Shown: piece by piece, positions 1 through 38,557 of the stretch
Numbering within the stretch: position 1 is the stretch's first letter
Layout of the letters: the number at the start of each line of letters is the position of its first letter
Virus record (IMG/VR): IMGVR_UViG_3300004369_000048
Coordinates: 1 to 38,557 of that record
DNA: 38,557 bases
Source: a virus
Direction: 5' to 3' (one strand)
Made by a program: the position numbers and the translations under genes
The notes under the pieces: model-generated
What the model was told of the DNA's origin: nothing
The model's database searches: none
What the model saw: only the letters and a program-made list of their open reading frames with translations

Positions 1-1488
1 GCCCTTCTTGAAAAATTTGTCAAATAACTCGTCTTCGGAATCGCCTGCTTCAAGCAAATCCTTTAGCCGCTCTCTAGTTTCTAGTTCTGTTCCTATGTAA
101 TGAGATGCATGCGTTAGTTCATGCTCTAAGATTGATCTGTGCGCAAATTTAATTGCGTCCTCATATATCTCTCGCCTTTCATCTTCGCTCTTGTCACCCT
201 CGTTGATTTCATTCATAATTGTGTTAAAAACACGTGTTGAATAGTTGACCAACTTAATATCTCTTCGTGGATCGGGGGCAAACTGCGTTTCTTCGGCTTC
301 GCGATAGGAGATGCTAATCGTCGAAGGCTCATCTTCGACAAGGGCCCACTTGGAGTTCCTTCGTTGAACCCTGGCTCCAGGCTTGAAGGAGGCCCACGCA
401 CCAGGGCCTTTCGTGTCATCTAGTTTAGAAAAATCTCCGTACGTGGCGCCTTCTTGGTCCCATTGGAGTTTGTCGCCTCGTAGCAACCTGGTCTTCCTGG
501 AAGCAATATTCCAGTTGTAATTCTTGAACCTAGGATCAAGCAAAACATTGCTCAGTAGAGCGTAGGCGACTTGCAAAGAGTTGTCGTCAAGTTCATCATT
601 GGGGCTGAGGGCAGGATCCAAAAAATCAGCATAAGAATCGCCTTTAGCAAAACTGGGAAGTGCTTTCATGAAAGCCTGCGCAACGTCTGCACGCGTCTTC
701 AGTGGCTTTCCGTCATTGAAAGCGTCATCAACTGATTTATCTAGGCGTGCGTATGCCGTTTGTATAGATGTCGGCGTGCCGTCAAGATGTTTAGCGAGAC
801 TCGCTGGCTGCCATCGTCTTGAGATGCGAGCAGTGCTCCAAGGTTTGTCGGACTTCTTGGGGAAGTCTGTTGCGTCTCGGCCAGGAAAATTAGGTCGGGT
901 TGTTCTAGAAGAGAACCCATCTCTAGCATTGGCCAGGTTTCGTGCCTGTCTAGTTGCGCGTCGAGCGAACTGAGTTCCTTCTTGCACAAATCCATCTCCA
1001 TCAGCATCTTCGGCATTTGGATCGAATCTGGCGTTACGAACAAAACCTCGGATAGCCCCAGTTGCGTTGCGCCTAGTACGAGAAGCAATTCTTCGGCCGA
1101 TTGCTTTTTCAAATTGGCCCGAACTCAGAGAGGAAACGAAGTCCAGAATGTCATCGGCTTTAGCCTGCATTTCATTCGCCTTTTGGCTCGGAAACGCTGT
1201 TATCACCGGAACGCCATACAACATGTCGTCTTCAATATCCTGGACTTTTTCAATAAATATTTTAGTCCAGCGTTCATTAAGGTCGCTTTTTATCCCGTTC
1301 CATAGAAAGTCATGAAATTTGCTTGACATCACGGGCGATACTGAAGGCAGTGACATCACAGTTGGCCAAAAGTCAACAAACTTCGGATCAGAACCCGGAG
1401 TCAAGATCGCTCCATCTTTTTGATCCTGCGGTTCAGCCAAGTAGTAAATTCTGCTGGATCCGTTATTTGCGACGTGGATGGCTCTCAT
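1..1488 (-). CDS. Putative virion metallopeptidase, HExxH type (C-terminus beyond window)
   Basis: This reading frame opens at ATG 1488 and stays open to the left edge (496 codons seen), so the gene is partial. Its start overlaps the stop of the upstream 1,599-aa gene as ATGA, which implies coupled translation. Residues 155-172 hold RFDPNA, then a DxDxDG calcium-loop-like stretch and VQEGT, nearly matching residues 635-652 of the protease fusion. A GFSSR motif follows at residue 191. HELTH at residues 456-460 is a clear HExxH zinc-binding site, in the context HELTHASHYIG, which resembles HEMFHSAQYEG of the neighbouring protein. The third zinc ligand would lie outside the window. Role inferred: a head-associated or injected peptidase. 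It could also be an inactive structural relative. The fold family is not identified beyond zincin-like. Confidence 0.75.
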   Translation of the reverse strand, partial: MRAIHVANNGSSRIYYLAEPQDQKDGAILTPGSDPKFVDFWPTVMSLPSVSPVMSSKFHDFLWNGIKSDLNERWTKIFIEKVQDIEDDMLYGVPVITAFPSQKANEMQAKADDILDFVSSLSSGQFEKAIGRRIASRTRRNATGAIRGFVRNARFDPNAEDADGDGFVQEGTQFARRATRQARNLANARDGFSSRTTRPNFPGRDATDFPKKSDKPWSTARISRRWQPASLAKHLDGTPTSIQTAYARLDKSVDDAFNDGKPLKTRADVAQAFMKALPSFAKGDSYADFLDPALSPNDELDDNSLQVAYALLSNVLLDPRFKNYNWNIASRKTRLLRGDKLQWDQEGATYGDFSKLDDTKGPGAWASFKPGARVQRRNSKWALVEDEPSTISISYREAEETQFAPDPRRDIKLVNYSTRVFNTIMNEINEGDKSEDERREIYEDAIKFAHRSILEHELTHASHYIGTELETRERLKDLLEAGDSEDELFDKFFKKG

Positions 1489-4400
1489 GCAACACTCCCA
1501 CCCTTGGGCTGCTTGGTTTGAGGACGAATTTTTCTTTTGATCTGCGATGCATTCTTTGCGATTTGGGAGGAAACCAATTGGCGCAAAACTTCCACTGCAT
1601 CGCCCGAGCGGACCTTATAGCCATGCGGCAAAGAGGTAAAAGTATCTGGATCTAGAATATCAATACCCCACCTATTTGGGAAGATACTTTGGACCCCAAG
1701 TTTTTCTAGTCTAATTCTCTCGGCTTCAGCAGCCTTGGCCATTCTTAGGTATGGCATTACGTTAATAATTTCATCAAAATCCGTATTTGTATTGTCGCTC
1801 ATGTAGGAAAAGAATCTGTCGATCTCCTCCGGGGACAATCCGGCTTTTCGTAAAGCGCTCGTTACGGAGACGTTACTCTTGCCCAAATCTTCATCCGAGA
1901 TGAACGCAGGCCTCTTTTTGGCTAGTTCATCCAGATCGACCCTCACATGCTCAATGTCAGACACATCGAAGCCGCCGTGCACAAATCCGTCGTAACGTCC
2001 TCGTCCTTCCAGGACGCGACTCATATCTCCCTTTAGTCCGCCAGCAATTAGGTCGTCAATCAGTTTATTGGATTGTTCTGAATCATTATCACGTATTGCG
2101 TTGAGGAAGTTGTTGGGATCGTTGCTGGTCATCAGAGCAGGCCTGCGCTCGCCAGAGGGTCCGGTTTGTCGACTGATGGATGATCGACGCGACACATCCT
2201 TTTTTAAGACAATTTGGTTATTGCCGGGGACGAATGATCCTGATGCCTCGCTCTGCATCTTGGAGGATGACAAGAATTCCTCATTCCTCAAGGAAAAGCC
2301 AAGACCCGGTTCAGCCGCTTCAGCAAAGCCAGCACTTCGCGCCTTCTCGTGATCCCGGTGAACATAAATGCCAGTGACCGGCCGAAGATTGTCGGGCATG
2401 TCATCCGGGTAATTCATCAACGAATCAACACGTTGTTTGAGAAATGCTTGGGCTGGAGTGGCTGTGGATTCAGAATGACGCAGCCCTCCTTCCAGGAGAA
2501 CATTGTCGACGCCATCCAGATCCATCGGAAACCGGATGCGCCGGTCAAAGCCATCAATGAAACTAAGTGCACTGTTGTCGATCATTTGTCTGACTTGGTC
2601 TGGAGTGTTTGTCGATACGAAAGTTTGAGTCTCTGGGGAAACGGCGGAGACGCGCTGGAAGAATGCCTCAATGTCTTTGAGTATTGGGTCGGGGGTGTCT
2701 ACTGGTGTTCGCTCACCCGCCCCAAATGGGTTAAACCCAATCTTGCCCAACTCCCCCTCAACGGCCCGGCGCTTAATTTCGCTGAATACCGAACTACTCA
2801 GGTCTTCACTTCTGTTCGACTGGCGGCTAGAAAATCCCTCACGTCCCCTTGGGGAACTAGCAGAACCCATCTTGGCCGCACGCAAAAGTCTGTTCCGCTC
2901 ACTAATTTCACCGGCAGATTCAGTCGGTGGCAAACGCTTAACTTTGGAACTAAGTCCCTGGGAGACTTCTTTTAGACTCATTTGTTTCGTCGGAATAGCC
3001 ACCAGAGTTCCGTCGTCGTCAACAGAAATAATTGTCAATTCTCCAGGCGGAATAATGAAGGATTCGTCAAATTCATTTTCTGCATTTTTTCGAAGAACCC
3101 CCCGCCCACCTTTGGGTACTACAATCCGAATTGAACGGCCCTGATTGTCAGGAATACTGAGGCTTGCGTCTTCGTTTTCTGGCCCAGTGATTCTGCCATG
3201 AATCATTGATTCATGAGAGATGACCGAGCCTACGGAGATGTCTGTGGCGCCGTCGATCGAGGCTCTTACCGTGGTTTCCCTATCGACTGGAATCTCATCG
3301 ATATCCTTCATGATGGGCATGACAAACTTGACAAATTCATCAGAGGGCGACATGTCATCTGATGATTCGATTGCCTCACCTTGTCCCATGGCGCGCCGAG
3401 TTGCAGCATTTTTTATGGCTTCATCAAGGCGGGCAGATTTTTGCAGCGATGAAGCGCGTCCTCTGAGGCTTCGTTGCTCATCCAGTCCGCGAACTCGGCC
3501 AGGCTTATACCGAGGGATCAATGGCTCCAACATCAAGCCATACGCAGGGGAACCTGACTGCCGCCATGCGCGCATTTCGTTTTTGGCTAAGTCCCAATCG
3601 GCACGTTTTGCTTTTACGACGCCCCTCTTGCCCCATGACTTTTTGCTATATAGGAAAAGAGCGGACTTCGTTAGGTCGTCTATCCCCTTGATGTCGATGC
3701 CTTCTTGGGAGAGTGTTGTCATCCGGTAGAAGCCGGGAGAAGTTTCTTCTCCCGCCCTTCGCGCAGCAAGTGCTGCATCAGGGGATAGCCGCTCGCGTCT
3801 ATTGTTCTCATTAAGAATTTGTTGCATGCCCCTAAGGGCGAAATACAGACGAGCAATCTCGTCTTCGTCGAGGCCCTCCCCACCTTCTTTCAACTTATCC
3901 AGAAGTTCTTGAGAATATTTCTCCAACTGCTCGTAGCGGCTGTTAAGTTCTCCGCCTTTTATGTAGCGGTAAGATATGTCCTCAAACCCAAATTCATCGT
4001 TCACGTGGGAACGAACCTGCTGCGCAAACGTGGAGTTGCTTAAATTATTCCTGAGAATCTCTTGAATGAGAGCATCAGATCGACCAGTTGGGGTTTGGGC
4101 AGGTAGCAATTCGCCCGTTTCTCTATCCAGGACAACGCTTACTGACTGGGGGACGAGAAGATCGACGGTTTCGTCTACGTCGGGATCAGGCGGATCGATG
4201 GTGGAGGACGGCGACCCAGGCCCGGTGGGAGTAGACGGCGCCATTGGCGGGCTGGGTGTCCCAGGTTCCCAGTCGGCAGGTCCACCAACGTCCTCTATCC
4301 ACTTTGTTGCGTTTTCAACTTCAGGGCCCTTAAGAATGCCCATCTTCTGCAAAGCGTACATCTCGGCCGTTGCTTCGAGAACCATTCGTGGGGCATGGGT

Positions 4401-6284
4401 GTCATCTTGGAATGAACCAGCGAAATAGTCATCGATCATTGATTGGTAATACCCACCAGCGAGGAGGTGAAGCATTGAGCCTTCTAGATCATTGACGCCA
4501 TATGGAGGGATTCTGTCGTTATTGGCCAAGTGGGGCGAAAGCAGAGCAAAGTTCGCCGCTCGCGCCATTTGCGCCCCAGTTACCTCTTCTGCCGGCCCAA
4601 CAACTTCCACCATGTTGCCAGCGCCATCTACGTAGTAGACAGGTTCGCCCGCATCCAACTTGTCGATAACTAATTTCTTGACCCCCTCGTACTGTGCCGA
4701 GTGGAACATTTCGTGGAATGTAATTTGAGCAGCCCGCGCCTCAATGGACCCGTACAACGCTTCTGTCATATCTGAGCCATACGCCTTTTGATAGGCGATC
4801 ATCCAGGCTTCGGTTCGCGACTGATCCTGCATCCAAGACCTAAGGGCATCCATTCTTTCTGCTTCAGTAGCATCACTGTCTGCCGATATCTCGGTGAACT
4901 TGCCCTTTTTCACTACGTATGTAGGCTGGCCATCTTTATCAAAAAGATATTGCTTAAGAACATGTGCCTGGAAATTAATTTTGACTACAGCACGGCCAGT
5001 GGCGGCGTCAATTGTAGTGAACCCAAATTCATTAAGAGCCCTTGGGTCTTTGGGGTCATGGATGAGGTTTTCGATTTTGGATGTGGTCTTGGCAAATTCA
5101 GGATTTTCTTCGAACGACTGAAGCATCGCTGAAAGAACTCCACGCATGGTTGCCGTATGTTCTCGCTCAAGTTTGTCAAAAATATCTCCGAGAAATTGAT
5201 CGCCCCTATCAACTGCGTCGATGACCGCTGCGATGCCATCGTCGTCTGGGCTAAATAGACCAGCAAAACTTTCGCGTAGACGTTCTCTGTAGATGGCAAG
5301 ATTTTCTTTAGCACTTAGGTCATCGTCCCATTCAAATTTTTCGCCCCATAGGTCCGTCAGTAGACCCTTCCACTCAATGTCCCATTCACCATTCTTGGAG
5401 AGGACGTCGATAATCTCAAATAGGTCCTCGTTCATTTCGGTGGACATCGATGTGCCGAGACGCCCCTTTAGGCTATTGATTGCCTTGTCTCGCGCCTCCA
5501 TCGCCTGCTGGAGATCCTCCTCTGTGCCTCCGACACTGTCCGTAAGCCCCCTAAGGCGAGCAAGTTTTTCTTTACTGACCGGTTCTACGTAATCAAAATT
5601 GCGGCGGAACAGACGCCCAATGTCGTGGATAGCCTCACGCAGAAATCCAATTGGCTCAAAGCAGTTAGTACCAAACTCGTCAGTAAATTGGTTGGCTGCT
5701 GGGGTGCCGGGAGGGCACCTAAATTTGCCAAGATCATCAACAATCAGACCAGCCCCTCGCGCTGCTCGTCCGCCTACGGAACCACCTGGCAACATTTGGC
5801 TAAGGCGTCGACCTAGCCCCTTTTCATCTTGGTCCTCGCCGGTGATTGGTCCCCCAGTTCTGGGGTCCATATCATGCCAAGTTACCTTTATCTTGGGACG
5901 GCTTTTCAGCCGTTCGTGCATTTCACGCTTATACCTGCGTAATTCTTCTTCCGTAGGTTCTGGCTCAGGTGTGACCCAACCGTAATTAGGTTGACTTCCT
6001 GGCCGGGTCATTTCACTGTGAGAAATCCAGTTCTTAAAAAATTGCCCAGGCTTCTTCTTCGCGGTTGGAGACCAACGTATTTCTGGTTCCCGTTTCTTCA
6101 GTCCTCCAGAAGATTCTTTTTCGGATCCTTGGTTCTGATTGGGGAACAACGCCTTAGCGGAGAAATCTGCATTGAGCGTACGTTGCTTGGAGATAACCCG
6201 AAGCGAGCGCGTAAAGTCATGTGCTGCAGCACGGATGTCGCGGCGATTTGAACCCTGGCGCCGCAAATGCAGTTCATCTGCCAT
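1485..6284 (-). CDS. Multidomain virion protein: zincin peptidase plus degenerate ART-like domain
   Basis: This is a 1,599-aa protein; GAGAGAGG upstream supports the ATG at 6284. A charged N-terminal part precedes a CPPGTP segment with C190 and C208. HEMFH at residues 524-528 is an HExxH zinc site. LEATAEMY about 110 residues later (E637) is a plausible third ligand, as in gluzincins. A Pro/Ser/Thr-rich linker lies near 665-700. Residues about 1000-1090 resemble the ADP-ribosyltransferase fold: R1007 in a TVRAS strand, a VPKG strand and an IIPPG loop. The usual STS and ExE motifs are replaced by ESM and DES, so activity is doubtful. GLSS (1110) and GFSS (1150) motifs follow. The C-terminal 450 residues are unrecognised. 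Its place among head genes suggests a capsid-internal or ejected protein; a host-directed effector role is inference. Confidence 0.75.
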   Translation of the reverse strand: MADELHLRRQGSNRRDIRAAAHDFTRSLRVISKQRTLNADFSAKALFPNQNQGSEKESSGGLKKREPEIRWSPTAKKKPGQFFKNWISHSEMTRPGSQPNYGWVTPEPEPTEEELRRYKREMHERLKSRPKIKVTWHDMDPRTGGPITGEDQDEKGLGRRLSQMLPGGSVGGRAARGAGLIVDDLGKFRCPPGTPAANQFTDEFGTNCFEPIGFLREAIHDIGRLFRRNFDYVEPVSKEKLARLRGLTDSVGGTEEDLQQAMEARDKAINSLKGRLGTSMSTEMNEDLFEIIDVLSKNGEWDIEWKGLLTDLWGEKFEWDDDLSAKENLAIYRERLRESFAGLFSPDDDGIAAVIDAVDRGDQFLGDIFDKLEREHTATMRGVLSAMLQSFEENPEFAKTTSKIENLIHDPKDPRALNEFGFTTIDAATGRAVVKINFQAHVLKQYLFDKDGQPTYVVKKGKFTEISADSDATEAERMDALRSWMQDQSRTEAWMIAYQKAYGSDMTEALYGSIEARAAQITFHEMFHSAQYEGVKKLVIDKLDAGEPVYYVDGAGNMVEVVGPAEEVTGAQMARAANFALLSPHLANNDRIPPYGVNDLEGSMLHLLAGGYYQSMIDDYFAGSFQDDTHAPRMVLEATAEMYALQKMGILKGPEVENATKWIEDVGGPADWEPGTPSPPMAPSTPTGPGSPSSTIDPPDPDVDETVDLLVPQSVSVVLDRETGELLPAQTPTGRSDALIQEILRNNLSNSTFAQQVRSHVNDEFGFEDISYRYIKGGELNSRYEQLEKYSQELLDKLKEGGEGLDEDEIARLYFALRGMQQILNENNRRERLSPDAALAARRAGEETSPGFYRMTTLSQEGIDIKGIDDLTKSALFLYSKKSWGKRGVVKAKRADWDLAKNEMRAWRQSGSPAYGLMLEPLIPRYKPGRVRGLDEQRSLRGRASSLQKSARLDEAIKNAATRRAMGQGEAIESSDDMSPSDEFVKFVMPIMKDIDEIPVDRETTVRASIDGATDISVGSVISHESMIHGRITGPENEDASLSIPDNQGRSIRIVVPKGGRGVLRKNAENEFDESFIIPPGELTIISVDDDGTLVAIPTKQMSLKEVSQGLSSKVKRLPPTESAGEISERNRLLRAAKMGSASSPRGREGFSSRQSNRSEDLSSSVFSEIKRRAVEGELGKIGFNPFGAGERTPVDTPDPILKDIEAFFQRVSAVSPETQTFVSTNTPDQVRQMIDNSALSFIDGFDRRIRFPMDLDGVDNVLLEGGLRHSESTATPAQAFLKQRVDSLMNYPDDMPDNLRPVTGIYVHRDHEKARSAGFAEAAEPGLGFSLRNEEFLSSSKMQSEASGSFVPGNNQIVLKKDVSRRSSISRQTGPSGERRPALMTSNDPNNFLNAIRDNDSEQSNKLIDDLIAGGLKGDMSRVLEGRGRYDGFVHGGFDVSDIEHVRVDLDELAKKRPAFISDEDLGKSNVSVTSALRKAGLSPEEIDRFFSYMSDNTNTDFDEIINVMPYLRMAKAAEAERIRLEKLGVQSIFPNRWGIDILDPDTFTSLPHGYKVRSGDAVEVLRQLVSSQIAKNASQIKRKIRPQTKQPKGGSVA

Positions 6285-6310
6285 TTGGGCCTCTCTCTGT
6301 TAAGGGCAGT

Positions 6311-7972
6311 TTAGTTGTCGAGTTCGTCGGCTAGCAGTTCGAATTCTGCCAGTGACTGTAGGAACTCTCCGTCTTCCAGAGACTTTTCTCCGCTGCCCCA
6401 GTTTTCTGGAATCATGTCTTCTGCGTTGAGTTCTCGCGCACGCTTCATGATGTGAGCCTTGGCCTTGTCCTTGTCCTTCGCTCGACCGAAAGCCATGATT
6501 GCATTGCTGAGATCGGAACGGTTGGCAATCGGGAAGGAGCCGTCAGGAAGGGCATTGCCTTGCTTGGCCATTTCTTCGCGCTGGTCATCACTGAACGCAC
6601 GCTTCAGAGCGATTTCTGCAGCCTCAGCCTCGATATCGGCTGCTTCATCCATATCGTAGGATTCGCGTCCAATCTCTACGCCATCGAGAGAGACGTATAC
6701 GTCGTAACTCTTGCCGTCAACGCCATCAATTTCAACTGCATAACAGTCGAAACCATCAAGAATGTCGGGCTCAACTCCACGAAGTTCGCCGGGGATGCTC
6801 TTGAGAGCGATATCGGCGGCTTCGGCAAAATCGATGAACGAAGGAATGTCTGCATCGAGGGACTTTTCCTGAAGCACTTCGGAATCGAGAACAATCATTC
6901 CCTTGACTTCGCCAGTCGTGCCCTGGATGTAGACCTCCATGACTTTTTCGTTCTTGCCGAGGATGTCGACAACGTACATGTCGGCTACGTCGCTGTAGCC
7001 AGAGTCAATGACCTGGCCCTTAAATGAAGCCTCAGCGAGGCCTTCAACCTCAAGCAGACCGAACGGGATCCCCTCACCTTTCGTGCAACCGCCCATGCAG
7101 TCATCGCACGTCGGCGTTGAGCCCGGGTAAACCTTGCGGTCAAGTGAGCAGAGGTAGCCAGTTGCGGCGAGTTCTTCAGACTTGACATTGAGAGCGCTAA
7201 GACGGCTTGAGCGGTAGGAGAGGAGGCTCTTTTCGCCCATCTCGTCCTCGTCTTCCTCGTCCTCTTCCTCGTCCTCTTCCTCTTCGTTCTCAGCCTCAGC
7301 CTCAGCCTCGTCTTCAGCGCCCTCGGCCTGAGGGGCCTTCGGAGTTTCGGCATCCTCGCCGTCACCCTCCTGGTCCTCTTCCTCCTCGCCGTCCTCGTCT
7401 TCAGCCTTCATCATCATGGGCTTCTTCTTGCCCCAGCCCTTGGACTCCTCTTCGTCCTCCGCTGCTTCTTCGTCGTCTTCTTCCATCATTTCGGCGTCAG
7501 CCTTGACCTTCATGGGCTTCTTCTTGGAAAAATCTTCCTCTTCGTCTAGCATTTCGCCGTCCTCTTCGGTGAGGTCGTCCTCGGTTCCCATTTCCTTCGA
7601 GGCGGTTTCCTCTTCCTCGTCCACTTCCTCGTCATCGACGGGGACCATCTTCATGGCAACAGCCATAGCGCCGCACTTGCCACAGACCTTAGACCCAGGG
7701 GTGAAGCCGCACTCGGCGACGTCATATCCCTTTGCGCAATTCAACAATTTGCCATCTGCGTCAATCTTGACAACAGCCTTCTCGTCATATGCCATGGTTC
7801 TTGGCTCCTTGTAATGAATTGATTTGCTCAAGCACCCACTCGGAGAGGGGCACCCTTCGCATGGCATACTAGCCTTATCGCCAGTGACCATACAGTAATA
7901 CTTGTCGTCTTTTTCTCGTGGACCTGCTTGCCTATTGTAACCTATCTGCGGCTTGTTTTGTTGAAAAGTCAT
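6311..7972 (-). CDS. Acidic cysteine-rich head protein with PepSY-like and DUF6582-like domains
   Basis: This is a 553-aa protein starting 12 bp after the protease fusion stop. Three cysteine clusters look like metal knuckles: C27/C38/C41/C47, C79/C88/C97/C100 and C275/C289/C292/C296. The first and third share the pattern YxC...CxxC...C, suggesting a duplication. Residues about 113-246 are a Glu/Asp-rich low-complexity tract. Residues 315-365 and 380-440 look like two PepSY-type domains, the second containing ALKSIPGEL and then a beta-rich part. Residues 472-525 (LPDGSFPI ... HIMKRA) match my memory of DUF6582, often seen in phage head proteins. EKSL occurs at 247, 369 and 529. The acidic tract and position after the protease fit a scaffold-like or internal head protein. 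It does not look like an HK97-fold major capsid protein. Function is inferred from context. Confidence 0.7.
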   Translation of the reverse strand: MTFQQNKPQIGYNRQAGPREKDDKYYCMVTGDKASMPCEGCPSPSGCLSKSIHYKEPRTMAYDEKAVVKIDADGKLLNCAKGYDVAECGFTPGSKVCGKCGAMAVAMKMVPVDDEEVDEEEETASKEMGTEDDLTEEDGEMLDEEEDFSKKKPMKVKADAEMMEEDDEEAAEDEEESKGWGKKKPMMMKAEDEDGEEEEDQEGDGEDAETPKAPQAEGAEDEAEAEAENEEEEDEEEDEEDEDEMGEKSLLSYRSSRLSALNVKSEELAATGYLCSLDRKVYPGSTPTCDDCMGGCTKGEGIPFGLLEVEGLAEASFKGQVIDSGYSDVADMYVVDILGKNEKVMEVYIQGTTGEVKGMIVLDSEVLQEKSLDADIPSFIDFAEAADIALKSIPGELRGVEPDILDGFDCYAVEIDGVDGKSYDVYVSLDGVEIGRESYDMDEAADIEAEAAEIALKRAFSDDQREEMAKQGNALPDGSFPIANRSDLSNAIMAFGRAKDKDKAKAHIMKRARELNAEDMIPENWGSGEKSLEDGEFLQSLAEFELLADELDN

Positions 7973-7984
7973 GGCAACTCTTGC

Positions 7985-10900
7985 TCACGTATTGGGGATG
8001 TTGACAGAGCGCCCTTGCGAGTTTGTCCTCTGTTGCGTGCGGGATCCAATTTCTTCTTGAGTTTTATTGATAAATGTTGCCATCCCTGATCGAGCCATCA
8101 TGTCAAGCAGTCGAGCAAAGGCTTCCATTCGCTCTTCTCCCCCGATCGACATCTGCCGGTCGATAACAACCATGATTGCGTCCATGATCTCGTCAAGTTC
8201 ACTCTGATTGACGAGGATCTCACCTGCATCGGTCCTCTTTGACCCGGTCTTCGACGCCCCTTGTCGTTTGATGATTTGCTCAAGTAACTTCAGGCCTTTA
8301 GCCGTAGCCCGGTCGCCGTTTTTCTCGGCTTCGCGGATTTCCTTGGGGATTGATTCTTCAATATTTTTGAAGAATGTGGCCTGGCCCTTAACCTCCGTTC
8401 GGCCAGCCTTTTCCGAGGAAAACCCCTGGTCGCGAGCGTTAAGGTAAGCAGATATATTTTTCTTATAGGGCTTGATGACCGAGGCAAATCCATTGCGCTC
8501 GACTTCATCTATGAACTCATCTCCCTGGCGCCCTAACTTTTCAGACGCTTCTGTGGTTCCTCGTTGAATGAAGGGGTCGTCACTAAATTGCTCTTGAAGA
8601 TCCTCGACACGACTCAGCAAACTCCTAGCGGTCCGCACACTCCGGGCTTCTGCTGGCGTCAACTCGTCAAGAGAATTGACCTCCTCCAGGTAGTTCTCCA
8701 GCGAGTCAACGAGCGAGTCCAACTGGGACATTGTCAGGTCATCGCTGTCAGTGAGGATTGAGAGAACGTCTTCCCACGCCTCGGCATGCAGTTCATCTGC
8801 CTCGCCGGAGTCGGCCATGGATCTAGCGTTGTCCCTTTGCTTATTGATGCTATTGTCAAGGCTCCTGAGGATTTTCTTCCTAGCAGCCTTAGCGTCCTTG
8901 GGCGTAATCTCTCGCTCCTCCGCTACCTCGGGAGTCTGGCTTTCGGTCGCACGTGCTTGAGCCCTCTCTGCTGCACGGTCACGGTCGGCATCGGACATCG
9001 ACTCAATATCTGAACCGATATTGCGACGGCGCTCGACCATTCTCTCGTCCAGGCGGCGGCGACGGCGAGCAGCCGGAGACTCCTCAGCCTCAAGTGATCG
9101 TTCTGCAGTCTCATTAACTAGACGCTTCCAGTCTGCTTCGCGAAGGCCAGAATTTTCAGGCTTAAGATTGGTGAACAGTTCTTCTTCCTGCTCCTCTGGG
9201 CTCATCAGTTCCCAGTCGGCAGGTTTTACCGCCGCCCAGGTTTTGCCCCTGAAACGCTTGTCATCGCCTTCGCCGACCGGGCGACCCCTCTTTCGGGGGG
9301 CGACTTCAGATGAGAACCCAGACCTCTTGCTCCCATACAGGGGCATTCCCTTCCCACGAGGGCTGTAATTGGCATAATAATCGTGCAGACGGATCCAATC
9401 CTTGGGTGAAAGTTCGCCGTCTTGCGCGTCGTATTTTTCGGCCAAGCGTCTAACGACGCCAAATCCACCTTGCCGTTTCGCCCAAAAGATGAATTCATCT
9501 TGCATCGACTGCGGGATATCGTCAGGAGCGCCGTTGTTGGGGCGCCGGCTGGAGAAACCATGGACCTTAAGTGGATTGGACCGTGCCTCCGCAACTTGGG
9601 GAGAAACATACTTGCCCTTAGGGTCTATAGCAGCCAATTCAAGCACGTCACGCATTTGTCGGGGGTAATCGATGCCCTCGTAGTCCAAGGCTTGCAATCC
9701 ATCAATGACTTGACCGTAGGTCTCTTTGTCCATGCGGACCGAGCCATTCCTGGCGTTGGTGGCCGCATCAACGTAAGAAGCAAGTCCCTCCTTGGCCCTG
9801 TTTCGTGTGACGCGTTGAGAGGCCAGGCCGATCGACTTCCGAATGTCGCCAATCTGATCATCGGTGAGAGTCACTTCAACCGGGCCCTTGGCGTCAACGC
9901 GCCCAGTCTTGCTTGGAGTTGGGCGCGCCGCTCCGGCAGCGTCTCTAAGCAAGGCTTCTGCATAATCCTCTTCTCGCGCTCGCATATTATTTGCGAGGTC
10001 AGAGATTCGCTTGGCTACAGCGAGCCTGTCGGCATCCGACATGGAATCCATCTTGCCGTCTAAAGCATCAATTGCTTCATTGAAGACATCGGTCTCATTC
10101 CGATCCAAGCCACCCAAATTAGTTACTCGGTCTCGGGTTCTTGTCAGGCGCTGAGATGGGGTCGGTTTGTTGCCAACTACGTCACCATTGGGCTTAATGG
10201 TGTAGCGAGAGTTCCTCTTGACTTTTGACAACTCACTACCAATACTTGGAGCATTTTCGATTGCAGATGCCTGCATTTCTGAAATCCCGCCAAAGATATA
10301 GAAGCCAGTTCCATCTTTGTAGCGGACGTACATTTCCTCTGCGCCGGCATCGTAATGAATGTAATTGACTGCGCTACTGGCTTTGGCTCCGGGTGTCGGA
10401 TAGATCTGGCGAGTTGTGCCAAGTCCATTTCCCGCTGGCCGAGCAGACGAGAAGCCTTCTCGTGATTCTTTTGACCCAAGATATTTGCTGTATCTCTTAG
10501 CGCGATCCCTGTCCTTGTCTCGGGCGGCTTTTTTATCGGCTACTTTGAAAAACTCTCCGGCAACACGAGGGTGGCCATGAGTTTCAAATTGCTGCTTATC
10601 GCCCTGAGCGATGTACAAATCGATCTGAGATTCGTTGACTTTGTCAAATAGTTCAACAAGGTCGTCGTACCAATTGCCTAGTTCGTAACGCTCGTATTCT
10701 GCTTCGTCATTTTTAGCGAATGGGTTTGTTTCGAACTCACGAATAAATTTCTCTCGTGTCATGCCTTCCATGAGGCCGGAAAGTTCTTCACGGTCAGAGT
10801 TGATTTCCGCTGCAATTTTATCGATTTCTTCAGTGGCCTCTTCGATATCGATTTTGGCATCGTCCAACCTTGTGTCGGCGTCTTGCCATCGGCCATTTTC

Positions 10901-13900
10901 GTCAGAATAGAAAGATAGAATTTCGTCGACGGCCGAATCGAGTTCTTCCCACTCGGCGTACAGGTCGTCGTAGGCCTCGTCAGTTTCTCCGCCCTGCAGC
11001 GGATTGAAGTCAGGGTTGTCCTCCCAGAACTTCTGCAACGCGTCAAGGCGCGATTCCAGTTCAGACATGTTTGAACTGGGTTCTTTGATATGCCACCTAC
11101 CCTTGGAAGATAGTCCCTCTGGGCGAGTTGCTGGTTTGTAACCTAGGAGCGTTTCGATTTCTTCGTCATTGAAGCCAAGTTCTCTAAGTCTGTTTTCACG
11201 ACGCTCTGCAAGTTCATTCCGGAACTTCTGGCTGTCAAAAACGGTGCGCCCGCGCTCGTCTCTTTGGATCATCCCATCGCCACGCTCCAAGCGAGATGAC
11301 AGGCCATCGCTCGTTGGGATGCCTTTTTTCGCTTTGTGGTTTTCGATGATCGAGCGAACAACATCCGAACGACTCATGTTGTTTTCGTCCATCAGTTCCG
11401 AAATAGAATTGCCGCGATCGAACTTTTCACGGATGGCAGAGGCCAGTTTGGGGTCTTCTTGTGATGCCCTAACAAACTTGCCGTCATCTGTACGTCGAAC
11501 ACGAAGTGCTCCATCGCCAGTTATTTCCCAGTATTCGGAGTCACGCGCGTCATATTTGCCGGACTGAAGACGCTTCATTCGGTCTGTCATTTCACGAAGA
11601 CGGTCTTCGTTGCGTTCTTCTCTGGTGGAGGGGGCTACGGATCGCTTGCGACCCTCGGTTCTACTCAGCAACGCGAAAGGTTTATTGCTCGAAATTGCAC
11701 GAGCGTTAGATCGTGCTTCGCCTCGTTCGGTGCGGTTCAGTAGGACGCTGAATGGCGTCTCCGGTCCGCCCGTTGATTGCTGGCGATTTTCGAGAATGAC
11801 TCGGATGGTCTCGTCCAGTTCACGAGCGCGTTTTCCTGGATCCCGATCAGTGGTAGGCCGCCCAAACCTACGCGCCTCAGATAATCCACCTGAGGGCGAC
11901 TTTGGCGTCTTCGGTTGTTGATTACCAAGGGCATTCGCTAGTGGCTTGACTCCTGGGGTTGCCGGGCGCTCAAAGGCTGTGCCCTCCTGGACCAGCCCGT
12001 CATTGTCCCCGTCTACTGCGTTAGGGTCAAAGCGGGCGGTCGCGAATCGCGCCGCCCTACGGCCTTTTCCCCCACCACCGCCAATCCGCCCTCCCATCGC
12101 TTTGTAGGAAAAGTTCCCCATAGCGTTTTGGATTGCTGCCCTGAATTCGGGCGTTGCTCCAGATTTCACGACAATCCCCTGTTCCGTGACCTCTGCGGTA
12201 GCACCGTAGTAGTCAAGAATTGGATCGATGTGGGACTTGGTACTGAAAGCCTCGTGGATTTCGCAAGGGATAAGAAGTGCGTCCTTCTCTTCAATCTCCC
12301 CAGCAGAAGAAATGACCTCCTGCAGAAGCGAAACGATGTTCTTCAGTTTGTTCATGTTTCGCGTGCTGATGACCCGACCAGCCTTGATGTCAATTTCCAT
12401 TGTTTCGAGAAAATCAGCAGTGGCTGGCTCAAGCAGCGATTTTTCGTCGTTATCAAACTTCTGAATGATTCGAAGAAGTCTCGGCATGGTCTCATCCTCA
12501 TCAGGACGAGCCATGCGACGAGGGATATCAATTTCTGGCTTTTGCTCGGGCTTGGTTGGAACAAACTCCATCATCACCCGTTCGGGCTTGCCAAACATGT
12601 AGGAGCCGGATTCATCTTCTCGGTGGTAGGACATGCGGAATGTCATCCGCTTCGGGCCCTTCATGGCGTGGAAAACAACCAGGTTCTCACTCGCTTCGAT
12701 GATTTCGATTGGGTACTGAGAGCGACGGCTCATCTCCATTAGCAGTGCATTGCGCTTTTCTGGGCTGAGAGGCGTAGCCAGTCCATCCTCGAAAATGTCG
12801 GAGTTTGACTCCTCCTCTTCCTGCTCTTCGCGCCGTCGAGCAGCGATCATCTGCTGCCAGCGCTGACGAATAGCATCAGGCATCTGCTGTCCCATGTAAT
12901 GGCATTTTTCGTCTTCGCTCATCAATTGGAATTCAGCATCATCTACGTCATCGAAGAAGTCAAAGTCTTCTGAATAATCGTAATCGTCCTTCTTCTTCGT
13001 GTTTTCGTATCGCTCCAGAAGGCGGCGACCCTTGGCAGCCAACTTTGCTGCGTCGGCCATATTCTTTGGAACTGGTTCGCCCCACGCAGCAGCCGAGAGA
13101 GCGAGTCGAGTGGGTTTGCCATTCGGCTTCTTCATAGGCCCTGAAGGGTTGGTGAAGAATCGAGTCAGGAAAGATCCCTTGCGTCGCATCTTTTGGGGGG
13201 TATCGGCAGCCCCCATGACGCCAGGCTTCAGGTTTGCCCCTTCGGTGCGAGCAAAATGGCGACGGCCAGCAGCAGTTAGGCCGCCCTTGGGGTCGCGAAG
13301 TCTGTCGCCCTTTTCATCGAAAGCGAGTCCATCGTGTTCGAAGAACCATGACTCATCTTCGTCTGATTGCAGAGAGTCCACCATGTTGTCAATATCTGCA
13401 AAGAAGATTGGGTCGTTCTTCACCGAAATTGTGCCCGTCAGTTGGTTTGCACCATGAAGGACAGGAGAGCATTCATAAAGTTCGACTTCACGAAGGATGT
13501 TCGCCTGTCGGCTGGGGTCAAACGTGGCTTGCAGGGTCTTGTACCCGATGCTCCACTCCTGGTCTTTCCCAAAAAACGCGACGCTAGCGAAGGCCTCGCG
13601 ACCCTTCTCTGTGCTGAGATTGAACTGCACCTTTGCGTAAAGACCGCCAATGCTGGCCTTCTTCATCTTTTCCGGGAGACGAGGATCATTGGGGCCCACC
13701 TCGTAGATTTCAAGAACCTTGCCAATGGGGTCATTCCAACTATGCCCCCATACCACGCGAGGTTTGCGGCGCTTCAGGCTTTCAGTAAAAGCGCCAGGCT
13801 GAATGATGTCCCCGACGGAATCCTTGTTCCCGATTCCGGCAACAAAACACTCAACGATTCCTTCGGCCTTGTCAATATTGATCTGGCCAGGGTTCTGCTT

Positions 13901-13933
13901 GATTTGCAGGTTAGATTCAAACTTGTTCGGCAT
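7985..13933 (-). CDS. Prohead protease with giant multidomain C-terminal extension
   Basis: Residues 1-170 are an HK97-type (S78) prohead protease, with H64 in WGHSW, S128 in EWSIGY and an ELYECSPVLHGA strand (E154). These enzymes mature the procapsid. The usual family length is near 200 aa, but this frame continues to 1,982 aa. ATG 13933 has GGAGGG just upstream and is preferred over a TTG 24 bases earlier. Recognisable later parts are a DUF6321-like domain (about 216-310, GGLTAAGRRHF to GRRLLERY), a Gly-rich segment with DxDxDG (641-646), a helix-turn-helix-like stretch (842-866), a KTSC domain (about 1186-1246) and an AT-hook-like RGRP (1549-1552). Coiled-coil-rich charged regions fill much of the rest. 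G(F/L)SS motifs begin at 877, 940, 1160, 1459, 1539 and 1837. Autoprocessing into several products is a strong possibility but is not shown. Confidence 0.85.
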   Translation of the reverse strand: MPNKFESNLQIKQNPGQINIDKAEGIVECFVAGIGNKDSVGDIIQPGAFTESLKRRKPRVVWGHSWNDPIGKVLEIYEVGPNDPRLPEKMKKASIGGLYAKVQFNLSTEKGREAFASVAFFGKDQEWSIGYKTLQATFDPSRQANILREVELYECSPVLHGANQLTGTISVKNDPIFFADIDNMVDSLQSDEDESWFFEHDGLAFDEKGDRLRDPKGGLTAAGRRHFARTEGANLKPGVMGAADTPQKMRRKGSFLTRFFTNPSGPMKKPNGKPTRLALSAAAWGEPVPKNMADAAKLAAKGRRLLERYENTKKKDDYDYSEDFDFFDDVDDAEFQLMSEDEKCHYMGQQMPDAIRQRWQQMIAARRREEQEEEESNSDIFEDGLATPLSPEKRNALLMEMSRRSQYPIEIIEASENLVVFHAMKGPKRMTFRMSYHREDESGSYMFGKPERVMMEFVPTKPEQKPEIDIPRRMARPDEDETMPRLLRIIQKFDNDEKSLLEPATADFLETMEIDIKAGRVISTRNMNKLKNIVSLLQEVISSAGEIEEKDALLIPCEIHEAFSTKSHIDPILDYYGATAEVTEQGIVVKSGATPEFRAAIQNAMGNFSYKAMGGRIGGGGGKGRRAARFATARFDPNAVDGDNDGLVQEGTAFERPATPGVKPLANALGNQQPKTPKSPSGGLSEARRFGRPTTDRDPGKRARELDETIRVILENRQQSTGGPETPFSVLLNRTERGEARSNARAISSNKPFALLSRTEGRKRSVAPSTREERNEDRLREMTDRMKRLQSGKYDARDSEYWEITGDGALRVRRTDDGKFVRASQEDPKLASAIREKFDRGNSISELMDENNMSRSDVVRSIIENHKAKKGIPTSDGLSSRLERGDGMIQRDERGRTVFDSQKFRNELAERRENRLRELGFNDEEIETLLGYKPATRPEGLSSKGRWHIKEPSSNMSELESRLDALQKFWEDNPDFNPLQGGETDEAYDDLYAEWEELDSAVDEILSFYSDENGRWQDADTRLDDAKIDIEEATEEIDKIAAEINSDREELSGLMEGMTREKFIREFETNPFAKNDEAEYERYELGNWYDDLVELFDKVNESQIDLYIAQGDKQQFETHGHPRVAGEFFKVADKKAARDKDRDRAKRYSKYLGSKESREGFSSARPAGNGLGTTRQIYPTPGAKASSAVNYIHYDAGAEEMYVRYKDGTGFYIFGGISEMQASAIENAPSIGSELSKVKRNSRYTIKPNGDVVGNKPTPSQRLTRTRDRVTNLGGLDRNETDVFNEAIDALDGKMDSMSDADRLAVAKRISDLANNMRAREEDYAEALLRDAAGAARPTPSKTGRVDAKGPVEVTLTDDQIGDIRKSIGLASQRVTRNRAKEGLASYVDAATNARNGSVRMDKETYGQVIDGLQALDYEGIDYPRQMRDVLELAAIDPKGKYVSPQVAEARSNPLKVHGFSSRRPNNGAPDDIPQSMQDEFIFWAKRQGGFGVVRRLAEKYDAQDGELSPKDWIRLHDYYANYSPRGKGMPLYGSKRSGFSSEVAPRKRGRPVGEGDDKRFRGKTWAAVKPADWELMSPEEQEEELFTNLKPENSGLREADWKRLVNETAERSLEAEESPAARRRRRLDERMVERRRNIGSDIESMSDADRDRAAERAQARATESQTPEVAEEREITPKDAKAARKKILRSLDNSINKQRDNARSMADSGEADELHAEAWEDVLSILTDSDDLTMSQLDSLVDSLENYLEEVNSLDELTPAEARSVRTARSLLSRVEDLQEQFSDDPFIQRGTTEASEKLGRQGDEFIDEVERNGFASVIKPYKKNISAYLNARDQGFSSEKAGRTEVKGQATFFKNIEESIPKEIREAEKNGDRATAKGLKLLEQIIKRQGASKTGSKRTDAGEILVNQSELDEIMDAIMVVIDRQMSIGGEERMEAFARLLDMMARSGMATFINKTQEEIGSRTQQRTNSQGRSVNIPNT

Positions 13934-13996
13934 CGGCCCTCCGATTGTCAATGTCAATGATAGGGCACTGGTTCGATACCTGCGCGCAACAATAGA

Positions 13997-14026
13997 GGTC
14001 TTTTACTGCAGTTTAAGTAAAAGGTC
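13997..14026. repeat. AT-rich hairpin in portal-protease gap
   Basis: The 98-bp gap 13934-14031 holds a perfect 8-bp inverted repeat, CTTTTACT (14000-14007) and AGTAAAAG (14016-14023), with an 8-base spacer. It extends weakly to 13997/14026. No T-run follows on either strand, so it is not a classic terminator. It could be an RNA processing or attenuation element between the portal and protease genes. The rest of the gap contains only the ribosome-binding site of the protease gene. Confidence 0.4.
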
Positions 14027-14031
14027 AGAGT

Positions 14032-16056
14032 TTACTGAAAGGTGGCGGCGGCAGCGGCTCGCCAAGCCCGACGCGCTTCATCCTGGGCAATTTGGAATCG
14101 ATTTTTCCCCATCAGTTGTGTGAAATGGCTGACGACAGCAGCGCGTAGAACGACATGTCGGTGCTCGGCGTCCTTGACCGATAGAGAATTAAGAATTTCT
14201 CTGGATATAACCTCTCGGGTGCGGAAGTTCACATCTTGAATTCGAGAAATCTGAGAATTTACGTGGGCAATCAAGTCCTCCGAAACAAATTCTGGGGTTT
14301 GGCCCGACTTAATTACGATTGAGTCTCTCAAGATTGCATTAAGCACTGGTCTAACGTCTTCTTCGACCTGCCGATCCCAGACATCCTGGGGCATGACGCT
14401 GTCTACATCAAGCAGTCCATCGGCAAGGGCTTTGCGGTTTTTGGCTCCGCTGATTTTTTCTAGAACAACTCTCTGCTGACGTTCAAAAATCCGTTCCAGA
14501 CTTCTCCCCAGGATTTCCGTCCATCGCTCTAGGTCTGGCGATGCCTCGGTTTCCTTTACTTCTGCCTCAGTTTCCTTTACTTCCATTCCCTGGTTCGGAT
14601 CCGCCAATTGGTTGGGGGGCAGTGGGGCTTGAGTATTCTGGACACCAGCATCCTGCGCCTCAGCGGCGAGAGCGCCTTGCATGGTGTTGGGGTCCAGGGG
14701 TTCCTGGCCTGGCGCCTGTCCTTCTGCCTCGGGAGCCCCCTGACCCGGGGGCATGCCGGGCATACCAGGAGCAGCACCAGGCGCACCTGGGATTTGAACG
14801 CTTGCGGGGTTGGGCATTTCCTTCTCAGTATTCCCGATAGGCGTCAGGTTGGGATTCTGGAGCATTGAGTCCGCCAGTTCGGACTTGACCTTCTTGCGAC
14901 CAGTAATCTCTCGGTATTCGTTGGCGGTAATTAGGCCTGTCTGGAACTCCTGGAGAACATAGCGGTGTCGTTCCTGTCGGTACATGACCAGGCTGGGAAC
15001 ATCCTCAATGTCGAAATCGACGTAGTAGCGTTCATCCAATTCGTCAAGGGCTCGGGCGAGAGGCTCCAGGTGGGGCATCATTGTTTCGCTCCAGAAAACC
15101 CTAATTTCCTCGCCGGCATTGCTGAATGTCCGTCCTGAGGCATTGCCGATAACTGATTCCGGCACACCAAATGATGCCAGGATTTCCTCCTTGGTGATCT
15201 GGCGCATTTGGATATAGGCAGCATCTCGGGGGTTTGACGAGGTGTCCACAAAATCAACGCCGTCATCAGCGGCAATTACACTGGTTTGGCCAACGCGACC
15301 CAGATTGCCCCTAAAGCGATTGCGCAACTCGTCCTTATCTTCATCGCTAATCTCGCCACGCACGACAAGGAGGCCCCCTGGCCGTCCATCGTTGAGTAGG
15401 AAGTTGCGGTTGTAGAGTTTCGCTAGATTCTCAATCTCAATGGCGACCCCGGCAGACTCCATTGGCGTCAGGGACAGGTAAGGATCGAGGGGGTGGGGCC
15501 GCCGAACCCACACAACATCTTCGGGCTTCATGATGATCTTGTCGCCGTTAGGCATCAAAACTTCATAACCAGCCACGAATCGCTTCGGGTCAGGGATGGG
15601 AGCAGTTGATTGCGGAGGAAGCAAGTTGAGCCCGATAATACGGCCATCCCTACCGCGCACCTTCTCGATAAAAACGCCACGCGTACTCATCAATAGTTGA
15701 GAAGAAAGCCTGTACCGGAAAATAAAGGAATTCTCCCCAATATTTGTTTTGGTATTGAGGATGTCTAGGATCGAGCCCTGCTGGAGCCGGCTGCTTCTGA
15801 CAATTTGCCCCATTGGATCATTGTCCTTGCGAAGGATAATGGGCAGCCGCGCTTGGTTGCCAGCAATAGCGTCAATGCACCTGGAAACCCAAGTGACCTT
15901 CTGCATGCCCTCGCGATAGGCTCGCTCAATATCCCAGGGGTCGCGATATGCTCGACCAGCAAAACTTGCATTATGGGCTACAGGAGCGCCGGGCCCAATC
16001 GCGGCCTTGGTAGACTCTCCTGGAAGAGATTTGTTTTCAGTCGAGTTCCATGCCAT
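14032..16056 (-). CDS. HK97-type portal protein with long C-terminal extension
   Basis: This is a 674-aa protein. Residues about 30-400 match the HK97-type portal family: WVSRCIDAIAGNQARLP near the start, a LNLLPPQST strand, EDVVWVRRPHP, SLTPMESA, a clip-like PGGLLVV segment and the FGVPESVIGN...TFSNAGEE stretch. The portal forms the dodecameric ring through which DNA is packaged and to which the tail attaches. Family members are usually 400-500 aa. Here a Pro/Gln/Gly-rich linker (about 410-490) leads to a helical domain with repeated KETEAEVKETEA. That extra domain may contact the internal head proteins encoded just downstream. The start lies 2 bp after the stop of the 63-aa membrane protein gene, so the two are probably co-translated. 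Confidence 0.93.
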   Translation of the reverse strand: MAWNSTENKSLPGESTKAAIGPGAPVAHNASFAGRAYRDPWDIERAYREGMQKVTWVSRCIDAIAGNQARLPIILRKDNDPMGQIVRSSRLQQGSILDILNTKTNIGENSFIFRYRLSSQLLMSTRGVFIEKVRGRDGRIIGLNLLPPQSTAPIPDPKRFVAGYEVLMPNGDKIIMKPEDVVWVRRPHPLDPYLSLTPMESAGVAIEIENLAKLYNRNFLLNDGRPGGLLVVRGEISDEDKDELRNRFRGNLGRVGQTSVIAADDGVDFVDTSSNPRDAAYIQMRQITKEEILASFGVPESVIGNASGRTFSNAGEEIRVFWSETMMPHLEPLARALDELDERYYVDFDIEDVPSLVMYRQERHRYVLQEFQTGLITANEYREITGRKKVKSELADSMLQNPNLTPIGNTEKEMPNPASVQIPGAPGAAPGMPGMPPGQGAPEAEGQAPGQEPLDPNTMQGALAAEAQDAGVQNTQAPLPPNQLADPNQGMEVKETEAEVKETEASPDLERWTEILGRSLERIFERQQRVVLEKISGAKNRKALADGLLDVDSVMPQDVWDRQVEEDVRPVLNAILRDSIVIKSGQTPEFVSEDLIAHVNSQISRIQDVNFRTREVISREILNSLSVKDAEHRHVVLRAAVVSHFTQLMGKNRFQIAQDEARRAWRAAAAATFQ

Positions 16057-16058
16057 AT

Positions 16059-16250
16059 TTACTCAAGACCTAAGAGAAATCCGAAAAGCCCACTGGTTAT
16101 GCCCAGAGTGACAAGCCCCAGTGCAGGCGAAAACAAACCTGCACCAACGCTCGTAAATATAATAAAGGATAACATGAGCCAGTTGGCCGCACTACGCCTG
16201 CTAAAAAGCCGCTTTAGCCCTCGGCCGAGTTTCGCAAAGAATTTCTTCAT
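16059..16250 (-). CDS. Small two-helix membrane protein
   Basis: This 63-aa protein has a strongly basic N-terminus (KK, K, R, K, R, RR within 19 residues). Two hydrophobic segments follow at about 23-41 and 43-61, separated by a short SP turn. It reads like a small inner-membrane hairpin protein with the basic end in the cytoplasm. AAGG lies 8 bases before the ATG, and the gene ends 2 bp before the portal start, which supports real translation. It is the first gene of the leftward operon. A holin-like or membrane-anchoring role is possible, but no lysin is next to it, so no function is assigned. Confidence 0.6.
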   Translation of the reverse strand: MKKFFAKLGRGLKRLFSRRSAANWLMLSFIIFTSVGAGLFSPALGLVTLGITSGLFGFLLGLE

Positions 16251-16326
16251 GTACGCTACCTTAGTACGTTATGGGACATTGGGCGATCAAATGGGGCTTA
16301 ATGGCATTATTTGAGAGGAGCCAACG
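16251..16326. promoter_or_regulatory. Divergent intergenic region between head and terminase operons
   Basis: These 76 bp separate the leftward head operon from the rightward terminase operon, so promoters for both must lie here or further inside the genes. Only ribosome-binding sites are clear: GAGAGGAG before the terminase and AAGG before the membrane protein gene. CATTAT near 16304 could be a weak rightward -10 box, but I see no good -35 partner. No strong palindrome is present. Confidence 0.4.
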
Positions 16327-17634
16327 ATGAGTGAGAATTGGGAAGAAATATTAAAATTTCTTACACCCAAAACTCCTCCTTTTTGCCCGGAAGAGCCATC
16401 CCTGACCCAAAAGGTCTTCTTGCGGACAAATGCCCTAGAGGCCTTGTTTGGGGGAGCCGCAGGCGGAGGCAAGTCTAGTGCTTTATTGATGGCGGCGCTC
16501 CAGTACGTAGACGTCCCAAACTATAACGCAATTTTGTTCCGTCGCACCTACGCCGACTTGGCCCTACCAGGTGCAATCATGGATCGTTTCCAGGCGTGGA
16601 TTGCCAACTACGATGACGTAAAGTGGAACGCCAATAACTACACGGCCGTCTTCCCTTCTGGAGCCCGAATTTCTTTCGGTTATCTCAATAATTCCCAGGA
16701 CTACCTGCGCTACAAGGGCGCCGAGTTCCAGTTTATCGGCATGGATGAGGTCACGGAAATTAGGGAAAACGACTATCGGTATCTGTTCTCCCGTCTTCGC
16801 CGCCCTGCGTCTGGGCCAGTTTCCAAGGTTCCTTTGAGAATGAGGGCGGCATCGAACCCCGCCCCTAACTGGGTCCGGCAACGGTTTATTGTAGAAGGGC
16901 AGTCCACCGGGCGGATATTCGTTCCCTCAATGCTGACCGACAACCCGGGAATCGATGCCGAGTCCTACCGCCTATCCCTTCAGGCCCTTGATCCCGTCGA
17001 GAGGCGACGGCTAGAGGAAGGTGACTGGTGGTCCACGACTCTGGGATCGATGTTTGAGCGCGAGAGCATTATTCTCGTTGAACAAAACGAAATCCCTCAA
17101 CTGACCAGCACCGCACGGGCGGTTAGGTTCTGGGATTTGGCTGCCACGGAGCCCTCCCAGACCAACCCGGACCCAGACTGGACCGTTGGCACATTAATGC
17201 TATTTGACCAGGGTATTGCCTATATTTTGGATGTGAGAAAGATTCGGGCAAAGGGAGAGAAGGTGGAGCAATTCATCGCTCAAACCGCCTACGAAGATGG
17301 CCACGGTGTAGGGATTAGGATGGAGCAAGAGCCCGGTTCGTCTGGGAAAGCCCTGGTAGACCAGTATGCGCGCTATGTCCTGCCCGGGTACGATTTTGCC
17401 GGGATTAGGTCGACCGGGGACAAAATCACCCGAGCGAGGCCATTCGCTGCTGCTGTTGCTAATGGTAATGCACGGTGCGTCAGGGGAGCGTGGCTGACGG
17501 ATTGGCTCGACGAATTGGCTTCCTTCCCCGAGGCCTGCTCGCATGACGACCAGGTTGACTCGGCTGTGGGCGCTTTTACATTTCTTGCCGGTTTGGGGTT
17601 GCCACAACGGAAGCGAGCCAGTATCGTCGTTTAG
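16327..17634 (+). CDS. terL: Terminase large subunit
   Basis: This is a 435-aa packaging motor and nuclease. The ATPase half shows a Walker A GGAAGGGKS (42-50), a Walker B stretch ending in MDE (139-141) and a coupling ASN motif (175-177). The RNase H-fold nuclease half shows D270 in RFWDLA, an EQEPGSSG segment near 333-340 and HDDQVDS (406-412) supplying C-terminal acidic residues. It cuts concatemeric DNA and pumps it through the portal. The length is typical of short TerL proteins. GAGAGGAG upstream supports the ATG. Its portal partner is encoded divergently on the opposite strand. No small terminase subunit is recognisable nearby. Confidence 0.95.
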   Translation: MSENWEEILKFLTPKTPPFCPEEPSLTQKVFLRTNALEALFGGAAGGGKSSALLMAALQYVDVPNYNAILFRRTYADLALPGAIMDRFQAWIANYDDVKWNANNYTAVFPSGARISFGYLNNSQDYLRYKGAEFQFIGMDEVTEIRENDYRYLFSRLRRPASGPVSKVPLRMRAASNPAPNWVRQRFIVEGQSTGRIFVPSMLTDNPGIDAESYRLSLQALDPVERRRLEEGDWWSTTLGSMFERESIILVEQNEIPQLTSTARAVRFWDLAATEPSQTNPDPDWTVGTLMLFDQGIAYILDVRKIRAKGEKVEQFIAQTAYEDGHGVGIRMEQEPGSSGKALVDQYARYVLPGYDFAGIRSTGDKITRARPFAAAVANGNARCVRGAWLTDWLDELASFPEACSHDDQVDSAVGAFTFLAGLGLPQRKRASIVV

Positions 17635-17676
17635 CGATTGGCACTACGGCCTTACATTTACCTACGGAGAAACTTA

Positions 17677-18165
17677 ATGAATGTCCATTTAGTATCGGAG
17701 TTGCGAAAATTTCTCAACTCCCTGGACGAGTCCTTATCGGAAAGCGAAGAATTTTCGATAGAGGAAATCGCTGACGTCCTTCTGGAATTGAATTTGGCCA
17801 AGCGAGATCTTGGCTATATCTACCAGTCCGTCGAATCGGCTCTTGCAGCAAAAATGACGGACAAGATTTTGGACTTGCGTGATGGCGCGCAAATCGAGCG
17901 CAAGGTCGCTACGTCGCGATCCAAGTGGCGCCACAAAGATCTAGCCTCCGATGTTGCCGCTCGTATCCGGCAGTCTGCAGTTGACATGGACACGGGAGAA
18001 GTTGTCATGACTCCCGAGGACATGGTTGTGAAACTTCTTGATTTCGTCCAGCCGTCGTATTGGCGAGTTGGTGAACTTGGGAAGATCGGGTTGAATCCTG
18101 ATAACTATTGCGAAGTCGGAGACACTGACGTCAGCATCATTCTTAGAAAGGGGAATGCCCAATGA
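17677..18165 (+). CDS. Conserved-looking phage protein of the recombination block, unknown function
   Basis: This 162-aa protein is not assigned to a family. ATG 17677 with GGAG seven bases upstream is preferred to a TTG 39 bases earlier that has no good site. The N-terminal 60 residues are helical and acidic (ESLSESEEFSIEEI, then LNLAKRDLGYIYQ). The C-terminal half contains basic and aromatic residues (SRSKWRHKDL, PSYWRVGELGKIGLNPDNY). Its stop overlaps the start of the Rad52-like gene as ATGA. That coupling suggests a role with the annealing protein or DNA ends, which is inference only. Confidence 0.75.
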   Translation: MNVHLVSELRKFLNSLDESLSESEEFSIEEIADVLLELNLAKRDLGYIYQSVESALAAKMTDKILDLRDGAQIERKVATSRSKWRHKDLASDVAARIRQSAVDMDTGEVVMTPEDMVVKLLDFVQPSYWRVGELGKIGLNPDNYCEVGDTDVSIILRKGNAQ

Positions 18166-18818
18166 GTACAGAAATTTTTGCGCAGTTGTCCGAACCCTTC
18201 CCTAGAGAGGTGGAACGACAACTGAAAAAGGGTGGGGCGTCTTTGACGTACATCCCTGTGAGCGAAGTCATCACTCGCTTAAACAAGGTCATTGGTATCG
18301 AGCATTGGTCGAGCGAGATCTTGATGTGCGAGCGAGACAAGGACGACAATGATTTCATCGTTGCGCATGTTCGACTTGTCGTCAACATTGACGGGAAGAC
18401 CGTGACCAAAGATGGGTTTGGCGGTCAAAAGATCAAGAGAACCAAGACTGGCGAAATCGTTGATCTTGGCGATGAATTCAAGGGTGCAGTTTCCGACGCC
18501 CTGAAGAAGGCGGCCCAACAGTTGGGTGTTGGACTCTACCTCGCGCGTTCTGACGAGGCCCTGGCTATCGAAGAGGAGGAGTCGCGTCCTCCGGTGAATG
18601 AAGAGGTCATTCGTCTCTGGACGACGTTCCTTACCCACACGAAAGAAATGACTCCTGAGCAAAAAAACGAACTTGGTGAAGTATGGAGCGTCTGGTCGGA
18701 TGGGGCGCCGAAGCCGACCTTGGACACCGCAACGGCTGATGACCTCGATTTCTTGATCGCCGAGTGCGTTCGAATTTCGTTAGGGGCAACTATGGCGGAA
18801 GAGTCCGCGAGTGAGTGA
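18162..18818 (+). CDS. Rad52/Rad22-type single-strand annealing protein
   Basis: This is a 218-aa protein. Residues about 20-130 carry the Rad52-family pattern: SLTYIPVSEVITRLNKVIG, HWSSEI, a VTKDGFGGQK strand and a helix GDEFKGAVSDALKKAAQQLG followed by LYL. Such proteins form rings that anneal complementary single strands, and phages use them for recombination-dependent replication and end repair. The C-terminal 80 residues are acidic and helical and may bind a partner nuclease or SSB. The next gene encodes a Cas4/RecB-like nuclease and overlaps it by 8 bp, giving a typical exonuclease-annealase pair. Confidence 0.88.
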   Translation: MSTEIFAQLSEPFPREVERQLKKGGASLTYIPVSEVITRLNKVIGIEHWSSEILMCERDKDDNDFIVAHVRLVVNIDGKTVTKDGFGGQKIKRTKTGEIVDLGDEFKGAVSDALKKAAQQLGVGLYLARSDEALAIEEEESRPPVNEEVIRLWTTFLTHTKEMTPEQKNELGEVWSVWSDGAPKPTLDTATADDLDFLIAECVRISLGATMAEESASE

Positions 18819-19596
18819 AGCCTTTATCCCGACGCCACCGCCCTACCTTTCCCCGTCCTCGATGGGGACATTCAACCAGTGCCCCCAGAAGTTCAAGTTC
18901 AACAAGATTGATTTAATTCAGGACGACCCAACGGAAGCCACTTTGATGGGCAATTTTGTCCATGAAGTACTGGAATCCTTCTACGCAGTTTCCCCAGAAT
19001 TGCGAGATTTAACCCTTCTGAAGCGTCTTGCTGGATCAGTTTGGGATGAGGCATCGTGGCTGGATCGTGTGACACCGTGGTTGCGGAACCCTGAAACAAT
19101 ACGGTTATTTCGCTGGAAGTCGTGGTGGTGCTTGGAGAATTTATTCAAGGTTGAAGACCCTGCCAGCGTCGATGCCTCGTATATTGAGTACGAACTCAAT
19201 GGAGAGTTGAATGGCGTGATGCTCAAGGGGTTCATTGACCGTTTCACGGTAAACGACAGCACGGTGACCATTTCGGATTACAAGACTGGCAAGACTCCCC
19301 AGAAACACTATGTTGGGGACAAGTTTCTGCAATTGAAGATTTATGCAACTCTGGCCGAGGCCATAGGGCTACCAACTACCAACACCCTAGAGTTGCTGTA
19401 TCTCAAAGATGGCGTTGCATTTCGTATCCCATTCACCGACGGTGATAGACAGGACGTTGTCGAGTATGTAACGAGAACAAAGACGAATATAGATATCGCC
19501 TGTGATTTGGGCGAGTTTTCTGCAAATCGTTCAATTTTATGCAACTGGTGTTCTTACAAGAAAATTTGTCCAGCCTGGAATAAGAAAGAAAGATAA
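18811..19596 (+). CDS. Cas4/RecB-like PD-(D/E)XK nuclease with Fe-S cysteines
   Basis: This is a 261-aa protein starting at GTG 18811, with GGAAGAG upstream. The catalytic core is visible: LSPSSMGTFNQCPQKF (start of fold), H51, D143 in the GFIDRF strand, D156-Y-K158 and a QLKIYA helix (Q174, Y178). Cysteines C24, C244, C247 and C253 are spaced as in the 4Fe-4S cluster of Cas4/AddB-type nucleases. The likely role is resection of DNA ends to produce single strands for the Rad52-like protein encoded immediately upstream. There are no CRISPR features nearby, so a recombination role is favoured over spacer acquisition. Confidence 0.88.
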   Translation: MSEAFIPTPPPYLSPSSMGTFNQCPQKFKFNKIDLIQDDPTEATLMGNFVHEVLESFYAVSPELRDLTLLKRLAGSVWDEASWLDRVTPWLRNPETIRLFRWKSWWCLENLFKVEDPASVDASYIEYELNGELNGVMLKGFIDRFTVNDSTVTISDYKTGKTPQKHYVGDKFLQLKIYATLAEAIGLPTTNTLELLYLKDGVAFRIPFTDGDRQDVVEYVTRTKTNIDIACDLGEFSANRSILCNWCSYKKICPAWNKKER

Positions 19597-20129
19597 TGAC
19601 AACAACTCAAGAAACATTTATGTCCGACGACGCATTCGCGCGTCTTGTTGCAGATGACGTCAAAAACAAGGTCTCGCAAGAAAGGCGAGCGTTCCTACGG
19701 TCTCCCGAAAACTGCGACCGCTGGAAGACAGCCCTAATGGCTCTTCTAAAAAATCTAGAAAACCAAATCATCAGCATTGAAAGCGACAGAGCAGCAGATG
19801 AGGAAAGGTACTCCTCGCTGGGCAAAGCAGGAGAAAAGTTGCTTCAGTCTGCCGAGCGAGACTACGACCGTAGGGCTAACAAAATTCGAAAGTTTTACTA
19901 CCATGTAAACAACCGATTTGATCAGGTTGTTGCCCTATCGGAGGGGAAAAGCGATTTGGTCGACGATGAGTGGGATACTGCTCACATCTACCGACGCGCC
20001 ATTCGTGAGCACAAGAAGTTAATGATTCAAGCAGATCTTGATCCAACATCGATCGACCTTGCGCTATGGGACACTCTGGACCAAAAGTGGACTCTCGATA
20101 CCGTGGATGTCAACTCAATAGGCGACTGA
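19596..20129 (+). CDS. Hypothetical helical protein of the recombination block
   Basis: This 177-aa protein has no recognised family. The start overlaps the upstream stop as TAATG; an alternative ATG lies at 19620. The sequence is largely charged and helical, with WKTALMALLKNLENQI, then a probable coiled coil through the ERDYDRRANKIRKFYYHVNNRF region. It sits between the Cas4-like nuclease and the HNH gene with no gap, so a DNA-processing accessory role is likely but unproven. Confidence 0.75.
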   Translation: MTTTQETFMSDDAFARLVADDVKNKVSQERRAFLRSPENCDRWKTALMALLKNLENQIISIESDRAADEERYSSLGKAGEKLLQSAERDYDRRANKIRKFYYHVNNRFDQVVALSEGKSDLVDDEWDTAHIYRRAIREHKKLMIQADLDPTSIDLALWDTLDQKWTLDTVDVNSIGD

Positions 20130-20130
20130 C

Positions 20131-20433
20131 ATGCGGTACAGGAGCAAAAAGAAAGAAAAGCAATACGCCGAACGTAAAAAACTTGTCAAGTACATGTTGG
20201 ATAAGTTTCCTTATTGCCAGGCTTGTCCGGTATTTGCGGCTCACGACCAAAAGAAAACATATATTCGGAGGGGCAGCGTGGATGTCCACGAACTCAAGAG
20301 GAGATCTCAAGGAGGGTCGATCCTGGACGAAGCAAATTGCCTTGCCGTATGCAGAGAGTGTCACAACAGAATTGGCGCGAATCCACAATTAGCCTTTGAC
20401 CTTGGACTAGCAAAACACGGTTGGGAAAGTTGA
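20131..20433 (+). CDS. HNH endonuclease
   Basis: This is a 100-aa protein. It has a zinc-binding CxxC pair at C29/C32, the DVHEL core (H53, E54), N69, and a second pair C74/C77 next to H78 in the CRECHNRIG motif, which together form the beta-beta-alpha-metal nuclease fold. The N-terminus is very basic (RYRSKKKEKQYAERKK), fitting DNA binding. Small HNH proteins near phage terminases can assist packaging cleavage, while others are free-standing homing or recombination nucleases. Its position between recombination genes leaves both open. It starts one base after the upstream stop. Confidence 0.87.
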   Translation: MRYRSKKKEKQYAERKKLVKYMLDKFPYCQACPVFAAHDQKKTYIRRGSVDVHELKRRSQGGSILDEANCLAVCRECHNRIGANPQLAFDLGLAKHGWES

Positions 20434-20450
20434 TCGGCTAAAGTTTTGCT

Positions 20451-20993
20451 GTGATTGCTGGGCTGGATATTTCACTGACTTCTACCGGATGGTCCTGTGG
20501 GGATGTTGTCACTACGGTTGGCTCATCATTTACGGGGGCGGAGCGGCTTCATGATATTCGCGAAAAACTATTAGACCTGGTTCGGAGGTGCGATTACCCA
20601 GGGGTTGTTCTTGAGGGCTATTCGTTTGCTAGCAAGACTTCACGAGCCCATGCAATAGGCGAGTTGGGCGGGGTGCTCAGGCTTTCCCTATGGGAAATGG
20701 GCATTCCATTTGTAGAAATTCCACCTACGGTGCGCGCCAAGTTTGCTACCGGGAAGGGCAATGCCGGAAAGAACGAAGTTATTTCAGCGATCTCAGCGCG
20801 AACAGGCATTGTGTGGTCAGGGAAAGGCGCAGATGACCAATGTGATGCTTTTATTTTAGAAGAAATTGGGCTGGCTGCTTTGGGTATGAGCAGATACGAG
20901 TGGCCCAAAGAGAATCGTCAGATACTGGATAAATACGATTGGACTGAATTGGAGGTTTGGTGTGCGGCGAAACGGCCCGATAAGTCAAGTTGA
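20451..20993 (+). CDS. RuvC-like Holliday junction resolvase
   Basis: This is a 180-aa RNase H-fold nuclease with acidic residues in the expected order: D6 in GLDISLTSTGW, E55 in VVLEGYSF, and D128/D129 and D132 in GADDQCDAF. A basic GKGNAGKNEV segment (101-110) also matches the RuvC family. It would resolve branched DNA arising from recombination and replication before packaging. The start is GTG 20451, whose ribosome-binding site is weak. The 3' end overlaps the next gene by 32 bp. Confidence 0.88.
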   Translation: MIAGLDISLTSTGWSCGDVVTTVGSSFTGAERLHDIREKLLDLVRRCDYPGVVLEGYSFASKTSRAHAIGELGGVLRLSLWEMGIPFVEIPPTVRAKFATGKGNAGKNEVISAISARTGIVWSGKGADDQCDAFILEEIGLAALGMSRYEWPKENRQILDKYDWTELEVWCAAKRPDKSS

Positions 20994-21306
20994 CATTGAG
21001 GAGGAACTGATCCGTCTCATTGAGATGTTGGAGGACGAGACGGAGGCCTTCGAGCGCCTTGCTGAGGATATGGCCAAAAAAGAGGCTCTCTATAAGGCTA
21101 ATTGGGCCAAGGAGTATCTCTCAGCAAAGGGTTCAATCAAAGAACGCGAGGCTTGGGCTGACTACAAGTTGGCTGACGAGTCCTACGACTACAAAATTTC
21201 TGAAGCCTTGTTGAAATCAAAACGGGAAAAATTACTATCTCTTAGAACCTCGATTGACGCGATGAGGACGCTCAATGCCAATATACGAGTGCAGGTCTCG
21301 CCATGA
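20962..21306 (+). CDS. Hypothetical coiled-coil protein
   Basis: This 114-aa protein starts at GTG 20962 within the 3' end of the resolvase gene. A strong GGAGG at 20951-20955 decides the start. The protein is almost wholly charged and helical (EEELIRLIEMLEDETEAFERLAEDMA), suggesting a coiled-coil dimer. It overlaps the ParB-like gene by 4 bp. No family is recognised. The position suggests an accessory to DNA metabolism. Confidence 0.75.
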   Translation: MRRNGPISQVDIEEELIRLIEMLEDETEAFERLAEDMAKKEALYKANWAKEYLSAKGSIKEREAWADYKLADESYDYKISEALLKSKREKLLSLRTSIDAMRTLNANIRVQVSP

Positions 21307-22097
21307 ATTGCAACGTACATCCATCAATTCATGAATTGCTCGTTGACATCTCTTCGCTCAGCCCTTTGGATGGGAACCCACGAAAAGGAAACGTCGATGC
21401 GATCATGTCTTCATATAGGGAGTTTGGTCAGATTAAGCCGATAGTAATACGACCAAATGATGACGGCACTGCGACGGTGGTGGCAGGCAATCACCAAGTG
21501 CAGGCTGCGAAAAAACTGGGATGGACACATATAGCGGCAGTCAAACTAGACGCCGACGACCAAAAGGCGATCGCATTTGCTCTGGCCGACAACAGAACAA
21601 CTGAGTTAGGTTATAGCGACAATAATTTGGTTTTTGAACTTTTGTCTGAGGTTCAAGATTCGTATACCGACCTTCTGGACGGACTCGGATGGGACGAATT
21701 TGAAATTGCCTATTACGACGAACATGCGACAAAGTCCAAATATGACAGCGTTGGTGCGGACAGCCAGCCAGGGTTTGTTGTCCCAGAAATATCGACTCCA
21801 CCGGTGCCTTCTGTCGATCATTTCAGCGCTTTGGTCAAGCAGGACGCAGACGGCGAGCACAAGATCATCGCAGGCGGCACTGCGGATCATGAGGATGCGG
21901 CCATACGAGGCTCAACAGTTGTAGCGCCAGGGGCTGCACCGAAGGCCGTCGTGCAATACACGATTGTTTTTGAGGATTCGGAGCAACAAAAGCGGTGGTA
22001 TGACTTCATCCGCTGGCTGAAGTTGCAAGCGGGGTACGAAGGCGCTACAGTTTCTCAGAAATTGATGTCGTTTATTGACGCCCATTCGGAGGTCTAA
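21303..22097 (+). CDS. ParB/Srx-fold protein
   Basis: This is a 264-aa protein. Residues about 12-85 show the ParB N-terminal pattern: LSPLDGNPRKGNVDAIMSS, FGQIKPIVIRP and VVAGNHQVQAAKKLGW, where AGNHQ stands at the place of the usual GERR/GxHR nucleotide-binding motif. Phage relatives are often annotated ParB-like nucleases or partition proteins, and some ParB-fold proteins use CTP. There is no HTH domain like that of chromosomal ParB. The C-terminal half (about 185-264) is unrecognised. There is no parA gene in the window, so plasmid-type partitioning is unlikely. Confidence 0.82.
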   Translation: MNCNVHPSIHELLVDISSLSPLDGNPRKGNVDAIMSSYREFGQIKPIVIRPNDDGTATVVAGNHQVQAAKKLGWTHIAAVKLDADDQKAIAFALADNRTTELGYSDNNLVFELLSEVQDSYTDLLDGLGWDEFEIAYYDEHATKSKYDSVGADSQPGFVVPEISTPPVPSVDHFSALVKQDADGEHKIIAGGTADHEDAAIRGSTVVAPGAAPKAVVQYTIVFEDSEQQKRWYDFIRWLKLQAGYEGATVSQKLMSFIDAHSEV

Positions 22098-22766
22098 GTG
22101 GTTCACGAAAATGGGTTTGTCAGGCTTGATGGGTGCATGGCTGATGATTTGTCTGTCGTGAATGCTGCTCGGGTCTCGTTTGGCACTCGCAAGACGGAGA
22201 TGGACGATTCCGACAAGGGGTTGATTGGCTTCTTGATGCGCGAGCGTCACGGCACGCCGTTCGAGCACAACTCGTTCAGATTCCATGTGAAGTGTCCGAT
22301 CTTCGTCGCCCGAGAATGGTTTCGTCACAGGATCGGATCGTTTAACGAAATATCTGGCCGTTACACGGTTCTTGAGAACGAAGCCTACGTCCCAGTTGGG
22401 GAATATGTTCGTGAGCAAGTGGGGAAGCCCGGCGCTTACACGTTCACGCCACTCGACAAGGATCTGGCGGATGATGTTTCAAAGACGATCAGTGATCAGG
22501 TCAATCAATCTTTCCGGACGTACAACTATCTGATCAAGATGGGTGTAGCAAAAGAAATTGCCCGGGTAGTTCTTCCTGTCGCAACCTTTACAGAGTTCTA
22601 CTGGACGGTCAACGCCCGGGCGTTGATGAACTTCCTTTCGCTTCGCACGCACGAGACTGCTCAGCGTGAGATTCGTGATTACGCCTTCATTGTCGAAGGC
22701 TGCTTCAAAGATCAAATGCCGATAACGTTTGACTTCTGGGAGAAAAACGGTAAAGTGGCTCCATGA
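22098..22766 (+). CDS. thyX: FAD-dependent thymidylate synthase
   Basis: This 222-aa enzyme makes dTMP from dUMP using FAD and methylene-tetrahydrofolate. The ThyX signature RHRxxSxNxxSxR is complete: R76, H77, R78, S81, N83, S86 and R88. The length is normal for the family. The GTG start follows GGAGG at 22088-22092, directly after the ParB-like stop. It supplies thymidine nucleotides for phage DNA synthesis. The 3' end overlaps the PAPS-reductase-like gene as ATGA. Confidence 0.96.
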   Translation: MVHENGFVRLDGCMADDLSVVNAARVSFGTRKTEMDDSDKGLIGFLMRERHGTPFEHNSFRFHVKCPIFVAREWFRHRIGSFNEISGRYTVLENEAYVPVGEYVREQVGKPGAYTFTPLDKDLADDVSKTISDQVNQSFRTYNYLIKMGVAKEIARVVLPVATFTEFYWTVNARALMNFLSLRTHETAQREIRDYAFIVEGCFKDQMPITFDFWEKNGKVAP

Positions 22767-23890
22767 CTCGGCAAAGAATGTTCCTGGACATAAATGTCCT
22801 AGAAGCCGCGCGCGCCCGAATTAGGCATGTGTATGACACCTTCGACACTGTGTGCGTTCAGTTCTCGGGAGGGAAGGATTCTACGGCGGTTTTGTATCTG
22901 GCCAAGGAAGTGCACGAAGAACGTGGTCTTGGTCCTGTGAAAGTAATCTTCCGTGACGAGGAAATGCTTAGCCCAGCAACCGTGTCATACGTCGAGATGG
23001 TACGTGATTTCGACTGGGTTGACATGGAATGGTATTGCCTGCCGTACGGTGCAGAAATTTGGGTGCTTGGTCGTCGTCAGACCACAATTCTGTGGGGGGA
23101 TAGGCGACGAGAAGAGGGTCGATGGGTCAGAGACATGCCCCCTGGAGCAATAACTGGCTACCACTTTGGTCTTGACCACTCGAAGAATCTGCCCCAACCG
23201 CTTGATTATTATCAAATGCAAGGCAAAAAGGGGAGCGTCGCTTTTATCACCGGCGTCAGAGCAGCCGAATCGATGGTCCGCTATAGATCGCTTGTTCAGA
23301 AGTTGCATGAAAATTACATTGTTCACCCCTACGGCCTCAGTAAATCCGTGCCACTAAAGTTCGCTAAGCCTATCTATGACTGGAATGTCAATGATGTCTT
23401 CAAGTTCATTTCGGAGGAACATAACGCCCCCTATTGCGAGTACTACGACCTTGCGGCCTTGACCGGCTCTAACACCAGAGTTGGCATCCCGCTCCATGCA
23501 ACGGCGATTCGAAGGATTGGAGACGTTGTAGCGACTGAGCCCGAGTTCTACGACAGGCTTTACGAGTGTTTTCCGCAGATCGATGCTCAACGGCGCTGGT
23601 GGCCAGATTTCGACGTCGAGAGGTTAATCGACGATTATGCCCAGGATGGATGGGAAGGGGTCTCTGAGTTTATTTCTACTTACATCATCGGGCCCAGTAA
23701 AACACGGCGCGCTAAATCATTTGTCGCGGAATTTAGGAAAAAGCACATTGCTGATCCGTATTCGTACCCAATTAATTACTTGATCAGAAATTTACTGTTG
23801 AGCGAGTTGGCGCGTGGGAAGTCCGCATCACCCGTAGGTCCGAAGACTAGGGCTGACACTCAAAGAAAGATGGAATTTAGCGATGACTGA
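22763..23890 (+). CDS. PAPS-reductase/DndC-like PP-loop protein (IbrA-like)
   Basis: This is a 375-aa protein of the adenine-nucleotide alpha-hydrolase superfamily. The PP-loop SGGKDS is at 35-40 and a GVRAAES motif at 164-170, both typical of PAPS reductases and DndC-type proteins. The C-terminal ECGxH catalytic cysteine motif of true PAPS reductases is absent, as is an obvious Fe-S cysteine set. Assimilatory sulfate reduction is therefore unlikely. It overlaps a small ParB-fold gene downstream, the same pairing as IbrA/IbrB. The biochemical role of such phage pairs is not established; nucleotide, RNA or DNA thiolation chemistry is one possibility. Confidence 0.85.
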   Translation: MTRQRMFLDINVLEAARARIRHVYDTFDTVCVQFSGGKDSTAVLYLAKEVHEERGLGPVKVIFRDEEMLSPATVSYVEMVRDFDWVDMEWYCLPYGAEIWVLGRRQTTILWGDRRREEGRWVRDMPPGAITGYHFGLDHSKNLPQPLDYYQMQGKKGSVAFITGVRAAESMVRYRSLVQKLHENYIVHPYGLSKSVPLKFAKPIYDWNVNDVFKFISEEHNAPYCEYYDLAALTGSNTRVGIPLHATAIRRIGDVVATEPEFYDRLYECFPQIDAQRRWWPDFDVERLIDDYAQDGWEGVSEFISTYIIGPSKTRRAKSFVAEFRKKHIADPYSYPINYLIRNLLLSELARGKSASPVGPKTRADTQRKMEFSDD

Positions 23891-24434
23891 GATGATCGAT
23901 GTAGAGCGCTTGCAGAAGCCTTCCTGGTATGCCGCTTATACCTTGCTCCCTGATTTACGGGTGTTGGCTTCGTCTCTGGAAAAGTTTGGGCAACTTGCGC
24001 CAGTCGTTGTTCACCAGGAGACTAACGAAATTATTGATGGAGTTCAGAGGTGCCGCTTGGTCTCAGAGAACAAGCACCTTCGAGAAAAGTTCAACGGCCA
24101 GGTCGAGGTTAGGTGGGTTTCTGGCATCACTACCCCTGATGCAATGATTCTCCACGTTCAGATGAATAGGGGTAGGGGGACAATAAATGCCAGGCAGTTG
24201 TCAAGAATCATAAGAAGTTTGAAGTCAGCCTGTGGATTTTCTGCAGAAGATTTCAAACATCTTTTTTCTATGAATTTCGACGAATTGGAACTCATGCTGG
24301 ACGGCACGCTACTGAAGCATCGCAAAGTCAATACTCATTCGTACTCACGTGCTTGGGTCCCCGTCGAAGCACCTGCCGGAACGGTGGAAAAAGCGTCAAT
24401 TAGCATCGAGAAGCCACCGAACGCTGATCGTTAG
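23883..24434 (+). CDS. Small ParB-fold protein (IbrB-like)
   Basis: This is a 183-aa protein. Residues about 20-65 show the ParB/Srx pattern: LRVLASSLEKFGQLAPVVV followed by NEIIDGVQRCRL, where DGVQR occupies the nucleotide-binding motif. Residues 88-150 are helical with basic residues. It overlaps the PAPS-reductase-like gene by 8 bp, so the two are probably made together, as in IbrA/IbrB pairs. It is the last gene of the metabolism block before a palindrome and the connector genes. ATG 23892 is an alternative start. Confidence 0.8.
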   Translation: MTEMIDVERLQKPSWYAAYTLLPDLRVLASSLEKFGQLAPVVVHQETNEIIDGVQRCRLVSENKHLREKFNGQVEVRWVSGITTPDAMILHVQMNRGRGTINARQLSRIIRSLKSACGFSAEDFKHLFSMNFDELELMLDGTLLKHRKVNTHSYSRAWVPVEAPAGTVEKASISIEKPPNADR

Positions 24435-24456
24435 TCCAGGCCAGCACTCTTTGCTT

Positions 24457-24481
24457 GGTGGTACACTCTATCTGTACCACC
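24457..24481. promoter_or_regulatory. Perfect palindrome at block boundary
   Basis: GGTGGTAC (24457-24464) and GTACCACC (24474-24481) form a perfect 8-bp inverted repeat around a 9-base spacer. It lies in the 62-bp gap between the metabolism block and the connector genes, just before an AAGGAG ribosome-binding site. There is no T-run, so an operator or RNA hairpin affecting the next gene is more likely than a terminator. Confidence 0.5.
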
Positions 24482-24496
24482 CATAAGGAGTAGGCA

Positions 24497-24652
24497 ATGA
24501 ATTTACCCGATGAAGGTGACGACTTCCGAGGCACGGCAGGTCGCGTCAGGCGTGCAGTTCGTTCACTCTTTCAGCGCAACAGGCGTCGGCGAGGGACTGG
24601 TGGAGTAGCCCAAGAGCGCCTCCGAGATATTCTCCGCCGTCGACGCGGCTGA
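24497..24652 (+). CDS. Small arginine-rich protein
   Basis: This is a 51-aa frame from ATG 24497 to TGA 24652. AAGGAG lies six to seven bases upstream, a strong ribosome-binding site. The N-terminus is acidic (NLPDEGDD); the rest is arginine-rich (RVRRAVRS, RNRRRRG, ending ILRRRRG). It is the first gene after the palindrome at 24457-24481. The charge suggests nucleic-acid binding or a packaged basic peptide. No family is recognised. Confidence 0.6.
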   Translation: MNLPDEGDDFRGTAGRVRRAVRSLFQRNRRRRGTGGVAQERLRDILRRRRG

Positions 24653-24663
24653 GGTTAGTCACC

Positions 24664-25293
24664 ATGTTGGTGACCGTTAATGATCTGTCCACTTTCATGG
24701 ACGTCAGGTTTTCCTTGCTTCAGCAGGATGCCTGCGAATACGTCCTCGAAGGGTTGGAGGCTGAATTAGAGGCCTATCTTGGCCGTCCTATTACTGTTCA
24801 GGAATTCACCGAAGAAATTCGGCTGGAGTCCAATCATGTGGGCATTCCCATGTCGTCGTTTTTCTACAACACCTCTCTGGACACGACGATGTCGCCGGTC
24901 ACCTACACTCAGCCTCCTACTACTGTCTATCTCAAGCACAGTCCAGTTGCTTCAGTAACGCTTGTTACGGTTAGCCAGCCACAAACTGGAACGACTCAGA
25001 CTATGACGCAGAATAGGGACTACGTTGTTCGCAAATACGGCATTGATCTGTATCGCGGCTTTGCGGACGATCTTGTTACCATCGAGTACACCGCAGGACT
25101 TAATGACCCGTCAGCAACAAGGCTATTCAAGTTAATGATTCTTCGAGCGGCAACTCGCGAAGTGCAAAACATGCACGATGATGTCGTTGGAGTAAAAGAC
25201 CTTGAACCCAGAAATGTTGCTCCGCTAGAAACTGGGTTTCTAGAAAAAGAATTGATGGCAGTCAAGAGGTACCGACGCGTCAGGGTTTCCTGA
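24664..25293 (+). CDS. Head-tail connector protein (gp6-like adaptor)
   Basis: This is a 209-aa protein. The N-terminal helices (VNDLSTFMDVRFSLLQQDAC, then LEAELEAYLGRPI) match phage head-completion adaptors of the HK97 gp6 type. These proteins bind under the portal ring to extend the channel. The beta-rich middle (about 60-145) and a second helical part (LFKLMILRAATREV) fit the family but make it longer than usual. It is the first of a run of overlapping neck and tail-completion genes, which supports the role. Confidence 0.75.
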   Translation: MLVTVNDLSTFMDVRFSLLQQDACEYVLEGLEAELEAYLGRPITVQEFTEEIRLESNHVGIPMSSFFYNTSLDTTMSPVTYTQPPTTVYLKHSPVASVTLVTVSQPQTGTTQTMTQNRDYVVRKYGIDLYRGFADDLVTIEYTAGLNDPSATRLFKLMILRAATREVQNMHDDVVGVKDLEPRNVAPLETGFLEKELMAVKRYRRVRVS

Positions 25294-25769
25294 TGAGAAT
25301 TAAAGTAGACATTGAATACGACGATGACGAAGCCCAAGACATTGTCGATGACATCAAACGACGAGGCAAAGACTTTCGCCCATTCTTTAAGGTGGTGAGA
25401 AAGGAACTGCAGGCTGCTTTTTCGGCAAACTTTGCTACAAATGGCCTTGAAGTGGGTGGATGGGCCCCTCTGGACCCAGGTTATGCCGCATGGAAGTCAG
25501 TCCACTTTCCTGGGGCCAAACCGATGGTTCAAACTGGTGAACTATTCCGTAGCCTCGCCTCATTGCGGGGGCGAAACAATGAAATTGATAGGCATAGTGC
25601 CCGTTTCGGCACAAGTGGCATTAAGTACGCAAGTTTCCATCAGTACGGAACGAGCAAGATGCCTAAGCGCGAAATAGTTTTCATCCCCCAAGGAGCAGAA
25701 AAGCAATGGTCGCGAATGGCGGTCAAATATCTTGCGGGGGACAATAAGGTGGAGTTCTCTGATGATTGA
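25293..25769 (+). CDS. Tail completion / virion morphogenesis protein (gpG/gpS-like)
   Basis: This is a 158-aa protein. Its pattern of helices followed by GWAPLDPGYAAWK, a TGELFRSLAS segment and the FGTSGIKYASFHQYGT... stretch ending in PKREIVFIP matches the phage virion morphogenesis family (Mu gpG / P2 gpS). Those proteins act at the head-tail junction during assembly. ATG 25293 overlaps the upstream stop by one base, and the next gene overlaps its end. Confidence 0.82.
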   Translation: MRIKVDIEYDDDEAQDIVDDIKRRGKDFRPFFKVVRKELQAAFSANFATNGLEVGGWAPLDPGYAAWKSVHFPGAKPMVQTGELFRSLASLRGRNNEIDRHSARFGTSGIKYASFHQYGTSKMPKREIVFIPQGAEKQWSRMAVKYLAGDNKVEFSDD

Positions 25770-26388
25770 TTTAATGCATGGCCCACAATTTGCTAAGACT
25801 TTTGTTACCAACTATCTCTCGCTGGACATGCCGCGCCGTCTTGTGCAATACCGAAACGGTTGGAACGTCGATGACATCACTCTTCCGAACCCCGTTAAAT
25901 ATTTAGAGTACGAGCCGATTGCTCTTGACGAGTGGCCGACCATCATCACCGTTGCGATATCAACGGCAGGGATGGAGCGCATCGACTTCGACCGCCAACA
26001 CCCACTGTATAGAGTTACATACAATATGCGTACATACGTATGGGTACGCACGGAAGGTTCAGCCGAAGCAACCACGATGAGAGATCAACTTACAACCGTT
26101 GTTCGGTCGGCCTTGCTCGATAAACCATGTCTCAATGCAACCGACCCTAGGAATACATTCCAGGCGATGATTGACGAGTCGACGATGAGAGAAGAATTTT
26201 CGGACCTCACCCTGCTGAAAGGCGAGCGCGTCCTAGCGGGCGCCTATATTGCTTACGACATGCACATCAATGAAATAGTTATGCGAGAACCTCTGGGAAC
26301 AATCAGTGAGATTGATCTCCAGACACTGAATACCTCGTTGACCAATCGATTGCGGCTAACTAGCGAGGCGGGGGAATCGTATGTCTAA
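25762..26388 (+). CDS. Putative tail terminator / neck protein
   Basis: This is a 208-aa protein. ATG 25762 follows GGTGGAG and overlaps the upstream stop; a TTG 30 bases earlier lacks a site. The sequence is beta-strand rich (EYEPIALDEWPTIITVAIST, YRVTYNMRTYVWV), followed by a helix of the tail-terminator type (TMRDQLTTVVRSALL). The position before the sheath gene is right for a protein that caps the tail and joins it to the head. The assignment rests on context and fold impression. Confidence 0.6.
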   Translation: MIDLMHGPQFAKTFVTNYLSLDMPRRLVQYRNGWNVDDITLPNPVKYLEYEPIALDEWPTIITVAISTAGMERIDFDRQHPLYRVTYNMRTYVWVRTEGSAEATTMRDQLTTVVRSALLDKPCLNATDPRNTFQAMIDESTMREEFSDLTLLKGERVLAGAYIAYDMHINEIVMREPLGTISEIDLQTLNTSLTNRLRLTSEAGESYV

Positions 26389-26656
26389 TTGTGTCTGCCA
26401 AAAACTTGCACATTGGCTTGACGCCGTAGCCATGGACTATCGGCGGGAGGACTGTGTTGTGGTTTACAATAGGACAACAAAAATCATTGAGACTTGCGCT
26501 GCTGGGCACGTCGTGTCATTTGGGGAAACTGCCTTAGTCGACCCAAATTTCCCGGCAGTTTCACAATCCATTGATGCAAAAGATCTGAAAATCAGAGCCC
26601 GGTTCGATTGGCTGGGCAACCATATCCGCAGTACGAACAGCGAGGGTGCGTCATGA
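26381..26656 (+). CDS. Hypothetical small structural-region protein
   Basis: This 91-aa protein starts at ATG 26381 and overlaps both neighbours (8 bp upstream, 4 bp downstream). It has four cysteines (C4, C6, C25, C39), and the middle looks beta-rich. No family is recognised. Its place among neck genes suggests a minor virion or assembly role. Confidence 0.65.
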   Translation: MSNCVCQKLAHWLDAVAMDYRREDCVVVYNRTTKIIETCAAGHVVSFGETALVDPNFPAVSQSIDAKDLKIRARFDWLGNHIRSTNSEGAS

Positions 26657-27036
26657 TTAAGGCAACAATTATCAAGAAAGATGGGGTTAGCGCTGCACTT
26701 GCCGATGGCCTCCACGTTCTAAAGAACACTCGCCTTTACACGATCACCTACACTGAAGCGGGTCATACGCTGGGCATGAAGGAAATCGTTGCAGTCAGCG
26801 CTCTAGATGATGTCACCAAAAAGGCAATTGCCGATGGCTCTCTCTCGCCATTGGGAGAACCGAGCAAGAAGAATGCCAAGGGGGTTTCAAAGAAACAAGA
26901 TGAAACTCCTCAAGTTCTTGACGAGACTACTGTGGAAGAAGAAATCGTAAAGGTCGAGGCTCCGAAGGAAGTTGAACAGCCAAGTGAATTGGAGTCAAGT
27001 ACGTCAGAAGTGGGCTCTGACGACGTCAACCTCTGA
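26653..27036 (+). CDS. Hypothetical protein with acidic disordered tail
   Basis: This is a 127-aa protein. ATG 26653 overlaps the upstream stop as ATGA and is preferred over an in-frame start 45 bases earlier. Residues 1-65 look like a small folded domain. From about residue 70 the sequence is Lys-rich, then strongly Glu-rich (ETTVEEEIVKVEAPKEVEQP), and is probably disordered. It is the last gene before the sheath promoter region. No family is recognised. Confidence 0.65.
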   Translation: MIKATIIKKDGVSAALADGLHVLKNTRLYTITYTEAGHTLGMKEIVAVSALDDVTKKAIADGSLSPLGEPSKKNAKGVSKKQDETPQVLDETTVEEEIVKVEAPKEVEQPSELESSTSEVGSDDVNL

Positions 27037-27136
27037 TACTCTTATCAAGGATAGTTGCACGGAGTCCATAAAGGGTTTTGTACAATAAAAGGAGACCCCT
27101 GTCGGGGAATCAGCACAACCAACGGGATGGTTCAAT
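27037..27136 (+). promoter_or_regulatory. Intergenic leader before tail sheath, possible promoter
   Basis: This is the longest gap in the structural block before the sheath gene. TTGCAC (27055-27060) and TACAAT (27081-27086) resemble -35 and -10 boxes, but the 20-base spacer is long. Downstream is AAAAGGAG with no start codon near it, and a short CCCC-TGTC-GGGG hairpin. The sheath's own ribosome-binding site is a weak GGGATGG. A high-expression leader is plausible but unproven. Confidence 0.35.
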
Positions 27137-28591
27137 ATGCCTGGCATTCGAATTTCAACGGCAGTCCGCACTGGGCCCACGACAGACACCGTACGCGAGT
27201 CGTCTCAGGCCTTTTTTGTAGGAAAGGCCCTTCGTGGCCCGACTGATCATGCGGTGCTCATTGGAAGCATGGAGGAGTACGAGAGCACCTTCGGTGGCTA
27301 TGTCTCCTGGTCTTACCTCCACCCGACTGTGCAGACTTTCTTTGAAGAGGGCGGCACGCAGTGCTGGATCGCACGAGTTGTCGGCTCCGCCGCCACTACA
27401 GGGTTTTTGACCCTCCCCGACAGTTCGGCCAACGACGCCTTGACCTTTACTGCGATTGGCGAAGGAGACTGGAGTACGCTCGTCGAGATTGCCGTCGTTG
27501 CTGGCGGCGCGGCTTCTACCGTAAACGTCCAATTGTATGCGGACTCAATCCTGGTATTTGCCACCGGGGACTGCTCCACCAACGATCAGATTGTCGGCAA
27601 GTTTGCTCGCAATGCTGCTGCAAGTCGATTGGTCAGCGTGTCCAATGACGGTGGCGACCTTGTTGACCTGGCAGGAGCCACCGCTCTGTCCGCAGGCGAC
27701 GATGATCGCGCAAGCATTGTGACCCAGGATTATGTCGATGGTCTTGGCCTCTTCCTCGACTCCTATGGAACCGGAGCAGTTGCGTGCCCGGAGACGGCTG
27801 CGGTTGCCATGTACCAGGGCCTGCTCGATCACGCCAACAACAACAGCCGCATTGCTCTCATTCACACCGATGCTGGCGTGACAGACCCGACTACTTTCGC
27901 TCGTACGATTACGGCGACTGAAGGAAACACTGAGCACGGTGGCCTATTCTGGCCATGGGTTTACGCCCCCACTGGGACGCTCGGAGTCAACCGCCTGATC
28001 CCGCCGGTCGGCTATGTCGCAGCATGTCGAGCACGAGTCCACAACCAGAACGGAGCGCACGTGCCTTACGCAGGACTTGTTTCCTCCGCCAGGTTCGTCA
28101 ACGGTCTTGAGCAGGACATTGCAAAGACCACTGCAGATGCCCTCGATGCGGTTCGCGTGAACGTGATCCGTACTATTGCAAATAGCATTAGGGTTTACGG
28201 TGCGCGCACCTTGACCTCGGATGAGGAAAACTTCCGGTATCTCACCGCCCAGGAAGTCGTCAACAGCATCGTTGTCAACTCTTACCGCTCGCTTGAGGAT
28301 CTCGTGTTCAGCACGATTGACGGTCGAAATACCGTCTTTGCCTCGATCGAAGCCAAACTCATCGGTGTTCTTGAGCCGATGCGTACGGCAGGAGCGCTGT
28401 ACGAAGCCTTCGATGCCCAGGGAGCGCGTATCGACTACGGCTACACCGTGAAGTGCGACTCCTCGCTCAACCCCGTCACTCAGTTGGCGGATGGCCTCAT
28501 CCGCGCCAAGGTCGGTGTTCGGGTATCGAGCGTTGGAGACCGCATCGAGGTCGACATCGTCAAGAGCAACTTGACCAACTCGGTCGTCTGA
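27137..28591 (+). CDS. Contractile tail sheath protein
   Basis: This is a 484-aa protein matching tail sheath subunits. The N-terminal GIRISTAVRTGPTTDTVRES and FFVGKALRGPTDHAVLIGS... segment ends in a Y..FGG motif. It is followed by TVQTFFEEGGTQCWIARV. The C-terminal assembly domain includes a WPWVYAPTG segment, PPVGYVAACRAR, VNVIRTIANSIRVYGARTL and a final DYGYTVKCD strand. The sheath surrounds the tube and contracts to drive it through the cell envelope, which defines the phage as a myovirus. GC-rich, even codon use and the terminator after the tube gene suggest high expression. Confidence 0.95.
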   Translation: MPGIRISTAVRTGPTTDTVRESSQAFFVGKALRGPTDHAVLIGSMEEYESTFGGYVSWSYLHPTVQTFFEEGGTQCWIARVVGSAATTGFLTLPDSSANDALTFTAIGEGDWSTLVEIAVVAGGAASTVNVQLYADSILVFATGDCSTNDQIVGKFARNAAASRLVSVSNDGGDLVDLAGATALSAGDDDRASIVTQDYVDGLGLFLDSYGTGAVACPETAAVAMYQGLLDHANNNSRIALIHTDAGVTDPTTFARTITATEGNTEHGGLFWPWVYAPTGTLGVNRLIPPVGYVAACRARVHNQNGAHVPYAGLVSSARFVNGLEQDIAKTTADALDAVRVNVIRTIANSIRVYGARTLTSDEENFRYLTAQEVVNSIVVNSYRSLEDLVFSTIDGRNTVFASIEAKLIGVLEPMRTAGALYEAFDAQGARIDYGYTVKCDSSLNPVTQLADGLIRAKVGVRVSSVGDRIEVDIVKSNLTNSVV

Positions 28592-28605
28592 TCAAGGAGT
28601 AATTC

Positions 28606-29067
28606 ATGGCAAAGGTTTCACAGCGTCAGGTTTTGGCAGATATTGCGCCGGTCAATTCCACGCATCCCAAGTGGGAGGGCTTCCGGTTCGCCCAGGTTTC
28701 GGGTGGAGAAATCACGGCATCGGTCGAAAAGATCTACGAGGGCGGTGCAAAGTTCCCCACAGTTCTTTGCGCCCCCTTTGAAATTGGCGATATCACGTTG
28801 ACCGCCCACTACGACGACGACCGAATCCAGAGCGATGGGGCAGCAGGTCTTGCGAACAAGATTGCCCGCCTTCGTAGCCTCGTCGGCCAGGCCTACTACA
28901 ACATCAACATCAAGACATATAACTGCGATATTGAGGTTATTGGGACTGACCGTGTCTACCCCAGCGCCCTGCTGGTCGGTCTGACCGAGCCGGAGGGCGA
29001 TTCCTCCTCTGGGGCTCCGGCCACGTTCTCGATGACATTCGCTATCCAGAATGTGAACGCATCTTAA
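28606..29067 (+). CDS. Tail tube protein
   Basis: This is a 153-aa protein 14 bp after the sheath stop, with AAGGAG before its ATG. The sequence is beta-rich, with GGEITASVEKIYEGG near the start and a DITLTAHYDD strand in the middle, typical of contractile-tail tube subunits. Hexameric rings of this protein build the inner tube through which DNA passes. Length and gene order (sheath, tube, chaperone, tape measure) fit the family. A terminator follows. Confidence 0.9.
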   Translation: MAKVSQRQVLADIAPVNSTHPKWEGFRFAQVSGGEITASVEKIYEGGAKFPTVLCAPFEIGDITLTAHYDDDRIQSDGAAGLANKIARLRSLVGQAYYNINIKTYNCDIEVIGTDRVYPSALLVGLTEPEGDSSSGAPATFSMTFAIQNVNAS

Positions 29068-29090
29068 TAACATCTTGATAGTGGTGTAGT

Positions 29091-29103
29091 CGGGCATTGC
29101 CCG
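29091..29103 (+). repeat. Small GC hairpin before the terminator
   Basis: CGGGC-ATT-GCCCG forms a 5-bp hairpin seven bases before the main terminator stem. It has no T-run. It may protect the 3' end of the sheath-tube transcript or simply assist termination. Confidence 0.4.
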
Positions 29104-29109
29104 GGGTTG

Positions 29110-29142
29110 GCAACTCGTCCTTAGGGGCGAGTTGCTGCTTTT
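29110..29142 (+). terminator. Rho-independent terminator after tail tube
   Basis: An 11-bp stem pairs 29110-29120 with 29125-29135 around a TTAG loop, with only one G-T pair, and is followed by TGCTTTT. It lies in the 111-bp gap after the tube gene. It would end or attenuate the abundant sheath-tube message before the less-needed chaperone and tape measure genes. Confidence 0.8.
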
Positions 29143-29178
29143 CCGCCACAAAACGAAACTGTGTGCTAGGTTTCTGGC

Positions 29179-29706
29179 ATGGCAAATGACTCCCTCTACC
29201 ACGAAGATGACGCCGAGCAGAAGAGCAAGCCTGCTCCAAAGAAGGCGCCTGAAAACACCCTGCTGGACAGGCTTCGGGAAACGATCTCGAAGAAAGTAGA
29301 ACGTCCACTGGTCTTGGTCGAAGTCCCTGACCGAGAGGGCGTATACGTTCGAATCAGCCCAAATATTTCCCAAAATCAAATGCGCGCCTGGCGACGCAAC
29401 GCGGGCGAAGACAGCAAGGCCGGCATGGATCCGACTAAATTTTCGGCTTACGTGATTGGCCATACGACTGTTGGTTTTGAAATCGACGGTGAAGAAGTTG
29501 TTGATGCCGACGGGCTCTCAATGAACTTCGCCTCCGGTGAAATCCTCAATATGACCAATACTGACAAGCCTGTTCCGGACGCCGTACGGGCATTCTTCGG
29601 CACCGACCCTCACCTTGAGGCCGCTGCCCTCGCAATCCTTGAGGCCGCTGGATATGGGGACACGGTGGAAACTGTGGACCCTACGAAGAAGTCTTCGACG
29701 AGTTAG
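29179..29706 (+). CDS. Tail assembly chaperone, N-terminal frame
   Basis: This is a 175-aa protein in the standard position between tail tube and tape measure. A basic disordered N-terminus (about 1-30) leads to a folded domain with strands VLVEVPDREGVYVRI and YVIGHTTVGFEID. A C-terminal helix (DAVRAFFGTDPHLEAAALAILEAAGY) ends before KKSSTS. Such proteins coat the tape measure during tail assembly, and a longer frameshifted form is usually made in small amounts. The matching -1 frame continues from here (see 29643-29879). Confidence 0.82.
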   Translation: MANDSLYHEDDAEQKSKPAPKKAPENTLLDRLRETISKKVERPLVLVEVPDREGVYVRISPNISQNQMRAWRRNAGEDSKAGMDPTKFSAYVIGHTTVGFEIDGEEVVDADGLSMNFASGEILNMTNTDKPVPDAVRAFFGTDPHLEAAALAILEAAGYGDTVETVDPTKKSSTS

Positions 29707-29879
29707 TCGAAGACACCCGAGTCAAGTCAGCCGCTCGACTCGGAGAACTCTTTCACGTCAACCCATTAAGCCTCTTAGATATAACTGATGACGACTGGGT
29801 CATTTTGATGGCCTGTGCTAAAGTTGTAGAGATCGATAGAGAGGAAATGGAGCGTAAGTCCAGGCAAAACCGCTCTTGA
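29643..29879 (+). CDS. Tail assembly chaperone, -1 frameshift extension
   Basis: In the -1 frame relative to the upstream gene, an open stretch runs from just after a TGA at 29640-29642 to TGA 29877-29879. It has protein-like content (EEVFDELVEDTRVKSAARLG, then LDITDDDWVILMACAKVVEI). It has no good start of its own, so it is read as the C-terminal part of a frameshifted chaperone, the G-GT arrangement. The best slip point I can see is CCCT at 29679-29682 (Pro codon CCT to CCC), giving a fusion of about 233 aa. No canonical heptamer is present. Confidence 0.75.
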   Translation, partial: GRWIWGHGGNCGPYEEVFDELVEDTRVKSAARLGELFHVNPLSLLDITDDDWVILMACAKVVEIDREEMERKSRQNRS

Positions 29880-29909
29880 TCTACGCTATTCATTCGCTCG
29901 GAGTGGCTT

Positions 29910-32900
29910 ATGGCTGATGCACAAATCATCGTTAGGGCGCACCTCCGTGGCGAGCGTGAACTAAATAAGGCTAAGCGGAAACTTACTGAAATTGGGCTGG
30001 CCGCAGCCGTCGCCGATAAGAGGCTTTCAAGCCTAGGAGCATCGGCAAATCAGGCAACGTCTCGCCTGACCGCAAATAGCAATAAGTTCAGAAAACATTT
30101 TGACGATTTTGACAAGATGGTCAAAAAGTTTGGAACAGTTTCTCTTGGGGGATTCAAAGCCGCCAGCAAGGTTTTCATTGCCGAAATGGGCCTTATGTCC
30201 GTCACTATGGTCACTTTCCATGGCCTCCTCGTGGCAGGACAATGGTTAGTCAAGGCCTACCACTCCAGTATGAAGGCCTTGGCTGGAGTCGCCGCCGGAG
30301 CAGCCGTTGCATTGAGTTCCGTTGCAGCGGCGATCCGGGAACAGCAAGCGGCAATGTTTGCCTACAAGGGTCTCAACTATAACTATTCTGAACTAGGGAA
30401 CAATACTCGCCAAGTCAGTAGCGTAATGAGAGGGCTACAAAAAGACTCAACGCTGGCTACTCTCGGCGTCCAGAACCTCAATGCCGCATTTGGCGCGGTA
30501 TCTCAACGATCGACGTTTACCGAGGAATCTAGACAACTTCTCCGATCTTTGATGGATTTTGGCGCAGCGGGTCGTTCCCTGGAGGAGGGCGCTAAAGCGG
30601 TTGGGGATCTAATTGGGCTACTGCAAGATCCGGATGCTTCTTTTGACGAGATCAAAGCATCTGCCGAAGCCCTAGGGCCCACCATGAAAAAGGCTCTAAA
30701 AGAGGCGGGGATTGAAACTGCTGGCGAGTTGAAGAAAGCCGCTCTCTCGGGCCAACTGGCGGTACTGGGAGGGGTCCAGGGGCAGTTTGATGCTGTCAAC
30801 GACACGCTAATCAACAGATTTAAAAAGTCATTCACCATCATCCAGGCTGACTTTGCGGATTTGGGCGAACAGTTCTTGGGCCCACTGAAAGATTCCCTTG
30901 ACGAGGTGTCACTGATCTTTAGGCGAACCTTTTTGCGAGTTAGAAATTTGCTTGACGAGTTTGGTACTACAACCTTCATGGACACGGTCGTAGGCGCGGC
31001 GGAGAAACTAGAAGAATTTTTTGTCAAGTTATTCAGAGAGTACCTCCCTCAGGTTGAGGGGATGTTTGACAGGATTGGTGACTGGTGGGACCGATTCTCG
31101 ACCGGTTGGGACTACATAGTCGAGCGGATGCGAATATTTGTTGATGGTGCTCGTGTTATCGAGGAAGCATTTAAGGCTCTCATTGGGCCCATATGGGACG
31201 CCATTAAGCAAAGTTTCGGCACATTCAACTTAACTCTCCAACAAAACAGGGATAACTTTGTCGAGTTTGGTTCTCAGATCGGTGAAGCCCTCGCCAAGTT
31301 CATGGAGTTCGGATCCGTCCTCAAAGAACTATTTTTTGAGTCTCTCCCTTTCGTTAATGATGTTCTTGAGGGCATCAAGCAAGTGTTGGGCTTCATAACT
31401 GACAGCATTAAAACATTGAAAGGGATGATCGGCGGGATGGGTACCGATGGTTTCGGGTCTTTCCTTACGTTCGCAACCGTCATGCTGGGCTTGTCGAAAA
31501 TGAAGAATGTTACGGGTGGTTACATCAACCAGCCGGTTCAAGCCATGAATGTCACCGCTCAAACAGTGAACCTAATGGGGCCAACCGGCATTACGCAGGG
31601 TGGGCAGGTTTACAATAATCCAAACACGGGGAACGTGCCTTTCTATTCTGGACCTTCAGGTGGCGGCGGTGGAGCAGGTGGGGCCCAGGGTCTCTCCTCT
31701 CTTAAGGGCTCAGCCCGGCAAATGATGCAGCAGTACCCTGGGACGACCCGTCGTCAGGCTTTGATGTTGGCCCAACAGGGCGGAATCCCGGCAGCAGCCT
31801 TCGCCGGTTATGGTGCCATGCGCGGGGTTGGCATGACGCGCTATCAGTCGCTGAAAAATATCTTTAGCGTTCCGATGACACCAGCAAATGCCCCACGAGG
31901 TTTCATCCAACGCGCTGGCGTCCCAATCCGCAATGCACGCGAGAGCATCGCTGGCCAGGCCATGAACCGGTTTAACAAGAGCATGACCGGTAAATTGGGG
32001 GCAGGTATCGGGATGAACCTGGCTGCTGGTTTCATGCCCGAAGAAGCCCAGGGGGCGATGGCCCTTGGTTCTACTCTCGCAATGTTCAATCCCTTGCTAG
32101 GTCTTGGCGTTGGCCTTGGAGGGGCGGCAATGAATTCCCAGACTGCAGGCGGGGGAGCGTTGACGGGTGCGGGGGCTGGTGCGGCTATCGGAACAATGAT
32201 CATGCCTGGAGTTGGAACACTCGTCGGTGGAGTTATTGGCGGGATTACCGGCGGGATCATGGGTGCTTTTGGCAGGAAAAAGGCAGAAATCAAGAAGGCA
32301 AAAGACGCTGCCCGAGGTATCGCTGAAGAGTTAATGGACAACACGGTTGCCGGCTTAACGGGGGTACTAGAGGAATATGGACGAACGGGGTTAACCCAGG
32401 AGCGACTACGTGAAGCCTCAGGTTTTAACAGAATTTCACGATTGATGAGCCAAATTGATTCATCTCTGGGCGTCGACGATGATTCCGGTCGCGACCGCCT
32501 GGTTCGGCAGTTTTACCAACTTCAAGGAATACTTGGGGTCGACTTCCCGGACACCTTGGAAGATGCATTGAAACGCGATAAAGAATTCTTGGAAGAGATG
32601 CAAAGCACCCTTGGTCCAGAAATGGCGGCAATGGGGTTCATCTTCGACAAGGCCGCAGGCCGGATGGACTACTTGACGCAAAAATTCAGGATGTCCGAGG
32701 ATGAAATCCTAAACCTTGCAGATTCAGTGGGCGTCAATTTATTTGACGCAACAGCCAACTTTGATGAGATGGTTAAAAAGTTGGCCAATGGCTTGCTATC
32801 GAGTGCGGCAGATTTTAATAACTTCTATGCCGATCTTCTTGGATCGAATTTCTCTGCTCTTGAAGTTGCAAGAAAAGCAGCCGAGGCGCCCGCTCTGCTC

Positions 32901-33944
32901 GATCAGGCTGGGCGCGATATGCGCGAAAGGATCCAGGGTGGCCCAGTAGCAGATCAAGATATTTTTGCTTTCTTGCAAGATATTCAAGGCCTTTACGTTG
33001 ACCTATTTGAGGGGGACACTTTTAAGGCTGCGGAGGCATTTAATAGACAGTTCGTTGAAGGTAGCGTTTTCTCGCAGGTCGGTGGCCAGTTGGAGGGAAT
33101 GGGTGGCGCATTCAGCAGTTCTGCCGTACAAGAAGTACTTCGGGCCATTGGCCTAGACTTCACCGGGTCAGTTGGCTCTACGAGTCAGTCAGTAATACTA
33201 AATGCCCTTCGCGGACGAGGCCTTGATGTCGCAGAAAATGATGCTGGTGTATTCGCCACTGCCACTACTGGCCAGGCAATGCAATTGCGCGATTTGGTGG
33301 GACGTGAAGATTTTGGGACAATGTCAGCAGACGCCATTATAAAGGCGCTTGACATGATTGGCTTCAATAATGTCTCGATCAATGAACTTGATACGGGATT
33401 AGAAAATGCAGGCACTTCAATGGAGGCTGCCGCAACTAAGTTGGGGATCGCGGCGGATGATCTTTCCAAGTTCAATACTGGATGGACTAAAATTGAAGCA
33501 CTCCTTGCGACGGGTGATACAGGTTCGCCAGTGTATTCAAACTTGCAGCAAACGATGTCCAAGCACAATGCGATTAATTCAATGGTTGGTGGCCAGAGGC
33601 AGATAACTTCTGGATATCGAAACTTTGCGCTGGGGTCGATCAACTCTGACCACAAGAATGGTCGGGCTCTCGATGTTGTTGGCTCGAACTTGGGTTCGTA
33701 TGCAAAGGCAATGATTGGGAGTGGTGGTTTCGCTGAATTTCATGGCTCTGGCCAGGGGAGGCATTTGCATACTGTCCCTGGCCCAATGGGAGATACTTCA
33801 CGACCCGCCAGTTCCGGTAGTGATAGCGTCCAGAATTACACTCTGAATGTGTACGGGGGGCCCAATGCCGACGCAACGGAAGTTGCTCGCCTGGTCATGA
33901 GTGAGTTGCAAAAGACACAACGGTCCAATAAGGAGCGCCGCTGA
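29910..33944 (+). CDS. Tape measure protein with C-terminal M15-type peptidase domain
   Basis: This is a 1,344-aa protein and sets tail length. GGAG precedes the ATG. The N-terminal 80 residues are coiled-coil, followed by hydrophobic stretches (about 85-145). A Gly/Ala-rich hydrophobic segment at about 747-790 could cross the membrane during injection. Long helical regions fill much of the rest. Near the C-terminus, ITSGYR (1232) and SDHKNGRALD (1246-1255) match the SxHxxGxAxD signature of M15 D,D-peptidases, with H1248, D1255 and a final HLH (1285-1287). This domain probably cuts peptidoglycan cross-links so the tube can pass. The last 40 residues are disordered plus a short helix. Confidence 0.93.
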   Translation: MADAQIIVRAHLRGERELNKAKRKLTEIGLAAAVADKRLSSLGASANQATSRLTANSNKFRKHFDDFDKMVKKFGTVSLGGFKAASKVFIAEMGLMSVTMVTFHGLLVAGQWLVKAYHSSMKALAGVAAGAAVALSSVAAAIREQQAAMFAYKGLNYNYSELGNNTRQVSSVMRGLQKDSTLATLGVQNLNAAFGAVSQRSTFTEESRQLLRSLMDFGAAGRSLEEGAKAVGDLIGLLQDPDASFDEIKASAEALGPTMKKALKEAGIETAGELKKAALSGQLAVLGGVQGQFDAVNDTLINRFKKSFTIIQADFADLGEQFLGPLKDSLDEVSLIFRRTFLRVRNLLDEFGTTTFMDTVVGAAEKLEEFFVKLFREYLPQVEGMFDRIGDWWDRFSTGWDYIVERMRIFVDGARVIEEAFKALIGPIWDAIKQSFGTFNLTLQQNRDNFVEFGSQIGEALAKFMEFGSVLKELFFESLPFVNDVLEGIKQVLGFITDSIKTLKGMIGGMGTDGFGSFLTFATVMLGLSKMKNVTGGYINQPVQAMNVTAQTVNLMGPTGITQGGQVYNNPNTGNVPFYSGPSGGGGGAGGAQGLSSLKGSARQMMQQYPGTTRRQALMLAQQGGIPAAAFAGYGAMRGVGMTRYQSLKNIFSVPMTPANAPRGFIQRAGVPIRNARESIAGQAMNRFNKSMTGKLGAGIGMNLAAGFMPEEAQGAMALGSTLAMFNPLLGLGVGLGGAAMNSQTAGGGALTGAGAGAAIGTMIMPGVGTLVGGVIGGITGGIMGAFGRKKAEIKKAKDAARGIAEELMDNTVAGLTGVLEEYGRTGLTQERLREASGFNRISRLMSQIDSSLGVDDDSGRDRLVRQFYQLQGILGVDFPDTLEDALKRDKEFLEEMQSTLGPEMAAMGFIFDKAAGRMDYLTQKFRMSEDEILNLADSVGVNLFDATANFDEMVKKLANGLLSSAADFNNFYADLLGSNFSALEVARKAAEAPALLDQAGRDMRERIQGGPVADQDIFAFLQDIQGLYVDLFEGDTFKAAEAFNRQFVEGSVFSQVGGQLEGMGGAFSSSAVQEVLRAIGLDFTGSVGSTSQSVILNALRGRGLDVAENDAGVFATATTGQAMQLRDLVGREDFGTMSADAIIKALDMIGFNNVSINELDTGLENAGTSMEAAATKLGIAADDLSKFNTGWTKIEALLATGDTGSPVYSNLQQTMSKHNAINSMVGGQRQITSGYRNFALGSINSDHKNGRALDVVGSNLGSYAKAMIGSGGFAEFHGSGQGRHLHTVPGPMGDTSRPASSGSDSVQNYTLNVYGGPNADATEVARLVMSELQKTQRSNKERR

Positions 33945-35530
33945 TGCCAAAGCAATGGCCCACAGAATCACTGAACAGTCCCTTACTGCCTGGCGCCCCA
34001 GCAAGTCAGCAGACCTACAGGACTCTCGCCCACTATGTAAATGGAACGCACGTAGGAAACCGCACTGTCGGCTACCAAGAGGCATCTGCTTACGGTTTGA
34101 TCCCTAATTACACCAAATTTAATCGGGTTCGCTTGTATAAGAAAATTGCACAGGAACTTTACGGCACTTTTCAAACAACCACAGAGAGGTACTACTACTG
34201 GAGAGGACGATGGATTTACTATTCCCCGACATCCTCCTCCAACTATCGCGTCATGAATGTGGCCGACTATAATTCAACGATTTCTTATATGGCGAAAGCA
34301 GGGTCTACGGTTGGGTCTGAAAACCGTGATCCCAACGTGGCCGCCACTAACTCAATGGCCACCTCTCCGTCAGTTGGGTCCACACCAGAGGGGAGAACTG
34401 CTGTTGCCACAATCTATCATGCGGCCACTTCTGCAGATGCGCTTGAATCATATACGGACGTATTAAGGCGACAAATCCAAGGGGCAAAAGATGCGTTTGT
34501 GAGAGCGCAAATCCAATACGGGGGTGCTGATTCGATCCAGGGACGGGTCGACAAAGGCCTTGAACCATATTTGCTGTCGAAGGGGTTTACAGTTGCTCAA
34601 ATCAAGTGGTTCTTAACTGGAGGGCGCTCAAATCCAATAACGGGAACTGCTGCAAGTGGAGTAGCACCAGTCAGTAACAATAATAATGGGAGATCTGGGG
34701 GCGGGTCGCCAGCCAATAACCCAGCAGACCTTCTCCCTGTTCCAACTCCTATTCTTACATCCGTCAAGGTCAAAGCCCCATTCGGCTACCTAAAACCTCC
34801 CTCCAGTGTCGAGGACTCCAGACCACAATTATTGCAAACATTCCCGAAGAGTCCTGGTTTCGGCGAAATGATTCCCGACAATATCAACATGCCTCAAACT
34901 GAAGTTTTTTACTTCCCGTACATTCCCAGTAACGTATCTTACTCAGGACTGGGGTCGACATGGACGGAGATACCGCGTACGGGGGACCTTCCTTTGGTCG
35001 AGTGGTCTAACTACAACTTGCTGAAAGTATCTTTTGAATTTCTTCTGGCACAAGACCGAACTGAACCAGGCGGGACAAGAGTCCCCGACGGCATTACCGT
35101 AAGCGTCGAAGATGACATCAACACGCTGCGGAGAATGGCTCAGCGACCCTACCCGATTTCAGTTTATGGCATGGATTCGCTCATGCGAATTGTTCTACGC
35201 CGGGCTGCGACAACCGGAAGAGCGCTTGAATTCGTTATCACCGATCTCCAAGTGAGCGCAATGAGAAGGACTCAGGAAGCAGGCGACTCACTGATTACGG
35301 CAGCAACAGTGAAAATGACATTGTCTGAAATCCCCATCGAAGAAGTTAATGTTGCCCGATTCAAGTTGCCCGTAATTCCGCCCAAGCGCCCCCCGAAACC
35401 ACCTCGCACCCCTCCGCCGCCAAGTGACCCGGTGGTAGGGATTTCTGAAGACGCCGAAAACGGCCCAGGCGCACCCGAGCCCGCGGGTCGAAACGAAACC
35501 CCAGTACGCCCACCTACAGGGGCATTCTAA
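33944..35530 (+). CDS. CIS-tube/LysM-type tail-baseplate protein
   Basis: This is a 528-aa protein whose ATG overlaps the tape measure stop as TGATG, with AAGGAG upstream. Residues about 300-470 resemble the tube-like domain of Pvc7/XkdP-type proteins: FYFPYIPSNVSYSGLGSTW, LLKVSFEFLLAQ, a VEDDINTLRRMAQ helix and the VITDLQVSAMRRTQEAGD strand-turn. These proteins link the tube to the hub. The N-terminal 290 residues are unrecognised, with Gly/Asn/Ser-rich linkers. The last 50 residues are Pro-rich (KRPPKPPRTPPPP). The LysM part often found in the family is not evident. Confidence 0.7.
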   Translation: MPKQWPTESLNSPLLPGAPASQQTYRTLAHYVNGTHVGNRTVGYQEASAYGLIPNYTKFNRVRLYKKIAQELYGTFQTTTERYYYWRGRWIYYSPTSSSNYRVMNVADYNSTISYMAKAGSTVGSENRDPNVAATNSMATSPSVGSTPEGRTAVATIYHAATSADALESYTDVLRRQIQGAKDAFVRAQIQYGGADSIQGRVDKGLEPYLLSKGFTVAQIKWFLTGGRSNPITGTAASGVAPVSNNNNGRSGGGSPANNPADLLPVPTPILTSVKVKAPFGYLKPPSSVEDSRPQLLQTFPKSPGFGEMIPDNINMPQTEVFYFPYIPSNVSYSGLGSTWTEIPRTGDLPLVEWSNYNLLKVSFEFLLAQDRTEPGGTRVPDGITVSVEDDINTLRRMAQRPYPISVYGMDSLMRIVLRRAATTGRALEFVITDLQVSAMRRTQEAGDSLITAATVKMTLSEIPIEEVNVARFKLPVIPPKRPPKPPRTPPPPSDPVVGISEDAENGPGAPEPAGRNETPVRPPTGAF

Positions 35531-35547
35531 TTTTGCAGTAGGCACCT

Positions 35548-36636
35548 ATGGCTCAAATCGATTCAAATACACGAGAAACCAATCTTCGTTTTGTTGACGA
35601 TGAGACTGGCCTCCAAGTCAATATCAATAATTCGATTCTTTCTATGTCAGTGAGTTACAGTGCAGATCTAGCATCCCAAATTTCGGTGGCCGTTCACGAC
35701 CCTGGCCTCAATTTTGCGAAAAACAACTTCTTTCACATCACAAGAACGGTATTTTTTAGCCCGGAAACACTCCGCAACTATCAAGACCCTGGTATTGCCG
35801 TCAAAACACCTGAAATAACGCTTGACTCAATTCCGGAGTACAGAATCCAAGTGTTCGAAATTGCAGCCGCTGAAATAACTCAGGGCCCTGGCAGCAGTGC
35901 GGTCTGGAACCTGGAATTACGGCCTAAAACTGTTCAGCAGATGAAACGAGATATCAACGCGCGATCCTACAAAGGAAAAGGCAGTGAGTACGTCAGGGGA
36001 GTGTGTGAAAAATACAACATGCTCCCTCTAATTGAATATACGGGGAAAATGGTTTCTATTTCTGGAGCCAACAACTCCAAGGCCGCAGATTCCGTCTGGG
36101 ACGTTTTATCCAGTTTGGCTAGCGAAGCAAAGTTTGTTGTCTATGAGAGCGATAACACTTTGGTTTTTGCGTCTCAGCGTTATTTGCTGGGTATTTATGG
36201 TTCTGAACACAGCGACGTAGAAATTATCGACCCAGTCACTAGCGCTCCAGTAACAAAACGATTGAACTACATCCCCGTCAGGTGGCCAGCGCGCTCGTCG
36301 GATTTGCTACGACCAATAAGCATCCCAACGGTACGTCGATCAGACAATGACCCATTAGAGGTTAGGGGGTCGGTTAATCTCGATAGATTGAGCGCCACGA
36401 CTCTTCGGCCAGGAATGACAATTAGAATAATTGGCATCCCTTATATGGACGGCCTGTATCTAGTCGACTCGGTAGAATACGACTATCTGGGGAATCAGCC
36501 AGTTACGGTTTCGTTCCGCTCGCCAGAACGGGAGAAAAAGGACATTCGTCAATTTGACATTGGGAAAATATATCCTGCCATGTACAACAAAACCGTCGAT
36601 GGGACTGACTTCAGTAGCGGCATAATTGGGGTTTAA
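35548..36636 (+). CDS. Baseplate hub protein (gpD/gp27/XkdQ-like)
   Basis: This is a 362-aa protein with the order of elements of the late-control D family. An N-terminal strand set (SILSMSVSYSADLASQISVAV) is followed by a middle KGKGSEYVRGVCEKYNM segment. Next come the SVWDVLSSLASEAKFVVYE helix-strand and a C-terminal domain ending in VSFRSPEREKKD. The hub forms a trimer that joins the tube to the spike and holds the baseplate together. It directly precedes the spike gene with no gap. Confidence 0.87.
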   Translation: MAQIDSNTRETNLRFVDDETGLQVNINNSILSMSVSYSADLASQISVAVHDPGLNFAKNNFFHITRTVFFSPETLRNYQDPGIAVKTPEITLDSIPEYRIQVFEIAAAEITQGPGSSAVWNLELRPKTVQQMKRDINARSYKGKGSEYVRGVCEKYNMLPLIEYTGKMVSISGANNSKAADSVWDVLSSLASEAKFVVYESDNTLVFASQRYLLGIYGSEHSDVEIIDPVTSAPVTKRLNYIPVRWPARSSDLLRPISIPTVRRSDNDPLEVRGSVNLDRLSATTLRPGMTIRIIGIPYMDGLYLVDSVEYDYLGNQPVTVSFRSPEREKKDIRQFDIGKIYPAMYNKTVDGTDFSSGIIGV

Positions 36637-37380
36637 ATGGCAAATGAAACTTTCACATCTCGTTACGTAAGCACCGGAAACGGCGTTAACGCCAATTCAA
36701 CCTATCTTGGGATAGTCCGACGCTACAACTCAAGTAACGGCGAAACCGTGGTGTTCATCCCACATTTGTCGGCGACCTATACGGTGAACAGATTACTGGG
36801 TGGACAGCCAATAGACCCTTTGCTCAAAGGAGAGAAGGTAGCCGTTGGATTTTTAAATGGATACTTGACAGAACCTGTCATCTATGGTCGGGCAAGTTTT
36901 AGAAATAGCACTCCCGACCCGTCTGCTTTGGGGCCTTGGGGAGGCGCCGATTTAAGTCTTGTCCAGACCCATCAAAACACGACATCGGGATTTTTTGGGC
37001 TGCAGGGAGTTGCTGGAAATGCTGAAGCAACTGCAGTTTTTTATGAGGAATACTATGATCCACTCAATATCGCTACGCCCGATGGGGTGACGGTTCCAGT
37101 AACTGGTATTTATTTCTACGCATTGGAAGCAACTTTATTCACATCTGGATCCACCTCGTCCAACTTCCAAATACGGTTGGTTCGAGGAAGCGTAGGTGGC
37201 GGCATTTACAACAAAATAGATGCCTCAGCCATGGGGACTGCTAGTACTCAATTCGTTTTAGGAGGCGTTGCTCCGGTCAATGCGGGAAATATTTTGCAGG
37301 CCACAGTTCGGAACACCTACTCGACAAGTGTCCAGTTCGATCTCACAATGAGGGTTGGCCTACTTAGTACAATGCCATAA
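36637..37380 (+). CDS. Baseplate spike: gpV-like OB-fold fused to C1q-like domain
   Basis: This is a 247-aa protein. Residues about 18-90 look like the OB-fold of gpV/gp5-type spikes (YLGIVRRYNSSNGETVVFIP, then KGEKVAVGFLNGYLTEPVIY). Instead of the usual beta-helix needle, residues about 130-247 have a strand pattern reminiscent of the C1q/TNF jelly roll (VTGIYFYALEATLF, FQIRLVRGS, VNAGNILQATVRN). The OB domain sits on the hub at the tip of the tube. The C-terminal domain may bind the cell surface. The C1q-like call is from pattern only. Confidence 0.75.
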   Translation: MANETFTSRYVSTGNGVNANSTYLGIVRRYNSSNGETVVFIPHLSATYTVNRLLGGQPIDPLLKGEKVAVGFLNGYLTEPVIYGRASFRNSTPDPSALGPWGGADLSLVQTHQNTTSGFFGLQGVAGNAEATAVFYEEYYDPLNIATPDGVTVPVTGIYFYALEATLFTSGSTSSNFQIRLVRGSVGGGIYNKIDASAMGTASTQFVLGGVAPVNAGNILQATVRNTYSTSVQFDLTMRVGLLSTMP

Positions 37381-37426
37381 ACTGTATTTACGCAGCCATT
37401 TCCAGGTGTAAAATAAGGGAAGGCAG

Positions 37427-37729
37427 GTGATTGGTGTGGACACTTTTGTATTTCCTTTAAAATTTGACAATACTGGCCTGCGGAAACTCTCCGAAGGGAC
37501 GGACGAATATTACAAGCAGTTATTGACAATGACAATTTTGTCAGAGCCAAACATGCTCCCGTTTACGCCAGAATTTGGAATTTTCGACCCGACCTATAGA
37601 GAGGTCGACAAAGGTCAATTCGTCACCCAAGCATCGCGATTTGTCCCAGAGGTTATTATCACTTCCATTGAAGCCGAACTTACAAATGACGGACAGACCC
37701 TCGTAAACTTTTCTTTTGAAAAGAGGTAA
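37427..37729 (+). CDS. gp25-like baseplate wedge protein
   Basis: This is a 100-aa protein matching the gp25/lysozyme-like wedge family: an FPLKFDNTG start, a helix of the YKQLLTMTILSEPN type, a FTPEFGIFDP loop and C-terminal strands with AELTNDGQTLVNFSFEKR. It initiates sheath assembly on the baseplate. GTG 37427 follows AAGGGAAGG; GTG 37436 is possible. The preceding 46-bp gap has TGTAAAAT, which might be a weak -10 box. Gene length and the following J-like gene fit the usual order. Confidence 0.88.
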   Translation: MIGVDTFVFPLKFDNTGLRKLSEGTDEYYKQLLTMTILSEPNMLPFTPEFGIFDPTYREVDKGQFVTQASRFVPEVIITSIEAELTNDGQTLVNFSFEKR

Positions 37730-37732
37730 ATA

Positions 37733-38557
37733 GTGCCTGCAGATTTTAGCGACTACGTCGACCTGAGGCTCCACGATGCTTCGCCCACCGACATTTATCT
37801 TGGGGCCATTGAACTTGCTCGTTTGACGTTGCCAGAATTTGCCCTTCGTTCGGGCACCGTAGAAGATGCTCTTTTTCAGTCGATGTCATATATGCAGATG
37901 TTGAGTGTTGCAGCGATCAATCGCCTACCTAGCCGCCTCATGGAAGGCCTCATGAAAATTGGAGGGGTCGAACGCGACGCCGGAAGCAGGTCGGTTATTA
38001 CTGTCAATTTCGTGCTTAATGAAGTTACTTCGTTGACAATACCCATTGGGAGCACATTTTTCTACGAAATTGATTTCGGTGATGAACAGGTCCTGCGGTA
38101 TTCCTACATGACTACTGAGACAGTGCAAATTCTGGACACTGACATTCCTGCTGGTGAAACCTTGCCACAAAAAGAACTTACATTGACATCCCAGTATGTC
38201 GGTCTCCATATTCTTCCTGCAGTTGGTTCCGAATTGCAGTCTGAGACAGTTTTCCCCGACATGTCTGAGGTTACGTTTGTTAGCCACTCTAGCGTGGGGA
38301 GCAATCCCGAAGACGATGAAACATTTCTTTCTAGGTGCGTAGACACCATCGCTTCATACAGCAACTCGAATATTACGGCAAATCAAATCCGAAGGTATGT
38401 GCTCACATCGCAGGCTTTAGTTTCGCGATGCAAAGTGTATGACCTTACAAGTTCATACAATACCAATCTGTATCCCATTGAGGGGGAGCCGGTCACAGGA
38501 AGCGTTCTTGTATTTGTATATGGCAGTGAAAGATTTTTGACAGCCCTAGAACGGAGC
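37733..38557 (+). CDS. Baseplate J/gp6-like wedge protein (partial, runs off right edge)
   Basis: The frame opens at GTG 37733, three bases after the gp25-like stop, and stays open to the window end (275 codons). The family pattern is visible: IELARLTLPEFALRSGTVED, LMEGLMKIGGVERDAGSRS, a TIPIGSTFF strand, VGSNPEDDETFLSRC, and NITANQIRRYVL with later RCKVYDL. These proteins form the wedge ring around the hub that triggers sheath contraction. The GTG start lacks a strong ribosome-binding site (GAGG lies within the end of the upstream gene). Confidence 0.88.
   Translation, partial: MPADFSDYVDLRLHDASPTDIYLGAIELARLTLPEFALRSGTVEDALFQSMSYMQMLSVAAINRLPSRLMEGLMKIGGVERDAGSRSVITVNFVLNEVTSLTIPIGSTFFYEIDFGDEQVLRYSYMTTETVQILDTDIPAGETLPQKELTLTSQYVGLHILPAVGSELQSETVFPDMSEVTFVSHSSVGSNPEDDETFLSRCVDTIASYSNSNITANQIRRYVLTSQALVSRCKVYDLTSSYNTNLYPIEGEPVTGSVLVFVYGSERFLTALERS

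Follow-up and report, generated by a model that had tools for sequence, protein, structure and literature searches.

Fusions in which a protease stands first are known from phage P2 (gpO) and from herpesvirus (UL26). These proteins are a few hundred amino acids long, carry a scaffold tail behind the protease, and release themselves. A different arrangement is found in SPN3US, in which gp245 removes a C-terminal propeptide from itself and also processes ejection proteins; it cuts behind the sequence A-X-E, with Ser preferred at P1' (PMC10052503). Polyvalent proteins are a further group. Some of them, among the examples DdrB and DarA of P1, are cut before or during packaging and are packaged in the head, and the assemblin-like peptidase of polyvalent proteins is reported always to be C-terminal (Iyer et al. 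2017, PMC5512222).

In the present study we analyzed a stretch of 38,557 bases from an uncultivated virus record, which is called the window below. An ORF of 1,982 codons occupies positions 7985-13933, running from the ATG at 13933 to the stop codon at 7985-7987, and a Shine-Dalgarno-like GGAGGG, read directly at 13942-13937, stands before the ATG. The ORF lies on the minus strand, which the initial annotation had not given; all features located below are on the same strand. That annotation had proposed a prohead protease inside a 1,982-aa polypeptide, and our analysis confirmed this: the ORF is intact, with an S78 protease at residues 26-169 and a C-terminal extension of the polyvalent type. 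An independent contig (L006) contains the same full-length gene, encoding 1,981 aa with 90% amino acid identity to the window protein, and the 11 indel columns in the alignment of the two all keep the frame. Between them, the extension showed a dN of 0.063 and a dS of 1.27. This low dN/dS value (0.05) indicates that the extension is coding sequence under strong purifying selection.

The Peptidase_S78 profile of Pfam matched residues 26-169 (13427-13858) with 40.7 bits against a cut-off of 21. His-64, Ser-128 and Glu-154, which from knowledge of the family we take to be the expected S78 catalytic triad (H64/S128/E154), were invariant across 30 aligned relatives. The gene stands in a head block, with the portal gene directly upstream both in the window (14032-16056; Pfam E 1.2e-49) and in relatives, and the capsid gene further downstream. 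With this profile match, these catalytic residues and this location among head genes, the S78 domain of the window is a predicted prohead protease. It is followed by DUF6321 (residues 213-284; 13082-13297; Pfam E 3.4e-27) and by a conserved alpha/beta domain (residues 390-447; 12593-12766; pLDDT about 90), which is part of a protease core common to the family. Near the end of this conserved core is an EF-hand/dockerin-like acidic motif, FDPNAVDGDNDGLVQEGT (residues 635-652; 11978-12031), a second copy of which occurs in the ORF at 1-1488. A Foldseek search of residues 1-682 against the PDB gave no match below E 0.001.

Downstream of the protease ORF are genes for a 553-aa acidic protein and a 1,599-aa protein (1485-6284; containing HEMFH), and then a 496-aa ORF that runs off the window edge (1-1488; containing HELTH). 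When the 1,599-aa protein was used as a query against viral contigs, no relative came up; its positional counterpart, the giant ORF neighbouring the protease gene in the genome of L012, has an ART-PolyVal domain. The other half of the window encodes TerL, recombination genes, sheath, tube and tape measure. This gene set makes the phage a contractile-tailed one. No capsid gene was recognised within the window; it probably lies beyond the left edge.

Using the protease alignment as the query, we found at least 424 close relatives in viral contigs, of which 80 were kept, and three further protease loci in genome contigs. In the window and in all 87 uncultured loci surveyed, the S78 domain is at the N terminus and starts within the first 28 residues. 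The ORFs of this uncultured family, compared in length as the initial annotation had suggested, ranged from 387 aa (L009) to 4,422 aa; after the DNA was extended, the ORFs of G012 and G016 proved to be complete at 3,987 aa and about 4,420 aa, respectively. The shorter homologues L035 and L032 have 1,019 and 1,330 aa. The size of the window protein, which had been called unusual, is so when it is compared with typical S78 enzymes such as those of Gordonia phage GMA6 (484 aa) and Brevibacterium phage Cantare (417 aa), but within the uncultured family it is usual. These two phages and Gordonia phage DalanDe are the cultured relatives; their proteases have the same triad residues, and only the catalytic domain is shared, at 42-43% identity. 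In these three phages the S78 gene adjoins the capsid gene, and in the uncultured family it lies within a portal-capsid block of constant order: portal, protease giant, a protein of 520-670 aa, a second large or giant ORF, further ORFs, and capsid. On contigs that reach the capsid gene, this lies downstream by about 22 kb in G012 and by about 51 kb in G016. DalanDe gp27 also differs in that its 1,633-aa chain has the protease at about residue 1,122 and no strongly reiterated motif. The window gene is a member of this large family of S78-headed polyvalent proteins, which we infer to be polyproteins; no description of such a family was found in the literature searched.

We next describe the extension, for which at least five recognisable modules had been counted initially. 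This count was borne out in part: in the whole protein, profiles recognised S78, DUF6321 and KTSC, and no others. The KTSC domain (residues 1186-1233; 10235-10378) scored 21.9 bits, below the Pfam cut-off of 25, and is supported by structure. That is, with an AlphaFold2 model of residues 860-1982 as the Foldseek query, KTSC structures were matched with a TM of 0.73 on the target, an rmsd of 2.0 Å, a probability of 1.00 and an E-value of 0.17-0.22, the last of which probably reflects the long multi-domain query. KTSC was the only credible match of this model. Further domains of the window protein are predicted to be folded and have no family name. The C terminus is a conserved helical module (residues 1841-1982; 7988-8413), and residues 986-1150 are predicted to form long helices, probably a coiled coil. 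MPTase, ArdC-N, ART and ParB gave no profile match in the window protein, and the extension alone had no match among 50,697 cultured phage records.

Among 25 members scanned, KTSC was found in 5, DUF6321 in 3 and ParB-N in 2, while ArdC-N together with MPTase-PolyVal occurred in a single member (G012), as did an array of winged-helix domains (G016). Judged from their sequences, the modules of the family and of neighbouring genes belong to the domain repertoire of polyvalent proteins (PMC5512222). The window protein, with S78, DUF6321 and KTSC, has two or more unrelated domains in a head-block protein, the arrangement by which polyvalent proteins are recognised. The initial annotation had assigned a role as scaffold and cargo to the extension. 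The ArdC/MPTase, KTSC and ART modules of relatives and neighbours support the cargo role. For the scaffold role we found no positive evidence; the scaffold domain of HK97-type phages is the N-terminal region of the capsid protein, and the capsid proteins of the relatives keep such a region of their own, of about 100 aa.

A short motif, G[FL][SA]S, has 9 matches in the window protein, whereas shuffles gave an expectation of 0.16; 7 copies remained after two chance matches were set aside. The copies are GLSS at residues 877-880 (11294-11305); GLSS at 940-943 (11105-11116), where L021 has GLAS at the same junction; GFSS at 1160-1163 (10445-10456), preceding the KTSC module; GFSS at 1459-1462 (9548-9559), where relatives have GFAS, GLSS, GFRS or GFGS; GFSS at 1539-1542 (9308-9319), where relatives have GFRS or GLRS; GFAS at 1815-1818 (8480-8491), with GMRS nearby in the homologous stretch of L029, L030 and L082; and GFSS at 1837-1840 (8414-8425), where other lineages have GMRS, GLAS or GLRS. 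The two matches rejected as sites, GLAS at 1369 and 1383 (9776-9829), are within predicted helices and are not kept in relatives. The first clear site, 877, follows the conserved core at a distance of about 200 residues. Near residue 697 is a degenerate GLSE, which L006 does not share. Structure prediction by segments, which had been proposed at the outset and also supported the KTSC fold, placed two of the seven credible sites in loops and the other five within, or bordering on, segments whose pLDDT is below 50. The flanks of the motif are poorer in hydrophobic residues.

The codons of the motif differ between copies, and at every copy they differ between the window and L006; most flanks are unrelated. 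A DNA-level repeat as the origin of the motif was therefore rejected. Because the copies use differing codons, the motif appears to be kept at the protein level.

For the other members we made a blind count of short patterns and compared it with expectation. Each lineage had a different but similar word, with the consensus [GS]-[FLMS]-[SARG]-S. GMRS was found in L036 (9 copies), L029 (6), L030 (5), L026 (5) and L032 (4), and in L036 the pattern G[ML]RS occurred 9 times against 0.09 expected. The spelling was G[FL][SAR]S in L012 and L021, and GLxSR in L033. In the (P)LGSRS lineage, the 3,987-aa protein of G012 had 22 matches to [LM]GS[RSK] against 0.57 expected, none of them inside a recognised domain. 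The lineage of G016 had at first seemed free of a motif; a wider look found the spelling SSRSxR, with 6 copies of SRSxR in the 4,422-aa homologue. An Arg two residues on from the motif was seen in the GF/GL group at 34 of 47 sites and in the GMRS/GLRS group at 14 of 46. One junction shared by homologues reads GFSSekagrt in the window, GMRSeqagrt in L036, GMRSeregra in L024 and GLASstekaprt in L083. When the spelling was placed on a protease tree of 29 proteins, 4 changes were needed; 500 shuffles needed 12.4 on average and never fewer than 8. Such co-inheritance of motif and protease is also expected of any trait that follows phage phylogeny. Positions 44, 80, 99 and 155 of the protease differ between the GFSS and GMRS groups, which may likewise reflect phylogeny alone.

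The position of the copies along the chain is also of note. In about 20 members the first copy is at residues 453-504, approximately where stand-alone enzymes (387-484 aa) end, and short family members have essentially no copies. In G012 the ArdC module (3031-3293) has a site on either side, at 3012 and at 3414; in Caulobacter phage phiCbK the same module makes up a separate antirestriction protein.

The word of each lineage also appears in other giant head ORFs. In the window, the 1,599-aa protein (p1599) has two copies (2946-2957 and 2826-2837) and the 496-aa ORF (p496) has one (907-918). L012 has 4 in p2494 and 8 in p2114, and G016 has 4 copies of SRSxR each in p3362 and p2740; in the lineage of G012 the motif is confined to the protease protein. 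It is absent from portal, capsid and replication proteins on the same contigs. Nor was it found in 11 capsid ORFs of relatives, so that the same enzyme, if it matures these capsid proteins, must accept another sequence there. Isolated matches near chance level were one in the window tape measure (0.3 expected) and one in the L026 terminase. As negative controls, no strongly reiterated, scattered motif was found in the giant ORFs of DalanDe (any pattern at most 3 copies), GMA6 and Cantare, in the window tape measure, or in L009 p1357, G012 p1376 and G016 p1825.

Behind the S78 protease core, and in one intact frame under selection with it, thus stand modules totalling about 1,300 aa, with the motif between them. 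We consider it fairly probable that the ORF encodes a head-maturation polyprotein whose protease would cut its own chain and other giant head proteins at these motifs, and the reiterated junction motifs are, from their sequence and placement, most likely self-cleavage sites. S78 is the sole protease common to all members, because the MPTase domain was found in only one long member. The initial annotation had guessed autoprocessing from the size of the protein; the lineage-specific junction motif now provides evidence for it, and it is from this that we infer cleavage. The protease would be concentrated inside the shell during prohead assembly, and cutting would then begin, in cis on its own chain and in trans on the other giant head proteins. 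The core enzyme would be set free, together with separate modules of cargo; for the window protein, with cuts near residues 877, 940, 1160, 1459, 1539, 1815 and 1837, about 8 pieces are predicted. The putative cut bond may lie on either side of the invariant Ser. The freed cargo would remain with the packaged genome and pass into the host along with it, as known polyvalent and ejection proteins do. Several observations speak against this reading: the capsid proteins of relatives do not carry the motif, the first clear site of the window is well beyond the conserved core, the G012 lineage has the motif in no protein but the protease, and co-inheritance of motif and protease would fit any trait that follows phage phylogeny.

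The main rival, which we regard as possible but rather unlikely, is that the motif is a docking or cargo-loading peptide that binds the inner capsid surface, the portal or a scaffold. In HK97-fold shells, short capsid-docking peptides are known from encapsulin cargo. The long chain would then remain uncut and tethered in the head, and the protease would process only the capsid protein and perhaps its own core. Docking predicts the same enrichment, the same placement in linkers and the same presence in several giant head ORFs, and would also account for much of the codon differences and of the fit of the spelling to the protease tree. However, the first copy near the end of the stand-alone protease favours cutting, as does the bracketing of an ArdC module that is free elsewhere, and for tethering, as many as 22 copies in one chain would be highly redundant.

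It is less probable that the extension is an internal scaffold fused to the protease, as in P2 gpO and UL26, to be degraded and expelled. The order is the same in both, protease first and extension behind, self-release being putative here, and the long helices predicted at 986-1150, probably a coiled coil, speak for a scaffold as well. Against this, the modules of relatives are folded, DNA-binding or anti-restriction domains, the length of the extension varies tenfold, and the capsid proteins have their own N-terminal region; P2 gpO and UL26, unlike the window family, lack multi-module cargo and a reiterated site. We hold it still somewhat more doubtful that the ORF is a fixed polyvalent protein without reiterated cleavage, in which the protease is one more domain of a polyvalent effector and the motif is a habit of linkers that duplication or recombination of modules has spread. 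Shuffling of modules between lineages is clear, and assemblin-like peptidases occur in polyvalent proteins (PMC5512222). However, the differing codons and mostly unrelated flanks mean that the copies are not recent DNA duplicates, and the spelling shifts together with the protease clade. An assembly or sequencing error joining separate genes, the possibility against which the initial annotation had cautioned, is ruled out for practical purposes by the same frame in L006, the dN/dS of 0.05 and the many other long homologues, and nothing was found in its favour.

Returning to the polyprotein reading, a close precedent is the gp245 class, which includes gp21 of T4; the likeness would be a short recognition motif, self-cleavage and the cutting of cargo or ejection proteins (PMC10052503), all putative here. 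The substrates of that class are separate genes with N-terminal propeptides, whereas much of the putative cargo here is fused behind the protease. With polyvalent proteins the family and its neighbours share giant multidomain ORFs in the head block and the ArdC-N, MPTase-PolyVal, ParB and ART domains. The peptidase is C-terminal there, a reported regularity and not a definition, whereas S78 is always N-terminal here, and the available part of PMC5512222 holds no description that we found of a reiterated lineage-specific junction motif. What is new here is that a reiterated motif, spelled differently from lineage to lineage, links the parts of the long versions of the family.

More broadly, the polyprotein may be a new strategy of gene expression in tailed phages, a proposal that we hold in even balance: an N-terminal protease would free itself and up to about 20 cargo modules, including ArdC, at sites that drift with the enzyme, and would cut other giants in trans. 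It is RNA viruses that typically make polyproteins and process them with a protease of their own, and a widespread version in tailed phages, if true, would be unexpected. In uncultured phages, head cargo could also be looked for by means of the motif: any ORF that contains the word of its lineage would be a candidate substrate, and each segment between two copies, the ArdC module for example, a candidate effector unit. The series GFSS, GMRS, LGSRS and SSRSxR may serve as a natural test of the co-evolution of a capsid protease and its sites.

An acidic motif, FDPNAxDxDxDGxVQEGT, occurs with its surroundings in two proteins of the window, namely the 1,982-aa prohead protease protein (11978-12031, minus strand) and the 496-aa protein (892-1119, minus strand), and the two proteins are 47% identical over 74 residues in this region. 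The 496-aa protein also has a copy of the GFSS junction motif about 20 residues after the region. Its ORF (1-1488, minus strand) carries the zincin-like HExxH-type motif HELTHASH, and the 1,599-aa ORF (1485-6284, minus strand), the other large ORF neighbouring the protease gene, carries another, HEMFHSAQ. The counterpart of the latter ORF in the genome of the relative L012 is a 2,494-aa protein with an ART-PolyVal domain.

The portal of the window (14032-16056, minus strand) is 674 aa long and is possibly a portal-MuF fusion. In L009, a relative with a short protease, a portal of 493 aa is followed by a separate 242-aa MuF-like ORF. The window also has a PAPS reductase-like gene (22763-23890, plus strand), with a thymidylate synthase gene on one side and a second ParB-like gene on the other; a gene of this kind is kept in relatives including L009.

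In the related contig G016 (L106-L108; 42601-97000), consecutive giant head-block ORFs of 4,422, 3,362, 2,740 and 1,825 aa take up about 50 kb from the portal to the capsid gene; the first ends in a winged-helix repeat array. L090, another long family member (2,690 aa, one stretch of it masked), comes from a contig assigned to the bin Phycisphaerae MAG ETNP2_MAG_79. This may be a misbinned viral contig, so the bin need not show the host.

Residues 390-447 of the 1,982-aa protein (12593-12766, minus strand) were confidently predicted (pLDDT about 90) as a helix-plus-sheet domain, of which the top structure matches were cystatin-like without significance. An inhibitor-like pro-region at this position would be of interest if true.
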